From NCBI RefSeq assembly GCF_038443385.1, contig NZ_CP151726.1, forward strand, positions 4,960,001 through 5,024,000: a DNA stretch of 64,000 nt, given 5' to 3'. The DNA comes from Stieleria varia. Its GTDB lineage: Bacteria > Planctomycetota > Planctomycetia > Pirellulales > Pirellulaceae. The position numbers and the translations under genes were made by a program. The notes beneath the pieces are model-generated. The model was not told the DNA's origin. It worked only from the letters and a program-made list of their open reading frames with translations, and made no database searches. Each line of letters begins with the position of its first letter. The first letter of the stretch is position 1. This document shows positions 1 to 64,000 of the stretch, piece after piece.

Positions 1-1377
1 CTGGCCTCGCCGGAAATCCTCCGGCAAGCCAACGATACGCAGTGTCCCCAGCAAAGAAAACGGTTGTGTCGGGGAAATTGCCAGGATTGTTGTTGCGGGT
101 CTCTGCAGTCTCTGCACATCCGCCGCCACGCGATAGCGTCCGGCCGCATGGTTGCGTTATCAAACACTGGGAGGTGACATCCGCTTGGATACGTTGAGCT
201 GTTGCGTCTTTTTGGGTTTGCGCAAGTTTATGTCCCTACTGCCGACGCAACTGGTCGCCCCAGTGAGCCTCAGGCGCTAGCGGGCCGTTGATTTAGTGAG
301 CCGCGACTCGTAAGCGGCCGGGCCTACCGCATTGCCCGGTGCCTTACGGCCCACGGCTCACCCTTGCGTTCCCAATTTCGATTAAATCAACAGGCCACTA
401 GCCGTGGATTATTCGTCAGCCGGCACGCGATAGCGTCCGGTTTCCGATTACAGGCGTGAGAACCGGGCGCTATCGCGTGGCGGCTGATAGGCGCAGACTG
501 TTTTCGTGCCAATCCGTGTAAACCGTTTGGTGCAAACGTATTGCGAAGACTGTCGTCAGTGGCGTGAATAATCCGGGCTAGCGCCTGAGGCGGATTGTGG
601 TGCCGGCCCACGGCTAGCGCCTGAGGCTCACTTTGATTGCGATGCAGGGAACGAAAACATGGACTGAAAAAACAATGTCAACCCCAAACTTTGAGCAGTC
701 CAGGCCAGCGCCGACTGCTCACTAAATCGACAGCTCGACACCGACTTCCCATAACCCCTATTCTGCCCAGGCCGACACATCGAGAAGGCGTCCCAATGCC
801 CCCATTCGCTTCCCTCTGCCAAGTCACCGTAAACCTCCTGTTTTGAAAGATCAAAAAAAAGTTTTCCACAGTGACTTTTCCGTCTGCGGTGATCAGGGAG
901 CGGCAATTCTTCACTAACCCTTCATGGTCATTGGGCTTACGTCAGTCCGACCGCCCAAGTTTCCACTCCGCCCCGATTGATCACAGGGGGCACAAGTCTT
1001 TTGCTACTATACAGTTAGGATATCCATTTGTTTTTGATTGACAGGATCAAAGCAATCCCTAAGATTCCCCGCGTCGCCCACATTTAGTGAGTTGCGCCCA
1101 AAAAGGCACTACGGGTAGTGACGGCATTGCCGATTACGGAGACCTTTTGGTAACAACTTATGCACAGGTTTAAACTTTAGGGTTTGGGCACGCATCGCAA
1201 TTGAGGCAAGCCGCAATGAGGCACCCCCATATGTGATGCTGTTCATCGCCATGCGATGGTCGACCAACTGTTCATTTTTCTTTCTGTTCACACCGACCGG
1301 CAACGCAAGGAAGCGAAGAGATTCTCTCGCGGTCGCGTTGTAGGTCCCCCAAGGATGACTAAAGGAGTCTGTAAGAG
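1..1377. other. Gene-free, repeat-rich region upstream of nrdJ
   Basis: No convincing coding sequence is seen on either strand; the short open frames here fall in repeats. About 120-710 is made of palindromic blocks, described separately. From about 710 to 1377 nothing is recognised except the leader of nrdJ. I looked for a cobalamin riboswitch because the next gene needs adenosylcobalamin, but could not identify one by eye. Confidence 0.6.
198..702. repeat. Composite palindromic repeat (family B, copy 1) with two nested inserts
   Basis: 577-702 matches, in the opposite orientation, the element at 36734-36953, including the shared block around GCTAGCGCCTGAGGCGG. The part at about 219-268 (GCGCAAGTTT onward) matches the other end of that element. 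Two further blocks interrupt this copy. One runs from GTTGATTTA (287-295) to TAAATCAAC (383-391). The other runs from GGATTATTC (406-414) to GAATAATCC (566-574) and contains a long hairpin with arms at about 424-443 and 461-480. A fragment of that hairpin sequence also occurs at about 127-145. Confidence 0.6.
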
Positions 1378-4300
1378 ATGGCCACCGTAATGCCCTTGTC
1401 AGCAACTGAGCCCGCCCGATCCTCCGACATGGATCCGGCACTTGAGAAAGTCAACAATCAGCACGGAGTGGAGTACGCAGAGACCCAGTTCGGAACTCGT
1501 CTGCGTGAGAAGGGCCGTAGCGGCCTGAAGGTCAAGCCAACGTTTTGCCCAGTCAACGACCAAACACCATTTGCTACCAAACAATGGGAACTGCGTTCGG
1601 CAGCGATTAAAGACGAGAATGGAAACGCGTTGTTCGAGCAGAACAATTGTGAGATCCCCGCCGACTGGTCCCAGTTGGCCACCAACGTCGTGGTCAGCAA
1701 GTATTTCTATGGTGACCCGAGTACCGACGGAGAGCGTGAGCGAAGCGTCCGGCAGTTGATTCACCGCGTGACCCGAACGATCGCCGACTGGGGTCTGGCC
1801 GACGGATACTTTGACACCCCCGCCGACGGCGAGAACTTCTATCGCGATCTGACTTGGTTGTGTCTGCACCAGCACGGTGCGTTCAACAGCCCGGTTTGGT
1901 TCAATGTCGGCCTGTACCACCAGTACGGCGTGACGGGATCCAAGTGCAACTGGGCGTGGGATGCTGAGGCAAAGACCACTTTCCAGCCAGAGAATCCCTA
2001 CGAGTATCCTCAAGGGAGCGCTTGTTTCATCCAGTCGGTCGACGACAACATGGAAGACATCATGCGTTTGGCGTGTGCCGAAGCCATGTTGTTCAAGTTT
2101 GGCTCGGGAACGGGAACGGATTTGTCAACGATCCGTTCATCTCGTGAGAAGCTGTCCGGCGGCGGCACTCCCTCCGGCCCGCTGTCCTTCATGCGTGTCT
2201 ACGACTCCATCGCCGGTGTGGTCAAATCGGGCGGCAAGACCCGTCGTGCGGCAAAGATGCAGTCCCTGAAAGTCTGGCACCCGGATATCTTGGAATTCAT
2301 CGAGTGCAAATGGGCGGAGGAGAAGAAAGCTCATGCTTTGATCCGCGAAGGCTACGAGTCGAACTTCAACGGTGAAGCCTACAGCAGCGTCTGTTTCCAG
2401 AATGCAAATCTGTCGGTTCGTTTGACAGACGACTACATGGTCGCCGTCCGCGACGGTAAGCGTTGGCAAACTCGCTGGGTCAGCGACAAGGCAAACGGCA
2501 CCGCGCCGGAATACGACGCCAAGGAACTGCTCAATAAGATGTCCGAGTGTGCTTGGCATTGCGGCGACCCCGGCGTGCAGTACGACACCACGATCAACAA
2601 GTGGCATACTTGCCCCAACAGCGGTGCGATCAACGCGTCCAATCCATGCAGCGAGTACATGTTCTTGGACAACACGGCATGCAATTTGGCATCGATCAAC
2701 TTGATGAAATTCGCCAAGAAGGACGGTTCGTTCGACGTCGAGCGTTTCCGCGCCGCGTCACGCATTTTCTTCATCGCCCAAGAGATCTTGGTCGATCACG
2801 CCAGCTATCCCACCGAACCGATCGCTCGCAACAGCCATCGCTATCGCCCGTTGGGTCTTGGCTACGCCAACTTGGGCAGTCTGGCGATGTCGCGTGGTTT
2901 GGCATACGACAGTGATGCGGCACGCGGTTTGTGTGGCTCGTTGACCGCTCTGTTGCACGGCGAAGCCAACCGCACCAGTGCGGAGATCGCTGGAGTTGTC
3001 GGCACATTTGACGGATACGCGGACAACGAAAAGCCGATGCTCGGCGTCATGCAGATGCACCGCGATGCGGCCGACAAGATCAACGACGAAGGCCCCGCGG
3101 AGCTGAAGCAAGCGGCTCAGAAGCTGTGGGACGACGTTTTGGAGATCGGTGCCAAGTACGGATTCCGAAACGCGCAAGCCACCGTGTTGGCTCCCACCGG
3201 AACGATCAGTTTCATGATGGACTGCGACACAACCGGCATCGAGCCAGACATCGCGTTGGTCAAGTACAAGCAGTTGGCCGGCGGCGGAATGCTCAAGATC
3301 GTCAACCAAACGGTCGCGCCGGCATTGACCAAGCTGGGCTACAGCAAGGAGCAGATCCAAGCCATCCTGGCGTTCATCGATGTGAATGACACGATCGAGG
3401 GTGCACCGGAAATTGACACCGACCACCTTAAAGTGTTTGACTGTGCGTTCACGCCGGCCAACGGAGTACGCAGCATTTCGTGGCGTGCACACATCACGAT
3501 GATGGCGGCCGCTCAGCCGTTCCTTTCCGGAGCGATCAGCAAGACCGTCAACATGCCCCAAGACGTGACACCGGACGACATCGCTGACGCGTACTACTGG
3601 GGTTGGGAACTGGGGCTCAAGGCGATCGCGATTTATCGCGACGGCAGCAAGCAGTCTCAGCCGCTCAATACCAAGAGTGAAGAGGGCGGCTCGGCAGGTG
3701 CCAACACGAAGGTCGTCACGAAGACCATCGAAAAGATCGTTTACCGTCCTCGCCGCGAACGTTTGCCCGACACGCGTCAAAGCGTCACGCACAAGTTCAC
3801 CATCGCGGGTCACGAAGGCTATCTGTGCGTCGGACTGTACCCCGATGGTCGGCCTGGTGAGATCTTCATCACGATGGCAAAGGAAGGCTCGACGATCGGC
3901 GGAATCATGGACAGCTTCGGAACCGCATTGTCGATTTCGCTGCAATACGGAGTTCCGTTGGAAGTCTTGGTCAACAAGTTCAGCCACACACGGTTTGAAC
4001 CCATGGGACACACGAGCAACAAGGACATCCGCATCGCCAAGAGTGTTGTCGACTACATCGCACGTTGGTTGGGCCTGACCTTCATGAGCGGCGATACCCA
4101 TGGTCCTGGAGCCGTGAAAGAAGCGGACACCAATCCGCGATCGATCAATAGCGGCAATGGACCTGAGCTGGCTGCCCCCAGGTCGTCTGTGATGGAAGCC
4201 CTCAAGCAGGACTCGGGTGCTGCCGTCGCTTTGGCCGAGCGAGCCACCATGCTCGCCAGTCTCAAGGACACACCGTCGACCAATGGCGGTGGCGCAAAGA

Positions 4301-4437
4301 AAGAGGGAACGCGACAGGAGCAGTTCGCTCGTTTCCAAGTCGACGCACCCACCTGTGACAACTGCGGCAGCATCACCGTCCGCAACGGCAACTGCTACCT
4401 CTGTCACAACTGCGGTGCCAGCATGGGCTGCAGCTGA
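1378..4437 (+). CDS. nrdJ: Vitamin B12-dependent (class II) ribonucleotide reductase
   Basis: This enzyme reduces ribonucleotides to deoxyribonucleotides in the cytoplasm using adenosylcobalamin as the radical source. The 1019-residue product fits the long bacterial NrdJ form. Visible family signatures are NPCSEYMFLDNTACNLASIN near residue 420, the phosphate-loop-like APTGTISFMMDCDTTGIEPD near residue 604, and a C-terminal cysteine-rich tail (CDNC, CYLCHNC, GCS; residues about 993-1019) of the kind used to re-reduce the active-site disulfide. The ATG start is supported by AAGGAG about 10 bases upstream. The gene stands alone, with a long repeat-rich leader and a strong terminator behind it. 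No class I or III reductase lies in the window. Confidence 0.97.
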   Translation: MATVMPLSATEPARSSDMDPALEKVNNQHGVEYAETQFGTRLREKGRSGLKVKPTFCPVNDQTPFATKQWELRSAAIKDENGNALFEQNNCEIPADWSQLATNVVVSKYFYGDPSTDGERERSVRQLIHRVTRTIADWGLADGYFDTPADGENFYRDLTWLCLHQHGAFNSPVWFNVGLYHQYGVTGSKCNWAWDAEAKTTFQPENPYEYPQGSACFIQSVDDNMEDIMRLACAEAMLFKFGSGTGTDLSTIRSSREKLSGGGTPSGPLSFMRVYDSIAGVVKSGGKTRRAAKMQSLKVWHPDILEFIECKWAEEKKAHALIREGYESNFNGEAYSSVCFQNANLSVRLTDDYMVAVRDGKRWQTRWVSDKANGTAPEYDAKELLNKMSECAWHCGDPGVQYDTTINKWHTCPNSGAINASNPCSEYMFLDNTACNLASINLMKFAKKDGSFDVERFRAASRIFFIAQEILVDHASYPTEPIARNSHRYRPLGLGYANLGSLAMSRGLAYDSDAARGLCGSLTALLHGEANRTSAEIAGVVGTFDGYADNEKPMLGVMQMHRDAADKINDEGPAELKQAAQKLWDDVLEIGAKYGFRNAQATVLAPTGTISFMMDCDTTGIEPDIALVKYKQLAGGGMLKIVNQTVAPALTKLGYSKEQIQAILAFIDVNDTIEGAPEIDTDHLKVFDCAFTPANGVRSISWRAHITMMAAAQPFLSGAISKTVNMPQDVTPDDIADAYYWGWELGLKAIAIYRDGSKQSQPLNTKSEEGGSAGANTKVVTKTIEKIVYRPRRERLPDTRQSVTHKFTIAGHEGYLCVGLYPDGRPGEIFITMAKEGSTIGGIMDSFGTALSISLQYGVPLEVLVNKFSHTRFEPMGHTSNKDIRIAKSVVDYIARWLGLTFMSGDTHGPGAVKEADTNPRSINSGNGPELAAPRSSVMEALKQDSGAAVALAERATMLASLKDTPSTNGGGAKKEGTRQEQFARFQVDAPTCDNCGSITVRNGNCYLCHNCGASMGCS

Positions 4438-4460
4438 GTAGCAACCCGCTGACAGCAACC

Positions 4461-4484
4461 GTACGTCATCCTTTCCAGGCTGAC
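4461..4484. repeat. Half-copy of a two-hairpin intergenic repeat (family C)
   Basis: This 24-base palindromic arm (GTACGTCATCCTTTCC then AGGCTGAC) is nearly identical to the left arm of the repeat at 56041-56105. It lies just after the nrdJ stop codon, without the second arm. Confidence 0.65.
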
Positions 4485-4523
4485 TTACGGCTTGAATGAC
4501 AAACGGCAAAGCCTGACCGTACG

Positions 4524-4562
4524 AAAAAACGCCTGTGACTCTTTGGAGTCACAGGCGTTTTT
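4524..4562. terminator. Bidirectional intrinsic terminator
   Basis: A perfect hairpin with stem ACGCCTGTGACTC and loop TTTG is preceded by an A-run and followed by a T-run. It can therefore end transcription of nrdJ on the plus strand and of the convergent protease genes on the minus strand. Confidence 0.9.
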
Positions 4563-4588
4563 CATTTCTACCAGCGGCGTCGGTCGTT

Positions 4589-4807
4589 TCAATGAGGCTC
4601 CGGATCAGAGTGAGCAAACACCGAAATCACCTTGGCATTGGACTCAATCTTTTTCGCGGAATCCTCGCTCGCCTGGACGTACAGCACTGTTTCTTCGCCC
4701 ATCGGAACAGGTTCCAAGTCTTCCACTGAACCGCCGTCCTGAGAGATGGCCTGCTTAATCGACTCGACATCCGAGTCTGATTTCACTGTCACGAGCCAAC
4801 GTTTCAT
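4589..4807 (-). CDS. Small inhibitor-I9-like protein, partner of the adjacent subtilase
   Basis: This 72-residue protein begins MKRWLVTVK. Its pattern suggests a beta-alpha-beta-beta-alpha-beta fold, and it ends with ASEDSAKKIESNAKVISVF. That resembles the end of subtilisin propeptide (I9) domains, where a helix precedes a strand carrying the 'dp.V..V' pattern. It has no signal peptide. The gene lies 10 bases downstream of the protease gene and is very probably co-transcribed with it. I infer a trans-acting inhibitor or folding chaperone for that protease; the family match is by pattern only. The ATG at 4807 is preferred over an upstream start that would overlap the protease stop codon. Confidence 0.7.
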   Translation of the reverse strand: MKRWLVTVKSDSDVESIKQAISQDGGSVEDLEPVPMGEETVLYVQASEDSAKKIESNAKVISVFAHSDPEPH

Positions 4808-4817
4808 TTCGCAATAC

Positions 4818-6494
4818 CTAGCAGTTTGGAGGATCAACGATCAGGCTATCAAAATCAGACCAATCGGTCGATTCGATCAAGCGGTACGCAGCAGCGGCGT
4901 TGATGACACCGTGCCCCGTATTGAGATCATATCCCGGCTGTCCAATGCTTGTTGCGGAACGGATCAAAGCACCCTTGAGTTGGGCTGGCGTCAAACCCGG
5001 AAACGCTGACAAGAGAAGCGCGCCGACTCCTGCTGCCACCGGACATGATGCAGATGTTCCATTGTCGAAGGCTTGATTGGAGGTTCCTGCTGGGCGTCCT
5101 GGTCCGAAATTGCCAAAGAAATGCGAGTAAGCGGAGATATCCGGTTTGCATTTCTCAAACCCATCGCTGTCACCGGGTTGCCGGTGTGCGTGACTTGGCC
5201 CCTGCGACGAGTATCCAATCCGTTCGTGCCTCGAATTGACCGCCGCCACCGTGATCACCTCAGCCAATGCGTTGGACGCTTGAATGGATTTGCCAGAACC
5301 GATTCCACTGGGTTGACAGCGTCCACTGGCACATGGCTCACCACAGTTGCCCGCCGAAAAGAAACAGGGTGCCCCCGACAAAACCACTTCTCGAACCTTT
5401 CGATGAATGGGGTGGTTGATGTTGTTCATTTCATGAGATGGATCGGTGGTGATGCCCGTGAATCCATAGCTGTTGCTGGTGATGTGTGGAGTTCCGTTTG
5501 CCCGACGCTGAGTCAGCACCGCCTGGAACATTGCCAACGCACCACCCGAATTTGGTACTCCCAAGAATGGATAGTCCATCAGTTTTGCATGAGGCGCCGC
5601 AACCAGCACGTCTGCAGCGCACATCGATCCGTGACTCTGAATCGATGCCGAACCTGGTGCCGGTGACAGCGGGTCATTCAAACCTCCGATCACCGGATAG
5701 ACAGAACCATTGATTCCTTGGTCCAGGATTCCGACAACAATGTTCTGACCCCGATTTCCATCAAACCAAACGCGTTCGACTCCCAACAAAGCTCGAATCA
5801 CGTCGATTGAGACGGCGGGTTGGAATGGGCGACAGTCGATTGCCGCACCACCGGATGGAGACAGGTCCAGAATCTCACCAAGCATCTGACCAGCCATGCG
5901 GGCGCTGCCGGACAATGACTCTGACGTGTGCGGCAGAACACCGGGATAGTGCGGCAGAACACCAGGATATCGTGATGCGAGTTGGGCGGCGAGCACAACA
6001 ATCTGTTCAGGAGACAGGTCCTCGAACGTGTGTGGCAAAACTCCAGGGAAACGGCGTCGGACGTCAGCTTGCGGATCAACACCACTGGCAAAGTGTGGCG
6101 GAAGCCCCGGATAGCCTCCTCCGTCAGGTTCGCAGTTGCATCGTCGCTCGTTGAAATACGACATCTGGGAACTTGGCCACACTTTGACGACCGATCTCTT
6201 TCGTTCGCAAGCAGCCCATTTTGCCACGTCGATTTTTGCGGGCATGACCCAGGATCCACGACGCGGTGTGGCTTCCGTAAACGCCGTCGCAGCAAAGCCG
6301 GCTAGCCTCTCAGGATCGCTGAACAGCGGGACCGCAGCCGAGTTTTCGGCAAGCTCCAGACCCACACCGTCGAGACTCTCAGAGAGCTTGTCGGCAACGT
6401 TTTCCCTGACGCTGGAACTGGCAACGACCGCCGATGCCTCGTCGAAATCAATCGGCTCATTCTTGAACTCGATGAGAACGTCAACTTTTCGCAT
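4818..6494 (-). CDS. Subtilisin-like serine protease (S8 family) with PGVLPH repeats
   Basis: This 558-residue protein has an intact S8 triad: Asp258 in GILDQGIN, His288 in QSHGSM and Ser481 in GTSASCP. The N-terminal ~250 residues precede the catalytic domain and would form a prodomain. Within them PGVLPH occurs three times, plus one PGLPPH, at roughly residues 128-189, and the DNA is repeated too. No classical signal peptide follows the chosen start MRKVDVLIEF, which has a good GAGGGG site in front of it. The catalytic domain recalls subtilases linked to peptide maturation (PatA/PatG-like), but no precursor peptide was recognised nearby. The I9-like gene directly downstream is the likely functional partner. 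Confidence 0.88.
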   Translation of the reverse strand: MRKVDVLIEFKNEPIDFDEASAVVASSSVRENVADKLSESLDGVGLELAENSAAVPLFSDPERLAGFAATAFTEATPRRGSWVMPAKIDVAKWAACERKRSVVKVWPSSQMSYFNERRCNCEPDGGGYPGLPPHFASGVDPQADVRRRFPGVLPHTFEDLSPEQIVVLAAQLASRYPGVLPHYPGVLPHTSESLSGSARMAGQMLGEILDLSPSGGAAIDCRPFQPAVSIDVIRALLGVERVWFDGNRGQNIVVGILDQGINGSVYPVIGGLNDPLSPAPGSASIQSHGSMCAADVLVAAPHAKLMDYPFLGVPNSGGALAMFQAVLTQRRANGTPHITSNSYGFTGITTDPSHEMNNINHPIHRKVREVVLSGAPCFFSAGNCGEPCASGRCQPSGIGSGKSIQASNALAEVITVAAVNSRHERIGYSSQGPSHAHRQPGDSDGFEKCKPDISAYSHFFGNFGPGRPAGTSNQAFDNGTSASCPVAAGVGALLLSAFPGLTPAQLKGALIRSATSIGQPGYDLNTGHGVINAAAAYRLIESTDWSDFDSLIVDPPNC

Positions 6495-6812
6495 TGAACT
6501 GCCCCTCTTTTTGGGATGAAGATAATCGAAAGGCGAAGGGGCCATGCCCCCTCTGCAGGGCAATCATCGCTCGAAAAAACAGCAAAATCAACCTTCGAGA
6601 AGTCCCTTTTCCCTCAAATGTCCAATTTGACAGCGTTAAACGGTGCGGGTTATCAGGCTTATAGGTCGAGTGGCATCCTCGCCTGTCGTCGTCATTGTGA
6701 TTTGAATGATCTGAATAATCGACATAAGACGATGTCGGTTGGGGGGCACCCGTCAGAGGTGGCACCAAACAGGTCCAATTCTGAAATCTCGAAACACCAA
6801 GGATGACCACTC

Positions 6813-9800
6813 ATGATTGGGGTCAAAATCAAACAGACATTCGTGGCAGTATTTTGCTTTTCGATCATCTTCCTCCAGCCGCTGCAGATGTATGCCGGTG
6901 GTCCGTTGACTTGGTTCAACCAGTCGGATGTCGAGAAACTCGCCGGGCAAATCGATTGCCTTGAGAAACACATTGAGAAGTACGGCAGCGTGGTCGCCAA
7001 GAAACCGGATGTTTGGGGTGAGGCCAGACTGACACGTCATCGCAGTGAGTTTGAACAGGTCATGAGCGAGGAACTCAATGGCTTTAAAGAGACCATCAAT
7101 GCCACCCTCACTCGCGCGGACTCGGCATACCTAGCCAATGCCTTTGCCTTGTCCGCGGCATTGCAAGAAGGTGTTTCGTTGCCATCGGCGAAAGAGTCCG
7201 ATGCGGTTGCGATCATTACCGACGATGGAATCACCAAGAGAGCTGAGGCCGCGATCGCGCGTTCCAATCCTCGCGCCAATGCGACATTGGGATTCAAAGC
7301 CAGCGAAGGTGGTATCGCATTGGAGCCGGTGATCAAACTGGACCAAATGAAACGTTACTTGGATCACCTCAACGAAATTCGCCGAACCAACGAAGGCGAC
7401 GACGTGGGTGATTCCCCCGGCTACGCGATCAACTTGGTTCGCATCCCGGTTTCCGTACTGCCGGGCAACCGTACACAAGAAGGCTATGGGGCCGAAATCT
7501 CGGTCACAGCCACGCCACACTTGTCCGAAGAAACATTGCCGCAGGTGTTCCAGAGCTGGGTCATCAACGATCTGGTTGATGAACTAACCCTACCGGTCTT
7601 GCGTCACGCTGACTTGAAAACCTGGGATACGCTTCTGAAAAGATTTCTTGCGTTGTACGAGTACTTGGATGCGAACGGCGATTTTCCGCCTCAACGAGAC
7701 ATTGTCTATGGAGAAGTTCTCAACGAAATCCTGAATGGACTCTACACAAAGAGCAGTCAGACCTACGGGACGCGGCCTGTTATTCAATCTGCAGACGTTC
7801 AGAAACGACAATCTGATGCCATTCTAGAGATCAAATCCGTAAAGTTGGATTTGGAATCAATTGAGCAACGCACATCCAGTCAAATCGGATCATCTCGAAG
7901 TCGCCATAGTCGTTACTCCGTTCCAGCTTCACTGCGACCGCTCGTTTATGGACGTTCGTTCCATCGGATCAACTACAAGGGACAACCCACTCCCTATCTT
8001 TTTGAATTGGATCGTCTCAGCGAATTGGCGAAACGAATCAATCAAACACTCGCTCTGACCCAATATCCCAATGGCCAGATTCCAAACACGGAGGTTCGTG
8101 ATTTCCTTCGTGAAGAACTCAAAGCGTCGTACGACTTCCTCATCGAGGCCGGACGTCGCAATCCAGCGATTTGGGATCTGACCGAAGGGCTTTACGAAAT
8201 CATTCGAGACGGCCGCGATCTCGAACTTCTGGAGCGTCAAAAGCTCTACGCACACTTGATCGGCGACGGAGGCGACGGTCGATCGATACGCATGCAGCCA
8301 CAGAATGAATACCAAGTCACCGAAGACCTCGCGTGGTGCATCTTGGTTGAATCCGCTTTGCTGAATCGTCAACTGATCGACGACATGCAACGATTGGCGG
8401 CCGACAAGAACGCACCCTGTGTGGTTTCCACCCCGCTCGACCGTTTCTATTTGCCGTCGCACATGTTGGCTCCAGAGACAACGTATGCCTTCAACGAATA
8501 TGTCAAGTGTCGTTGGCCGATCAAGGTGTTCGCATTGGACCCAGTCACTCAAGATCAGAACGTTGCCGATGCCTTCAGCTTGCGACGTGAACTGCAACTT
8601 GCCGCGTCGATCGCCTTTGCATCGGGCGAAATTGGCATCAGCAACTTTTCGCAGTTTGCTCGACGGATCGAGTTGGATGCGGAAACAATTGCTCTGAACC
8701 GAACCGTCATAGGGTTCTCGCACGGCGACGATACCTTTGGTTGGCGCTTCAGGCCACGCTACCAAACACCCGAAATCAAAGGCACCATCCAAGCGTTCGG
8801 GCAGACCCTGTTCGGTGGGCCTTCACGCAACAGCTTGCTGAAGGATCAACGAATCGAACCCGGCATTCGCGAATGCACCGCAATTGTGATCGCTCCGAAT
8901 TTTGTGCCGTATCTGACCTTTGACACTCGAGCCAATTGGTACAAACTCACTCGACCGGGTTGGAAACAGTTTGATTTGAAAGACAGCACCAGCCTCGGCA
9001 AAGAGATCGTTGAGCTGCGGCGTGCCAAGGCAGCTTGCGTCGCTGAGCAGCATCTGCATCGCGACGGCGAAGTATACCGGTTGATGCGGGCCGTCGATCA
9101 ACTCGAAGCCCGATTGCCACTGCAGACGACATTCGTGCAGATGCCGACGGAGGACACCAAGGGCGGATTTCAAACACTCTCTGGTGGCACGACCAATCTC
9201 GGTCCAGAACTGGTCGGCTTTTATGGCCAACCGGGCTACGATCCGACCAAGGATTCGTCTTTCTTTCTCGTTGGCGACAATTTCAGCGTGCACGACACTC
9301 GTGTGATCGCTGGCGGAGAAGACCTGAGAACTCGAGACGTTACTCAGTTGGTTGACGTTGTAGTAGAAGGCGAGGAGCCAAAGCAAACGGCTGTCGTACT
9401 GCCAAGCCAGGTCCGAATGTTGAGCCGTGACATTTTGGAGGTCCGCTTGCCGAAAGAGCTGAAACCCTACGAACGCGAGTATGACGAAGGTAAGAAACGC
9501 AAGGTCATCGCAGTCCAAGTTGGAACTCCCTATGGCGTATCCGCTGTCTTGGAAATCCCTGTGTTTGAAGAAGACAAAAAGGCGGAGGAAACCGCTGCGG
9601 CCACGGCTGCGGCAAAGGCTGTGACAGCTCACGTCGAAGCGTTGCATCCGGTCAGCTACGGATGGGAAAAAACACCCGATGCGACGGCCACGGTGGTTTT
9701 CGACACAGGAGGTATCAACGTCTTGGATATCCACGACGGGATTGGGATGCTGAAGTTGGAAATGAACCAAGCGGAGAACAAAGATGTCCACGATCTGCTC

Positions 9801-10364
9801 AATACGGGCGATGCAATCCATGCGGACATCGTGTTCCGTGTTGAGGCGACCTCCAACAAAGAAGGCACGAGTTCCGTCAAAGGCAAGACCATTGGGCCAC
9901 TGCAGATCACCTTGGGTATGGATTTCGATCCCGGCCAACTTGAGGTCCCGTTGCAAGCCGCACTGCGAAGCTCGATCTTGCCAAGCTTTGATCTCAAGGA
10001 AATCAGCCTGCAGGGTTACGTGCGGTTCTACGCGACCGACGGGCATGACTCTCACATGGGCGGACGTGAACGACATCGCGATCGCCCGATTTTCAAGCTG
10101 ACCAATGCTTTGAAAATCAAGGTGACCGAAGCGACGAAGTGCGAGGTGGAGTGCGTTCCTGCACTCACTCCACCCACTACCGTTCACAGTATTCCAATCG
10201 AGTTGCTGCAGGGGACTCCTCTCAGCAAAGCGAAACCGTTGACATCAACGGATTGGAATCGTGAGACCGAAACGGAACCGTATGCAATTCGCCTCGTGAC
10301 TGACACCGTATTCGATGATCTTCATCGTCAATTGTCCACGGTGTCGACAGCGTCGGGTCGATAG
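6813..10364 (+). CDS. Large secreted hypothetical protein
   Basis: This 1183-residue protein starts with a hydrophobic signal segment (residues about 5-28, ending near MYAGG). A helical, charged N-terminal half follows. At roughly residues 800-930 there is a region resembling an IPT/TIG-like beta-sandwich (LVGDNFSVHDTRVIAGGEDL, then LEVRLP and GVSAVLEIPVF). A short Ala/Glu-rich stretch separates it from the C-terminal part. I recognise no catalytic motif. An AAGGA site lies before the ATG. It is probably periplasmic or surface-exposed. Its size and family distribution cannot be judged from sequence alone. Confidence 0.85.
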   Translation: MIGVKIKQTFVAVFCFSIIFLQPLQMYAGGPLTWFNQSDVEKLAGQIDCLEKHIEKYGSVVAKKPDVWGEARLTRHRSEFEQVMSEELNGFKETINATLTRADSAYLANAFALSAALQEGVSLPSAKESDAVAIITDDGITKRAEAAIARSNPRANATLGFKASEGGIALEPVIKLDQMKRYLDHLNEIRRTNEGDDVGDSPGYAINLVRIPVSVLPGNRTQEGYGAEISVTATPHLSEETLPQVFQSWVINDLVDELTLPVLRHADLKTWDTLLKRFLALYEYLDANGDFPPQRDIVYGEVLNEILNGLYTKSSQTYGTRPVIQSADVQKRQSDAILEIKSVKLDLESIEQRTSSQIGSSRSRHSRYSVPASLRPLVYGRSFHRINYKGQPTPYLFELDRLSELAKRINQTLALTQYPNGQIPNTEVRDFLREELKASYDFLIEAGRRNPAIWDLTEGLYEIIRDGRDLELLERQKLYAHLIGDGGDGRSIRMQPQNEYQVTEDLAWCILVESALLNRQLIDDMQRLAADKNAPCVVSTPLDRFYLPSHMLAPETTYAFNEYVKCRWPIKVFALDPVTQDQNVADAFSLRRELQLAASIAFASGEIGISNFSQFARRIELDAETIALNRTVIGFSHGDDTFGWRFRPRYQTPEIKGTIQAFGQTLFGGPSRNSLLKDQRIEPGIRECTAIVIAPNFVPYLTFDTRANWYKLTRPGWKQFDLKDSTSLGKEIVELRRAKAACVAEQHLHRDGEVYRLMRAVDQLEARLPLQTTFVQMPTEDTKGGFQTLSGGTTNLGPELVGFYGQPGYDPTKDSSFFLVGDNFSVHDTRVIAGGEDLRTRDVTQLVDVVVEGEEPKQTAVVLPSQVRMLSRDILEVRLPKELKPYEREYDEGKKRKVIAVQVGTPYGVSAVLEIPVFEEDKKAEETAAATAAAKAVTAHVEALHPVSYGWEKTPDATATVVFDTGGINVLDIHDGIGMLKLEMNQAENKDVHDLLNTGDAIHADIVFRVEATSNKEGTSSVKGKTIGPLQITLGMDFDPGQLEVPLQAALRSSILPSFDLKEISLQGYVRFYATDGHDSHMGGRERHRDRPIFKLTNALKIKVTEATKCEVECVPALTPPTTVHSIPIELLQGTPLSKAKPLTSTDWNRETETEPYAIRLVTDTVFDDLHRQLSTVSTASGR

Positions 10365-10510
10365 CCATCGGTTCCGGCCAATGAAACGTGACAGGCTTCA
10401 CTCGTTGGCAACGGGGCTGCTGTAAACTCGGGCTGTTGACTTCACCTAGTCTCGGCCCGACTGTTTTGTGCTAGCCAGGCAAGTCATCCATGGACACTCA
10501 TGCAGATTTT

Positions 10511-10540
10511 AGACGGGCCAGTGTCAGACGGGCCAGTGTC
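10511..10540. repeat. 15-base direct tandem duplication
   Basis: AGACGGGCCAGTGTC occurs twice in succession without a mismatch (10511-10525 and 10526-10540). Confidence 0.9.
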
Positions 10541-10597
10541 AATCGGGCTGGCGAAGATGCCCGCTGGGACGTGCGAAAAATAAGTGTCGGAAAATCC

Positions 10598-10795
10598 GAC
10601 ACTTCTCGCCGATCGCCAGCACTGGTTCCCAGGCTCCTGCCTGGGAACCCATGATTAGCAGGCTCCTGCCTGCCGATCTGCTGACAATTTCCATGCCACG
10701 CTGATTTTCGCGAGGCAGAGCCTCCATGGCAGTGCGTTCCCAGGCGTGAGCCTAGGAACGAGCGTTCTGCGGGGTGGCGATCAGCGAGAAGTGAC
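10598..10795 (-). mobile_element. MITE-like element, family A copy 1
   Basis: This 198-base element is bounded by inverted repeats: GACACTTCTCGCCGATCGCC at the left and a copy of its complement ending AGAAGTGAC at the right. Inside are the palindromes TTCCCAGGCTCCTGCCTGGGAA and AGGCTCCTGCCT. It is the same sequence, in reverse orientation, as 15536-15738 and the outer part of 26990-27317. It encodes nothing. A third short palindrome (AAGTGTCGG / CCGACACTT) sits across its left end. Confidence 0.8.
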
Positions 10796-11333
10796 GAAAA
10801 TCCACGTGACAGTCATCGCTCCGCGCGATTTCTGCAAAAAGACAGGATACTTATTCTCCGCATGTCCCTTGGGGCAGCGATGTGACGCATTCTGACGGTC
10901 GAGGATATTGGCACGACGCGCAAGCGAGTGAATCTGGCGACTCACTCGTTGGCGCATGCGTGCTGGTATGTCTCGCGTTGCAGCAGAAAATGCTTTCCAT
11001 CATTTTCCTTGGGGGGACTCGCTTCGGGGGCGAACCGGCGAACGGAAGTTGAGAGAACCATCAGAATCGGAACTGACGCATATCCGGGCCTTGCTGGAAA
11101 CGTCGCAGCCGGCTGAGTCTCCTCGACTGTTTTTTTTCGACTCGTGCGGTAAGATAAGCCGACTGTGTGGGTGAGGTGAAGCAGTCACTTAGCAAGCAGC
11201 GACTCAAAAGCTGCAGGCCCGCCTCCTCGGGTCAGAAGACATCGCACCAATCTCACGGTCGTGCATTATGTTAGCATCACGACTGAGATTCTGTTTTTGG
11301 TTCTAGCGCTTTCTAGAAAGGGATGACAACGAC

Positions 11334-11879
11334 ATGACGCGAGCCCTCTTGGTCATCGATGTTCAACGTGAATATTTTGACGGCGCCCTGCCGATCACTC
11401 ATCCCGCCGGGCACTTGGAAAGCATTCTTTCTGTGATGGACACTGCATCCGCCGCCGGTGTACCGACAGCGGTGATTCGACATCATCAGGCCGACCCTGA
11501 ATCACCGATCTTTCGTCTTCACTCAGACATGTGGCAGTTGCACGACGAAGTGGAAAAGCGACCGCGTGATGTCTTGATCGACAAGCAGTTCCCTGGTTCG
11601 TTCACCGGCACCGGTCTCAGCGATTGGCTCCAGGAAGTAGGAGCGGACACCATCAGCATCGTGGGCTACATGACGCACATGTGTTGCGACACGACGGCCC
11701 GGCAAGCGTTTCATCGTGGACTGAAAGTCGAATTCTTGAGCGACGCGACAGGAACGTTGACGGTTGAAAACGAAGCTGGCAAAGCGACCGCAGAGCAATT
11801 GCAAGAGTCGATCTTGGTGGCCCAGCAAATGTTCATTAGCGAAGTCCTGCCGTCTGCAGCATGGAAAGAAAGACTGTAG
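11334..11879 (+). CDS. Isochorismatase-family cysteine hydrolase
   Basis: This 181-residue protein is the usual length for the family. The predicted triad is visible: Asp9 in LVIDVQ, Lys84 in IDKQFPGSF and Cys117 in THMCCDTTAR. Members hydrolyse isochorismate, nicotinamide, N-carbamoyl compounds or similar amides, and the substrate cannot be told from this sequence. It is cytoplasmic, with no signal peptide. The gene is 94 bases upstream of the helicase gene on the same strand; a shared transcript is possible but no functional link is evident. A purine-rich AAAGGG lies a little far upstream of the ATG. Confidence 0.9.
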   Translation: MTRALLVIDVQREYFDGALPITHPAGHLESILSVMDTASAAGVPTAVIRHHQADPESPIFRLHSDMWQLHDEVEKRPRDVLIDKQFPGSFTGTGLSDWLQEVGADTISIVGYMTHMCCDTTARQAFHRGLKVEFLSDATGTLTVENEAGKATAEQLQESILVAQQMFISEVLPSAAWKERL

Positions 11880-11973
11880 AGCGGGGCAAGACGTTAGCGG
11901 AAAATGCGTTAGAATAATGCCAACTGGTTTCACTCAGGACCAGGAACTCACGAAGGCAGGAAAATAGGGACGC

Positions 11974-14337
11974 ATGGCTGGTTTACTTGATCAATTGACT
12001 CAGCCCCAGCGTGACGCCGTCACGCATGTCGATGGCCCCTTGCTGATCTTGGCCGGCCCCGGCAGCGGAAAGACGCGAGTCGTCACGCATCGCATTGCTC
12101 ATTTGCTGGAACAAGGCATCCCGGCTTGGCAGATCGCGGCGTTGACTTTCACCAACAAAGCCGCCGAAGAGATGGGGCATCGGGTGAACGCTTTGGCACC
12201 AGGAGCCAAAGTCTGGATGGGGACGTTTCACCGGTTCTGTGCTCAATTGCTGAGACGTCACGCCGCCTTGGTGGGACTTGCCGAGAACTATTCCATCTAC
12301 GACACGTCCGATAGCAAGCAGGCGATGAAGCATGCCATCGCCGCCGCAGGAGTCTCGCTCACGCACGCGTCGCCGGAAAAGATTGCCTCCTCGATCAGCC
12401 GTTCCAAGAATCGTCTCGTCACACCGGAGATGCTGCAAGGCCAGTCGCTCGGGCCGGTAGAGGCGATCGCGGCGAAGGTCTACCCGGTCTATCAGCAACA
12501 CTTGCTGACTGCCAATGCGGTCGACTTTGACGATCTGTTGTTCCATGTCGCAAACCTGTTGCGATACAACCCGGAACTACGCAGCGACTTGGACGCAAAA
12601 TTCAGATACATCTTGGTGGACGAATACCAAGACACGAATTTGGCCCAGTATGCAATCGTTCGCGCACTCTCGATCGACCACCCAAATTTGGCGGTCACCG
12701 GCGATCCTGACCAGTCGATCTACGGCTGGCGAGGCGCGGACATCAAGAATATTCTTGACTTTGAAAAGGACTACCCGTCGGTCACCACGGTACGGCTTGA
12801 GCAAAACTATCGCAGCACTCCCAACATTCTGCGTGTCGCCGATCAACTGATCCGCCACAACCGCCGACGCAAACAAAAGAATCTGTTCACGGACAATCCG
12901 GAAGGCCAGCCGGTTGTCTTGCGGATCTTTGAAAGTGGATTTGACGAAGCCGACGGGATTGCGGATGACATCGTTAACGCGATCGCTCGTGGCGACGCGA
13001 CGGCAAACGACTTTGCGATTTTCTGTCGTATCAACGCGATGACGCGATCGTTGGAGCACGCACTGCGAAATCGCGGCGTGCCCTATCAAATCATCAACGG
13101 TGTGGAGTTCTATCAACGCAAAGAAATCAAGGACTTGTTGGCTTACCTGCATTTGATCAACAACCCGTGTCACGACGTCGCGTTGGCTCGCGTTATTAAC
13201 ACTCCGACGCGTGGCATCGGCGCAAAGTCGATCGAGCATTTGCGGAGTTTTGCCGAACTCAATCGTATCCCGATGCTGGAAGCCGCTCGTCGTGCCAGCG
13301 AGATTCGCGAACTCGCCAAACGATCGGCCACGATGATTGCCAAGTTCGTCAGTTTGTACGATCGTTTGGCCACCAAAGCGACCGCGCCGCTGGAAGAGAT
13401 CCTGCGTTTTCTGGTGACCGAATCGGGCTACGCAACCTATTTGGAAAACTCGGCCAACGATCAAGACGAAAACAGCCCGTTGGCCAACGTCGATGAGTTG
13501 ATCACCGCAGCGGTCGAATTTGATCGACGACATCCCGACGACGGATCGCTCGACGCTTTCTTAGAACAGGTGGCGTTGGTCAGCGATACCGATGCATTCG
13601 AAGAATCCAGTGAGCGAGTGACGATGATGACGCTGCACGCTTCAAAAGGACTGGAGTTTCCACGTGTGTTCTTGATCGGCGTGGAAGACGACATGTTGCC
13701 GCACGCGCGCAGCAAAGAAGACGAGTCTCAAGTGGAAGAAGAACGCCGTCTGTTGTTCGTCGGAATCACACGCGCGAAAGAGTTCTTGCAGCTGAGTTGT
13801 TGCAAACGCCGTTCGATTCGCGGCGATTTTCGCCCTGTGATTCCCAGTCCGTTCTTGAACGAATTGCCACTGCAAGAGATTGAGCGGATCGAAACAAAGG
13901 TCGCGCGTGATTGGTTCAACGAAGATTTTGACCAAAGCTATCCCGATTCTTGGGACCTACCCGAAATCGATGTGGAGCAGTCCACAGCACCTCTGAGCGT
14001 CGCGATCGAGCCGGACGAATTCAATCAGGACGTTCCCTCCGTCGAGCTGACAGACGACTCAACCGATACTGGCGGAACGTCATCGGTGCAAGAAAAGGGT
14101 AAGAAACGATTAATCTCAGCACTCGGTTCACTGAAAACCGCGTCGGATTTGTTGACGGAGACGCCGACACCGTTGACTGCGTATCGGGAAGGCGCTCAAG
14201 TGCGGCATCAACAGTATGGCGAAGGAACGATTGTGTCGGTGACCGGACGGGGCCCCAAGCGTACGGCGACGATTCGCTTCGATGACGGCGATCACAATTT
14301 CCGACTCGCGTTCGCGAAGTTGGAACTTGTTCAATGA
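11974..14337 (+). CDS. pcrA: UvrD/PcrA-type ATP-dependent DNA helicase
   Basis: This superfamily 1A 3'-5' helicase is expected to act in DNA repair and in clearing replication forks. The 787-residue protein has the Q-motif region near its start, Walker A GPGSGKT (about residues 28-34), the DEYQDTN box near 215, GDPDQSIYGWRGAD near 247, and VTMMTLHASKGLEF near 550. The C-terminal ~50 residues (GAQVRHQQYGEGTIVSV onward) match the small Tudor-like domain by which PcrA/UvrD contacts RNA polymerase. A variable acidic linker precedes it. UvrD and PcrA are hard to separate by sequence, so the symbol is approximate. Confidence 0.94.
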   Translation: MAGLLDQLTQPQRDAVTHVDGPLLILAGPGSGKTRVVTHRIAHLLEQGIPAWQIAALTFTNKAAEEMGHRVNALAPGAKVWMGTFHRFCAQLLRRHAALVGLAENYSIYDTSDSKQAMKHAIAAAGVSLTHASPEKIASSISRSKNRLVTPEMLQGQSLGPVEAIAAKVYPVYQQHLLTANAVDFDDLLFHVANLLRYNPELRSDLDAKFRYILVDEYQDTNLAQYAIVRALSIDHPNLAVTGDPDQSIYGWRGADIKNILDFEKDYPSVTTVRLEQNYRSTPNILRVADQLIRHNRRRKQKNLFTDNPEGQPVVLRIFESGFDEADGIADDIVNAIARGDATANDFAIFCRINAMTRSLEHALRNRGVPYQIINGVEFYQRKEIKDLLAYLHLINNPCHDVALARVINTPTRGIGAKSIEHLRSFAELNRIPMLEAARRASEIRELAKRSATMIAKFVSLYDRLATKATAPLEEILRFLVTESGYATYLENSANDQDENSPLANVDELITAAVEFDRRHPDDGSLDAFLEQVALVSDTDAFEESSERVTMMTLHASKGLEFPRVFLIGVEDDMLPHARSKEDESQVEEERRLLFVGITRAKEFLQLSCCKRRSIRGDFRPVIPSPFLNELPLQEIERIETKVARDWFNEDFDQSYPDSWDLPEIDVEQSTAPLSVAIEPDEFNQDVPSVELTDDSTDTGGTSSVQEKGKKRLISALGSLKTASDLLTETPTPLTAYREGAQVRHQQYGEGTIVSVTGRGPKRTATIRFDDGDHNFRLAFAKLELVQ

Positions 14338-14490
14338 TTTAAAAGTTGACGGACAACGGACATCATTTTAGTCCGTATTGGAAGTCGACAGACATTCAGT
14401 GAGCTAGGGTTACGGTAGCCGGGGGAACCTTGTCCAATCGTCCCATAACGCACGCTCGATCCGTCTACGGACAGGTCGGCTCCAGTGGCT

Positions 14491-15237
14491 ATGTTCGTCA
14501 ACCCAAACTCATTCGTCGCCTCCAACAGCTACGCGATCGCTTTTCGTTCGCCGGCCGTTCGAAGCACCGGCGCATCATCTAATGCGAAGGCGTTGGGCAG
14601 TGTGTCCCTTGAGTTGGCCAAACTTCGCAATCAGCTCTTTGAAATTCGACAAGCACTCGCCAATCTTGCCGAGCCACTGAATCTGTCACGTGGTGCGCAA
14701 CGAGACAGAAACGTTGACGTTGCAGCGACGGCTCAGTCCAACGCAGCACTGGCGTTGGGGCTAAGGGTCGCAACGGCAGCAACCCTGGCGTCGTCAGACG
14801 ATGCCGCCAGATCCACTGACGATTCAGGGCGGGCGGATACAGAAGAATTCGTCGACAGCTTGCAATCGTTTTCCACAGAACTGAACCGTCTCTACGCAGA
14901 CTCCGTAGACGGCGGATTCGATGGCGATTACATCGAGTCTCTGCGCAGTTCCATTCAAGAATTGGTGCTGGCTCACACCGACGGCAAGCACTCCGTTACG
15001 TTGGTCGATGGTTTCCGAGTGGATTTCAGTACTGAAAGTAACGAAGTCATTCAGTTGGCGCCCGCCGAAGCGTTGGCCCAATCGGTCCGCGTCAATGAGA
15101 ACGCCTTCAATGCAGCGTTATACGGAGGCGAAGAATCCGGCCTGATCAATGACTTGACCAACTTCTTTGCAAACGCGGAGGTCGACCTGAGTCATCAAAT
15201 CCGCCAATCCGGCGGACTGGTTAACCTCTTGGCCTAG
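14491..15237 (+). CDS. Hypothetical protein, Ala/Ser-rich and helical
   Basis: This protein of about 248 residues has no family I recognise. The N-terminal ~60 residues are Ser/Ala-rich without a clear signal peptide. Then come a helical stretch (LAKLRNQLFEIRQALANL) and a segment of mixed small residues (ALALGLRVATAATLASSDDA) that faintly recalls flagellin-like or export-apparatus helices. The C-terminal half is helical and acidic. A GTG six bases upstream (14485) is an alternative start. The gene follows the helicase after 153 bases on the same strand. Its composition fits the neighbouring genes. Confidence 0.7.
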   Translation: MFVNPNSFVASNSYAIAFRSPAVRSTGASSNAKALGSVSLELAKLRNQLFEIRQALANLAEPLNLSRGAQRDRNVDVAATAQSNAALALGLRVATAATLASSDDAARSTDDSGRADTEEFVDSLQSFSTELNRLYADSVDGGFDGDYIESLRSSIQELVLAHTDGKHSVTLVDGFRVDFSTESNEVIQLAPAEALAQSVRVNENAFNAALYGGEESGLINDLTNFFANAEVDLSHQIRQSGGLVNLLA

Positions 15238-15823
15238 GCCCGAACCATTGGAAATCTGGGGCTGTGGTACTGCGTCGCTGCGCAAGTTTCTGTCACCTAT
15301 CCCAGCGCAGAAGTCGTGCAGTTTTCAGGTTGTTGCTTGACAGCGACTAACGTCTCCCTCCCGACGCAGTTAGGAGGGTCGGAAATCGAGCTTTAACGAG
15401 ATTTCCGGGGAGGGCCGTCTGCGCGTATCCAGCCGTACTCGCCCCTTCCCTCACATTGCTTCCCTTGTTCGACCCTCCTAAAGTGCCTTTGGAGAGGGTG
15501 AAGTCTCGTAAAGCTCGTTATTTCCGACACTTCTCGCTGATCGCCACCCCGCAGAACGCTTGTTCCCAGGCTCACGCCTGGGAACGCACTGCCATGGAGG
15601 CTCTGCCTCGCGAGAATCAGCGTAGCCTGGAAAGCGTGGCCTGGAAATTGTCAGCAGATCGGCAGGCAGGAGCCTGCGAATCATTGGGTTCCCAGGCAGG
15701 AGCCTGGGAACCAGTGGTGGCGATCAGCGAGAAGTGTCATTTTTAAACAACTTAAAAACTGCACGACCTCTTCCTTGGGGGAGGTGACGGTGGAGTGGAC
15801 CGCTATGATCAGCTCAGCTTTCT
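15238..15823. other. Intergenic region with repeat fragments
   Basis: No gene is supported. It contains a fragment of repeat family B at about 15278-15310 (GCGCAAGTTTCTGTCACC), a hairpin GGAAATCG/CGAGATTTCC near 15380-15407, and MITE-like copy 2 (15536-15738). Confidence 0.6.
15536..15738 (+). mobile_element. MITE-like element, family A copy 2
   Basis: This 203-base copy has near-perfect terminal inverted repeats, GACACTTCTCGCTGATCGCC at the left and the complementary GGCGATCAGCGAGAAGTGTC at the right. Its internal palindromes are the same as in the other two copies. No coding capacity and no clear target-site duplication are visible. Confidence 0.85.
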
Positions 15824-16702
15824 TCATCTTCCTGTGGTCTGTGATGTTGGCTCGTCCGGGCGTGCATGAGTGTGTTTCAGCAAAGCTAGAAAGACCGGAC
15901 CCCCGATGGCATTGCCAAGCGTCGCCCAAAACAGGAAATGAAAAAACTCGCCCCACGTCGTCGCATCAGATGTGAATACGCCGGCGAGGACTTCGACCGT
16001 TCCGACGATGCTGTGGTGCAAATGCCCGATTCCGATGGCCGTTGTGACCAGCCAAACGATCACAATCTGGCTGATCGTGTCACGTCCTGCCGCGACCAAC
16101 CATGACAACAACCCCATCAACCATCCGGCCAAGATGCCACTGAGCAGAATCGTCTGCGGTGGATGCTCGACCAAGCCCCGCGCGATCTCGGTAAAGACTT
16201 GGCGATCAATGACGCCGAGTGACGGACCGACATGAGCGACCAGTGCAGCAAAAGCCGCTGCGCCGACGATGTTGGCTGAGTAAACGATTGCCCAGAGACG
16301 CAGCAAACCCTTTACGTTTTCCCGCCCGCTCAAGACAGGCAAGACCGCCAAGCTGGTGTGTTCGGTAAAGAGTTCCGAGCGACCCAAGATAACCAGAATG
16401 AACCCAAACGAGTACATGTTTGCGATCAATAGTTTTGAGACCGAATGCGGCACCTCGTCTTGCATCAGCGTCTGCATCGCGGCCATCAAGAACAAACTGA
16501 ACCCGATTTCCAGTCCGGCTGACAACCCTGAGAAAAAGAGTCGCCCCGACGGACGTTTGAACGCCGCCATCGCCTCATTCAGTTCGTGTCGCATGATCTG
16601 CTGCGACGCCTTCTTGGGTTCGTCTTCGTTGATCTCCGAATCCGACTCGAGTGATGAAGTGTTCTCCTTCTTGAAACCCGACTTGGATGAATCACTTCCC
16701 AT
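15824..16702 (-). CDS. Formate/nitrite transporter family membrane protein
   Basis: This 292-residue inner-membrane channel-like protein has about six hydrophobic segments from residue ~55 to 270, as expected for FNT pentamer subunits. A charged, acidic N-terminal tail of ~45 residues precedes them. Family-like pieces include SGLSAGLEIGFSLFL, NMYSFGFILVILGRSELFTEH and GIGHLHHSIVGTVEVLAG. It resembles the YfdC-like branch more than FocA, so the transported anion is uncertain. ATG at 16702 is chosen over the adjacent TTG. It lies 39 bases downstream of the transketolase gene, on the same strand. Confidence 0.88.
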   Translation of the reverse strand: MGSDSSKSGFKKENTSSLESDSEINEDEPKKASQQIMRHELNEAMAAFKRPSGRLFFSGLSAGLEIGFSLFLMAAMQTLMQDEVPHSVSKLLIANMYSFGFILVILGRSELFTEHTSLAVLPVLSGRENVKGLLRLWAIVYSANIVGAAAFAALVAHVGPSLGVIDRQVFTEIARGLVEHPPQTILLSGILAGWLMGLLSWLVAAGRDTISQIVIVWLVTTAIGIGHLHHSIVGTVEVLAGVFTSDATTWGEFFHFLFWATLGNAIGGPVFLALLKHTHARPDEPTSQTTGR

Positions 16703-16741
16703 CAATGTTACCCGTTAGTGTGCCTCAGGCGTGTCCGCTCG

Positions 16742-18604
16742 TCATCGCGTCATCCATCGTCGAACAGCATCGGCGATTTTGGCTGCAGAAATTTCTTCCG
16801 CATCAAGCAACTTCTCCGATGATCCGCTGAGGGGACGTTTGCGAACGGCTAGGCAGTTGACTGGCGTCGGGTGATCCGACAGGCTGGTCAACACTGCTTC
16901 ACCGATACCGCCTTCGGGAAAATGGTCCTCGACCGTGAACACCACTTGAGTCTGGTCCGCAGCTTTCCGAATCGTTGCGTGATCAAGCGGTTTGATGGAG
17001 TAGAGGTCGATCACGCGAGAGTTGACACCCGCGTCCTTCAACGTTTGATGAGCCGACAGGCATTCGTGCAGCGTGATGCCTGCTGCGATGAGCGTCACTT
17101 GATCATCGTCGCTCTGCCGCAGTACTTTGCATCCGCCCACGACGAATTCTTCGTCAGAATCGTAAATCACCGGCGTCTTTCCCCTCGTCGTTCTTAAATA
17201 GGCGACGCTGTCGTGCGCGGCCATCAGATCAACCAACGCTTCGGTCGATACGGCGTCACAGGGATACAATACCAAACCGTCCTGGATCGTGCGAAACATC
17301 GCGATGTCTTCCAATCCCATCTGCGAGGGGCCATCTTGTCCGATGGAAACACCGCAGTGTGAGCCGACAAACTTGACGTGAGCATCGGAGTACGGCGTCA
17401 TGCGAATTTGGTCGAATGCACGAGTCAGGAACGCAGCGAACGTGGAAACAAAAGGCGTCTTGCCTCTCAGCGCCAAGCCCGTAGCCGCCCCGACCATGTT
17501 CTGCTCTGCGATAAACATCTCAAAAAAACGATCGGGAAACTCATCTCGAAAACGCTTCGAACGAGTTGAATTGCAGACTTCGCCATCGAGTGCAATCAGT
17601 GTTGGATACTTGGACGCGAGTCGAACGAGCGCATTACCATAGGCGTCACGAGTCGCAACTTCATCACCAATTGAATAGTCCGGAGCGTCGATGCCGCGAG
17701 AAGCGGGCAAGTTAGGTTGGTAGACGATCGGCTCTGCCAACTGGCCACGGATCGACTCATTCGGCTCGCCCAACTGCGACAGTATCTTGCCCAGTGCATC
17801 GTCATCGACCGGCTTGCCATGATGCCCACCTTCGTTCTCCAACGCCGGAATCCCTTTGCCCTTGATGGTTCGAGCAATGAACATTGTCGGTTGATCGTTG
17901 TGGCCCGCCGTCTCCAATGCTTCAAAGGCTTTCCTCACCTGAGCGTGATCATGGCCATCGTCGATCACAATGCATCGCCAGCCGAACGGCTCGATGCGGT
18001 CGCGATAGGCCTGCAAGTCGTGGCCATACATCGTTTCGCCACGCTGGCCCAAGCGGTTGACGTCAAGGATACCGATCAGGTTATCCAGTTTGTAATAGGC
18101 GGCCAATTGGATCGCTTCCCATTGAGACCCTTCCGCCATCTCGCTGTCACCCAACAAGACAAATGTTCGACTGGGCGACTTATCCAGGTACCTCGCCGAC
18201 AAAGCCATTCCAAATCCGATCGAAAGCCCTTGACCTAGCGAACCGGTTGCTGCTTCGGTGCGAGGAAAACGCGACGTCGGATGTCCTTCCAGTTTGCTGC
18301 CGAACTCTCGATAGCTCATCAGATCGTCTGGCTGGATCTGCCCCGCAGCAGCCCACAGCGAGTAGAACAACGGCGAAGCGTGTCCTTTTGAAAAGATCAG
18401 TCGGTCATTGGCAGGATTGTCCGGCTGATCGAGGTCAAATCGAAAGCGATTGTCAAACATCAGATCGACCATCAGCTCGACGGCCGAGAGCGAAGACGTC
18501 GGGTGCCCCGATCCGGCGTGACTTGTACAGCGAACGATCCAGCGTCTGATTTGTTGGCACAACTCTTCGAGATGTTCCTTTTGCGTTTCGGTTGCCGTAG
18601 CCAT
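16742..18604 (-). CDS. tkt: Transketolase
   Basis: This thiamine-diphosphate enzyme moves two-carbon units between sugar phosphates in the pentose phosphate pathway. The 620-residue chain contains both halves that some organisms split: an N-terminal ThDP-binding domain (HAGSGHPTSSLSAVELMV, then GDSEMAEGSQWEA and ILDVNRLGQ) and a C-terminal pyrimidine-binding/transketolase-C domain (MFIAEQNMVGAATGLALRG, GPSQMGLEDIAMFRTI). It is slightly shorter than the ~660-residue E. coli type and closer to the archaeal/animal-like subclass by its C-terminal end. The start MATATETQ is preceded by GGAG; upstream in-frame codons lack support. Confidence 0.93.
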   Translation of the reverse strand: MATATETQKEHLEELCQQIRRWIVRCTSHAGSGHPTSSLSAVELMVDLMFDNRFRFDLDQPDNPANDRLIFSKGHASPLFYSLWAAAGQIQPDDLMSYREFGSKLEGHPTSRFPRTEAATGSLGQGLSIGFGMALSARYLDKSPSRTFVLLGDSEMAEGSQWEAIQLAAYYKLDNLIGILDVNRLGQRGETMYGHDLQAYRDRIEPFGWRCIVIDDGHDHAQVRKAFEALETAGHNDQPTMFIARTIKGKGIPALENEGGHHGKPVDDDALGKILSQLGEPNESIRGQLAEPIVYQPNLPASRGIDAPDYSIGDEVATRDAYGNALVRLASKYPTLIALDGEVCNSTRSKRFRDEFPDRFFEMFIAEQNMVGAATGLALRGKTPFVSTFAAFLTRAFDQIRMTPYSDAHVKFVGSHCGVSIGQDGPSQMGLEDIAMFRTIQDGLVLYPCDAVSTEALVDLMAAHDSVAYLRTTRGKTPVIYDSDEEFVVGGCKVLRQSDDDQVTLIAAGITLHECLSAHQTLKDAGVNSRVIDLYSIKPLDHATIRKAADQTQVVFTVEDHFPEGGIGEAVLTSLSDHPTPVNCLAVRKRPLSGSSEKLLDAEEISAAKIADAVRRWMTR

Positions 18605-18817
18605 GTTGATCTCCGTATGTGGTGTTTGTCGACGAACACTGACACGCTCACGTCGTGATTGAAATATCGCTTGTGATAGGACAACCCAATGCAAATAGCG
18701 CGCCAGGAAACACGACGAAATCCATTCTCGTTGGAACGCGATTTGCTCGCTTTTGTTTTCGTTGACCCATGTGTGAAATACGTGAACCGTTCAGCTCTCA
18801 TCAACAAGGAAAGTCTC

Positions 18818-19027
18818 ATGTTTGTCAAAGAACAAAATTCGAACGACCTCATCCGAGTCAGTCTCGTCGACCAGCTCATCAGTCCTTTGGAATCGAAGGT
18901 TCTCGGTAGGCGGCAAGCGGGCGAAGAGGAACAGGACGAACGCCTGTTTGACAAGTCAAGTCTCGAATTCCCATCTGGCGAACCCTTTCCACAGTGCTGG
19001 ACGGACGAGCAATATCAAGTTCGCTGA
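18818..19027 (+). CDS. Small conserved-looking hypothetical protein
   Basis: This 69-residue product has no signal peptide. Its C-terminal half is rich in acidic residues and reads QAGEEEQDERLF and FPSGEPFPQCWTDEQY, which looks selected rather than random. I recall similar short planctomycete proteins but cannot name a family. AAGGAAA lies seven bases before the ATG, a good ribosome site. A large hairpin follows the stop codon. It is the first gene of the plus-strand run leading to the sulfatase, 278 bases upstream of it. Confidence 0.5.
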   Translation: MFVKEQNSNDLIRVSLVDQLISPLESKVLGRRQAGEEEQDERLFDKSSLEFPSGEPFPQCWTDEQYQVR

Positions 19028-19070
19028 TCTCTGCGAATCGGAATGGCAAAACACTCGTCGGGGCACGCTA

Positions 19071-19118
19071 TCGACTTGGAAAGTCGAGCGACGATTGTCG
19101 TTCGACTTTCCAAGTCGA
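19071..19118. repeat. Strong hairpin downstream of the small gene
   Basis: TCGACTTGGAAAGTCGA (19071-19087) pairs perfectly with its complement at 19102-19118. The intervening bases also pair (CGAC/GTCG). There is no T-run, so it may be a repeat or processing site rather than an intrinsic terminator. Confidence 0.75.
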
Positions 19119-19305
19119 GAATGAACACCTCAATACGCCCAAGCACAAATCGTACGCCTTGTGCGTAACGGTTATCTCTCCCAGCCTCCCTCTGGTACAC
19201 AGCGTCCTTCTGGAACACAGCGTGACGCTCTTCAGTTACAGTGGGGGACGTCCTCATGACTGTTGCTCCCCCCAACGACGCCCCCCCATTCCTAGTGAGT
19301 TGCCC

Positions 19306-20733
19306 ATGCATCGGTGCCTTCACGCAGTTTTTTTGTTCGCCGTGTTATCCCCGTTCGGTGCTGCAGGCGTCCATGCTGCAGAGACCGACAAGCCCAACAT
19401 TGTTTTTATCTTTGCCGACGATCAGTGTTTTGAGACCATCAACGCTCTCGGCAACAAAGAAGTCCAGACGCCGAATCTGGATCGTTTGGCGGCTCGTGGA
19501 ACGACATTCACACACGCGTACAACATGGGATCGTGGAGCGGAGCGGTTTGCGTTGCCAGTCGCACGATGTTGAACACCGGTCGGTTTGTTTGGAACGCAA
19601 GATCAGTTTACGACAAGAGCGAAGCCGAGCGTGCGGCCGGTCGCTGGTGGAGCGAGTACCTCAAGTCGGCAGGCTATCGCACTTACATGACCGGAAAATG
19701 GCACTGCAAGGCCAGCGCGGAGAAAGCGTTCGATGTTGCCCGCGACGTTCGACCGGGAATGCCCAACCAAACGCCAGCAGGTTACAACCGACCGATCGGG
19801 CCCGGCGAAGACACCTGGTCGCCCAGCGATCCGAAGTTCGGCGGTTTTTGGCAAGGCGGAACGCACTGGAGCGAGGTCGTCGCTAATCATGCGACTGATT
19901 TCTTTGACGACGTCAAAGACAACGATGACCCGTTCTTTATGTACCTGGCTTTCAACGCACCTCACGACCCTCGGCAATCACCCGCCGAGTATGTCAATCG
20001 ATATCCGCTTGGCAATATTTCGCTGCCCAAGAATTTCTTGCCTGTCTATCCCTACGCCGAACAAATGGGGGCTGGCAAGTCGCTGCGAGATGAAAAGCTC
20101 GCTCCGTTTCCACGAACCGAGTATGCGGTGAAGGTTCATCGCCAAGAATACTACGCGATCATCACGCACATGGACGAAATGATCGGCCGCATCTTGGACT
20201 CGCTGCAGGAGTCCGGCAAAGCCGACAACACGTGGATCTTCTTCACTGCGGATCACGGATTGGCAGTGGGGCAACACGGTTTGATGGGCAAACAGAATTT
20301 GTACGACCACAGCGTTCGAGTGCCGCTGTTTGTCATCGGACCCGACGTGAAACAAGGAGGCAGGAACGATCAGCCGGTGTATCTGCAAGACGTCATGCCT
20401 ACCACACTGGAACTGGCCGGAGTCGAGCGCCCAGAGCACGTTGAATTCCAAAGCTTGCTACCGCTGTTGGACGGCAAAAAGAGCCAATACGATGCGGTTT
20501 ACGGGGCGTACTTGGAAAAACAACGCAGCATTCGAACCGAGCGCTTCAAACTGATCGCGTATCCCGGAGCCAAAACCCTGCGGCTGTACGACATCCAAGC
20601 CGACCCACTGGAAATGAAAGACTTGGCGGGTGACGACGAGCATCAGTCCACGGTTAAAGACCTGTTTGCCAAGCTGACCGACTTGCAAAAACAGATGCAC
20701 GACGAGGTCAGCTTGGCAGGGTGTCTGCCGTAG
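19306..20733 (+). CDS. Secreted sulfatase
   Basis: This 475-residue protein has an N-terminal signal peptide (about residues 1-25, ending GVHAAE) and a sulfatase/alkaline-phosphatase fold. Visible are the metal-binding IVFIFADDQ near residue 31 and the modification site at Cys82 in CVASR, with TMLNTGR after it. Later come TADHGLAVGQHG near residue 316 and a C-terminal sulfatase segment. The Cys is converted to formylglycine by a maturation enzyme not present in this window. The usual Pro in C-x-P-x-R is Ala here, a known variant. The substrate is probably a sulfated polysaccharide or glycoside, as in many marine planctomycetes. The far longer upstream open frame lacks a signal peptide, so the ATG before MHRCLHAVFL is used. 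Confidence 0.93.
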   Translation: MHRCLHAVFLFAVLSPFGAAGVHAAETDKPNIVFIFADDQCFETINALGNKEVQTPNLDRLAARGTTFTHAYNMGSWSGAVCVASRTMLNTGRFVWNARSVYDKSEAERAAGRWWSEYLKSAGYRTYMTGKWHCKASAEKAFDVARDVRPGMPNQTPAGYNRPIGPGEDTWSPSDPKFGGFWQGGTHWSEVVANHATDFFDDVKDNDDPFFMYLAFNAPHDPRQSPAEYVNRYPLGNISLPKNFLPVYPYAEQMGAGKSLRDEKLAPFPRTEYAVKVHRQEYYAIITHMDEMIGRILDSLQESGKADNTWIFFTADHGLAVGQHGLMGKQNLYDHSVRVPLFVIGPDVKQGGRNDQPVYLQDVMPTTLELAGVERPEHVEFQSLLPLLDGKKSQYDAVYGAYLEKQRSIRTERFKLIAYPGAKTLRLYDIQADPLEMKDLAGDDEHQSTVKDLFAKLTDLQKQMHDEVSLAGCLP

Positions 20734-21464
20734 GTTGGATGGGTATGTCAGTCTTGTAGGTCAGGTGTCCAACGAAGCAACTGCCGGCATCACCAACCCT
20801 CAAATCAACGGTTCGACAGGATCGACCGAGATTGCTTAACCTGTCGTCGGGCGTCATCCTGCGGGGGACGTGAAAAGTATTGTTGCTGCATATGAGAGTG
20901 AAGCGGTCACAGAAGGTAGCCGGCGATAGAGCGCAGCGATCATCGACGGTTCATTTTCACGTTCCCAGCAATCCCCTCAGTCGCGGATGCGACGACAGCA
21001 TACAGCCTGGGGCGCGAGCCCCAGGTGAACACCCTGCGCCGCCAACAAGCCGCGGAGCGGCGACAGATTGCATCCGGACCACCGCGTGTTGTGGGCTACA
21101 CCAAACGTTTTATGCTGTCGCTGCTCCGCAGCTTCTGGGAGGACTCGATTGCAGAAACATGGGGTTGGCACCCCATGCTGTACGCTGTCGCTGCTCCGCA
21201 GCTATCGCAGCTATCGCAGCTATCGGAGCTATCGGAGCTATCGGAGCTAACCCGGGGTGCGCTGGCTTCGCCGCGACCCCAGGCTATGTTGTTTAACCAC
21301 TTCGTGGTCGGTTTGGAGAATAGGTGTCCTCTCTCGTTGCCAGAATCACGCGAAGCGATGATTGCTACGTGGGTTTCGCGACACTTATTTTCCGCACGTC
21401 CCGACCAGGATGGCTACTTAGATGTTAAGAGCTCTGGCCTGGAAAGGCTGACGTACTTTCGTTA
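20734..21464. other. Intergenic region rich in short repeats
   Basis: No gene is supported. The motif GCTGTCGCTGCTCCGCAGC recurs at about 21114-21132 and 21184-21202. The palindrome TGGGGCGCGAGCCCCA lies near 21008-21023. A 9-base tandem array occupies 21200-21249. Open frames here read through repeats and have unnatural composition. Confidence 0.65.
21200..21249. repeat. 9-base tandem array
   Basis: Five full units of AGCTATCGC or AGCTATCGG and a partial sixth (AGCTA) follow each other without interruption. Confidence 0.92.
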
Positions 21465-22790
21465 CTACACTTCCCAGCCGGCTCTGTACTCTTTCGAGAT
21501 GTACTGGTCGGCTTCTGGGCAATTGGTGGCTTTCAAATTTGCCGCGTCCCACTCCAATGCCTTGCCAGCTCGATAGGCGACGTTGCCCAACAGAACGGAT
21601 TCTGTCAGCGCGCCGGAGTAATCGAAGTTGCACGTGGTCGTTCCGCCGTTCTTGCAAGCTTCGATCCACTCGCGGTGGTGGCCAATGGAGTTGGCGATGG
21701 TTTCCGGTGGCGGCTCCCAGCCCTTGAATTTGTCTCGGGGGAACATGCGATAGTTGCTGTAGTCCGCGAACATATGTCCGTCGGTTCCGACAAACATGAC
21801 TCCACTGCCGGGAACCTTTTCTCCGGCGACTTCTTTCGGGATGCGATTGCCGTCGTACCAAGTCAGCTTGACCGGCACCATGTTCTCACGTTTGGGGAAC
21901 TGGTAAGTGACTTGCAAACCCAGCGGGCAGGTTTCCGGATGGACAGCAGGACCTTCTGCAACACAGCTTGTCGGGTGTCGCAGTTTCAATGCCCAGAAGG
22001 GCAAGTCCATGTAGTGGCAGCCCATGTCGCCCAGCGTTCCTTGGCCGAAGTCCCACCAGCGTCGCCAGTTGGCCGGATGATAACGACCGGCAACGTAGGG
22101 ACGCTCGGGTGCCGGGCCAAGCCAAAGGTTCCAGTCGAGTGTCGCTGGTGGTTCTTCACCGCCTTCGGGGCGATCACCGCCGCCCCAACCTTTGCCGACC
22201 CACACGTGAACTTCACCGACATCGCCGATCGCGCCCGACTGGATGATTTCGACCACGCGTCGATAGTTATTTCCGGCGTGGATCTGTGTGCCCATTTGCG
22301 TGACCACGCCCATCTCCTTCGCGGCCTCGGCGATCTTTCGAGCTTCCGTCACCGTATGCGTCAGTGGTTTTTCACAATAACAGTGCAATCCCGCCTTGAT
22401 GCCTCGCATGGCCGCAGGAGCGTGGTTGTGATCCGCCGTCGCAACCACGATCGCATCGGCTTTGTCAGATTCCTGGGCGATCATCTCGCGATAGTCGCGG
22501 TACGTTCGGGCGTCTGGGAAACTGCTTTTCGCGCGATCCAAATACAACTGGTCCACATCGCACAACGCGACAATGTTTTCTTCTTTGACGCCATCGATGT
22601 TCGCCGACGCGCGGTTAGCGGTGCCGACGCAAATGATTTTCAGCAGGCTGTTGGCTGACGTCGACTGCGCGGGGGCAAGCTCCGTCCAGAATCCGCCGGA
22701 GACCGAACCGGCTGCAGCCGCTACCGCGGATGCTTTGAGGAACTGTCGACGTCGAGGGTTGTGCGATTGTTTCGGAGTAGGTTTTGTCAT
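21465..22790 (-). CDS. Tat-exported Gfo/Idh/MocA-family oxidoreductase
   Basis: This 441-residue protein has a twin-arginine signal (RRRQFLKASAVAAAAGS, about residues 13-29), so it should be exported folded with its nucleotide bound. An N-terminal NAD(P)-binding Rossmann domain follows (IICVGTANRAS, then ALCDVD). The family Lys is in YCEKPLTHTVTEA. A C-terminal substrate domain carries WGGGDRPEGGEEPP and WDFGQGTLGDMGCHYMDLPFW. Such proteins act on sugars or inositols and are highly expanded in planctomycetes; the substrate is unknown. The ATG before MTKPTPKQ puts the Tat motif near the N-terminus, which supports that start. Confidence 0.92.
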   Translation of the reverse strand: MTKPTPKQSHNPRRRQFLKASAVAAAAGSVSGGFWTELAPAQSTSANSLLKIICVGTANRASANIDGVKEENIVALCDVDQLYLDRAKSSFPDARTYRDYREMIAQESDKADAIVVATADHNHAPAAMRGIKAGLHCYCEKPLTHTVTEARKIAEAAKEMGVVTQMGTQIHAGNNYRRVVEIIQSGAIGDVGEVHVWVGKGWGGGDRPEGGEEPPATLDWNLWLGPAPERPYVAGRYHPANWRRWWDFGQGTLGDMGCHYMDLPFWALKLRHPTSCVAEGPAVHPETCPLGLQVTYQFPKRENMVPVKLTWYDGNRIPKEVAGEKVPGSGVMFVGTDGHMFADYSNYRMFPRDKFKGWEPPPETIANSIGHHREWIEACKNGGTTTCNFDYSGALTESVLLGNVAYRAGKALEWDAANLKATNCPEADQYISKEYRAGWEV

Positions 22791-23104
22791 TTCAATTGGC
22801 GGGGGGAGTGTGGAGAAATGGGGAGGGAGCAACATGCTGGAACGACGAGCGTGCGTCACGCAAGCAGTAGCTTAATCGACCCCGACTGCCCTGTGGGTAG
22901 GCGACGCCGGGTGGGCGGGGACCAGATCAAATTAGTTGTTGGTTGCCCGACGATGTCAGGAATTTGCCAGCTAGCCCTCCAAAACGGTATGCCAGCAGGA
23001 AAAAACAAACAGATCATCATGTTGTCTTCGCCCGATTTGGCCAGACATTTAGTACCATGCAGGTCTTTCCATTCGACTCTCGTTATCGACGACACTTACC
23101 ACAC
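22791..23104. other. Divergent intergenic region
   Basis: About 314 bases separate the divergent oxidoreductase and zinc-ribbon genes. It must carry both promoters, but no clear -35/-10 pair, operator or hairpin was identified. Confidence 0.4.
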
Positions 23105-24001
23105 ATGCAGATCAAGTGCCCCGGCTGTTCCAAGGTTCTCAACATCCCCGACACGGCGGCGGGAAGGGTCGTGCAGTGTCCTTGTGGCAAGCAACTAAGG
23201 GCTCCCGGTGGGTCACCTGCGGTAGCGGCTTCGGCACCAGCCGCTCAACCGATGGGAGCCGCACCCGCCCGCGTCGCTCGACCGCAACAGCCGACCGCCC
23301 CCATCGGTGGAGGTTTTGGGTTGGACGACGATTTGTTTTCCGAGTTGACCGATACCGATATGAGCGGAATCGCCGCCGTGGCACGACCGGGAGTCCCTCA
23401 AAAAGCTGTGGCAGCCGCTCCCAGTGCAATGCTGAAGCAATACGCTGGCGAAGATACCAATGCGAAGAAAGCCCTGAAGCCTGGACAACGCCCTGGAACA
23501 TTGACCTTCCTCGGAGTCCTCAATATCCTCGGCGCTTTGCTGATGGGTGGCATCATCGCGTTGGTTGTTGGCGTTGCTGCCATGCTGCAAATTGATCCGG
23601 CCATCTTACTCGGAGGCATGGCTGACGCGACGATTGCATTTATCGTTGCTACCGTCGTATTTTGGTTCATTCTGCATACTGGCGTCGCCATTTCCTGCTT
23701 CGTTCCGTCCTGGTTCACCTGGCAGGTCCTGATCTTCGGTTACGCGTTCATGACGAGCTATCGAGTCTTGGACATCACATGGTCGATCATGACAGAAGGC
23801 TTCGTGCTCGGACGATTCTTTCAGATGATGATGTATCTCATTGCATCCATTTGTTTTTGGGCGTACGCCCACCAGGACGAATCACGAAAGTTCTACCAAG
23901 TCGGTCCATTAAAGGCGCCGCAGGTGCTCGCGGCGAACATCCTGGGCGTATTGTTCGGCATTGGATTCGGCATCATGCCCTTCTTTCTCACCATTGAGTG
24001 A
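23105..24001 (+). CDS. Zinc-ribbon membrane protein
   Basis: This 298-residue protein starts with a short zinc-ribbon-like motif (MQIKCPGCSKVLNIPD, then VQCPCGKQLRAPGG; four cysteines within residues 4-28) typical of planctomycete membrane proteins. An Ala/Pro-rich linker follows, then about five hydrophobic segments between residues ~135 and 298. No catalytic motif is seen. The function is unknown; it is probably an inner-membrane protein with a cytoplasmic N-terminal metal-binding knuckle. An in-frame ATG at 23057 is possible, but the motif usually begins at the N-terminus. It converges with thioredoxin reductase, 80 bases away. Confidence 0.8.
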   Translation: MQIKCPGCSKVLNIPDTAAGRVVQCPCGKQLRAPGGSPAVAASAPAAQPMGAAPARVARPQQPTAPIGGGFGLDDDLFSELTDTDMSGIAAVARPGVPQKAVAAAPSAMLKQYAGEDTNAKKALKPGQRPGTLTFLGVLNILGALLMGGIIALVVGVAAMLQIDPAILLGGMADATIAFIVATVVFWFILHTGVAISCFVPSWFTWQVLIFGYAFMTSYRVLDITWSIMTEGFVLGRFFQMMMYLIASICFWAYAHQDESRKFYQVGPLKAPQVLAANILGVLFGIGFGIMPFFLTIE

Positions 24002-24081
24002 GCACGGCAGACGTGTTGATACCCGAGTCCTCGTGCTCATTCTGAATCTGCGTTGCAGCTTTCGAGAAATTGATCCTACAC

Positions 24082-25149
24082 TCACTCAAGTTCAGCGAGG
24101 TAACGTTCCGCGTCCAGTGCTGCCATGCAGCCTGTTCCTGCTGACGTGATGGCTTGTCGATAGTAGTCGTCAGCCACGTCACCGGCTGCGAAGACGCCTG
24201 CGGCGCTGGTGTTTGTCCGGAACGCTTTTTTCCATTGAATGTAGCCTTCCGAGTTCATTTCGACGGCACCGTCCAGGAACGCAGTGTTGGGCGTGTGCCC
24301 AATGGCGACGAACATGCCGCCCACCGTCAAGTCGCGAATGCTGTCGTCCAACGTGCTCTTCACGCGCAGGTTATTGACCAATTTGCCGTCTCCCTGGACC
24401 TCCTCGACCACGGTATTCCAGAGAACTTCGATCTTGGAATGGTTCAACGCGCGATCCTGCATGACTTTGGAAGCGCGCATTTCGTCGCGGCGGATCAGCA
24501 TGTAGATCGTTGCCGCGTCCTTCAGATTCGCAAGATAGACGGCTTCCTCCACCGCAGAGTCACCGCCGCCGACGACGGCCAGCGGCTTGCTGCGATAGAT
24601 CGGCAGCGCACCATCGCAGACCGCACAGGCGCTAACGCCTTTGTTCTTGTATTCTTCTTCGCTTGGCAGTCCCAAGTAGTTTGCACGTGCGCCGGTCGCG
24701 ATGATCACGGTGTGTGCCTCGACTGTGTCGCCGCTGCCTGTGGTCAGTTTGCGGGTGTCGCCGCTGAAATCCACACTCACGATGTCGTCACCGACGACTC
24801 GGGTGCCGAAGTTGAGCGCCTGCTGTTTCATCAACTCCATCAACTCGGTGCCTTGAACGGCATAATGCGGCTGGCCGTCTTTTTCGTGCCCGGTCGGAGC
24901 GGGAGGCAGATTCCAGTGTCGATCCTTGTCAACCGCCGACTCGATGAACGCACGAACGTTACCTGCCGGAAAGCCTGCGTAATTTTCGACTTCGGTGGTA
25001 AATGCCAACTGGCCCAACGGAACCATTTCCGGTCTGACGGTGCCCTCATAGAGCAGCGGATTCAAATTGGCGCGAGCGGCGTAAATGGCTGCTGACCAGC
25101 CGGCGGGGCCGCTACCAATGATGATCGTCTTTTCGATTTCGTTGCTCAC
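24082..25149 (-). CDS. trxB: Thioredoxin reductase
   Basis: This flavoprotein passes electrons from NADPH to thioredoxin in the cytoplasm. The 355-residue protein has an N-terminal FAD motif (GSGPAG, about residues 12-17), the redox pair Cys175-Ala-Val-Cys178 followed by DGA, an NADPH-binding [13 protein letters not shown], and a C-terminal FAD-contact [18 protein letters not shown]. It is a little longer than the common ~320 residues, with an insertion around [13 protein letters not shown] in the FAD domain. The GTG at 25149 is chosen because the fold begins right after it and an AGGAG lies upstream. The Ala in CAVC, for the usual Thr, is a mild variant. Confidence 0.93.
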
Positions 25150-25250
25150 GCTCTGGGTGACTCCTATAGTCGAACTGCGTTTATTTTCGAATGCGTTGTG
25201 CGAATCTGGATCGGAATGGGTTCTGGCCCGAAATTCTGTTTGAGCCAGGA

Positions 25251-26441
25251 TTATAGGGAGCCTTGCAAAGGCTGACACCTGGGCATCAGGCTCTTGTAGT
25301 GCGAACGGTAAGACTCGATCATCGAGGGGATGGAGAAATCCGCTCTCACGCGAGCCTGGTTTGCTTCGCCGAGGCGCTCAGCCAATTCCGGATTGTCAAG
25401 CAGCGCATCGATCCGCCGCATCATCTCATTGGAGTCGCCCGCAGGAAAACTTTGGTGCTCCTTCGCATGCGACAAAAGTTCGTCACTGCCCTCCACCAGA
25501 CTGCACACGACTGGGCGGCCAGCCGCCATGGCTTCCAAGATCACGTTCGGCATGCCTTCGTAGTGGCTGGGCAAGACCAACAAGCGAGCCGCTCGCAGGA
25601 AAGCTCCAATATCGCTTTGCCAAGGCAATAGTTGGCACCTTTCAGGTCCAACAAGGTCCGCCCATCGTTGCAGGCCGCTGCGCAAGGGTCCATCGCCAAT
25701 CAGCAGCAACTTGCGCCGACTGCCGATGGGTGCGATGGTATCGATTTGCGACTGCAGCAACTCAATCCCCTTTTGCGGATGAAATCGCCCGACGAAAAGC
25801 ACGACATCGCTGTCCGCGTCCCAGGACATGACGGAGGGCCAACTGGCGGGCGTTGCAACACTGAATCGTGGAACATCGACGCCGTTGGGGATCACGCGTG
25901 TGCGCTCCAGTGAGCAACCAAGATGCGATTGAGCGAAACGGGCAACCGCTCCGCTGACGCAAACCAGTGAATCCATCCTGGATACGGCTCGCCGCTCCAG
26001 AAAGCACCTCATGCGGTTTCGCTCGGCTACGCGAAGCCCACCGACGAAACAGGGCATCGGCGACAGGGGAACTACGGATTCGGTATCGTCGGGTAAACCG
26101 GCATTCTTGGTTTTGCCGATCGCTCGCAATGCCATCGCGGTCAAGCAGTTTGCGTGGAAGAGAAACGACTGGCAGACATCCGGTGTCGAAACGCTGAGCC
26201 AATCAATCAGACGACGACGAGCTTTCCAAAACGCCAAGACGTTGTTCGCATCCGCCGACGTGATTTCGATCCCGCTTTCCAAAATCTTGTCCACCAACCC
26301 CGCTTTCTTTCCCGTCGGCAGCGAGCCGATAGAAAACACCCGGACTTGGTCACCTTGCTCGTGCATTCCGCTCGCCAACTCGGCCAGACAACGCTCCGCG
26401 CCACCGGCAAAGAGCTCCGTGATAACAAAATCGATTTTCAT
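25251..26441 (-). CDS. Glycosyltransferase family 4
   Basis: This 396-residue GT-B fold enzyme transfers a sugar from a nucleotide donor to a glycan or lipid acceptor. The N-terminal domain has the acceptor-side glycine loop ([15 protein letters not shown]). The C-terminal donor domain has [12 protein letters not shown] near residue 210 and the E-x7-E signature in [20 protein letters not shown] near residue 290. The protein is cytoplasmic or membrane-associated. It lies far from the main polysaccharide cluster (52-64 kb) and just upstream of trxB, about 100 bases apart on the same strand. Donor and acceptor cannot be inferred. Confidence 0.92.
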
Positions 26442-26722
26442 GATGGGGGAGGATCAAGAACGAGCGGAGCGCTGCCGACCTTACTGTGTATCCAAAGTGG
26501 ATCACAACATCGTTAAGCGGCTTTTTGCGGTGCTTTGTTTCACATCGAATGCGTATAATGTTGTAAGGACAAGATCGTCATGACCCGCCAGTTGGGGCAT
26601 GCATGATCGGCACAAATGTCCTGATCGATGAGGGTTTACAACACATGACGTTTTGATGGGATTTTCGAGCCCGGAGCCCGACAACTACGGGCGAATATTG
26701 CCGTAGCCACAAGACGCTGATT

Positions 26723-27004
26723 TTGTGGACAAGGCGGACGTGGCTTTCACCGACCAAACTTTCCCATGGCACCGTCCTGGACGGTACCCCACTGCGAGTC
26801 GCCCAAATGATTCACGCCAATCTGTTTACGATCGAAACTGTCCACGGTTTGAAAGAAACTTTTGCGTTGGCTCCCAACGGCAAAGTTATCTCACCGTATT
26901 CAAAGCCAGTCCATACGCCTCACGTTTCTAGCAACGGTGGCAAGGACTCGTCGAAGCCATCTGTACCGTCGAAAAAAGGCGAAAAAGACGACATTTCTCG
27001 CTGA
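26723..27004 (+). CDS. Doubtful small protein whose 3' end lies in a MITE-like element
   Basis: This 93-codon frame from a TTG (or 65 codons from ATG 26807) has a protein-like middle part (MIHANLFTIETVHGLKETF, then ALAPNGKVISPY) and a Ser/Lys-rich tail. No good ribosome site is visible for either start. The stop codon TGA lies inside the left inverted repeat of the MITE-like element, so the original C-terminus may have been replaced on insertion. The function is unknown. Confidence 0.3.
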   Translation: MWTRRTWLSPTKLSHGTVLDGTPLRVAQMIHANLFTIETVHGLKETFALAPNGKVISPYSKPVHTPHVSSNGGKDSSKPSVPSKKGEKDDISR

Positions 27005-27317
27005 TCGCCACCCCGCAGAACGCTCGTTCTCAGGCTCACGCCTGGGAACGCACTGCCATGGAGGCTCTGCCTCGCGAAAATCTGCGTAGTGCATCATCCG
27101 GTCTTGATTTTGGGGTTAGCCGTTTTGGCGTTAGCCACGGTTGTGTCACGAAAACCGTGGCTAACGCCAAAACGGCTCATCTAACGAACCCACGTTCTAA
27201 GACTGGACGATGCAGTAGTCTGGAAATTGTCAGCAGATCGGCAGGCAGGAGCCTGCTAATCATTGGGTTCCCAGGCAGGAGCCTGGGAACCAGTGGTGGC
27301 GATCAGCGAGAAGTGTC
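26990..27317 (+). mobile_element. MITE-like element, family A copy 3, interrupted
   Basis: It has the same outer sequence as copies 1 and 2, with terminal inverted repeats GACATTTCTCGCTGATCGCC and its complement ending AGAAGTGTC. It is longer (328 bases) because a separate 125-base element lies at 27090-27214. Confidence 0.85.
27090..27214. mobile_element. Second MITE-like element (family D) nested in copy 3
   Basis: This 125-base insert is bounded by imperfect 16-base inverted repeats, TGCATCATCCGGTCTT at the left and AAGACTGGACGATGCA at the right. GTAG flanks it on both sides (27086-27089 and 27215-27218), consistent with a 4-base target duplication. Its centre is a perfect 25-base-arm palindrome (27118-27142 and 27153-27177) with a 10-base loop. 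Confidence 0.8.
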
Positions 27318-27663
27318 AAAAAGACTGACTCAGATCGCCTTCATTGTTCAACCGGGTGGTTTGGTGTCCGCTTAGCGTTCGCCGACAGACTGTCGTTTGT
27401 AAACGCCAGGTAATAAATGGATTGAAATGGCAGCGTTTGCTGTCGACTCCTGGCCAGCAAACCGTTACTGCAAAAGGCGTTGCAGCAATTGTTGCCCCCT
27501 GGACATGGGTTTGACTCGGCGATGAAATCTGCGATGTTTCTCTGTAGGCTCGCTGCGCAGATTGTCTCCTGGAGAGATTTGCCATCGGACAAGTCCGCGA
27601 TCTGCGGGCTCTAAGGGCCAAACACACCCAACACAGAAGTTGCCGATCAGGAAAGCTCAGTTC

Positions 27664-28323
27664 ATGAGTCGTACCGTTGAGACTCCGACGCCGAAACGAT
27701 TCCGCGTCCCCCACGCTGCAAAGCTATATCACAACTTGGTTCCCGCCTACCAAGCGTTTTGGCCGGCGGTCGCTGGCAAGAACATGCGTGCAGCGCTCGC
27801 CCGAACGGATTTCCCCGATGGGTGCCGTGTCTTGGAAGTCGGCGTGGGAACGGGACTCTCGCTGAGCAGCTATCCCAGCAATATCCAACTGACCGGGATC
27901 GATCTTTCCGAAGCCATGTTGGCGGAAGCCCAAGCGTTGATCGAAAAGAACAGTTGGGATCACATCGCCGTCCAGGAGATGAACGCCGAGTCGCTGGATT
28001 TCGAAGACAACAGCTTTGATTTTGTGACGTCGTTTCACACGATCAGCGTGGTATCGAACCCTGAAGCAATGATGAGCGAAATCGTCCGCGTCTGTCGCCC
28101 CGGTGGCCGCGTGTTGATCGTCAATCATTTTCGCAGCGAGAATCCCTTGATCGCGCGCGTGGTGGACTCTGCCGGCAACCTGACCCGTTTACTCGGCTGG
28201 CGGACGGACTTGAAACGCGAAGTCGTGCGTGAGTTGCCGCTGCGTTTGGAGAAATGTTACAAGCCCAATCCGCTGTCGTTTTTTACGATCATCGAAGCGG
28301 TCTGCAAGCCTGACGAGGTTTGA
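27664..28323 (+). CDS. Class I SAM-dependent methyltransferase
   Basis: This 219-residue protein has the SAM-binding motif I VLEVGVGTGLSLSSY near residue 53, an acidic GIDLSEAMLAEA, and post-motif LDFEDNSFDFVTSFHTISVV. Later come VRVCRPGGRVLIVNHF and a C-terminal substrate region. The overall pattern resembles phospholipid N-methyltransferases of the PmtA type (YHNLVPAYQAFWP at the start), so phosphatidylethanolamine is a possible substrate, but other small molecules are equally possible. AGGAAA lies about nine bases before the chosen ATG. It converges with the operon that follows. Confidence 0.85.
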   Translation: MSRTVETPTPKRFRVPHAAKLYHNLVPAYQAFWPAVAGKNMRAALARTDFPDGCRVLEVGVGTGLSLSSYPSNIQLTGIDLSEAMLAEAQALIEKNSWDHIAVQEMNAESLDFEDNSFDFVTSFHTISVVSNPEAMMSEIVRVCRPGGRVLIVNHFRSENPLIARVVDSAGNLTRLLGWRTDLKREVVRELPLRLEKCYKPNPLSFFTIIEAVCKPDEV

Positions 28324-28356
28324 TCCCAGCGTCTCGGAGAGACGCTGCTACGTGGG

Positions 28357-29127
28357 TCATTTGGCTTGAGACAAATGCTTTGCGTACACGCGTGCGACGT
28401 CGCCCATGTAGTTCCGCGGGGCATTCTTTGCACAACGCTCCAGCCTCCGTTGTGCTTCGTCTCGTTTGCCTTTTGCGTCTGCGTACAGACCCAGGTAGAA
28501 CTCGCCATAGAAATCCGCTGATGCTTTCATTGGCGAATCCTTGTCGATCGACTCCATCCGTTTGACCACCAAATCCGTGTCACCGGTTTTCAGCATCTCC
28601 AGCACTTCGTCCATCGGCACACGGCGATCACCGGGCGCGGGGAGCAATTGTTTTTGGCTTGCTTGAAAGGACTCTGCTTTGGCAACGCACAGAAAATGCC
28701 ATGCCGCGTTTTCGACGTCGTTGGGGTTCACGTGGCGGTGTTCTTCGAACTGTTTGGCACCTTCGGCAAAATCGCCGACGAAGTACAACGCGATGCCGCG
28801 CTGCCACAGGTAAGGCAATTCGCTGGCGTGCGACTTGAGGTACTCATCAAAGTATTTCAAGGATGACTTAGCGTCGCCGGCGCGCAAGTACACATCTGCC
28901 GCAATGCGATAGATCTCCGAGTTTTTGTCAGCCAGTTCGGCCATGCCGTCGGCGGCAGCTCGAGCGGCCGTGATGTCTCCGCTACGCAAAGCGGCGTCGG
29001 CGGATCGGCTGAGTTGAGAGAAATTCGCGATCGGCGTGTCGTCGAGTGATTCTTGTGCGACACACAATTGCAGATTTGCGAACAAGCAACATGCTGCGAT
29101 CAGCAGCCCCATCATGCGAATCATCAT
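28357..29127 (-). CDS. Secreted tetratricopeptide-like protein
   Basis: This 256-residue protein has a hydrophobic N-terminal signal (GLLIAACCLFANLQLC), where the Cys residues leave a lipoprotein possible. The rest is helical, with degenerate TPR pairs (for example SEIYRIAADVYLRAGDAKSS, then LPYLWQRGIALYFVGDFAEG). It is the last gene of a minus-strand operon and overlaps the preceding gene by four bases (ATGA), indicating translational coupling. A scaffold role in the periplasm or at the membrane is the most one can infer. Confidence 0.85.
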   Translation of the reverse strand: MMIRMMGLLIAACCLFANLQLCVAQESLDDTPIANFSQLSRSADAALRSGDITAARAAADGMAELADKNSEIYRIAADVYLRAGDAKSSLKYFDEYLKSHASELPYLWQRGIALYFVGDFAEGAKQFEEHRHVNPNDVENAAWHFLCVAKAESFQASQKQLLPAPGDRRVPMDEVLEMLKTGDTDLVVKRMESIDKDSPMKASADFYGEFYLGLYADAKGKRDEAQRRLERCAKNAPRNYMGDVARVYAKHLSQAK

Positions 29128-29675
29128 GAAACAATTTCCAGCAGTTCGATGGCGGGCTCACCGTCACAGTAAATCAACGCGGTGCGTCCATAAACGACCT
29201 TGCCCTGAGGGACCTGCAGCATCTGTGCCAAGGATTCGCCCGCGGTGACTTTCCACAACTCACACAAGGTGACTTTGCGGAGCACGTTGTGCTCGATCAA
29301 GACGCGACCCAGCGGTGTCTCCTGACTTTCAATCCGCTTCCAAACCTCCGGTTCCAAGGCGTCGACATTGAGCCGAACGATTCCGTATTGGACCGTTTTT
29401 TTGGAGCCCGTCGTCTGCAACGTGATCTCACGCGCGTACCAATTGTCGTGACGGTGAAAGCGGTGAACCACCACATCGACGGTTTCGCCATGGTGCGATT
29501 CAACGGTCACCGTCATGTGCTTGTTGTGATTCAGCAGGGAATCGTACGGCTGAGGTAAATCGGTTGCCGATTCGCACCGGCCCAGCTTTGCCCAGCAAGT
29601 TTGCGAGTCATAAAACTCGTCCAACAATGCCTCGATCTTGACCAGAGAATCGTCGCGTGAAAGCCCGCTCGTCAT
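29124..29675 (-). CDS. Chorismate-lyase-like (UbiC/DUF98) protein
   Basis: This 183-residue protein matches the chorismate lyase/UTRA-like fold by pattern. It has WYAREITLQ, an Arg-containing strand in the position of the UbiC substrate Arg. It then has ETPLGRVLIEHNVLRKV, and YGRTALIYCDGEPAIELLE with a Glu near the C-terminus as in UbiC. Chorismate lyase makes 4-hydroxybenzoate and pyruvate. The sequence is divergent and it could be a paralogue with another role. It is cytoplasmic. It lies 13 bases after the polyprenyl synthase gene and overlaps the TPR gene, so it belongs to the same operon. Confidence 0.7.
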   Translation of the reverse strand: MTSGLSRDDSLVKIEALLDEFYDSQTCWAKLGRCESATDLPQPYDSLLNHNKHMTVTVESHHGETVDVVVHRFHRHDNWYAREITLQTTGSKKTVQYGIVRLNVDALEPEVWKRIESQETPLGRVLIEHNVLRKVTLCELWKVTAGESLAQMLQVPQGKVVYGRTALIYCDGEPAIELLEIVS

Positions 29676-29688
29676 CGCTACCTCATCC

Positions 29689-31539
29689 TCACTTGGTTTG
29701 CAGGTTCACACCCAGCGAAACGACCTTTGGACTGGGCAACTCGGGGCGTTCCAGCACCGTATCAATCAAAAAGTAAAACAGTCGACGCAAAGGTTCCGGT
29801 TCGATCTCATCGGCGACCTGCTCAGCCCGCTGCTGGTGCTTGTCCACCAAACGCATTGCGGTATCGAACACGCCCGCTTTCCAATAAAGCCGCTCAACGG
29901 CGGCAAACCGTTCACGATCCGACAATCCGCATTGGTCATCAGCCATCGACAACAATTCAGCTTGATCGTCCTCCTGCAAACCCTCCAGGGCGAGCGCCCA
30001 CAGGATCGTCGGGCGTCCGCCGAAGACATCGCCGCCGGCGGAAAGTTTGTTGTGGTCGTCGCCGGAGATGTCGCCCAAATCGTTCAAGATCTGGAACGCG
30101 ACGCCCATGTTCCGACTGAATTTTCGAATCGCCTCGCGGTAGGGTTCCGCATCGGCCGCCAATCGGATCCCGCTGTACAAAGCGGCTTCGAAAGCCGGCG
30201 ACGTCTTGAGTGCATAGATCTTCAATGCATCCAACGGAGTCAGGTGTCGATTGCGTGTGTCTCGCCACAGCAGCTCGGCACCTTGGCCTTCGCTCAGTCG
30301 CATGTGTGCTGCCGCCAAGCAATCCACCACATCCATGCGTGCATCGGCTTCGATCATTTCCGCGTTGCGTTTGTCAGTCAGCAATCGATAGCCCAGGCCG
30401 ATCAAATAGTCGCCGACGTTGATCGCTGTGGGGACGCCGAATTGACGATGAATGGACGGTTGACCGTAACGAAACGCGTCATCGTCTTCGATGTCGTCGT
30501 GGATCAAGCTCGCTTTGTGGAACGTTTCGATACTCATGGCCGCACGTCGCACGGCGTCCGGGATCGCTTCGACCGCGGTCGTGAACTCTGGCCCGGTGCA
30601 ATTGCCGCCTGTCATCGCATCGTATGCTGCCAATGTGATGAACGGTCGGGAATGCTTGCCTCCGCGTGCGAGGAAGTCATAGCCGATGTGCTCGGTCGCG
30701 GCGATCGCATCCATCGACGCAATCCGTTGCAAGTCCGCTGGCTGATCCGTCAACGGTGTTTGGTCACGCAAACGCGGCGCCAAAGCGTCCATCGTGTCGG
30801 GTTGGAACAGATCGCTCGCGGCACGCATCAAGTGGACATACGAGCGTGTCGCTTGCTGAGCCGGTTCGTACGGGGTCCGAATCATCTGGTCCACCCAGGA
30901 CTCGTCGACTTTGGTGTTACGGCAATCGCTGCTCAACAGGGGGACTGCCATGCAGGGAATCCCGGCCAATAGGACTTTGTCGATCGCTTTTTCCAACACG
31001 TTCAAACAAGCGACACCGATCACGGCATCGACGTATCCACCCACGATGATCTTCAACACCACCGGCGACCCTTCGGCCACCAGGACGCGGTAACCCATCT
31101 CCTCGGCCAAACCACGAAAATCAGCGATACTGCAGGCCCCGCAGGTCTTGCAGTTCATGCCAAACTCGTCGTAGTCTGCCGGGCAACCTTCGGCGTGTTT
31201 CAGACAATGTGGCAACAGAAACAGTCGGCGATGCGGGGGCACGGATTTCAACGCGTCACGCCAGAACGAAGTGCTGATCATCACCATCGTCCAGCCCAAG
31301 TAGGCTTCCGGCAAATCGGCTTCGCTCAACAATCCACGTGCGACCGTTTCCAATTCATCTTTCGTCATGGGCACGTCACGATCCAGACGATCGGCGACTT
31401 GCTCACAACGCTGACGCAAGTTTTCTCGCATCTGCAACGTTTCGGGAACGTCTTTCAGATGGCTGGTCTTTCGTCGGGACGAACGGGGGGCATCGGGTGC
31501 GCCATCATCGGCAACAGAGGGGCTCAATCCAGTCGACAA
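29689..31539 (-). CDS. DUF116 - polyprenyl diphosphate synthase fusion protein
   Basis: This 616-residue, two-domain protein carries a DUF116-like region in its N-terminal ~240 residues, with a Cys cluster (CLKHAEGCPADYDEFGMNC, then CGAC near residue 135) and GYVDAVIGVACLNVLEKAI. The C-terminal ~370 residues are an all-helical isoprenyl diphosphate synthase. The first Asp-rich motif is LIHDDIEDDDAF near residue 347; the second reads NDLGD near 485, with Asn where many enzymes have Asp. It would elongate isoprenyl chains for the neighbouring cyclase. The start is a TTG preceded by GAGG; an ATG at 31431 is possible but lacks a ribosome site. Downstream genes follow closely. Confidence 0.86.
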   Translation of the reverse strand: MSTGLSPSVADDGAPDAPRSSRRKTSHLKDVPETLQMRENLRQRCEQVADRLDRDVPMTKDELETVARGLLSEADLPEAYLGWTMVMISTSFWRDALKSVPPHRRLFLLPHCLKHAEGCPADYDEFGMNCKTCGACSIADFRGLAEEMGYRVLVAEGSPVVLKIIVGGYVDAVIGVACLNVLEKAIDKVLLAGIPCMAVPLLSSDCRNTKVDESWVDQMIRTPYEPAQQATRSYVHLMRAASDLFQPDTMDALAPRLRDQTPLTDQPADLQRIASMDAIAATEHIGYDFLARGGKHSRPFITLAAYDAMTGGNCTGPEFTTAVEAIPDAVRRAAMSIETFHKASLIHDDIEDDDAFRYGQPSIHRQFGVPTAINVGDYLIGLGYRLLTDKRNAEMIEADARMDVVDCLAAAHMRLSEGQGAELLWRDTRNRHLTPLDALKIYALKTSPAFEAALYSGIRLAADAEPYREAIRKFSRNMGVAFQILNDLGDISGDDHNKLSAGGDVFGGRPTILWALALEGLQEDDQAELLSMADDQCGLSDRERFAAVERLYWKAGVFDTAMRLVDKHQQRAEQVADEIEPEPLRRLFYFLIDTVLERPELPSPKVVSLGVNLQTK

Positions 31540-31624
31540 ACCGATTACCTCGGATTGGGTTTATGGGGGCAGGCACACGCCGAACGAGCTGGTCGCATCC
31601 AACGGTCTGGACGCTTCAGCACGC

Positions 31625-33673
31625 TCACCGCGGCCATTGTGGGTCATGTTCATCTGTCGTCGCTCGCAAAAATTTGCCCAATGCGGCGACAGTGAAAATC
31701 AATGGGTAGGATTTCTCATGGTACCAAAGCTTGGCGAAGTAAAACCCGATCGGCCAAGCGATTCGGTGTCGTCCATCACGCACACTTTGGAGCAAGAATT
31801 CAACGCCCCCGATTATAGCCGCAGTCAGTGAATCGGTCTCGTCGTATCCGCCAAGTTGACGGTGTTGCTGCAAAACTGCAGCGGATTCCACTTCAGGACT
31901 TGTAACACCGCTCCTCGACGCCTGGACCGCTCGGGAATCGCAATCCACCGCCATTTGACCAACAAAAGCGTGTTCAGACGCGTCTCGACGGTGCAATACG
32001 ACGCTGCACAGGGCATCCACCGCCAATGCGGTTTCTTCCACGCTGCTCGTCAAATGGTCGGGAATCTGCAGCTCAGAAAACTCTGGCCGTTCTTTCAACA
32101 ACACACGTAGTTTTTCGGAGACCGAGACGCCACCTCCCCAACCACCGTCCCCATTCTGTGTCTCCAACAAGAACTTCACCCCGAGATGAAGTTTTTCCGG
32201 TGAGGCGGCACCCGACAACAAAACCTTAGCCGTTCCGTACACGGGGTTGATCTCATCGGACTGGTCTTGGTTGCCAAACCACAGTGGCAACCAAGCCCCG
32301 TCGGGCTGTTGCATCCTATCTAAATAGCGTTGCCCTTTCCGGATCGGCCCATCGAACTGGTGGTTCTGGTCAGACAAAGCCCGGATGGCGTGCGCGGTCA
32401 AGTCGGTGCTGCTGCGGTCAAACGGCAGCTTTCCCCAGCCGCGACAAAAGGTCGGCCAGCCGCCGTCGCCGTTTTGTAGTTGCAGTAACCATCGGCTGCC
32501 CATCGCAATCGCAGAGTCGATCTGAGCATGATGCGACGTGTCACTCCAACGCTTCATCACACGCAACGCAAGGATGGCGCCCGGGGTGTCGTCACCATCG
32601 GGAACCGCACCGGATAAATCCGTCCAGCCCCAGCCGCCGGGACTCGCTCCGGTGAACGGATGACGGACTCGATGCTGACAATCCAAATGCCAACGCAGCA
32701 ACGACTGGCTGAACCACGAGCCGTCATCCAGCGGGTCGCATGCCAGTGCGTGAACGGATAACGAAGTCACCCAGGTGGCAAGATTGGTGTCGATCGGCCA
32801 ACTGCCGTCCTCGGCAACGGAGTCTTGCAAGAAACGAAGTGCGTTCAGTGCGACCGGATGATCGCCGCGACCTGTTGCGGCCAAGCTCATCAGGACGAAC
32901 GACGTTAGCGGCGTGGCCTCCAGATACCCGCCACTCTCTGGTTGCATACGTTCCAGAACCGCCATCGTTCGCGACACGGATGCCGATCGCATCGCGCGAA
33001 TCGGAAACCAACTCCGTGGCCCCAAGAAATGTCTTGCTTGGCCGATCGCCACCAAGGCGGGAATCGCGTAACTGACGACAGGCATCCTGAGGAACCGGTA
33101 CCACGACTGAGGAAAAACGGCGGCCTCGAACGGCAGCGCTGAAACCAACTTCCAGTCGACCAGTCCGGCGATCGCCATGTTGGTCAGGATCGGAACAACG
33201 AACGTTTTGTCTTTGCCATAGCGAGCTTTCAGACCCGCGATCTCGCCCGCGTCGCGAAGATAACGTTGCAGGTCGTCTCGCTGGTCCGCATGCAGTCCGG
33301 CTGAATCGCCCAGGACTTGCCTGGCCAACGAATCCGCGGCCAAGACGAGGTAGCTGGTGGCGATGTTGGAATGGCTGCGATCGGTGTCACCAAAACCACC
33401 GTCTTGATTCTGCTCGCCACACAGGTACTGCATTCCTCTCCGGACCAACTCTCGCATCCAGTCCTCACCGCTCTGATGACGCATCACGGCGGCGATGGCG
33501 CTGACGGCCGTTGCGGTGCTGAGCGCTGAGGCGGACAGCTGCCCCGTCCAGTGGTCGTCTTCGCCACGTTGCGAGATCAGCTCGGTCCGCAACTGATCCA
33601 GTGTTTCCCGGGCACGCACCCGGATTTCGACTATGTCTCGTGTTTTCTCAGGTGGGTCAGTTCTTGGAGTCAT
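31625..33673 (-). CDS. Squalene-hopene-cyclase-like class II terpene cyclase
   Basis: This 682-residue protein is built of squalene/oxidosqualene-cyclase repeats. Several QW motifs are visible (QNQDGGFGD, QNGDGGWPTF, QQPDGAWLPLW, QNGDGGWGGG). The class II proton-donor motif is present as PDGDDT near residue 358, so the enzyme should start cyclisation by protonating a double bond. The length is near that of squalene-hopene cyclases, but with a longer N-terminal part. The substrate may be squalene or another polyprenyl chain. It is the first gene of a four-gene operon and is probably a peripheral membrane protein. AGGAC precedes the ATG. Confidence 0.86.
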   Translation of the reverse strand: MTPRTDPPEKTRDIVEIRVRARETLDQLRTELISQRGEDDHWTGQLSASALSTATAVSAIAAVMRHQSGEDWMRELVRRGMQYLCGEQNQDGGFGDTDRSHSNIATSYLVLAADSLARQVLGDSAGLHADQRDDLQRYLRDAGEIAGLKARYGKDKTFVVPILTNMAIAGLVDWKLVSALPFEAAVFPQSWYRFLRMPVVSYAIPALVAIGQARHFLGPRSWFPIRAMRSASVSRTMAVLERMQPESGGYLEATPLTSFVLMSLAATGRGDHPVALNALRFLQDSVAEDGSWPIDTNLATWVTSLSVHALACDPLDDGSWFSQSLLRWHLDCQHRVRHPFTGASPGGWGWTDLSGAVPDGDDTPGAILALRVMKRWSDTSHHAQIDSAIAMGSRWLLQLQNGDGGWPTFCRGWGKLPFDRSSTDLTAHAIRALSDQNHQFDGPIRKGQRYLDRMQQPDGAWLPLWFGNQDQSDEINPVYGTAKVLLSGAASPEKLHLGVKFLLETQNGDGGWGGGVSVSEKLRVLLKERPEFSELQIPDHLTSSVEETALAVDALCSVVLHRRDASEHAFVGQMAVDCDSRAVQASRSGVTSPEVESAAVLQQHRQLGGYDETDSLTAAIIGGVEFLLQSVRDGRHRIAWPIGFYFAKLWYHEKSYPLIFTVAALGKFLRATTDEHDPQWPR

Positions 33674-33942
33674 CGTCGCATTGTCCTGAAATCACCCACG
33701 GAGGGAAAGGGACGCCGCCAATCGCCTGTTTCACGGGTTTTGTTTCGCAGGTGATGCCGCAAAATCCGCGTAGTCGTCAAAGCTTGCCAAGTTTATTTAA
33801 TCCGAACAACCGAAAGGGTCGATGAACGAAAGGGCCTGGGCACATCCATGTCCAGACCTTGATTTCACTTCTTGCCGTTGGTTGGAAAAAAACGATGTCC
33901 TCGCCTGGCAGACGCACGCTCCACAAACCGTTTTCAATCCAA

Positions 33943-35769
33943 ATGCACGATTCCTTCCAGTGCCGCACGCGAGTCTTGGGGTACACCGTTGGCTTCGGTC
34001 GTATCTCGCTGTGCCTCGCTTTGGCGATCCTGGCATCGTTGACCAGCAACGTGCAAGCTCAAGTGCGTGGCAAAGCACCGGATCGTGGGACCTACCAACC
34101 GCCGGTCATCGTCAAGCAAACGACGCAAAGGCAAGGGCTGCCCAAGCCTGTTTCACTGGCAGAGCTGGATGAGCAACAATCATCCTCACGTCCCGTTCGT
34201 CCCGATTCGAATGAAATCGGCTCTGTGCGCCATGTCGTCGACTTGCAGGAAGTCGACCAGGACTCCGCTGGTGGACTTCGACCGATCGGCCAAAGCAGTG
34301 GTGTCGTGAATCTGGCAATGCCGCCGGCGCCCGTTCGGTCCCGTCAGACCGCTTCGCAGGAGCATCAACCGGGGCAGGCAAACGCACAGCATGCCAAGTC
34401 TGTTCAGCCGGTCAACCATCAACGAATCGACATGCGTCAATTGGCTCCTCAGCATCAACCACTGCAAGATCCCGGACACGTACAGAGCTGCTCCTGCGAG
34501 TCGTGCTCTGGCGGGCAGGCTGTTTCCGGACATGCGATCTCCGGCCAGGCAAGCGGTGGCTGGGTAGAAGCTCCGGTCGTTTCCTCGGAACATTACGGGC
34601 CCACGATGTGCGACGCATCAGGGGGATGTGATACGATCGGCTGTGACTCCATCGGCTGCAACTGCGGTCGCTGCTCCCAAGGCTGGGCACCTGCGACGCT
34701 GAGTTTCTGTCCTGACCGTTGGTTCGGATCGATCGAGTTGTTGCACATGGCACGCAAAGGAGATCGATTGCCGGCCTTGGTGACGACGGGCCCCGACACG
34801 GACTCGGACACTGCGGGAGAACTGAATGTTGCCGGGACACGCAGTTTGGTCGGCAATGACGCTTATTTGAGAGACGGACAACCCGGCGGGCGATTGACCC
34901 TCGGCACCTGGCTCAATCAGTATCAGAGTCGCAGCTTGGTGTTTCGCGGCTGGGCGTCGGGCGAAGAAACGTACGACTTCAACGCAAATCAAGATTCGTT
35001 TTCTGTCCTTGCACGTCCGTTCTTTAACGTCACGGACGGACAGACAGCCGCTCAAGACACGCAGTTGATTGTGTTCCCCGAGCTGGCCAATGGTGATATC
35101 AGCGTTCACATGGACAGTAGCGTTTATGGTGGAGACGCATCGATTCGTCAGATGTGGTACTGCGGCTACGGCGGTTCGGTGGACTTGTTGTACGGATACC
35201 AATACATGCGGCTGGACGAATCGCTTTCGATCGACACTCGATCGACTTCGCTGAGCGACGACTTTGCACCCTTGGGATCCGTGTTGGCCGTTCGCGACAG
35301 CTTTGGCGTAGAGAATGAATTCCACGGCGGTCAACTGGGAATCGCTTCGCGGTACCGCGAGGGCTGCTGGTCGTTCAGCGGGCTTGCCAAAGTCGGCTTT
35401 GGGTCGTTGAGCAGGCGAGCCGAGTTGTCCGGTGGCACCACCACCAGCATCGACGGCATCAGTGCATTCGATCCCAACGGGCTGCTCGTTCGCAGCACCA
35501 ACGCCGGGACGCGTACCGACAGCACATTTGCTTGGGTTCCGGAGCTGGACTTCTCGATCGGCTATCAATGGTTCCGGCGGTGCGACGTGACGTTCGGTTA
35601 CCACATCGTCGCTTTGACCGATGCCCTGCAGGTTTCCGGGACGATCGATCCCAATCTGGCGTCCAACCTTGCGTCACCGCCGACTGGGCAACAACGCCCT
35701 CAAGCGCGGATGAGTTACGACACGTTCTACGTCCAAGGCGTTCACTTGGGACTCTCCTACATCTACTGA
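33943..35769 (+). CDS. BBP7-family outer-membrane beta-barrel protein
   Basis: This protein of ~608 residues is of a planctomycete-specific family. A signal peptide (about residues 13-43, ending NVQAQ) is followed by a low-complexity, Gln-rich linker and a Cys-rich stretch (CSCESCSGG, CDTIGCDSIGCNCGRC). The C-terminal barrel begins near DRWFGSIELLHMARKGDRLP, with LVTTGPDTDSDTAGELN typical of the family, and ends VQGVHLGLSYIY with the aromatic terminal residue of barrel proteins. The function is unknown, probably a structural or porin-like envelope protein. The start is uncertain: an ATG at 33895 would give an unusually long leader. Confidence 0.87.
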   Translation: MHDSFQCRTRVLGYTVGFGRISLCLALAILASLTSNVQAQVRGKAPDRGTYQPPVIVKQTTQRQGLPKPVSLAELDEQQSSSRPVRPDSNEIGSVRHVVDLQEVDQDSAGGLRPIGQSSGVVNLAMPPAPVRSRQTASQEHQPGQANAQHAKSVQPVNHQRIDMRQLAPQHQPLQDPGHVQSCSCESCSGGQAVSGHAISGQASGGWVEAPVVSSEHYGPTMCDASGGCDTIGCDSIGCNCGRCSQGWAPATLSFCPDRWFGSIELLHMARKGDRLPALVTTGPDTDSDTAGELNVAGTRSLVGNDAYLRDGQPGGRLTLGTWLNQYQSRSLVFRGWASGEETYDFNANQDSFSVLARPFFNVTDGQTAAQDTQLIVFPELANGDISVHMDSSVYGGDASIRQMWYCGYGGSVDLLYGYQYMRLDESLSIDTRSTSLSDDFAPLGSVLAVRDSFGVENEFHGGQLGIASRYREGCWSFSGLAKVGFGSLSRRAELSGGTTTSIDGISAFDPNGLLVRSTNAGTRTDSTFAWVPELDFSIGYQWFRRCDVTFGYHIVALTDALQVSGTIDPNLASNLASPPTGQQRPQARMSYDTFYVQGVHLGLSYIY

Positions 35770-35774
35770 GTGCG

Positions 35775-36728
35775 ATGGCCAGCAAGGAACCACAAGGCTG
35801 TCGACGGTACGTGGACATGTGGGCGTTGCCCGGAATCCACCCGAGCAATGTCGAGTTTTTGCAAAAGCTCAAGACAGCCGACACCAATCATTTCACCACG
35901 CACATGGACTGCGTGGGGACGGTTTCCGAAATGGACCAGGAGTCCGGGGATTGGAGCCAGACCCATCTGATCGGGCTTCGTACCGATGTTTGGAAACCGG
36001 ACGGCGAGGAGATGGAAAGCGCCCTGGGTGCCATCCAAGACAAACGCCGTAGCGAGCTGAAACGCTCGATCAAACGTCACGGACGACTGTCGGCCAAACA
36101 AAAGCAACAACTGGATGAACAGTTGGCTGCTGACGAAGTCATGAAGATGCAGTCTGGCGAGATCGAAACTCGACGATTGGTATTGAAACTGTTCAAGACC
36201 ACGACGGAGCGTACGCGTTGGCTTGGCACGATCGAGGAGATCACGACGGCGGAGGTGCACAACTCGATCGGTTCGAACCGCACTCTGTTGACTTTGGCTG
36301 TGATGCTGCCACGCAATCAGATGGTGACGTACATCCAACAGAACCATCGAACGTTTCGCATTCCTGCGGTGTTCACGTTCTGTTTTCACGACGGAGCTCG
36401 GATGTGGAACCTGTTGCTCAAGCGATACTGGTTTTCCATCGGAGCAGATTTTGAGATCGAAGCCGATGGAGAGGCGATCGGCGAGATCGACGGACGACTG
36501 TTTTCCTTTGGTTGTGACAGCTACGTCGAAATTGACCCACACCCATTGGCCGAGCATGGGCCGCTCGTGGATCTGTTGACCTTGTTCGCCGCGTCGGTGG
36601 GGTACCACAAAGCGATGCGTCGCAGCGTAGGGCGCAGGGTCGAAGCCGCGCTGAGTGGTGAATCACACCGCAACGTCATCGGCGGCGACGAACTGCGTCT
36701 GAGAAACAACGGCCGCGCCGCGGCGTAG
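35775..36728 (+). CDS. Hypothetical protein, possible LURP/scramblase-like domain
   Basis: This 317-residue protein has no signal peptide. It starts six bases after the preceding barrel-protein stop codon and may be co-transcribed with it. The middle part has a long charged helix (IQDKRRSELKRSIKRHGR, then QKQQLDEQLAAD). A segment near residues 215-260 (RYWFSIGADFEIEADGEAIG, then EIDGRLFSFGCDSYVEI) is reminiscent of the strand pattern in LURP-one/phospholipid-scramblase-like folds. That assignment is weak. It is probably cytoplasmic. A repeat element begins six bases after the stop codon. Confidence 0.75.
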   Translation: MASKEPQGCRRYVDMWALPGIHPSNVEFLQKLKTADTNHFTTHMDCVGTVSEMDQESGDWSQTHLIGLRTDVWKPDGEEMESALGAIQDKRRSELKRSIKRHGRLSAKQKQQLDEQLAADEVMKMQSGEIETRRLVLKLFKTTTERTRWLGTIEEITTAEVHNSIGSNRTLLTLAVMLPRNQMVTYIQQNHRTFRIPAVFTFCFHDGARMWNLLLKRYWFSIGADFEIEADGEAIGEIDGRLFSFGCDSYVEIDPHPLAEHGPLVDLLTLFAASVGYHKAMRRSVGRRVEAALSGESHRNVIGGDELRLRNNGRAAA

Positions 36729-36733
36729 CCCGG

Positions 36734-36953
36734 GCTGCTCAAAATTTGGCGTTGACATTGTTTTTTCAGTCCATGTTTTCGTTCCATGCATCGCAATCAA
36801 AGTGAGCCTCAGGCGCTAGCCGTGGGCCGGCACCACAATCCGCCTCAGGCCCACGGCTAGCGCCTGAGGCTCACTGGGGCCACCAGCTGCGCCGGGAGAG
36901 GTGACAGAAACTTGCGGAGCGGCAGAGTGCCACAACGCCAAATTTTGAACAGC
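36734..36953 (-). mobile_element. MITE-like element, family B copy 2
   Basis: This element of 220 bases is bounded by 21-base inverted repeats with one mismatch: GCTGCTCAAAATTTGGCGTT at 36734 and its complement ending at 36953. The interior contains the palindrome AGTGAGCCTCAGGCGCTAGC / GCTAGCGCCTGAGGCTCACT. The same sequence appears in the opposite orientation in the mosaic at 198-702. It has no coding capacity. Confidence 0.82.
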
Positions 36954-36991
36954 TAAGGCCACGGGTATACCCGCGTTGATGCATCCGGAAC

Positions 36992-38398
36992 CTACGCCAG
37001 CACGCCGGGCAGTACACCTGTGCTGTCCGCAAAACTCTTCTCGCCGGTACCCAACGCTGTCAACATCGATGTGTACAGATTCGACAACGGCGTGTCTTTG
37101 CCGTAGGACAAGTGCTGGCCGCTCGCCAATCGGCCACCAGCCCTGCCGCCCAGCAGGATCGGCAAATCATGTGGGCTGTGGCTGTTCCCGTCTCGCAGAC
37201 CCGATCCGTACAGAATCATCGAGTTGTCCAAGACCGTTGATTCCCGCTCTTTCATGCCATTGAGCTTTTGCAACAGATAGGCGTACTGTTGGACATGCCA
37301 TTGAGTGATCAGTTGATACTGACGCAACTTGTCTTCTTCGTTCTGGTGGTGTGAGTTGTCATGGTGTCCGCCGGTGACGCCGTCCAGGAATGAAAAATTC
37401 CGTGAACTGACTGCGTTGCCGAACATGAACGTGCACACACGAGTCGTATCGGTCTGAAACGCCAACGCGATCATGTCCAACATCAATCGGACTTGTTGCT
37501 GATACTCGTCGGGACGATCCTCCGGCGGACGCTGCGCCGGATCGAGCTGCGCAAGTGGTTTCCAGTGGCGGTCTGCTCCGGACTGTTGGTTCTGAAGTCG
37601 TTCTTCGATCGAGCGAACCGACTGCAGGTACTCCTCCATTCGCTGCCGATCTGCTGAGCCGAGCCGCCGATTCAACTCATTGGTATCACCGAGTACTCGA
37701 TCCAGCAACAGAGAATCACGACGCGTGCTGGCTTGGGACGGGTTCGCTGCGCGAAACAGTCGATCAAACACCAACCGTGGGTCGAGCTCTTTGGCCAGCG
37801 GACTGGTTGGACCGTTCCAAGCGATGTGCGATCCGTAAACCCGAGTGTATCCGACATTGGTGTCAACACCCGTGGTCACTGGGTCGATGCCCAGTTCCAA
37901 GGATCGCAGCGGCGTGAGTGCGCCCAAGTGATCCGCCGCGACTTGATCCATCGACCGACCATTGCAATTGAGATCGATGCCGAGAGATTTGTTGATGGTG
38001 GTGCAAGTCAGAAAACCGGAAGTCTTTACATAGTGTCCATCGCCGAAATCACTGGCTTGATTCCACAGATTAGAAAAGATCAATAACTGGTCTTTTAGGT
38101 CCGACAGCGGCTCCAGCGTCGGAGACCATTTGAAATCACTGCCTGTTCCGTCCGGTGTCCACATGTCGGCGCGAACGCCATTGGGTGCGAACAAGGCTGC
38201 CAATCGGAGAGGTGCATCGCTCGGCGGTTTTCCATCAGCCTCTGCCGCATCGGCTCGGCTGGGCATCATCGCCTCCAGCCACGGCAGCGCAAGACCTGCG
38301 CCTACGCCACGCAACAGCGTTCGGCGGGAGAGCGGGAATCCTTTGTTGCGGTCGTCGTCGAGAAACACCAGTTTTCGATTCATTTCATTCCCCATCAT
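36992..38398 (-). CDS. DUF1552 protein with Tat signal
   Basis: This 468-residue protein begins with a twin-arginine signal (LSRRTLLRGVGAGLALPWLE, about residues 23-42), then RLAALFAPNGVRADMWTP, typical of the DUF1552 family. The family occurs almost only next to DUF1592-type cytochrome-like proteins in planctomycetes and relatives; the role is unknown. A late His-rich piece, TGGHHDNSHH, and GSGLRDGNSHSPHDLP resemble alkaline-phosphatase-superfamily motifs. It overlaps the DUF1592 gene by four bases (ATGA) and is translated with it. AAGGAG precedes the start. Confidence 0.93.
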   Translation of the reverse strand: MMGNEMNRKLVFLDDDRNKGFPLSRRTLLRGVGAGLALPWLEAMMPSRADAAEADGKPPSDAPLRLAALFAPNGVRADMWTPDGTGSDFKWSPTLEPLSDLKDQLLIFSNLWNQASDFGDGHYVKTSGFLTCTTINKSLGIDLNCNGRSMDQVAADHLGALTPLRSLELGIDPVTTGVDTNVGYTRVYGSHIAWNGPTSPLAKELDPRLVFDRLFRAANPSQASTRRDSLLLDRVLGDTNELNRRLGSADRQRMEEYLQSVRSIEERLQNQQSGADRHWKPLAQLDPAQRPPEDRPDEYQQQVRLMLDMIALAFQTDTTRVCTFMFGNAVSSRNFSFLDGVTGGHHDNSHHQNEEDKLRQYQLITQWHVQQYAYLLQKLNGMKERESTVLDNSMILYGSGLRDGNSHSPHDLPILLGGRAGGRLASGQHLSYGKDTPLSNLYTSMLTALGTGEKSFADSTGVLPGVLA

Positions 38399-40356
38399 TC
38401 GGACTCCTTGTTTGAATTGCCAACCGACACGTTCACCGCTACCGCACGATCCGAACGCCCTTGTTTGTAGCGAAAAGGAACGCTTTTGACGATCTCCAGC
38501 ACCAGTGTTTGTGCTCGATAATCATCTGCTGCCAACTTTTCGCCAATCGATTCCACCACACACTCGTCTTCGTTGGTCAAACCTCGCGCCAGTGCATAAC
38601 CGAGCATTTTGGTGGTCAAATGTCTGATAAACAGGTCTTTCCGCTCCATCAGCAATCGTTTCAACGCTTCTGGACCATCAAAGGTTTCGCCGCTGGGCAG
38701 CTCACCACTGGCGTCAATCGCAATCCCATCGGCTTTGTCCCTCCATCGCCCCAGGACATCATAGTTCTCCAAACCAAAACCGAGTGGATCCATGGCATCA
38801 TGACAGGATGCACAGGTGGGATCGGTACGGTGTCGCTCCAGTCGTTCCCGTAGTGATTTTGGTTGGCTGGCTTCTTTGGACTCTTCCAGAGCGGGCACAC
38901 CCGGCGGCGGTGGTGGTGGCGGCGTGCCCAAGAGTGTTTCCAGGATCCATTTGCCCCTCAGCACCGGGCTGGTTCGATGGGCATACGAAGAAACCGCCAA
39001 GACGGCGCTCATGCCGGTCAAACCGCCGCGGTGGCTACCGTCCGGTAAAGTCGTTCGTTTGGGCTGCTCGCGGAACTCACCTTTGATCCCATAATGCCGT
39101 GCAAGTTTTGAATTGACGTAGGTGAAATCGGAATCGATCAGATTTAGCAACGAGCGATTGTCGGCCAGCAGGTCTTCAAAAAAGAAAACCGGTTCGTATT
39201 TCATCCCGCCCTCGAGTTCGGAATCGAAACGACCAAATACCGTCTCGTCGGGTTTGAACTCTCGTCCCAACGCCCGCGTCCCCAACCACTGCTCAGTGAA
39301 ACTCCTTGCGAACTCACGAACCTTGGAATCACGCCGAAGCCCTCGACCGTCGACGGGGCTCTGCAACATCCTCGCCACTTGCTGTGCAAGTACGTTCTCA
39401 TCGTGCAACTTGCCTTGCTCCGCCAAACGCAACAGCTCCTCATCCGGCATCGACGCCCACAGAAAGTAGGATAGTCGTGTGGCAAGCTCATGGTCTGAGA
39501 TCAGGACAGGTGCGTCGGTCTCATTGGGTGCTTCCCACAAAAAGATAAACTTGGGTGACACCATCGCGGCTTCCAGTGCAAACTGGATGCTCGAATCGAA
39601 AGACGAATCGGTTTCATAGGCAGCATCGAAGAGGTCAACGTACTCTTGGACTTCGCTTTCAGCTACCGCACGTCGAAAGGCACGCGGCAGGAACTTGGTC
39701 AAGACGACTCTGGCTGCATCGCTCGGAGAACGATCGTTGGAGGGCTGCGCCACAATCAAACGCTTGCGTGATCCGGGATCGGTCAACGCATGCCCCAAAG
39801 CCGATCGCGCCGCGTCGATATACTTTTCGGCATAGATCGGCGAGATAAAAAGTGTCTCTGCCGCATTGTCAAATCCTTCACCGCCCGCTCCGTCGATCGG
39901 CAACGCGTGAGCAGCGTTGACGTGAATGCCGAGCAAATCACGCACCGTGTTGGCGTACTCGGTGCGGTTGAGCCGTCTCAGCATCGGTCCACCAGGAGAG
40001 ACTCCATCGTCGCAGACAGCAGTGTGAATGGTCGAGCGAACCCATTTCACAAATGCGTCGCGTTCTGCATCGCTCGGTGCCTCGCTGTCTTTGGGAGGCA
40101 TCTGACGTTCGGCAACCCTCTGTGCGATTCGGTTCCATGCTTTGATAGAACTCGTGACATCATCCTTGGAATGAAAGGTTTGCAAGTCCAAACCCGATTC
40201 GGCATCCTGCCCTGTATGGCAGTCCACACAAAAGCGTTGCACAAAGCTTATGGATGCCTGATCCATTGCTGGATCGTCAGCCAAACATGAAGGCAGATTC
40301 TGCGTGCAGATGATCAAACACAGTAGGGGCGGGATCGTGGATCGAAGATCGAGCAT
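38395..40356 (-). CDS. DUF1592-family planctomycete cytochrome-like protein
   Basis: This protein of 653 residues has a hydrophobic signal (TIPPLLCLIICTQNLPSCLA). A PSCyt-like segment with one CVDCH haem-binding motif near residue 42 follows, then DUF1587 (LNRTEYANTVRDLLGI), DUF1592 (ATRLSYFLWASMPDEELLRL), DUF1588 (RGGLTGMSAVLAVSSYAHRT, with TCASCHDAMDPLG) and DUF1585 at the C-terminus. The second C-x-x-C-H (CASCH) means two possible haem sites. It is probably periplasmic and may transfer electrons to or from its DUF1552 partner. The start at MLDLRST gives the signal peptide at the N-terminus. Confidence 0.93.
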   Translation of the reverse strand: MLDLRSTIPPLLCLIICTQNLPSCLADDPAMDQASISFVQRFCVDCHTGQDAESGLDLQTFHSKDDVTSSIKAWNRIAQRVAERQMPPKDSEAPSDAERDAFVKWVRSTIHTAVCDDGVSPGGPMLRRLNRTEYANTVRDLLGIHVNAAHALPIDGAGGEGFDNAAETLFISPIYAEKYIDAARSALGHALTDPGSRKRLIVAQPSNDRSPSDAARVVLTKFLPRAFRRAVAESEVQEYVDLFDAAYETDSSFDSSIQFALEAAMVSPKFIFLWEAPNETDAPVLISDHELATRLSYFLWASMPDEELLRLAEQGKLHDENVLAQQVARMLQSPVDGRGLRRDSKVREFARSFTEQWLGTRALGREFKPDETVFGRFDSELEGGMKYEPVFFFEDLLADNRSLLNLIDSDFTYVNSKLARHYGIKGEFREQPKRTTLPDGSHRGGLTGMSAVLAVSSYAHRTSPVLRGKWILETLLGTPPPPPPPGVPALEESKEASQPKSLRERLERHRTDPTCASCHDAMDPLGFGLENYDVLGRWRDKADGIAIDASGELPSGETFDGPEALKRLLMERKDLFIRHLTTKMLGYALARGLTNEDECVVESIGEKLAADDYRAQTLVLEIVKSVPFRYKQGRSDRAVAVNVSVGNSNKESE

Positions 40357-40728
40357 GATTTCAGACGAACACGATGCGTTGCCGTTGAAGCACGACAGAT
40401 TGCGTTGTGTATCGTTATCTTGGTGGGCAACGGTGAGGTGGGTAAACGACAGTATACCCCACCGAGCCGACGAAACACCACGGGAAATGCGATGTGCCAC
40501 GAATCAGAATGGAGAAGCCGAAGCGGATTACCGTTTCGTGAAGCAAGAACATGGCGGGCGGAACCCGAACACCATCCCTGGCAGCGTGGTTTTCGGGTGG
40601 CAAGGTAATGATTGGCGTAGTGGATCTTGTTAAAGATCCCGGAGCGGAGGGATCTTTAACAAGATCCACTACAATAACGCCACATAAAGTTTGATCGTTC
40701 CTAACGGCTCCAGCACGATCAATCGTGC
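40357..40728. other. Intergenic region with a long hairpin
   Basis: No gene is supported. The only clear structure is the 23-base inverted repeat at 40618-40671. The remainder carries the promoter of the DUF1592/DUF1552 operon, with no recognisable boxes. Confidence 0.5.
40618..40671. repeat. Perfect 23-base inverted repeat
   Basis: TAGTGGATCTTGTTAAAGAT plus CCC (40618-40640) pairs perfectly with 40649-40671 around an 8-base loop. It lies 58 bases beyond the stop codon of the tyrosine-kinase gene. It lacks a T-run and looks like a dispersed palindrome that may also end transcription. Confidence 0.9.
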
Positions 40729-43251
40729 CTAGCGGGACGAATAGCTTTCGTCCGGCGTGGACTCTGCGTTGGTTGATCCAGTGATCAACGTCGGTGAGAC
40801 ATCGGGCGGAGCGACCACTGTCGGAGCTTCATCCGATTTGCCTTTGACGATGTACGTGTCGGTCGCGTTGGCTTCCTTTTGGTAGCGTTGACGGTATTTA
40901 TCGCCGTAACCGTAGCCGATCGATTGGTAGCTGCCGCTGGCACTCGCCTTGTACGACGCACTACCGCTGACTTCGTCGATCTTGTTGACCACAACTCCGA
41001 CGATTCGCACGCCGGCGGATCGCAGCATGGCAACGGACTCTTTTGCATTCGGTTTGCACCGACGACGAATCCGCATCACCAGCATCGCGGCGTCAACGTA
41101 AGTCGTGACCACGGCCGGGTCGCTGACCATCAGCAACGGTGGCGTGTCGACGATGACAAAGTCGTAGTTGGCCCGAGCCCAATCAAAGACATCGCTGAGC
41201 TCGGCGATCGTGAGAGCTTCCGCGGGGTTTGCCGGCAGAGGGCCACAAGCCATGATGTCGAGGTTCTCGATAGGTGTTTCGTGAACGGCAGCGCCGGGGC
41301 TCATCTCACCATTGAGCACGTTTGTCAGACCGACATCGGATTGCAAATTGAATCGCAGTGACATCCGAGGACTTCGCAAGTCCAAGTCGATGAGCAGGAC
41401 TTTCTTGCCCGACTGAGCAATCGAGCAACCGATATTGGCTGCGATCGTGCTTTTTCCGTCACCCGGCAATGGGCTAGTGATTTGGAATACCTTGCTGTCG
41501 TAGGCGCGTCGATCGAAGAACAACGCCGTGCGAATCCCTCGAATCGCTTCTGCGGATGAGGAATACGGCCGGTGGACGACGGAGAGTTTGGGATCGAGCC
41601 GAGAAAGCTCTTTGTCCATCACGGTCTTGCCTTGTTGGACACGGCTTTCGTCCAACGGGATGTGCGACAGAACCGGCAACCGCAGTTCCTTTTGGATTTC
41701 CTCTGCACTGCGGAACATCTTCGCACCGGCTTCGAACAACATCGCCATCAAACCACTCAAACCGAGCCCGAGCATTCCGAACAGGATCAAGTCCTTTTTC
41801 AAGTCAGGGCCGGTCACATACGCGTTGCCCGTGTTGAGCAAAGGTTCGACGACGATGCCGCCGTTGGTGTTGGCCAAGTCGAGTTCTTCGATCCGTTGAT
41901 CCAACTCATCCAGCATTCCCTTCAGGAAATCCATCTTGCGATTGAACGCTTTGTCGGTGTTCTCGGCTTTGTGCAACTGGTCGGCGAGTGCCTCTTCCGT
42001 AGCGATTTTTTGATCCAACTCACGCATATCTTCTTGTAGGACCGTCAAACGCTGAGCCAAGCCGCCCATGTACGCGGCCACAAAACTCGAGGCACGTTCT
42101 TGCCGCTCTTTCAGTCGCAATGTGTTGATGTCCGTCGTCTTGATTTCAGCCCGCAATTGGGCCTGACGTGCCGCCTTCTGTGATTCCAACTCATTCAGTC
42201 GCCGCCGAATGTTTTCGATCTTGCTGGTAATGGAAACCACTTGCGGGTGATTGTCACCGAACTGTGAAATCAACTCAGCACGCTCGGTCTCCAATGGCAC
42301 AAGCTGCTGCTCCACTCCCAGACGCTCCAATTCCAAGTCGTCACCCAAGCCCAAGACGTTCGCTGCCATGGGGGACTGGATCTCAGAAAAGCGATTGGGG
42401 TCGCCCAGCCCAGCGCTCCCACCGATCATTTGTGCCACCATGATCGGGTCAGGATTTTGCTGTCGGATCAGGTCCGCGGTCTTCAGTTCCCGCTCATACT
42501 TCATTGCCTCGGATTCCAAGTCCTCACGTTCCGCTTGCAGTCGAAGCTGTCGTTCGCGGTGGGGATTGATGACCTGGCGATCTTTGTCCCATTTCAGTGG
42601 CGAGTTTTCTTGGAACTCGTGGTATTCCTCAACCAGTTCCTCGTACTTTGGTAACAAGTCGTTGTAGGCTTGATTGACCAGCTTGCCGAGGTTGTCGAGT
42701 TGCGATTCGCGTTCGGCGTCAAAGTGGTCGCTGATTGCAGCGCTCATCACGTTGACGGCGGCAACGCAGAGCGCGGGATCGCCACCTTCGAAACTCAGCG
42801 AGGCAATCATTCGGTCGCGAGAATCGGCGGCGTTGGTGATCGTTTGAAATCGAACTCCACTGCGGATCGTCGCGGCGATCTGCGCTACCGACTTTCCTGT
42901 CATCGACGGCAGCAGCGTCAACGCAGGATCTTGCGCGACGCTCGCCATGATCGAGTCCGACGTGATCACCGACTGCATGATGTTGCCGCTAGGGATACCG
43001 CCTTCCATCACACCGGTCTGCGAATTCAAAATCAGCGGCTTGTCGCTGCGAAACATCAGTTTCGAGGAAGCCATGTACGTGGTCGGCTTTCGCTGGTATA
43101 CCCAGTATCCCACACCGAGTCCGACTGCGGTAAAAATTACCAGCAACCACTTGAACCGCCAAAGTACGGTCAGCATTGACTCGCCGGACAGGCCAGGCAG
43201 ATCCTCGCCAGCGGCGGCGTCATTGATCTGGTGAATGTCTTGTTCCAACAT
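40729..43251 (-). CDS. Polysaccharide co-polymerase / tyrosine autokinase (Wzc-type)
   Basis: This 840-residue inner-membrane protein controls chain length and export of capsular or exopolysaccharide. The N-terminal Wzz domain has a first membrane segment (LLVIFTAVGLGVGYWVYQ) and a long coiled coil (about residues 170-430). A second membrane segment follows near 490 (LILFGMLGLGLSGLMAMLF), then a cytoplasmic BY-kinase domain with Walker A GDGKST near residue 597, VLLIDLDLRSPR and FVIVDTPPL. The C-terminus has a Tyr cluster (YKASASGSYQSIGYGYGDKY), the expected autophosphorylation tail. It heads the exosortase/polysaccharide region. Confidence 0.95.
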   Translation of the reverse strand: MLEQDIHQINDAAAGEDLPGLSGESMLTVLWRFKWLLVIFTAVGLGVGYWVYQRKPTTYMASSKLMFRSDKPLILNSQTGVMEGGIPSGNIMQSVITSDSIMASVAQDPALTLLPSMTGKSVAQIAATIRSGVRFQTITNAADSRDRMIASLSFEGGDPALCVAAVNVMSAAISDHFDAERESQLDNLGKLVNQAYNDLLPKYEELVEEYHEFQENSPLKWDKDRQVINPHRERQLRLQAEREDLESEAMKYERELKTADLIRQQNPDPIMVAQMIGGSAGLGDPNRFSEIQSPMAANVLGLGDDLELERLGVEQQLVPLETERAELISQFGDNHPQVVSITSKIENIRRRLNELESQKAARQAQLRAEIKTTDINTLRLKERQERASSFVAAYMGGLAQRLTVLQEDMRELDQKIATEEALADQLHKAENTDKAFNRKMDFLKGMLDELDQRIEELDLANTNGGIVVEPLLNTGNAYVTGPDLKKDLILFGMLGLGLSGLMAMLFEAGAKMFRSAEEIQKELRLPVLSHIPLDESRVQQGKTVMDKELSRLDPKLSVVHRPYSSSAEAIRGIRTALFFDRRAYDSKVFQITSPLPGDGKSTIAANIGCSIAQSGKKVLLIDLDLRSPRMSLRFNLQSDVGLTNVLNGEMSPGAAVHETPIENLDIMACGPLPANPAEALTIAELSDVFDWARANYDFVIVDTPPLLMVSDPAVVTTYVDAAMLVMRIRRRCKPNAKESVAMLRSAGVRIVGVVVNKIDEVSGSASYKASASGSYQSIGYGYGDKYRQRYQKEANATDTYIVKGKSDEAPTVVAPPDVSPTLITGSTNAESTPDESYSSR

Positions 43252-43650
43252 GAATCAATCTTAGATCATTGGGACGAAATGTGATGGTGGCAGTCTGCGG
43301 TAGTGAACGTCGAGGACATCAGCCCCTCGGGACGCGACCTCTGGAGAATCGCCAGAGCACTCCCTAGTCTACACGTGAGCAGTCTACACGTGAGCTATGC
43401 CGCCCCTGACCAATATGGCAGAGAATGACGGTAGACCGAAACTTACAGACAACTGTTCTGGCAAATGTGATGGTTGCGCGTTACGACCCTTCAAACTGTT
43501 ATTCGGACACTGCCCAGAGAACGATTGTGGGTTTACCGCCATTTTTGTCAAAAGCTTCCACGGCAAACCGCCAAGGGGGCTTTTTACCGCTACCACCGTC
43601 AAATACCTATTGCCCGCATCGGAAAAACACGGATTTTCAGCGATTCGACT
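43252..43650. other. Intergenic region with a 15-base tandem duplication
   Basis: The tandem pair at 43366-43395 is the only structure noticed. Short open frames here have no ribosome site or recognisable sequence and are not annotated. Confidence 0.5.
43366..43395. repeat. 15-base direct tandem duplication
   Basis: AGTCTACACGTGAGC occurs twice without a gap or mismatch, upstream of the kinase gene. Confidence 0.9.
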
Positions 43651-45420
43651 TTAGTTCTCTGAGACGTTAACCGGCGACGTTAGTTCCCCTGAACGAACAT
43701 TCACCGTCCGATCGGCTTCGTTCGCGAGCTGGGAGTGCTTGGCTGCCGAGGAATCATCGCCGATCTCGCGGAAAATCTCCGCCAGCAATTCGTGACATGT
43801 CCGCTCGCTGTCCGAACAGGCCAAGACACGTTCCAGATCCGCCCTAGCGGCTTGGGCCTCCCCCATCCTGTGCAGGAGCTTCCCGCGAGCCAACAGCAAT
43901 CTCCAGTCATCTGGGCAGCGTTGCAGGGTCTGGTTGAGCAGTTTGAGCCCTTGCTTTTGATTGCCGGGATCTCCAACGCCCAGCAAACCGGCGAGAACAG
44001 AGACCAGGTGAATCGCGTCCGCTTCAGATTCACGCCGGAATGCCAAATCCAAGTGAGGACGCGCCTTCGATTCGTCACCGGCCAATAGAAACACGATCGC
44101 TTCGATCAAATGGGCTCGCTGGTTCGAGTTGTCACGGAGCATCGCCAAGTGCGCTGCTGCTGTGTTGCTAAGATCGACTGACGGCGAGTCATGGGCGAGT
44201 TGCAAGAGGGCCTGACGGACGTCGACGTGATCCGGGGCGACCAGAGCAGCTTGAGCGACGATGTTGGCCCTTTGCAGAAACGATTCTGAATTGTCGACAG
44301 ACGCCCCCAGTTTTTCGCTCATCGTCAGCAAAGCTTCGGCGCATGGCCACCGAAGCCGCTCGTCCTCTGCGACTCGCATGCCTTCGCTAAGCGTCTTGTA
44401 CGCGAGATGGTGCTCGCCGCGGATAGCAAACGCCCTGGCCAGCCCCAACCTGCTTTCGACATCAGCAGGGGTTTCACGAATGGTGGCTTGCAAATGAGTA
44501 ACGGCTTCCTTGGCTAGCCTGTTGGCGTTTTGCTGATCGCCCAATTCCGCCATCAGTTGGGCAGCTTGCAAACTCTGCGATCGATCTTGCCTAGCAAGTT
44601 CGTCAAACATCTCCGCCGCCGGCTTCGTCGCACCGGTGTCCATCAGGAAATGGGCATACAACTCGCTCGCATATCGAGATTCCTTTTCGGGCAGTCTTCC
44701 CTTTGTGATCTGATACAAACGATCGATCATTTCACGCTGGGAATCGGACCATTGGGTGCGACGCGTCATGCCCTCGCGAACCATCGTACCGCCTCGCGGC
44801 GCGATACCATCAGAGGCGTTAACAAACATCATCGAATCCAGAACCCACAATGCCGCCGGCGAATACTGGTCCGACATCGCTAGTTGATTCATGATCGCCA
44901 TTGCATCTGTCGGATGGCCCTGCAGTTGATACAACAACGCTAATTGGAATCGATAGCCCGGATTTTCAGGAGCGAGCACCAAGAGTCGCTCGGCGGCGAT
45001 CTCGGCTCGTCGCGTCTCCGACTCACGAATGGCGTTCGTCAACACGTCCCCGTAGGTCGTTTCGCTCTGTGAATCGTCCCGCAGGATCGCAATGAGAGCT
45101 AAGGCAGTCAGCGTCGATGCAACTGCGATCGCTGGAACGGCTGGCAGGATCGACTTGACATCCCGTGTAGCAAACCAGCGAACGATGAATTGCATCGTCC
45201 AGGCGAGCCAAGAAAACGGATTGATGAGTCCTAACAATTTCAGTTCTTGATCATCGTCTGACCATTTGCGTCTCAAACGAATCAACCAGTCGCTGTCGGA
45301 CAACGGTCCAGAATGATCGAAGGAATCCCACAGTGTAGAAATCCGTGGCAGCCGCAGCGCGCGTCTGACAGACATCCATCGGTCCGTTGCCCGTTCCCAG
45401 AACTCGCTCAGAGAGCTCAT
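43651..45420 (-). CDS. Membrane-anchored TPR protein next to the divergent exosortase
   Basis: This 589-residue protein has one membrane segment near residues 90-110 (LPAVPAIAVASTLTALALIA) and then about a dozen TPR-like helical pairs to the C-terminus (for example RLGLARAFAIRGEHHLAYKT and WRLLLARGKLLHRMGEAQAA). The repeats should face the periplasm. It overlaps the upstream exosortase-like gene by four bases (ATGA) and is translated with it. Its counterpart at 49472 follows the other exosortase in the same way. PEP-CTERM/exosortase regions commonly encode TPR proteins of unclear role, perhaps in assembling the polysaccharide machinery. Confidence 0.9.
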   Translation of the reverse strand: MSSLSEFWERATDRWMSVRRALRLPRISTLWDSFDHSGPLSDSDWLIRLRRKWSDDDQELKLLGLINPFSWLAWTMQFIVRWFATRDVKSILPAVPAIAVASTLTALALIAILRDDSQSETTYGDVLTNAIRESETRRAEIAAERLLVLAPENPGYRFQLALLYQLQGHPTDAMAIMNQLAMSDQYSPAALWVLDSMMFVNASDGIAPRGGTMVREGMTRRTQWSDSQREMIDRLYQITKGRLPEKESRYASELYAHFLMDTGATKPAAEMFDELARQDRSQSLQAAQLMAELGDQQNANRLAKEAVTHLQATIRETPADVESRLGLARAFAIRGEHHLAYKTLSEGMRVAEDERLRWPCAEALLTMSEKLGASVDNSESFLQRANIVAQAALVAPDHVDVRQALLQLAHDSPSVDLSNTAAAHLAMLRDNSNQRAHLIEAIVFLLAGDESKARPHLDLAFRRESEADAIHLVSVLAGLLGVGDPGNQKQGLKLLNQTLQRCPDDWRLLLARGKLLHRMGEAQAARADLERVLACSDSERTCHELLAEIFREIGDDSSAAKHSQLANEADRTVNVRSGELTSPVNVSEN

Positions 45421-47210
45421 TTCACGGCCTCCGACATCACATCGTGGACCGTTTTACCCGAAAACATTGCGCGCGCGGTGCGACGCGGGGTGTTGGACGA
45501 CGAGAAATCTGCTTGCGTGTATTTCGTCTTGTGCCAAGTCAGAGATTGCTGAACGACCGACCGAAATTGATGGAATCGACGCCCCAGCTCGAACAACTGG
45601 TCGTCCGAAATGGGTTGGGCTGACTCGTACCAAAGCTGCAACATCAGTTTTCCGCCCGCACCTTCCTTCGCTCGATTTTCTAAGTCGGTATCGCTTCTAT
45701 ACATCGCATTGACTGCACCGATCAGCGGAACACCCAATCGCCCTCCGTATCCATCGACGGCATCAAAGAACAAGTGCCCCCTGACTCCCGTTGAATTCGT
45801 GAACAGTGCTCGCGCGATCGACGGAGATTCCATCGGATCATTTGCATCGACGTTTCGCCACGCAGCATTCCATTCTTGAACCCTCCAGTCATTCGCAGTG
45901 TAGTATCGACGTAAATCATGCCAATCCTGATAGGGTTGACTAATCGAGATCAGGATTGGCGAGCCTTGGAACTCGCCTGACCAAACATCGGTGTATTTTA
46001 AGTCACGATGTTCGTCGACACTTTGTAGTGATTGGCCACGAATCAATGCGTATCGAGCCAGCAACTCGTCCATCTCGGTTGACTCCGCCCAGGGCGTGAT
46101 CGCTGCGGGCATGGGGAAAGCCTGTGTCCAATTCATGGTTGTCGTCAGGACGCCCAATGAAGCAATGGGTACGGCAAAAAGCATCGCGGCCCAAAGCATG
46201 GTTTTGGTCCAAACGATGGGCGGAATGCCCGGCTGGTCCATTTCGGATGGATGCCATTGGGAATCCAGTTCTTTCTCCAACGCCGTGCCCCAAGCCATCA
46301 GCCAATTCCAGCCCATTGACAACGGATTGCTCAATCGACCCGCTTCGGTTTCCGGTACCGGATTGCTCGCGATCGCCAACAGACGATCCGTTGATAAGAT
46401 CATCAGCATGGCCAAAGCCAACGAGCCAACACCGAGCCATCGGTTCATTGTTGGATCAGCAGGGTCAACTTCGTACCACTCCGCCCCCAAAGCCACGATC
46501 GTCACGTGAATTGCATTGACCGCAACGAGCCATGCTGCACAGACACTCCAATAGACAGGAGCCATCATCGCTGGTCGACGAAAAACGACAAACCAGATCA
46601 TCGTCAGCATCAATAGCAAAGAGAGCGTCGGTGTCCCTTTGCAGACTTCCGAGACAAAGATCGGTCCGCCACTGATCTCCAAGACGTCTTGTCGGACATA
46701 GTGAACCACGTCCATCGCATCGAGCAACCAGCTTGCCATCGCCCCAGAGATGCCTGACATCCGGGTGAGAAATTTGTCTGTGATACCAGCAGGAAAACGC
46801 ACCAACATCAGTGGTAGCCACGCCAAATAAACAAGGCTTTGGCGCGTGGTCGCAAAAGGAAATTGGCTCCGCAGGCAGGCCGTCGCGGCGAGCAGGAAAC
46901 CGAGGGCAGAGAGCGCCGGCGAGAATCGAAATCCAGAATACGCCCCCAATGCCAAACTCATCGCGACCAAGATCACCGAGAAGACGCTCGAAGGCATCCG
47001 CAGAACTCGGTCCCAGCGATTGGCCACCAGCCCTGTCAATGCCAACAATATCGCGGGAATCGTGATCCAGCGGTCATGACTGGGCAATCCCGCCAAATAG
47101 GCGACGGTTCCTGGAATGGAAGCCAGCAGGACTGCGAACCAAAAAAGCAGCACCGAACCGGCGTATGCACGCAAGCGTTTGGGGGCCGATGCTGTTTCTC
47201 GGATAGGCAA
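45417..47210 (-). CDS. Divergent exosortase with C-terminal EpsI-like domain
   Basis: This 597-residue inner-membrane protein has about eight membrane segments in its first ~290 residues. A soluble EpsI-like domain follows (residues ~385-580). The exosortase Cys is kept as Cys190 in EVCKGTPTLSLLL. The next conserved position, Arg in other exosortases, is His235 in NAIHVT, and near the third position, usually His, there is Arg257 in MNRWLG. The Cys-to-second-residue spacing (45) equals that in the neighbour at 47450. It may be an altered-specificity or inactive paralogue. The start is a TTG with GAGGGA before it. It belongs to the group annotated as exosortase U in planctomycetes, though this is uncertain. 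Confidence 0.85.
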   Translation of the reverse strand: MPIRETASAPKRLRAYAGSVLLFWFAVLLASIPGTVAYLAGLPSHDRWITIPAILLALTGLVANRWDRVLRMPSSVFSVILVAMSLALGAYSGFRFSPALSALGFLLAATACLRSQFPFATTRQSLVYLAWLPLMLVRFPAGITDKFLTRMSGISGAMASWLLDAMDVVHYVRQDVLEISGGPIFVSEVCKGTPTLSLLLMLTMIWFVVFRRPAMMAPVYWSVCAAWLVAVNAIHVTIVALGAEWYEVDPADPTMNRWLGVGSLALAMLMILSTDRLLAIASNPVPETEAGRLSNPLSMGWNWLMAWGTALEKELDSQWHPSEMDQPGIPPIVWTKTMLWAAMLFAVPIASLGVLTTTMNWTQAFPMPAAITPWAESTEMDELLARYALIRGQSLQSVDEHRDLKYTDVWSGEFQGSPILISISQPYQDWHDLRRYYTANDWRVQEWNAAWRNVDANDPMESPSIARALFTNSTGVRGHLFFDAVDGYGGRLGVPLIGAVNAMYRSDTDLENRAKEGAGGKLMLQLWYESAQPISDDQLFELGRRFHQFRSVVQQSLTWHKTKYTQADFSSSNTPRRTARAMFSGKTVHDVMSEAVK

Positions 47211-47449
47211 CTGATTGTCCCTCGTGCGGTGGGTATCCTATTGTGGACTTTTGAAACGTGGGAGTAAATGGAGGCAAGGGATTTCTGATGATCGCGTATG
47301 GACAAGCGTACACGCCCCGGTGCCGCTCTTGCAGGATTTCGAGGGAAAACCAGAGAATGGGTCTGTGTTCGCTTGCTACAAATCGTGACGCCTCTCTTCT
47401 CTATCTGTCCAAACGAACGATGAATCTGACGTAACTTTCGTTCGATGGG

Positions 47450-49468
47450 ATGTCCCGTTTACGCCGATTTTGGACGTTGCGCGATGCCCAGATGGACGAC
47501 TTATTTGAAAACCATCCCTTGGCGTTTGATTTTTCGCATCGCTTGAGAAACCGTGAACGATGTGTCGTACAGATCATCGCATCTGACTTCCCTCGGTGTG
47601 CCCCGGTTGGAACAAGCCATAAAACCGGATCATTCGTGTCACACACTCCCGCCCACCATCCACTTCGCAAAACCGTGCCTGAATCTTTGGCCTTAGCCGC
47701 TGCTGATGACCCGTCGACCTCCGGTCAAGTCCAAGCCGAATCGGGGGACTTAGAAAGGGAGAGAGGGGGTGTTTGGGCATCTCCGTACTTGCTGACGATT
47801 TTGGTCGCCCTCGGTTTCCTGCCCTTGCTTTATTGGCATGTGCTACAGCTGGCCCAGAAGTCCCATTATCACTTTTTGGCGGTGTTGCCGATCGCGGCGG
47901 TCGCGCTTGCTCGTGGCATTGCAGCCCCGAAACAGCGTAAGACCACGCGGGGCTCGGGTCAGGAAGCAGAGCCGATCAGTGTTTTGGCCACAGATTTCAG
48001 CAGTCCGCTCGTTCCGTTGGGCTGTTTAGTCGCGGCATTGCTTGGTCTCGTTGTGGCCATGTACGTCTGGTCCCCGTGGCTGGCAGCCGTCGCGGCATAC
48101 TTTGCTGTCTTGCCCTGCCTGTGGTTCTTTCGCGGTTGGTACAGCGTTCGGCGATGGGCGCCTCTGTGGGTCCTGTTTGCGGTGGTGATCCCGCCACCTT
48201 TTGGAATGGACGAAGACCTGATCCTGTGGCTTCGCGGTCACGCAACCAACATGACCAGCGCGGTACTGGATCAGTTCAATGTCTTGCATCGCAGCTACGC
48301 CAACGTGATTGAGCTGCCCGAGCGCAAGTTGTTCATCGCTGACGCTTGCAGCGGTATCCATTCGCTCTACGTCTTGTTGGGGGCGGCGCTGTTTCTCGGT
48401 CTACTCAATGGTCGAAACTGGATCCACATCGGCGTCCTGCTGTTGACGACGTTCGGAATCGTGCTGGTGGAGAACGTCGCACGATTGACCTCGGTCGCAT
48501 TGGGATTTCAATACCGGATGGACCTCAGTGAAGGTCCCAATCACGCTTACCTAGGTTTCATACTGTTCGGATTGTCGCTTGGCTTGGTGCTTTCCGCCGA
48601 CCAGTTTTGGCGATTCATCCTGGGAGCAAATCCCAAGCTGCCGTTTCTACCTCGGAGCACCAAAGCATCCAGTTCGGCAAGCGAGAACGATGAGAGCAAC
48701 CATAGAATCCCGCGTGCTTGGCGGATCGTACTGCTGAACATCGGCTTGTGCTTTCCCCTGTTGGCCGTTGCTCAGGTTTTCGCGATGCCCGGTGCGCCAC
48801 CCACAGTAGCACACCTCTTTGACGACTCACTCTCGCTGCCCGATTTCGGCCCCGATGCTGCCCCGGAGCAATTTGGTGGATTCAGGCGGTTTGATTACGA
48901 ACGCATCCGCCGCGTGCCCGGCGATCCTTTCGGTCAGGAAAGCCAGCAGTGGGTTTACTCCCATCCAGACGGCACGCAAGCGATGATCTCGATCGATTTT
49001 CCCTACGAAGGCGTTCATGACGCATGTGAGTGCTACACCCAAGTCGGTTGGGACATTTATGAACAATCGATTCAAACCGCTGAACAACTCAGCGGCATCG
49101 GGGGACTCAGCATCGTACCTGACGGCCCGATGGGCTTGGCGCGAATGAGGCAAACGCTCGATGGCGAAGGATTGCTGCTATCCAGTTGCAGTGACATGGA
49201 AGGCAATGTGGCGGTGGTTCTCAAAGAGTTGTTGCAAAGAAATGCGGGTGAACGTTTGGCGGCACGCTTCGGCGGCGGCACCGACAGGGACACCATCGCA
49301 TCGGCAGGGCAAGGGACCGCGCCGCCATTTGTTCAGTTTCAACTTCTCGCTAAATCCGCCAACGGTTTTTCCGAGCAGCAGCTCGCTGAATTGACCAACT
49401 TGTACTTGACGGTTCGTGCTCACCTGAAGAGCGAAGTGCTGCGGTCCGTTCTTGAGGCAAAGCAATAA
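47450..49468 (+). CDS. Exosortase with C-terminal EpsI-like domain
   Basis: This protein of ~672 residues is an inner-membrane transpeptidase-like enzyme expected to cut PEP-CTERM tails and attach the proteins elsewhere. Membrane segments run from residue ~110 to 390. The full triad is visible: Cys300 in ADACSGIHSLYVLLG, Arg345 in ENVARLT and His365 in GPNHAYLG. The C-terminal ~220 residues form an EpsI-like domain. The N-terminal ~100 residues before the first membrane segment have no clear function. The start is uncertain (ATG 47450, ATG 47492 or GTG 47636). The gene is divergent from the paralogue at 45417 and followed after three bases by a TPR gene. Confidence 0.92.
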   Translation: MSRLRRFWTLRDAQMDDLFENHPLAFDFSHRLRNRERCVVQIIASDFPRCAPVGTSHKTGSFVSHTPAHHPLRKTVPESLALAAADDPSTSGQVQAESGDLERERGGVWASPYLLTILVALGFLPLLYWHVLQLAQKSHYHFLAVLPIAAVALARGIAAPKQRKTTRGSGQEAEPISVLATDFSSPLVPLGCLVAALLGLVVAMYVWSPWLAAVAAYFAVLPCLWFFRGWYSVRRWAPLWVLFAVVIPPPFGMDEDLILWLRGHATNMTSAVLDQFNVLHRSYANVIELPERKLFIADACSGIHSLYVLLGAALFLGLLNGRNWIHIGVLLLTTFGIVLVENVARLTSVALGFQYRMDLSEGPNHAYLGFILFGLSLGLVLSADQFWRFILGANPKLPFLPRSTKASSSASENDESNHRIPRAWRIVLLNIGLCFPLLAVAQVFAMPGAPPTVAHLFDDSLSLPDFGPDAAPEQFGGFRRFDYERIRRVPGDPFGQESQQWVYSHPDGTQAMISIDFPYEGVHDACECYTQVGWDIYEQSIQTAEQLSGIGGLSIVPDGPMGLARMRQTLDGEGLLLSSCSDMEGNVAVVLKELLQRNAGERLAARFGGGTDRDTIASAGQGTAPPFVQFQLLAKSANGFSEQQLAELTNLYLTVRAHLKSEVLRSVLEAKQ

Positions 49469-49471
49469 ACC

Positions 49472-51010
49472 ATGTCAAATCGAACCATCGGTCGCTTCCT
49501 GGCAGTTTCCCGATCGCTGTGGCGAGGCACTCGGCGTTGGCTTGCTCGATTCTTCAAAGCCACCATGGCGAGAAGCGGTCGATTCTTTACTTTCGGCTGG
49601 CTGCGATCAGCTGGTCGGAAGTGGTGGAATTTGGTCGGCGGAATTCCTATCCTGCTGGTCGCATTATTGGTCGGCTACCTAGCGATCTCATGCTCGATTA
49701 GCTCCGAAAACGACATTCGCAGCCGCTATCTCGTGCACGCCGACGCAGCCGCGGCGTCGGGCAACCACAAATCAGCGACATTGCTGTACGAGCGAGCAAT
49801 GGAAATCCGCGAGCTGACGGATCCATCACTTTTTCAAATGGCAATGTCAGCCTTAGAAGCCGGCGAGACAGCCAAAGCAAATACGATCATCCAAAAAATC
49901 GCGCCGCCCGACGAAGCACGCTATGCGAGAGCCCACTTTTGGCGAGCGTCTCAACTGCTCGACAATCCAAGACGCACCATGGATGACGTCATCGCGGGCG
50001 AAGATCAATTGAAGCTCGCTTTGCAGCTCGAGCCCACGAACGACAACATCCGCGCCGCGTTGGCCACGCTCTATTTTCAATCAGGACGCATAGATAGGGC
50101 CGCAGCCGAATTCTCGAATATCACTCCACAACACCCCGAGTTGGAACTTCGGCTTGCCAAGTCCTTGGCGCTCCTGAAACGAACAGACGATGCCAAAGCT
50201 CACGGCGAGAAGGCGTTGAAGTACTTAAAGGAGCAAGCAGCTAGGGACCCCGATAATCTCAACGCAAGGTACCAACTCGCTGATTGTTACGCGTTCCTGG
50301 AGGAGTTTCCCACGTCAGCGAAAATCCTGACGGAATTGATCGCTCAGTCACCTGCCAAGCCTGAATTCTCGAAAGCTCTGTCGACCGTCTATGTGAAGTG
50401 GGAAACCAGTCTGATTGGGGACGACATCGAAACCGATCGCAATCGCTTCGCGCTGCTCGCCCAGGCGCTATCGGTTTACTCCAACGACATACAACTTTTC
50501 GATCGCTTGATGCAGTTGCTCGGGAAGCGAAACGAAGTTTCCGAGGAGTTGGCTGCGTTTCTGAATCGAAACATCGCCGAAGGGCGAGCGTTAGGATTGA
50601 GCCACCTGATCCTGGGGTCCCGAGGTTTTCTGGACGACCGTGTTGAGCCCTCGATGTTTCATTTGGAGCGTGCCTACGAATTGATGCCAAATGCAGCCAT
50701 CGTCGCCAACAACTTCGCATGGTATTTGCTCAATTCTGACCCTCCAGCACCACAGCGAGCCCTGCAAATCCTTGGGCCGATCATCGAGAAAAGCCCTGAG
50801 GTGAGTGCGTTGCGGGATACCCGTGGAATGGCCTATCTGGCAATCCAAGAATGGCGAAAAGCCGTCGCGGATCTGGAATTTGCGATCGAGAATGGCCTAA
50901 GAGGCAGTGTCACCACTCACCGGGGACTCGCCGAAGCCTACACGCAGCTCGGATTACCGGAACTCGCCGAAGAACACCGCAGAATTGCTGAAAAATCAGC
51001 CGATCAATGA
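49472..51010 (+). CDS. Membrane-anchored TPR protein following the exosortase
   Basis: This 512-residue protein has a basic N-terminus, one membrane segment at about residues 52-72 (GGIPILLVALLVGYLAIS) and a TPR-rich helical remainder (for example YERAMEIRELTDPSLFQMAM and LATLYFQSGRIDRAAAEFSN). The C-terminal part contains NAAIVANNFAWYLLNSDPPA and DTRGMAYLAIQEWRKAVADL. It starts three bases after the exosortase stop codon, so the two are co-transcribed. It mirrors the TPR gene at 43651 in position relative to its exosortase, suggesting that TPR-exosortase pairs are functional units. Confidence 0.91.
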   Translation: MSNRTIGRFLAVSRSLWRGTRRWLARFFKATMARSGRFFTFGWLRSAGRKWWNLVGGIPILLVALLVGYLAISCSISSENDIRSRYLVHADAAAASGNHKSATLLYERAMEIRELTDPSLFQMAMSALEAGETAKANTIIQKIAPPDEARYARAHFWRASQLLDNPRRTMDDVIAGEDQLKLALQLEPTNDNIRAALATLYFQSGRIDRAAAEFSNITPQHPELELRLAKSLALLKRTDDAKAHGEKALKYLKEQAARDPDNLNARYQLADCYAFLEEFPTSAKILTELIAQSPAKPEFSKALSTVYVKWETSLIGDDIETDRNRFALLAQALSVYSNDIQLFDRLMQLLGKRNEVSEELAAFLNRNIAEGRALGLSHLILGSRGFLDDRVEPSMFHLERAYELMPNAAIVANNFAWYLLNSDPPAPQRALQILGPIIEKSPEVSALRDTRGMAYLAIQEWRKAVADLEFAIENGLRGSVTTHRGLAEAYTQLGLPELAEEHRRIAEKSADQ

Positions 51011-51157
51011 CCTGTGCAGAATCAGAGGGATTTCCCTCAGCGTCGGTGTGGTAAATTCGGCAAAGTTTAACTTTTTCAATCAAAATTCGTTGACCGGCGA
51101 CTTTGCCTCATTCATACTCCCCCCATCTAGCTTTCCGTCACCATTGGACCACACATC

Positions 51158-51865
51158 ATGTTTCGAGCGTTTCTTGCCCTCGCCGCGCTAGCCCTCATTG
51201 TTCAATCCAACGCCCATGCAGTTGCCATCACTGGCGTTAACACAACCACAGCGAATGGCGGGTTGACGTTGAATTCGAGTTCTATCATTACCGGAGCAGA
51301 AGGAAACAACGACTTCGCGGGCGCCTTCGGCACGAACCCCAACCGTGTGAACCTGAATTTCACGATCTTGGACAAAGGTATTGCGGACCTGATCACGTTC
51401 AATGTGGATGCGACCAACACGACAGCATCTGAATATGAATTTGCGGTCACCTTCAACTTCACGGGCCATGGTCACGTCAATGGCTTCGACATGCAGTTGG
51501 TCAACACGCCGAACGCTGCACTGACGCGTTTCGAGCTGTTCCCAGATCCGGCTTTGCCCGGCCCATTTTCGACGGCTACTGGCACTGCTGGCGCTTTCGC
51601 ATTTGAAACTCCCAACTTGAATCCGTTTCCGAACTCGGCTGGTCCGCTGCGATTCGGCGGACTCAGTGGCGGTGGTGGTCACTTGATCAACGATGGCAGC
51701 ACAGTCACAGCATTCTTCACGATCGACTTCGCGGATGGTGCGGTCGGCCCGAATCAGTCCTTCGCCCTGCAATTCACTGCCAACCCAGAGCCATCATCTG
51801 CCGCACTTGCTGTGTTGGCACTTGGCCCCCTCGTTCTGCGTCGTCGTCGACGAAACGCTGCTTGA
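51158..51865 (+). CDS. PEP-CTERM sorting-domain protein
   Basis: This 235-residue secreted protein has a signal peptide (MFRAFLALAALALIVQSNA). A beta-rich middle part follows, with many Asn/Thr/Phe residues. The C-terminal sorting signal is PEPSSAAL at about residues 210-217, a hydrophobic stretch, then RRRRR before the end. That is the tripartite signal recognised by exosortases, and one intact exosortase lies 1.7 kb upstream on the same strand. The middle domain resembles no family I know; it could be a matrix or adhesin protein. A strong terminator follows. No other PEP-CTERM tail was found in the window. Confidence 0.93.
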   Translation: MFRAFLALAALALIVQSNAHAVAITGVNTTTANGGLTLNSSSIITGAEGNNDFAGAFGTNPNRVNLNFTILDKGIADLITFNVDATNTTASEYEFAVTFNFTGHGHVNGFDMQLVNTPNAALTRFELFPDPALPGPFSTATGTAGAFAFETPNLNPFPNSAGPLRFGGLSGGGGHLINDGSTVTAFFTIDFADGAVGPNQSFALQFTANPEPSSAALAVLALGPLVLRRRRRNAA

Positions 51866-51888
51866 TCGATCGACCAGCCAGCTAGATC

Positions 51889-51923
51889 AAAAGGCGGACC
51901 GTGTTCAGCGGCCCGCCTTTTTT
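51889..51923 (+). terminator. Intrinsic terminator after the PEP-CTERM gene
   Basis: AAAAGGCGG (51889-51897) pairs with CCGCCTTTT (51913-51921), with further pairs toward the loop, and continues into a T-run. Confidence 0.88.
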
Positions 51924-52000
51924 CGTAGGCAGTTAGGCTGTATCGTAGGCTATCAGCGCCAGCGGCCAGAGATAATAGCTATGACGGATCTTCGCTCACA

Positions 52001-52834
52001 ATGACCCATCGGATTCCTGTCTCCGTCATCGTCCTTGCAAAGAACGAAGAGCAGAACATCGTGAGATGCCTAGGATCGCTGCATTGGGCCGAAGAGTTGG
52101 TTGTCGTAGACGATCGTTCGACGGACCGTACCGCTGAACTGGCGCGTCTACACGGAGCCCGAGTGGTCGATCATCCCTTTGAGTCTTTTGCTCAGCAACG
52201 CAATTGGGCGCTACGAGAAGGTGGACTCAGAAATGATTGGGTGCTGATGCTCGACGCAGACGAAGTGTCAACGCCGGAGTTTGCAGCCGAGATCCAGCGA
52301 GCGATTATCGACGCATCCAACGATACCGTCGCCTTTCGGACTTGTCGAAAGACCATGCTGGGTGACGCTTGGCTGCGTCGTAGCGACAGCTTTCCGGTTT
52401 GGATCATGCGACTCGTGCGACGTGACCGCGCATGGTTTGCCGATAGCGGCCACGGTGAAGTGCCCGTTCCCGAGGTCGATGGCGAGATGGGAACCATCAG
52501 AGAACCGTTCGTACATCATCCGTTCAGCCGAGGGTTGAACGACTGGTGGCAGCGTCACATACGCTACGCGGAACGGGAAGCACGACTGGAGATGCTCTCA
52601 GCGACGCAGTTGTCGTGGAGCGACTTGATCAAGTCCGACGCGAGCAAGCGTCGTCGTGCCTTAAGGGAGCTAGCGCGCAGGATGCCGTGTCGTGGCAGCC
52701 TGCGATTCATCTATCAGTACATCGTCAAGCGAGGTTTTCTTGACGGCCGGGCAGGTCTGCAATTCTGCCGAATGATGGGATGCTACGAGCGAATGATCGT
52801 GGTCAAGAAATGGGAGCTGTCCCAGGAACGCTAG
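52001..52834 (+). CDS. Glycosyltransferase family 2
   Basis: This 277-residue GT-A enzyme has the nucleotide-sugar start PVSVIVLAKNEEQNIVRCL, VVVDDRSTDRTAELA with the first Asp pair, and the metal-binding LMLDADEVST near residue 85. It is like the LPS-core/heptose-adding WaaE/KdtX group in its later part (ISRGLNDW-like PFSRGLNDWWQRHIRYAERE). It is cytoplasmic. It is the only plus-strand gene at the start of the glycosyltransferase run and is convergent with the acetyltransferase. Its TAG stop codon falls in the end of a palindromic repeat. Confidence 0.92.
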   Translation: MTHRIPVSVIVLAKNEEQNIVRCLGSLHWAEELVVVDDRSTDRTAELARLHGARVVDHPFESFAQQRNWALREGGLRNDWVLMLDADEVSTPEFAAEIQRAIIDASNDTVAFRTCRKTMLGDAWLRRSDSFPVWIMRLVRRDRAWFADSGHGEVPVPEVDGEMGTIREPFVHHPFSRGLNDWWQRHIRYAEREARLEMLSATQLSWSDLIKSDASKRRRALRELARRMPCRGSLRFIYQYIVKRGFLDGRAGLQFCRMMGCYERMIVVKKWELSQER

Positions 52835-52896
52835 TACGTCAGGCTTTCTAGCCTGACCTATCCCCTGTATGTCAGGCTAGAAAGCCTGACGTACTA
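52832..52896. repeat. Two-hairpin repeat (family C) spanning both stop codons
   Basis: The arms TAGTACGTCAGGCTTTCTAG + CCTGAC (52832-52857) and the complementary 52871-52896 form a perfect 26-base inverted repeat with a 13-base spacer. Each arm can also fold on itself (GTCAGGCT/AGCCTGAC). The outermost TAG on each strand is the stop codon of the glycosyltransferase and of the acetyltransferase, respectively. Confidence 0.93.
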
Positions 52897-53442
52897 CATC
52901 TCACGCGTCCCAACCTGCTTTGCGGGATTCCCAGCCACGATCGCCCAGGCGTCCACATCTCGCACAACGACGGCCCTTGCGCCCACAACCGCGCCCTGCC
53001 CAACGGTCACGCCCGGCCCCACAAACGCGTCGGTGCAAACCCAAACGTCATCAGCGATCTCGATGGATGCTTTGATCAGCGGCAACGTCGCATCACGATG
53101 GTCATGACTGCCACCGCAGAGATGGGAACGTTGTGAGATCGTGACTCGCTTGCCGATGACCATTGGTCCAAGGTTATACAGCACCGAGTCGAACCCAACG
53201 GAAGACCAGTCACCGATCGTCAAGTTCCAGGGAATGAACACGCGAACGCTGGAATGAATATGGACATGCTTGCCAATCTTGGCACCAAAGAGACGCAGCA
53301 TTCCTCTGCGCCAACCCCAAAGCAGTCGCGGAGAAAACCGAAACAGTGGTGATGCAAGACTCCAAAGCATCCGTCCCGTCAGTTCACGCAACGACCATTT
53401 ACGTTGAAGTCGGTTTTCGGCAATTGGCTCCAGTTCGTTCAT
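52894..53442 (-). CDS. WcaF-type hexapeptide acetyltransferase
   Basis: This 182-residue protein of the left-handed beta-helix family probably O-acetylates a sugar of the polysaccharide from acetyl-CoA. Visible hexapeptide stretches are FGAKIGKHVHIHSSVRVFIP, LTIGDWSSVGFDSVLYNLGP and GPGVTVGQGAVVGARAVVVR. A catalytic-type His lies in the CGGSHDHRD segment, as in colanic-acid acetyltransferase WcaF. ATG 53442 is preferred over an upstream TTG because AAAAGG lies before it. The gene follows the ligase-like gene after 15 bases on the same strand. Confidence 0.9.
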   Translation of the reverse strand: MNELEPIAENRLQRKWSLRELTGRMLWSLASPLFRFSPRLLWGWRRGMLRLFGAKIGKHVHIHSSVRVFIPWNLTIGDWSSVGFDSVLYNLGPMVIGKRVTISQRSHLCGGSHDHRDATLPLIKASIEIADDVWVCTDAFVGPGVTVGQGAVVGARAVVVRDVDAWAIVAGNPAKQVGTREM

Positions 53443-53457
53443 GGACCTTTTTCTCAA

Positions 53458-54870
53458 TCAAGCCGCTGAATGACGGGGCCGCCGTTCAAGTTGTTTGATC
53501 TTACGTGCTTTTGCAATTGACGTGACGCCGAATGCTATCCCAAGGACGATCAATACTAAGAGCGCCGAAGGAGGGTCGCCGCTGAACTGCTGGTGAGAGA
53601 CAGTGAAAGATGCAAGATTTGCAACCACAATCGAGATCATGCAGAGTTGTGCCACGGCACCGTGCCAACTCGCCGGGACTCGCTGGACCGCGCTCATGAT
53701 CGCCCGAATCAACGACCATGCTGAAAGGACGACAAAGATCACGCCGAACAGACCAAGCTCCCTGAAAATGCGACTGACGCCGTCTTCCTGCCAACCGCCG
53801 CTGCTAAATCGATTCCTTCCTTGGCGACGGTCGTGCTGCATCAAGTGGTAGGAGCCTTGAGTCGCTGTTCCGATCCCTTCGCCCAGGACTCCTGACTGGA
53901 TAATGGTTCCTTGAACCGAGCCGACCACAACCTCTTGGTAACGCTCCACACCGCTTGTGAAAAGCGTCCCGGCGAAATTCATGTACTCGGTGCCAACATA
54001 TTCATCCGTCGCAACAAGAAAGACGCCACCAATCAGCGCTGCCGCCGCGACTATCGGGACCACAATGGCTTGTACACGAGTGATTTTTCGAATGTACGTC
54101 AGCAACGCCAGGACGGCCAAGAAGACCAACGGCATCCCAAGCATCTTTCGTCGCCCGGACAACAGTAGACACAAGCAGCCGAATAGAGCGAGCACTATCC
54201 AGATAGGTGATTGCCGACGCGACTTTTGGATCGCCAGCGTCAATGAAAACATCACCACCTGGGCAGCGTGCAGTCCCATGATGTCTGGGCTTCGATAAAG
54301 TCCGCCAATCAGCTTGACGGTTTCCTGGCCGGAATAGCGTATCCATTCCATTCCTCGCAACCCGCCCAATGCAGGCCAATTCGCTCCCGAGTACTCCGCG
54401 ATCACGCCTGTCAACGCTATACCATTCACGATGCAGTAGAACATCATGAACCCACTGATGTCCTTCGGTCGACGCGAAATCAAGTAGCCCAGCAAGATGC
54501 CAGCAAATGGAGCCAAGTATGAGATGACGCCCAAGCCGACCATCTTGTAGCCGCCTTGGTACAGTGCCAGCGACAAGATGCTGCCCGGGATCATCGCAAT
54601 AGCCAGATACCGGATCGCAGAAAATACTCGCGGGTGCTCACGAAAGGCGATTTGAATTTGATTCCTGGATCGCATCCACGCGGAAACAGTGATCACTGCC
54701 CAAAGTCCGAGAACACTAATGGTGATCAGAACTGACTCACTCGGATCCATTTTGCGTACTGGATCTCGCAAGAAATCGAGCAGAATTGCCATGTAGATAG
54801 CCTTCCGCCAATCGGCGAGGGCCACAAGGCACGCGAGTCCCAATAAACTGAAATATCCCAGAGTGATCAT
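53458..54870 (-). CDS. O-antigen-ligase-like / polysaccharide polymerase membrane protein
   Basis: This 470-residue integral membrane protein has about eleven hydrophobic segments and a large periplasmic loop between residues ~275 and 355. That loop contains MNFAGTLFTSGVERYQEVVV, then SGVLGEGIGTATQGSYHLM and RFSSGGWQEDGVSR. This pattern fits the Wzy/WaaL/ExoQ superfamily. Such proteins polymerise or ligate polysaccharide repeat units outside the inner membrane. The exact activity cannot be decided from sequence. It belongs to a minus-strand set of polysaccharide genes and is followed closely by the acetyltransferase. Confidence 0.85.
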   Translation of the reverse strand: MITLGYFSLLGLACLVALADWRKAIYMAILLDFLRDPVRKMDPSESVLITISVLGLWAVITVSAWMRSRNQIQIAFREHPRVFSAIRYLAIAMIPGSILSLALYQGGYKMVGLGVISYLAPFAGILLGYLISRRPKDISGFMMFYCIVNGIALTGVIAEYSGANWPALGGLRGMEWIRYSGQETVKLIGGLYRSPDIMGLHAAQVVMFSLTLAIQKSRRQSPIWIVLALFGCLCLLLSGRRKMLGMPLVFLAVLALLTYIRKITRVQAIVVPIVAAAALIGGVFLVATDEYVGTEYMNFAGTLFTSGVERYQEVVVGSVQGTIIQSGVLGEGIGTATQGSYHLMQHDRRQGRNRFSSGGWQEDGVSRIFRELGLFGVIFVVLSAWSLIRAIMSAVQRVPASWHGAVAQLCMISIVVANLASFTVSHQQFSGDPPSALLVLIVLGIAFGVTSIAKARKIKQLERRPRHSAA

Positions 54871-54938
54871 AGCTAGCGATCGTAGTGATTCATTCCCAAA
54901 AACGCCATTGCGTTTTTCCTATCGCTGATGTGCTGGCT

Positions 54939-56036
54939 TCAGCCGACAACGTCAAGATAGATTTGCCTCAACGTATCTGAAAATTCGCCGATCCCAAACG
55001 CACTCGCGTGCTCGGCCCCTTTTGCTCGCATCGTGCTCGACAAATCGCTGTCGGACAGCAAACGCAACAGATTCCCCGCCATCGCTTCAACGTCCCCCAC
55101 TCCAGATACCAACGCCGCATCTCCCACCACCTCTCCAAGCGATCCGCCGTTGCTGCAAACCACGGGGCACCCAAGTGCCATCGCTTCGATCGGTGGCCAG
55201 CCGAAACCTTCGTAGAAGCTCGGGAACATCAAGACGTCTGCATGTCGATACAAGAGATGAACTCGTTCGTCCGATGGATAGGATTCGAACGCCACCCTTT
55301 CTGTTAACTGCAACTGTCTCACGCGATCCAGATGCTCTAGAGTAGGAGGTGGGCCTGCGAGGATCAATCTGTGTGGAATCTCTGCGGCCACTCTGGCGAA
55401 AACCTCAATCACTCCCTTTCGGTTCTTGTAGAAACCGTTATTCCCGATATGAAACACGAACGGGACGCTCAGATCAGCAGGTCTCGTTGAGGTTGTATCG
55501 ATCTTGCGAATTGAGAATTGGTCCTCCAACGGCGGAAACAAGATACTGTGCTTGCCTCGATTGGATATCCCTAGCCCAGCAACATCGTTCAGGGTCGACT
55601 GACTATCGAAAATCAAATGATCCGCAAACGGAAGTCCGCTGAGGGAAAAATTAATGATCTTGCGAGAGAGAAACCCAGGGGACGCTGTCTCAAATTTTCC
55701 CATGGACTGCAGCTTAGGGATGACGTCATGAACCGTAACAACCGTTTTATAGTGTCGCAGTACACGAGCAAGATAGCCATGGCTGCCATCGATGACGTGA
55801 AACAAGTGCGCGTCCGATTGCTTCGCAAGTCGCCGTCCATTTCGCACCACCGACGCATGATGGGCGAGTGTGCGTAATTTCCCAGGCAAGCGCTGCACAT
55901 CGCCTGCGACGCACGCACGCTCGACGTGAATCCTATCGTCGCCGGCAAACGCCGATGCGATGATATCCGCATAACGACGCATGCTGCCCTTGGAACTAGG
56001 CAATGCGGTTTCAACAAGACAGACGGTGAGGGGCAT
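54939..56036 (-). CDS. Glycosyltransferase family 4
   Basis: This 365-residue GT-B enzyme has an N-terminal part including SSKGSMRRYADIIASAFA and VVTVHDVIPKLQSMGKFET. The donor domain has FVFHIGNNGFYKNRKGVIE near residue 195 and FPSFYEGFGWPPIEAMALGC near 275, with the E-x7-E signature and the following PVVCSNGGSLGEVVGDAAL. It is probably cytoplasmic, adding a sugar to the growing lipid-linked repeat unit. It is 68 bases upstream of the ligase-like gene, on the same strand; a family C repeat separates it from the glycosyltransferase upstream. Confidence 0.93.
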   Translation of the reverse strand: MPLTVCLVETALPSSKGSMRRYADIIASAFAGDDRIHVERACVAGDVQRLPGKLRTLAHHASVVRNGRRLAKQSDAHLFHVIDGSHGYLARVLRHYKTVVTVHDVIPKLQSMGKFETASPGFLSRKIINFSLSGLPFADHLIFDSQSTLNDVAGLGISNRGKHSILFPPLEDQFSIRKIDTTSTRPADLSVPFVFHIGNNGFYKNRKGVIEVFARVAAEIPHRLILAGPPPTLEHLDRVRQLQLTERVAFESYPSDERVHLLYRHADVLMFPSFYEGFGWPPIEAMALGCPVVCSNGGSLGEVVGDAALVSGVGDVEAMAGNLLRLLSDSDLSSTMRAKGAEHASAFGIGEFSDTLRQIYLDVVG

Positions 56037-56040
56037 AAAT

Positions 56041-56105
56041 GTACGTCAGCCTTTCCAGGCTGACTTATCTTGGGATGAAGTGTCAGGCTAGAAAGCCTGA
56101 CGTAC
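56041..56105. repeat. Two-hairpin repeat (family C), copy 3
   Basis: The arms 56041-56064 (GTACGTCAGCCTTTCCAGGC + TGAC) and 56082-56105 form an inverted repeat with a few mismatches. It lies between two minus-strand glycosyltransferase genes and may separate their transcripts. Confidence 0.88.
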
Positions 56106-56118
56106 GATTGCGGACCTA

Positions 56119-57297
56119 CTACCGCACCACGTAACGCGCAGCATCTCGAATGCCTTCGGCCGCTGCCAATGGAGAGTACTTTCGAATCAGTTCAAACGCC
56201 TTCGAACCCATCGAGGACAGATCGACGTCGCAGCTCGCGGCCTGCATCATTCTCTGCGTCAGCGAATCCCAGTCACCGAATGCGAACGAGAACCCGGTCT
56301 CCCCCTCCACGATCAAATCTCGCTCACAGCCAACTTGATCACTGACGATCGCGGGACGTCCACACGCCATCGCCTCGTTGACCACCAGCCCCCAGGTCTC
56401 ACCATGATCCGACGGCAATACGAGACAGTCACACGCGACGTAGGAGCCAACGATTTCGGATTGATTCAGAAAACCCGCAAAAGTCACCGGCAGCCCACTC
56501 TCAGCAACCAACCGCTCGCACTCGGCTCGCAACTCACCATCACCGACCATCAGCAAATGGAGGGCATGCTGCGCATGACGTTCTTTGGCAAGCCGTACCG
56601 CATCACCAAACGCTTTGACCAATTCCACCGGATGTTTTTTCTTTTCAAACTTGCCACAGAACAGAAAGCAAACCGCGTCCGCCGGGATACTCCACTGGCG
56701 TCGCAACTCACCACGCTCGCTCCTCATCGACTGTGCGGCCCGTTCAAACCGATCATTCTCGATACAATACCGGGCATCAAACATCTGCTCGCCCCGCACA
56801 CCGTAGCTCGCGTAGAAATCACGATTCGCGGAACCGATGGGCAAGTAGGCGTCGTAGCGACGAATCAGCTGCCGCTGCAACACCTTTTTCCACCACGGCC
56901 GCGGCCGCAAGTGATTCGCTTCGCCGCGAACAATGCACGGAATCTTGAGCTTCTTGCAGGCTCTCAATGTCTGCACACACGTTTTCACTACCCATCCATT
57001 GACCACCACCGCATCGATCTTTCGGGTTCTCAATTGATCGACAATCCCTGGTGTGTCGCAACCACTAAAGTGGGTCACGCCTGGGTTGTCGGCAACGTTC
57101 TCCAGCACGTGGTGCTGATATCCATCCAGCAACGGGACGTCCCATTCAAACTCCATGCCGAAACCGGCACCCTGTGCCGCAGCATCAGGCAGCATCGCAA
57201 ACAGAACTTGAAAGTCGATGTCATCAAATCCACTCAGATGCCGGAAGACGGGAACTTGATATTGAATCGGATGGCTGGTGACGAAAGCGAGCTTCAT
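56119..57297 (-). CDS. Glycosyltransferase family 4
   Basis: This 392-residue GT-B enzyme opens with KLAFVTSHPIQYQVPVFRHL, a frequent start in family 4 enzymes of polysaccharide clusters. The donor domain has CFLFCGKFEKKKHPVELVKA near residue 210, and VLPSDHGETWGLVVNEAMAC near 295 with the E-x7-E pair. Then comes RPAIVSDQVGCERDLIVEGE, a common nucleotide-binding stretch. It has no membrane segment. Its start codon lies 334 bases before the end of the next glycosyltransferase gene, so it may have its own promoter. Confidence 0.93.
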   Translation of the reverse strand: MKLAFVTSHPIQYQVPVFRHLSGFDDIDFQVLFAMLPDAAAQGAGFGMEFEWDVPLLDGYQHHVLENVADNPGVTHFSGCDTPGIVDQLRTRKIDAVVVNGWVVKTCVQTLRACKKLKIPCIVRGEANHLRPRPWWKKVLQRQLIRRYDAYLPIGSANRDFYASYGVRGEQMFDARYCIENDRFERAAQSMRSERGELRRQWSIPADAVCFLFCGKFEKKKHPVELVKAFGDAVRLAKERHAQHALHLLMVGDGELRAECERLVAESGLPVTFAGFLNQSEIVGSYVACDCLVLPSDHGETWGLVVNEAMACGRPAIVSDQVGCERDLIVEGETGFSFAFGDWDSLTQRMMQAASCDVDLSSMGSKAFELIRKYSPLAAAEGIRDAARYVVR

Positions 57298-57631
57298 ATC
57301 GGTTAGCTGTTAGCGGTTGACGATCGTCACTCGGCCTTCCGAGCCGATAGCGTATCGAAGCGATAGAACACATTTCACTGCATGACCATCCAATTCAATT
57401 GACGTCCACCACCTTGGACTCAAGGATTGGATCGTCTTCTGATTTATCGCCTCAGCGTCCGAAGCCTTCTGCAATGTTAGTGAGCTTTTTCCCAAACAAT
57501 CGGATCACGAAAACAATTCATGACGACTCTCCGTAATGTGTGAGGCAAGATCCTTGCCAGTCAACACTGATAGACAAGCATTCGGAATGCCAACAAATTG
57601 ACCCGAGCAAGCGAACCGCACCTGCCCTCTG
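57298..57631. other. Intergenic region
   Basis: No gene, repeat or clear terminator was recognised in these 334 bases. They separate two minus-strand glycosyltransferase genes and probably carry the promoter of the family 4 gene. Confidence 0.4.
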
Positions 57632-58531
57632 TTAGCTGCTAACCCGCTTCTTTTCAACCAATTGCTTCGCAGCAAAATACGCTCTTATTTCGCCAACCAA
57701 CTTCACAGGAATCCACCACGGATGAGTCAAGTGGAACTTCGTACGCACTTCCCGCAGAATCCGTTTCATGCAATAAGCTCGTGCTTCCGTGGGCGAATCC
57801 GCATGCAGCAACGCAAAATAGTGATCACCAACACCGTGTTTAGGATCGGCACTGGTGAGGTGGGAACCCGAGCTGCGTGTTCCGCCTCGTTCGGCACGCA
57901 GATGATCGATTCCGGCTCCACCAAGAAATCGAATCTTGCCACCCGCTTTTCCGATTCGTCGGGCAAACTCCGTCTCAAACCGATAAGCGGAACCCACAAA
58001 GTTCTCGTCAAAGCCGCCGATGGAGAGAGCTCGCTGACGATGGACGCAGAGGTTGCCAGCCATCACGTTTTGGACATCCATGTCGCGGGTGGAATGAAAC
58101 GGAAAGTCTTCGTCGATCCGTAGTCCTATGGTTTTTCGAGGCGCCTCAACATCCTCGGGTTTCTGCCACGGCTGGATCACCTGTCCCACCGTTGCCCATA
58201 GTGATGGATCATCAACGTGGGCCGCACTGTGAATCGCAACAATCTCGGCTCTCGGCAAGATGTCATCGTCGAGAAAGAGAACCAACTCTGACATGGCATG
58301 CTGCAATGCGTGGTTCATGGATCGCGTGATGGACGGCGTCTCCAATCGAATCCATCGTATGTCTCCGAGGTCGTGCCAGTCTTGCAATTTGCGCTGGGTT
58401 TCAAGATCGTGTTCGGGGGTCTGATCGATGACCAGAATTTCATCGGCCCGAATCTCCAGTGACAATAACGCACTGACCGAGTCGATGAGCACCGCGTCGC
58501 GTCCATACGTAGGAATGGCGATCGTGATCAT
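57632..58531 (-). CDS. Glycosyltransferase family 2
   Basis: This 299-residue GT-A enzyme has ITIAIPTYGRDAVLIDSVSA at the N-terminus, ILVIDQTPEHDLETQ, and the metal-binding LVLFLDDDILPRAEI near residue 90. An acceptor part follows, with NLCVHRQRALSIGGFDENFV and SAYRFETEFARRIGKAGG. It has no membrane segment except perhaps a weak amphipathic end. It is part of the polysaccharide region; donor and acceptor are unknown. Downstream is a gap of 334 bases. Confidence 0.92.
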   Translation of the reverse strand: MITIAIPTYGRDAVLIDSVSALLSLEIRADEILVIDQTPEHDLETQRKLQDWHDLGDIRWIRLETPSITRSMNHALQHAMSELVLFLDDDILPRAEIVAIHSAAHVDDPSLWATVGQVIQPWQKPEDVEAPRKTIGLRIDEDFPFHSTRDMDVQNVMAGNLCVHRQRALSIGGFDENFVGSAYRFETEFARRIGKAGGKIRFLGGAGIDHLRAERGGTRSSGSHLTSADPKHGVGDHYFALLHADSPTEARAYCMKRILREVRTKFHLTHPWWIPVKLVGEIRAYFAAKQLVEKKRVSS

Positions 58532-58567
58532 GCAGAGGTTGAATTCATAGATGTAGCGGTCTCAATG

Positions 58568-58602
58568 CAAAACCGGTCAGATGAAGTAATCATCTGACCG
58601 GT
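58568..58602 (-). terminator. Intrinsic terminator
   Basis: ACCGGTCAGATGA and its complement (about 58572-58602) form a 13-base stem with a 5-base loop. Read on the minus strand it is followed by a short T-run. It ends the transcript of the 58633 gene. Confidence 0.85.
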
Positions 58603-58632
58603 CGAGAGATAATCAGCGAGACGCGATTCCTA

Positions 58633-60684
58633 TCAGACAACCACGATGGTCACACCACCGTCGGCACCACCTCGGATGTACTGTCCGGCGTCAACCGTCA
58701 GTGTGCCAGCGCCGGCGAAGTCACCAATCAGTTGAACGCGTGAATCGGCAATGCTGTCGATCAGCCGATCTCCACCAGCCAGATCAGCTGTGCTGAAAAT
58801 GAGGTCGACATTGTCCGCGGAGAGGATATCGCCACCGATCGACAGATTGCCGTTGGTTCGGATTATCACATCGCCACCGGGCACGTTAACGTCGATGGTT
58901 CCGCCCAGAACCACGCCGTTATTATGAAGCACGCTGAATCTAGCCAAATCGCTCGCTCCGCCAAGGGAAACAAGTGATGCCGGCATCGCTGGTAGCCCAC
59001 GGATTTCTAGTGCATTTCCGTTTCCGATGACGTTACCCATAACGTCAATGGCTCCTCCTCCACGCGCGAATAACAAACTGTCACCCAGTAGGTCCAAATC
59101 TCCATTCACCGAGACACTGCCTGTTGCGAAGAGGCCACCGGCAACACCAAAGACTCCCGCTGCGCTCGCCATGTTGAAGCTGATGTCGCCCCGACTGGTC
59201 ATCGCAGAAATGCCCGAATTGAATGAAGCCGTTGGAGCTTCGATCTCGATCGAACTGAATTCACTCATTTGTGAGAGGATCGTGGCCGAAGTGACGGCGG
59301 CGATAGTGAGTGTAGGAACGTTTGCGCCAACGGCCAAAGCACGCCCGTTGACCGTGATCGATCCATCGCCTCCCTGGCCCGCCGGTAAGGCTTCAAAGAC
59401 AATATTTCCCAGCCCAGTGAATGCACGACCATTGTTCAGGTTCAACGTGGTTGCTTCAAATTCGGTCGTATTGCCTCCAGCATCAATACCTTCATTGACA
59501 TCGATGGTTTGCGCGATCAACGAAGCGTTCATCGGAAAGGAAAGGTTGCTAGCCGACAACCCATTGTTCACCAACGTAATCAGTGACGTTTGCGTAACGC
59601 CCTTCTGTCCGCCAATTGTGAGATGTTCGTATCCAGAAAACTGGGCGATGTCCGTCGCATCAATCACCAAGCTGTCTGGGGCGGTGGGGGAGGATGCCGT
59701 GTTGAATACCGTGATCGGATTCCCCGCAACTCGAGAACGCAAGGTCACCTCGCTGCCTGCTAGAACATTCGGTGCTACCGCACCGGAAATATCCAAGGCC
59801 CCGCCCTCGATGGTCAGGTCGTCCACCATCACCGTTGATAAATTAAGATCAGGGCTGGTGAGCACTGCCGTATCACTTGTCAGCGTGCCAGCGATGCTGA
59901 CTTGTGTGTTTCCCTCGATGGAGCTGCTGTTGGAGCCAACGTTACCAGCGAAAATGGCCAAGTCAAATGCAAGGACGCTTAAGCCATCTAGTCCAGTCGC
60001 GTCCGAAAGAAACTGGACGTTACCACCTTCCACACCTAAGCTCGAACTGTTGGCGGAGCTAACCGGACCGTTGAACGTCACCGCGCCTGTGCTTGCGCCT
60101 ACAAAAGAGCCATTGGTGACATCGACTGTATCCCCTGTGTCGGTCCCAAATTCAATCAGATTATTATCAGATGTCTCAATGTCTCCGCCCAGTTCAATGA
60201 GGTCTGTCAAAATCTCTACCTGTCCGCGGCCCGCACCAGTCTGCACGTTCACGCCCCCGCTGCCAATAATCGTCAGCTCATCGGTTCTTGTGTCATTGTT
60301 GACCCGAAGGCCCTCGTCACCCCAACCAGAACCGCCGTTTCCATTGATCGTAACCGTATTCATGCCGTCTCGCATGTTGACTCGAACTCGATCGGTTACC
60401 AACGAGCCGTCAATCGTCACGGTGTTCGCATTGACTTGAGTCATGCCAGCACCCGGCGTGGTCAGAGTCAACGGATTGGTATCGGTGATCGTATAAAGGT
60501 CGGCCGCATAATCGACCGTCATGTTGTTGTTTTCTGTCACCAACCCGTCGATTCGCAATTCCCCTAACACGACGGCAGCGGTGGCCAAATTGAGCCGTGC
60601 TTCCAACTGCTCGAGTCGGCGAAGCTTGCGTCGTTTTGCTTGACGCGGTTTGGATTTGGCTAATGAACGGAGTTTGTTAATCAT
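58633..60684 (-). CDS. LEPR-XLL-like extracellular beta-rich protein
   Basis: This 683-residue protein has a very basic N-terminus (KSKPRQAKRRKLRR), then LEQLEARLNLATAA at about residues 24-37. That matches the planctomycete LEPR-XLL-type N-terminal surface/export domain. The rest is rich in Gly, Asn, Asp, Thr and Val with repeated strand patterns (for example TDELTIIGSGGVNVQTGAG and NLSIGGDILSADNVDLIFST). This suggests a parallel beta-helix or filamentous surface protein. No enzyme motif is seen. It may be a matrix component associated with the neighbouring polysaccharide. The start is chosen so that the basic/LEPR-like segment is N-terminal. Confidence 0.83.
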   Translation of the reverse strand: MINKLRSLAKSKPRQAKRRKLRRLEQLEARLNLATAAVVLGELRIDGLVTENNNMTVDYAADLYTITDTNPLTLTTPGAGMTQVNANTVTIDGSLVTDRVRVNMRDGMNTVTINGNGGSGWGDEGLRVNNDTRTDELTIIGSGGVNVQTGAGRGQVEILTDLIELGGDIETSDNNLIEFGTDTGDTVDVTNGSFVGASTGAVTFNGPVSSANSSSLGVEGGNVQFLSDATGLDGLSVLAFDLAIFAGNVGSNSSSIEGNTQVSIAGTLTSDTAVLTSPDLNLSTVMVDDLTIEGGALDISGAVAPNVLAGSEVTLRSRVAGNPITVFNTASSPTAPDSLVIDATDIAQFSGYEHLTIGGQKGVTQTSLITLVNNGLSASNLSFPMNASLIAQTIDVNEGIDAGGNTTEFEATTLNLNNGRAFTGLGNIVFEALPAGQGGDGSITVNGRALAVGANVPTLTIAAVTSATILSQMSEFSSIEIEAPTASFNSGISAMTSRGDISFNMASAAGVFGVAGGLFATGSVSVNGDLDLLGDSLLFARGGGAIDVMGNVIGNGNALEIRGLPAMPASLVSLGGASDLARFSVLHNNGVVLGGTIDVNVPGGDVIIRTNGNLSIGGDILSADNVDLIFSTADLAGGDRLIDSIADSRVQLIGDFAGAGTLTVDAGQYIRGGADGGVTIVVV

Positions 60685-61077
60685 GGAATGGATGCCTTGG
60701 GGGGATGTATGCAATGAAGCAAAACAGGAGGTGTGGGGAAACATGCGGTGGGAGGACTAAGCGGTGGCCCCATGCACCTGACAGTCCTAGACGGTAGACC
60801 CTCCGATGGCGTACCAATGGTTGCCGTTCAACACCGGAAAAACCCGGGTTATCCTACTCCGGATGATCTAACGCCGCAATGATTTGAAGAAAAAGTTCAA
60901 TTTTTTGCAGAGTGGACGTTGGGATTAGTTGGGCGACAGATACCTATATTTGCCGTCAGATTGAACGCGTGGGACAGCCGAACGGAGGGCCGCTCGGTAG
61001 CGCAGCGTTTGGCTCCCTCCCAGTGAGCTGCGCTGAGCCTGAATCAGGACGAACGGAAGCCCCCCTCGTGGGTATGT
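60685..61077. other. Intergenic region
   Basis: Nothing coding or repetitive was recognised in these 393 bases. They lie between two minus-strand genes and should hold the promoter of the LEPR-XLL-like gene, though no clear boxes are visible. Confidence 0.4.
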
Positions 61078-62319
61078 TCAATTCTCAATAGCCGGATTCA
61101 TGTCGTCCCAGTGGGGTGGTGGGACCAGTTTGCAACTCGGCATCACCCACGAACGTAAACGCAGAAACGGGCGTTCGATCGTGTGCGACAAAAGCAGGCC
61201 CAAACCGATCGAGGCGGCAAAAAAAAGCAATCGGTTGAGCCACTGAATCCACGAATCAGCGAAGCCTGCAGAATCCAAAGCCTGATTCATCTGAGTTTGT
61301 GCCGATGCCACACCTGGTACAAAAAAGATGATCGAGTGAGCGAGATAGATAGTGTAAGAATAGACCCCGATTGCCGAGACCATGTGAAAGGGTGCCCGAA
61401 TCCATACTGAACATCCGTTGCCAAGTTGCGGATTCAGAGCCGCCAACAACACCAGTGATGCAGAAGCGACGAACAGCAGGCTGAAACCGATGCTCGATGT
61501 CGGCCCGCCACTTTCCAAGGGATACCGCCACACAAACAGCACGCCTGCCGCCACCAGGAATACGGAGGTCCACGGCAGCCATCGCGTTGGACCTTGGAAC
61601 CAGCCTCTCAGCCAAGCCCAGCTCGATAGCACACCAAAAAGCAAGGAGTCCATGCGGAGATGGCTTCGGTAATAGTTGATTTTCCAGCTACGTCCTGTGG
61701 ACAGGTTGTGCAGACGCATTGCCAGGATCGCGAGGCAGATCAGCAGGATAACACCGATGAAACGATTCGGATTGGCACGCGTCCCAAACAGCATCGGCTT
61801 GAGTAGCAGTAGCAGCAGTGGCAGTAGCAAGTAGAAGTGCTCCTCGACCGCTAGCGTCCAGCTGTGAGGCCAAGGGATGCAATCTAAGTAGTTTTGCAGA
61901 AACAGCCCGTTGGGGATCGCGTTGGACGCCGTATCGCGGAACTGCGTCGCATTTGTCGTCAACCCATGGTGCAATAATTGCAAGGCGACGCAGCCGCCAT
62001 ACGCAGCAAAATATGACGGCCAGATCTTCATGCCGCGCCGGATCCAAAACCGTTTCAATCCAATGGTGCCGCTCTTTTCAAGCTCGCGAAACAGCAAAGC
62101 CCCGATCAAAAAGCCCGACAGGACAAAGAACAGGTCGACACCGATCCAACCGATTTGACGCACGAACAGGAACGCGGTGTCGGCAAATGAACTGGGGGCA
62201 ATGCCGAGTTCCGGACTGTGCCGAAACAGCACCAGCAAAGCCGCAACTCCGCGAATGACGTCTAGGGTTTCCAGACGTTTTCCTGAGCTGAGAAGATCCA
62301 GTCGCGAGCGATCAAACAT
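61078..62319 (-). CDS. Acyltransferase-3 family membrane protein
   Basis: This 413-residue inner-membrane protein has about ten hydrophobic segments. The N-terminal RLETLDVIRGVAALLVLFRH contains the conserved Arg and His of the OafA/acyltransferase-3 family. WIGVDLFFVLSGFLIG and RRGMKIWPSYFAAYG follow as expected. Such proteins O-acetylate or otherwise acylate sugars of surface polysaccharides. The ATG at 62319 overlaps the FkbM-gene stop codon by eight bases, so the two are translated together. An upstream in-frame start would extend the overlap. Confidence 0.92.
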   Translation of the reverse strand: MFDRSRLDLLSSGKRLETLDVIRGVAALLVLFRHSPELGIAPSSFADTAFLFVRQIGWIGVDLFFVLSGFLIGALLFRELEKSGTIGLKRFWIRRGMKIWPSYFAAYGGCVALQLLHHGLTTNATQFRDTASNAIPNGLFLQNYLDCIPWPHSWTLAVEEHFYLLLPLLLLLLKPMLFGTRANPNRFIGVILLICLAILAMRLHNLSTGRSWKINYYRSHLRMDSLLFGVLSSWAWLRGWFQGPTRWLPWTSVFLVAAGVLFVWRYPLESGGPTSSIGFSLLFVASASLVLLAALNPQLGNGCSVWIRAPFHMVSAIGVYSYTIYLAHSIIFFVPGVASAQTQMNQALDSAGFADSWIQWLNRLLFFAASIGLGLLLSHTIERPFLRLRSWVMPSCKLVPPPHWDDMNPAIEN

Positions 62320-63268
62320 TACGGGCGATGATCCAGAACGTCCAATTGTGTTGGTCCGCATCGGCGAGCTCGATCACGCTGTCCAGTTCATCAATCGCCC
62401 GTAGTTTGTCAGGTACAGCATAGCGTCGCAGCACGCGTCGAATCACACTGTCTTCTTTGGCCCGAAATTGGTCATATCCCTCTATGTGGTTGTAGATTTC
62501 TCGCAGTCTCGCGACCACCGTTTGGACGTTGCTGCCGAATCGGGGCAGCAGGTGAGGATGGAGTTCGAGCAACAACACGGGACGGTCACGCCGCAGCACG
62601 TCGAATGCACCCTCGACCACTTCGGCCTCATAGCCATCGACATCAATCTTGATGAAGTCACACTTTTCCCGAACGACCTCCGAAAGTGGTTTCATGTCCA
62701 CCGCTGCGATCCCCTGTCCCTCCGTTTGAATTCCGCTGTTGATTCCACCACGGACCTCAACGGTCGTTTCTCGTGAACCGACAGCGATCTCATAAAGGTC
62801 GACGTTTTTTAGAGTATTTCCAGAGATATTCGCTTTCAGCTCCGTAAGATTCTCTGGACTCGGCTCGATCGCGGTGATCCGCCCGGACCCACCAATCCGT
62901 TGTGCGAACATCAGGACGTGGTAGCCGATGTTTGCGCCAACATCTACGACGCTCATCCCAGGCTTGACGTGTTCATTGATGAGCGCCCGCTCGGTGATGT
63001 GCCGTTCGCCCATCAGATACAGCAACTGTTGCGATAAGCTCCGTGACAAATCCAAATGCATCCGGTAGCCAAACAGATTCCGTGTGGTGAGGCAAGGAGA
63101 CGGTAGGTTGCGGAAGACCTTTTGAGCGACACTCACTTCAGCAACCCGGAACAGGTGATTGAAGAGTCGTCCGATGGTCCATCGAATCCGGTGGTTTGAC
63201 CAATTCAACGTCGATTCTGCGACTGTGACGTCTTTTGTTTTCGCATCACGTGTTTTCACATCACTCAT
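62312..63268 (-). CDS. FkbM-family SAM-dependent methyltransferase
   Basis: This 318-residue protein has the SAM-binding SVVDVGANIGYHVLMFAQRI near residue 113, RITAIEPSPENLTELKANIS, and CDFIKIDVDGYEAEVVEGAF near residue 205, the family signature. Such enzymes O-methylate sugars or small molecules. It would decorate the polysaccharide made by the cluster. The start MSDVKTRD is chosen; a much longer open frame runs into the upstream glycosyltransferase gene and is not plausible. It lies 49 bases after that gene. Confidence 0.91.
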   Translation of the reverse strand: MSDVKTRDAKTKDVTVAESTLNWSNHRIRWTIGRLFNHLFRVAEVSVAQKVFRNLPSPCLTTRNLFGYRMHLDLSRSLSQQLLYLMGERHITERALINEHVKPGMSVVDVGANIGYHVLMFAQRIGGSGRITAIEPSPENLTELKANISGNTLKNVDLYEIAVGSRETTVEVRGGINSGIQTEGQGIAAVDMKPLSEVVREKCDFIKIDVDGYEAEVVEGAFDVLRRDRPVLLLELHPHLLPRFGSNVQTVVARLREIYNHIEGYDQFRAKEDSVIRRVLRRYAVPDKLRAIDELDSVIELADADQHNWTFWIIARNV

Positions 63269-63317
63269 TCGAATCTCGATGAAGGGGACCGGCGTGGGAT
63301 TGGCGAAGCGTTTGCGT

Positions 63318-64000
63318 TCACCGTTTTTTTGCCAAGAGCTCTCGGAAGAATCCTTCCAATTCAGCACCGCAGACTCGCCATGTCTTGGCGTGAGCGTAGT
63401 TCGCGGCTGCTGCCGCCATCCGCGGTGCCTGTTCGTCAGAAACGACATCCAGAATAGCCGAGACAAAAGCATCGACATCGCCGACAGGGCATACGCGACC
63501 GTTGACAAAGTCTTTGATGTAGTCGTGAGTGCCGCTGTCATCGGAGGCCACGACGCACATGCCGCGGGCCATTGCTTCGAGCGCGCTCTTGGCTGCGCCC
63601 TCGCACAACGTGGGAAACAAGAAAATGCCGTGCTCGTCAAAAATATCAAGCAGTTCTTCCTGGCTGGTCCAGGGAACCCAGCGAATCCGAGATCGATGCT
63701 CGCTGGAGATCAGGCGTCTTGCTTGATCACATCCATCGGGCGAGGTCACCCACGTCATCGATAGCTTGGACGTTCGCGCGAATAGGTGATTTAGGATTTG
63801 AGCAGTAACGTGAGGACCCTTGAAAAAGGAAAATTGCCCCACATGCAAGATCTTGTTTCGTCTCTGGTCCGAAAACGGTAGGACGGAGCGAGACAAGATG
63901 GAGTCGCTAACTCCGTGATGAATGGTCCGAATCGGGATGGCGTCCTTAGGGTAGGTATCCTTCAAAAAAAGTCGATCCATCTCACACGGTACAACAATCC
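63318..64000 (-). CDS. Glycosyltransferase family 4, 5' end outside the window
   Basis: Only the C-terminal ~227 codons are present; the frame stays open to the window edge. The donor-binding half is visible: KILHVGQFSFFKGPHVTAQI, FEEHGIFLFPTLCEGAAKSA-like DEHGIFLFPTLCEGAAKSAL with the E-x7-E signature, and GMCVVASDDSGTHDYIKDF. Immediately before the first ATG, the frame reads IVVPCE, which is typical interior sequence. That supports a longer gene. It belongs to the same minus-strand polysaccharide set. Confidence 0.88.
   Translation of the reverse strand, partial: IVVPCEMDRLFLKDTYPKDAIPIRTIHHGVSDSILSRSVLPFSDQRRNKILHVGQFSFFKGPHVTAQILNHLFARTSKLSMTWVTSPDGCDQARRLISSEHRSRIRWVPWTSQEELLDIFDEHGIFLFPTLCEGAAKSALEAMARGMCVVASDDSGTHDYIKDFVNGRVCPVGDVDAFVSAILDVVSDEQAPRMAAAAANYAHAKTWRVCGAELEGFFRELLAKKR

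Follow-up and report, generated by a model that had tools for sequence, protein, structure and literature searches.

Two XrtU exosortase-TPR modules of different descent, one with a degenerate active site, stand head-to-head in an exopolysaccharide locus of Stieleria varia

Introduction

Exosortases are widely predicted and little understood. Stand-alone EpsI proteins (PF11984/DUF3485), which can accompany them, carry an H-x4-C-[YFM] motif whose His and Cys were invariant in 20/20 aligned members from the phylum. In the PEP-CTERM/EpsH system with EpsI and PrsT, as described in Haft 2006 (PMC1569441), the exosortase lies among exopolysaccharide genes together with PEP-CTERM proteins, an EpsI-type domain and a TPR protein, and EpsI is given there as having no known function. 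The locus analysed here has these elements in common with that system, but differs from it in that each TPR gene adjoins or overlaps its exosortase gene. Pseudoenzymes of other families, in which catalytic motifs were lost and the protein was retained, are treated in a review (PMC10211241) and resemble the degenerate exosortases reported below. Neither a pseudo-exosortase nor an EpsI active site was found described in the open-licence literature. To our knowledge, no pseudo-exosortase has been described. A stretch of 64,000 nt from the genome of Stieleria varia (the window) was analysed here, in which a first-pass annotation had pointed out two exosortase genes facing away from each other.

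Materials and methods

The survey loci were drawn from the matches listed, with the weakest relatives lying outside, and the survey figures are to be read as lower bounds; 20 regions were chosen on account of two matches, or of a close relative, noticed there. The counts of intact and degenerate copies do not include five partial exosortase ORFs. The exosortase tree comprised 60 rows. It started from a set of 64 exosortase-TPR pairs (thinned at 75% identity), from which nine rows were removed and to which five intact exosortases lacking a called TPR partner were added. A 166-row FastTree tree gave 14 changes of state, a figure left unused because two partial rows are labelled degenerate in that tree.

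Results

The ORF coordinates agree with the first-pass annotation in that two XrtU genes lie on opposite strands with their starts 239 nt apart (divergent gap 47211-47449), each directly followed by a gene for a membrane-anchored TPR protein. On the minus strand, the exosortase gene (45417-47210) overlaps its TPR gene (43651-45420) by 4 nt, and a gene for a Wzz/Wzc-type protein with a tyrosine autokinase domain (40729-43251, minus strand; TIGR01007 at 162 bits, over the cut-off) is located downstream of the pair. On the plus strand, the exosortase gene (47450-49468) is separated by 3 nt from its TPR gene (49472-51010), followed by genes for a PEP-CTERM-like protein (51158-51865) and a family 2 glycosyltransferase (52001-52834; PF00535 and synteny), both on the same strand. 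Both TPR partners matched TPR models in profile searches. Neither is recognised as PrsT by TIGR02917 (cut-off 312.2), against which the plus TPR protein scored far below at 68.2 bits and the minus TPR protein gave no match; among the ten window proteins scanned, no match to the PrsK and PrsR models was found. No promoter-like site was found in the gap between the exosortase genes by a consensus scan that yielded 6 sites over 13 kb versus 6.2 in shuffled sequences. The plus unit is unremarkable in GC and GC3, and the idea that its base composition is foreign was rejected.

Both exosortases pass the curated XrtU C-terminal model NF033780 (cut-off 40; minus 74.8 bits, plus 98.0 bits) and the core model PF09721 (cut-off 25.7; 42.8 and 95.1 bits, respectively), and neither passes the general exosortase model TIGR02602 (cut-off 105.55; 40.3 and 74.3). 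A PDB search with the predicted structures of both proteins returned no match at E 0.001.

The plus exosortase is like Exosortase U (XrtU, NF033780) in having Cys-Arg-His in the aligned columns (C300-R345-H365) and in being set among exopolysaccharide genes. Among the matches listed, the match to its best relative starts at residue 109, near which its true start may be located, and its matches from the same genus are only 29-36% identical. The protein encoded at 51158-51865 ends, as judged by eye, in NPEPSS, a hydrophobic stretch and RRRRR. Its matches to curated models were all below cut-off, no Pfam match was obtained, and it is absent from the PF07589 matches of this genome (25 matches, 18 of them over cut-off; none over cut-off in control genomes). 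An NPEP protein with a basic tail is found in the equivalent position in G202 and G209, and the window protein is a possible substrate of the plus exosortase.

The minus exosortase differs from XrtU in that the triad Arg and His as well as the C-domain Cys are gone. According to aligned columns and checked codons, it retains Cys190 (46641-46643, minus strand), whereas the catalytic Arg position holds His235 (46506-46508) and the catalytic His position Asn256 (46443-46445), so that the triad reads Cys-His-Asn versus Cys-Arg-His; the CSG motif reads CKG. An exchange of Arg and His within this site was also considered and rejected, because the His column holds Asn and an Arg (257) stands beside it. 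In the C-terminal domain, the motif His is kept and the position of the invariant Cys is taken by Tyr436 (45903-45905), with the result that the H-x4-C motif is absent. Judged by these residues, the minus gene is filed as an exosortase homologue rather than as an active exosortase, and the block differs from known XrtU in placing an intact and a degenerate member head-to-head.

The triad is intact in 7/7 same-genus orthologues of the minus exosortase, and all seven orthologous loci contain, beside the exosortase gene, a gene with a PEP-CTERM-type C-terminus (RGAPEP..RRR, by eye). No such gene was found beside the minus exosortase in the window, where it is replaced by the plus unit. The window proteins are 28-31% (exosortase) and 29-32% (TPR) identical to these orthologues, which among themselves share 51-74% and 52-85%, respectively, whereas the Wzc-type kinase, occupying the same position, is 57% identical to five same-genus orthologues. 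The minus exosortase and its TPR partner thus appear to have been sped up together.

The label 'EpsI-like', given earlier to the C-terminal domains, holds. When the C-domains of intact XrtU proteins were compared by hhalign with 20 EpsI proteins, a probability of 95.1 and an E-value of 3e-8 were obtained for one target, with the H-x4-C-Y motif in register; in the plus exosortase the H-x4-C motif extends from His523 to Cys528 (49016-49033). The XrtU domain differs from stand-alone EpsI in being fused to an exosortase, and none of the window proteins was reported by the DUF3485 model at E 1. The C-domain Cys is present in 132/132 intact XrtU proteins and in 2/20 degenerate ones. Since it is absent from 18/20 degenerate copies, triad and C-domain sites seem to be lost together.

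Exosortase and TPR protein form a unit, as had been proposed: all four XrtU genes of this genome have such a partner, and distances in the two trees agree (Mantel rho 0.75, 0/999 permutations as high, 55 pairs, with a TPR tree from a short search). The minus TPR protein falls into the clade of TPR genes from the orthologous loci, and the plus TPR protein groups with the partners of the plus exosortase clade. Each exosortase type is co-inherited with its own TPR type.

Degenerate copies recur in other genera. The 170 core matches in 144 loci included at least 137 intact and at least 28 degenerate exosortases, and 18/28 degenerate copies were over a curated cut-off. At least 24 loci contained two exosortases; 18 of these combined an intact with a degenerate copy, 14 with curated support and four (L173, L191, L202 and L203) with a degenerate member below the curated cut-offs, and none contained two degenerate copies. 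For 10/28 degenerate copies, no intact copy was found within the region read. Closeness of degenerate copies to another exosortase gave a Fisher value of 2.4e-5 over all loci, uncorrected for phylogeny and with some regions preselected; the value was 0.0027 with 4-kb edges and 0.55 with 7-kb edges, which left six degenerate copies. On the 60-row tree with 13 degenerate rows, 7 changes of state were counted (bootstrap range 7-7), 6 of them forced by well-supported branches. The S..LLDxxG..H positions are mostly kept in degenerate copies. L110 and L111 are each one triad residue off intact and retain the C-domain Cys.

Discussion

The block probably combines one catalytic sorting unit with one retained non-catalytic exosortase-TPR unit in a single exopolysaccharide locus, as two XrtU-TPR modules that differ in descent. 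Catalytic sorting would be the task of the plus module, with its intact exosortase, TPR protein and PEP-CTERM-like protein. The module on the minus strand, in which the exosortase and TPR genes are followed by that of the Wzc-type kinase, would be one common to part of the genus; its exosortase, having lost catalytic residues as well as the neighbouring PEP-CTERM-type gene, would persist in the membrane together with its TPR partner. It was first suggested that either two sorting lines run in parallel or a single line has a regulatory partner; the latter is favoured, as only one exosortase has a catalytic triad. The degenerate pair might serve as a scaffold or regulator, for example by keeping the TPR protein, the kinase and the lipid-linked glycan close to the working enzyme via the S..LLDxxG..H positions.

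We regard it as unlikely that the minus exosortase and its TPR protein are instead remnants in the process of being lost, their place taken by the plus unit. Such a course would fit the acceleration of both genes, the missing PEP-CTERM-type neighbour and the low same-genus identity of the plus exosortase, as well as the dN/dS of 0.40 of the minus gene, a value obtained against one distant orthologue at dS 1.87, by which constraint on the window's copy is not established. However, both ORFs are open at full length with the 4-nt overlap preserved, and several conserved structural columns are kept by degenerate copies elsewhere. Moreover, dN/dS was 0.10-0.25 in four comparisons of degenerate copies with computable dS (dS 1.4-2.3), including 0.10 between L112 and L178, whose altered triads are identical, and the end branches of TPR proteins paired with degenerate copies in genus g83 measure 0.24-0.51, like those of the partners of intact ones (0.11-0.57; clade without the long row L135).

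Continued catalysis by the minus exosortase through a rearranged site made up of Cys190, His235 where the Arg used to be and Arg257 next to the site of the former His appears improbable. The retained Cys, the placement of these residues, the long ORF and its confidently predicted fold (pLDDT 84.6) would be compatible with it, but the change of CSG to CKG, the loss of the C-domain Cys and the absence of the PEP-CTERM-type gene found beside the orthologues speak against it, as do the other degenerate copies, in which the triad is replaced in various ways (SRP, NRP, NRA, CKS, GEN and others) with no common replacement.

With a retained non-catalytic unit as the preferred reading, a wider and more tentative proposal can be made. 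Pseudo-exosortases may represent a recurrent, selected non-catalytic class that acts with TPR proteins beside a working exosortase in planctomycete exopolysaccharide loci, and EpsI may be a second Cys/His site of the sorting reaction, e.g. an acyl relay from the exosortase Cys to the final acceptor. The C-domain His and Cys would then take part in the reaction carried out by the exosortase triad, hence both sites would vanish together. In the repeated natural losses of the triad, the EpsI-type Cys goes along and several structural positions remain. The degenerate copies also point to a function of exosortase-TPR units for which cutting is not needed. For annotation, it would be misleading to count all such genes as working exosortases, since the curated XrtU model passes 14/28 degenerate copies.

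The mirror gene order and common domain content had at first been attributed to an inverted duplication in which a single exosortase-TPR unit was copied long ago and the copies later diverged. This is hardly tenable, because among the genome's four XrtU proteins no two are less alike than the window exosortases (22.6%, 45.8 bits), the same holding for the window TPR proteins (46.6 bits), and each has a closer counterpart in a unit at another site of the genome, because both genes fall into different clades with sister relationships rejected by AU tests (p 1.6e-67 for the exosortases; p 9.8e-8 for the TPR proteins, with the same short-search tree), and because the head-to-head layout is limited to the window among the 24 two-exosortase loci, the other 23 being co-directional. 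The separate clades and the single occurrence of the layout are the two findings that had been named in advance as speaking against a duplication. In a separate locus (L121, contig G247), an intact exosortase and a truncated one lie on opposite strands.

The mirror layout might instead have arisen by inversion of a segment comprising exosortase, TPR, PEP-CTERM-like and glycosyltransferase genes within a co-directional operon. In the window, the family 2 glycosyltransferase gene has the orientation of the plus unit; in same-genus loci it is co-directional with the minus-type exosortase. No repeat was found to be shared by the two borders of the presumed inversion. A 29-nt hairpin is present at its right border only.

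The exosortase-TPR block and its genome setting

ORF reading confirmed the four genes of the block, namely a minus-strand exosortase gene (45417-47210) overlapping its TPR partner (43651-45420, minus) by 4 nt on the left, and a plus-strand exosortase gene (47450-49468) separated from its TPR partner (49472-51010, plus) by a 3-nt gap on the right. Both exosortases scored over the curated exosortase U (XrtU) C-terminal model (NF033780) and the Pfam exosortase model (PF09721), and both neighbours are TPR proteins with a single hydrophobic segment near the N-terminus. The window genome (G000), a single contig of 9.72 Mb, encodes five exosortase-core proteins, of which four are of the XrtU type; the exosortase-TPR unit is a general feature within it, because a TPR gene directly follows the XrtU gene in 4/4 cases. 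Exopolysaccharide genes at the locus comprise a Wzc-type kinase (40729-43251, minus) and a family 2 glycosyltransferase; a 470-aa hydrophobic protein, lacking a match in curated-model and Pfam searches, was labelled Wzy-like from its position alone. In the literature, a sortase-like role is proposed for EpsH, PrsT is described and EpsI has no known function as of 2006 (Haft 2006, PMC1569441), and Cys, Arg and His are named as conserved residues (2015 review, PMC4343526).

The fifth exosortase (G000:C1:4394728-4395810; locus L010, 6729-7811; 360 aa) carries the Cys-Arg-His (CRH) triad, gave no match for the EpsI-like C-terminal domain (C-domain) and adjoins another Wzc-type gene. A stand-alone EpsI match (G000:C1:4405250-4405699) lies about 9 kb from it.

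Descent of the two units

The first-pass annotation regarded the block as an ancient inverted duplication of one unit, and pairwise scores, trees and tree tests all speak against this. Among the XrtU proteins of the genome, no two align more weakly than the minus and plus exosortases (22.6%, 45.8 bits), the nearest relatives being the XrtU at 3.51 Mb for the minus protein (149 bits) and that at 1.26 Mb for the plus protein (131 bits); the TPR proteins followed the same pattern (46.6 bits for the window pair versus 121 and 150 bits with outside partners). In an IQ-TREE analysis of 60 exosortases, the minus protein grouped with same-genus orthologues (support 99/94) and the plus protein with those of genomes G202, G209 and G247 (100/100). 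Constraining the window exosortases together was rejected (p 1.6e-67), as was constraining the TPR proteins in a quicker tree (p 9.8e-8). Exosortase and TPR tree distances correlated (Mantel rho 0.75, 55 pairs; 0/999 permutations as high), which together with the 4/4 adjoining TPR genes upholds the proposed pairing of the two proteins. Because the trees reject sister pairs and the distances correlate, the sequences indicate that exosortase and TPR protein are inherited jointly and that two such units met at this locus.

The minus exosortase has an orthologue in seven same-genus loci. In the four viewed gene by gene (L117-L120), glycosyltransferase, Wzy-like protein, exosortase, TPR and kinase genes all lie on one strand, and in 7/7 the exosortase has a neighbouring gene whose product, judged by eye, carries a PEP-CTERM-type C-terminus (RGAPEP followed by a hydrophobic stretch and RRR). 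No RGAPEP-type gene was found at this position in the window, which is taken up on the opposite strand by the plus exosortase-TPR pair, another PEP-CTERM-like gene (51158-51865) and the glycosyltransferase (52001-52834). In G202, a plus-type exosortase, TPR and NPEP protein are co-directional in a similar cluster. Inversion of the plus-side segment would be the simplest origin of the mirror layout, since flipping it yields a single co-directional operon. The window minus exosortase and TPR protein share about 30% identity with their orthologues, which are 51-85% identical among themselves in these genes; the window kinase shows 57% (five compared).

A terminator-like 29-nt inverted repeat (52832-52896; arms 97% complementary, 7 nt apart) lies between the glycosyltransferase and a converging gene (52894-53457, minus, acetyltransferase-like by eye), at the right-hand edge of the putative inversion.

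Degenerate active sites

The Cys, Arg and His residues, changes of which reportedly abolish archaeosortase activity, are kept in 7/7 same-genus orthologues of the minus exosortase, and the window gene reads Cys-His-Asn. Among 170 exosortase-core ORFs from 144 loci, 137 were intact (CRH), 28 degenerate (triad altered) and 5 partial; 25/28 degenerate proteins measure 516-623 aa and 3/28, without C-domain, 338-346 aa. Curated cut-offs were exceeded by 18/28 degenerate copies (14 by NF033780, applied to all 28, and another 4 by PF09721, applied to 10 and the window), 5/28 gave weaker but significant matches, and 5/28 (L157, L167, L173, L202, L203) gave no match at E 0.001 in the models run. On the 60-row tree with 13 degenerate rows, 7 intact/degenerate state changes are needed (bootstrap range 7-7), 6 of them forced by well-supported branches.

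For degenerate L112 versus L178, with the same altered triad, dN/dS was 0.10 (dS 1.37); three other degenerate comparisons gave 0.16-0.25 at dS about 2, three were saturated, and intact comparisons gave 0.08-0.15. The window minus gene gave 0.40 against a distant orthologue, so that constraint on this copy is only a possibility. Its protein probably keeps the fold, as both AlphaFold2 models are confident (mean pLDDT 84.6; plus protein, from residue 100, 83.5) with similar helix/strand order. PDB structure searches with both models returned nothing at E 0.001. Sub-threshold Foldseek matches in the C-domain region of both were often to Bet v 1/START folds and, for the minus protein, to the Eag chaperone SciW, solved with a transmembrane domain; these are no more than a lead and perhaps hint at PEP-CTERM helix binding.

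One locus (L171/L294) contains three ORFs of this kind: one intact exosortase, one degenerate exosortase, and an exosortase-like ORF that lacks the Arg and has a gap in the His column of the alignment.

A His/Cys motif in the C-domain

The EpsI-like label of the C-domain was supported by profile comparison, in which the XrtU motif W-H-x4-C-Y-x3-G-W lies in register with H-x4-C-[YFM]-x3-G, the form seen in the phylum's stand-alone EpsI proteins (20/20 share the His, Cys and Gly). Among proteins with a C-domain, Cys occurs in 132/132 intact and 2/20 degenerate proteins, and His in 131/132 and 7/20. The degenerate class was defined without use of this Cys, which shows the lowest retention among the 32 columns that intact proteins conserve. 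Retention reaches 15-20 of 20 degenerate proteins at the S..LLDxxG..H positions and at two Trp, two Pro and one Gly, and is intermediate (4-16 of 20) at the remaining columns. An alignment-free search for H-x4-C agreed (131/132 intact, 2/20 degenerate). The Fisher p for Cys (1.6e-21) is uncorrected for kinship, many rows being close relatives; correction left 7 independent contrasts, 6-7 in the expected direction and 0 in the opposite one (p by sign test 0.016-0.031 for Cys; 0.06-0.25, not significant, for His). These data suggest that a second site was lost along with the triad. The link is not strict: a single triad residue is changed in each of L110 and L111, which retain the Cys, and a planctomycete MAG protein (L304, 1847-3502), 1/59 intact proteins in the named set, has CRH and a C-domain without His and Cys. 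We infer that triad and C-domain site may serve one reaction.

Two-exosortase loci and TPR neighbours

The 24 two-exosortase loci comprise 17 with an intact and a degenerate member on one strand, 6 with two intact members, and the window, the only one with a mixed pair on opposite strands. The degenerate member exceeded a curated cut-off in 14/18 mixed loci. In G247 (L121), a truncated exosortase lies on the strand opposite an intact one. Within 300 nt downstream, 69/137 intact and 18/28 degenerate exosortases have a TPR gene; both counts are lower bounds, as four TPR queries were used and 9 of the genes reach the edge of their region.

The place behind an intact exosortase that often belongs to a TPR gene is occupied, at a distance of 3-121 nt, by degenerate exosortases in L112 (7141-8940), L215 (2799-4496) and L216 (6624-8324) and by unconfirmed exosortase-like proteins in L173 (5343-6959), L202 (6801-8378) and L203 (10262-11893). 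In genus g83, a protein of 593-624 aa with a single hydrophobic segment is encoded after the intact exosortase (L103 10813-12657; L104 7068-8888; L105 6373-8247; L106 6061-7842). The two tested had no Pfam match; comparison with TPR partners gave an hhalign probability of 75%, and the protein is possibly a far-diverged TPR partner.
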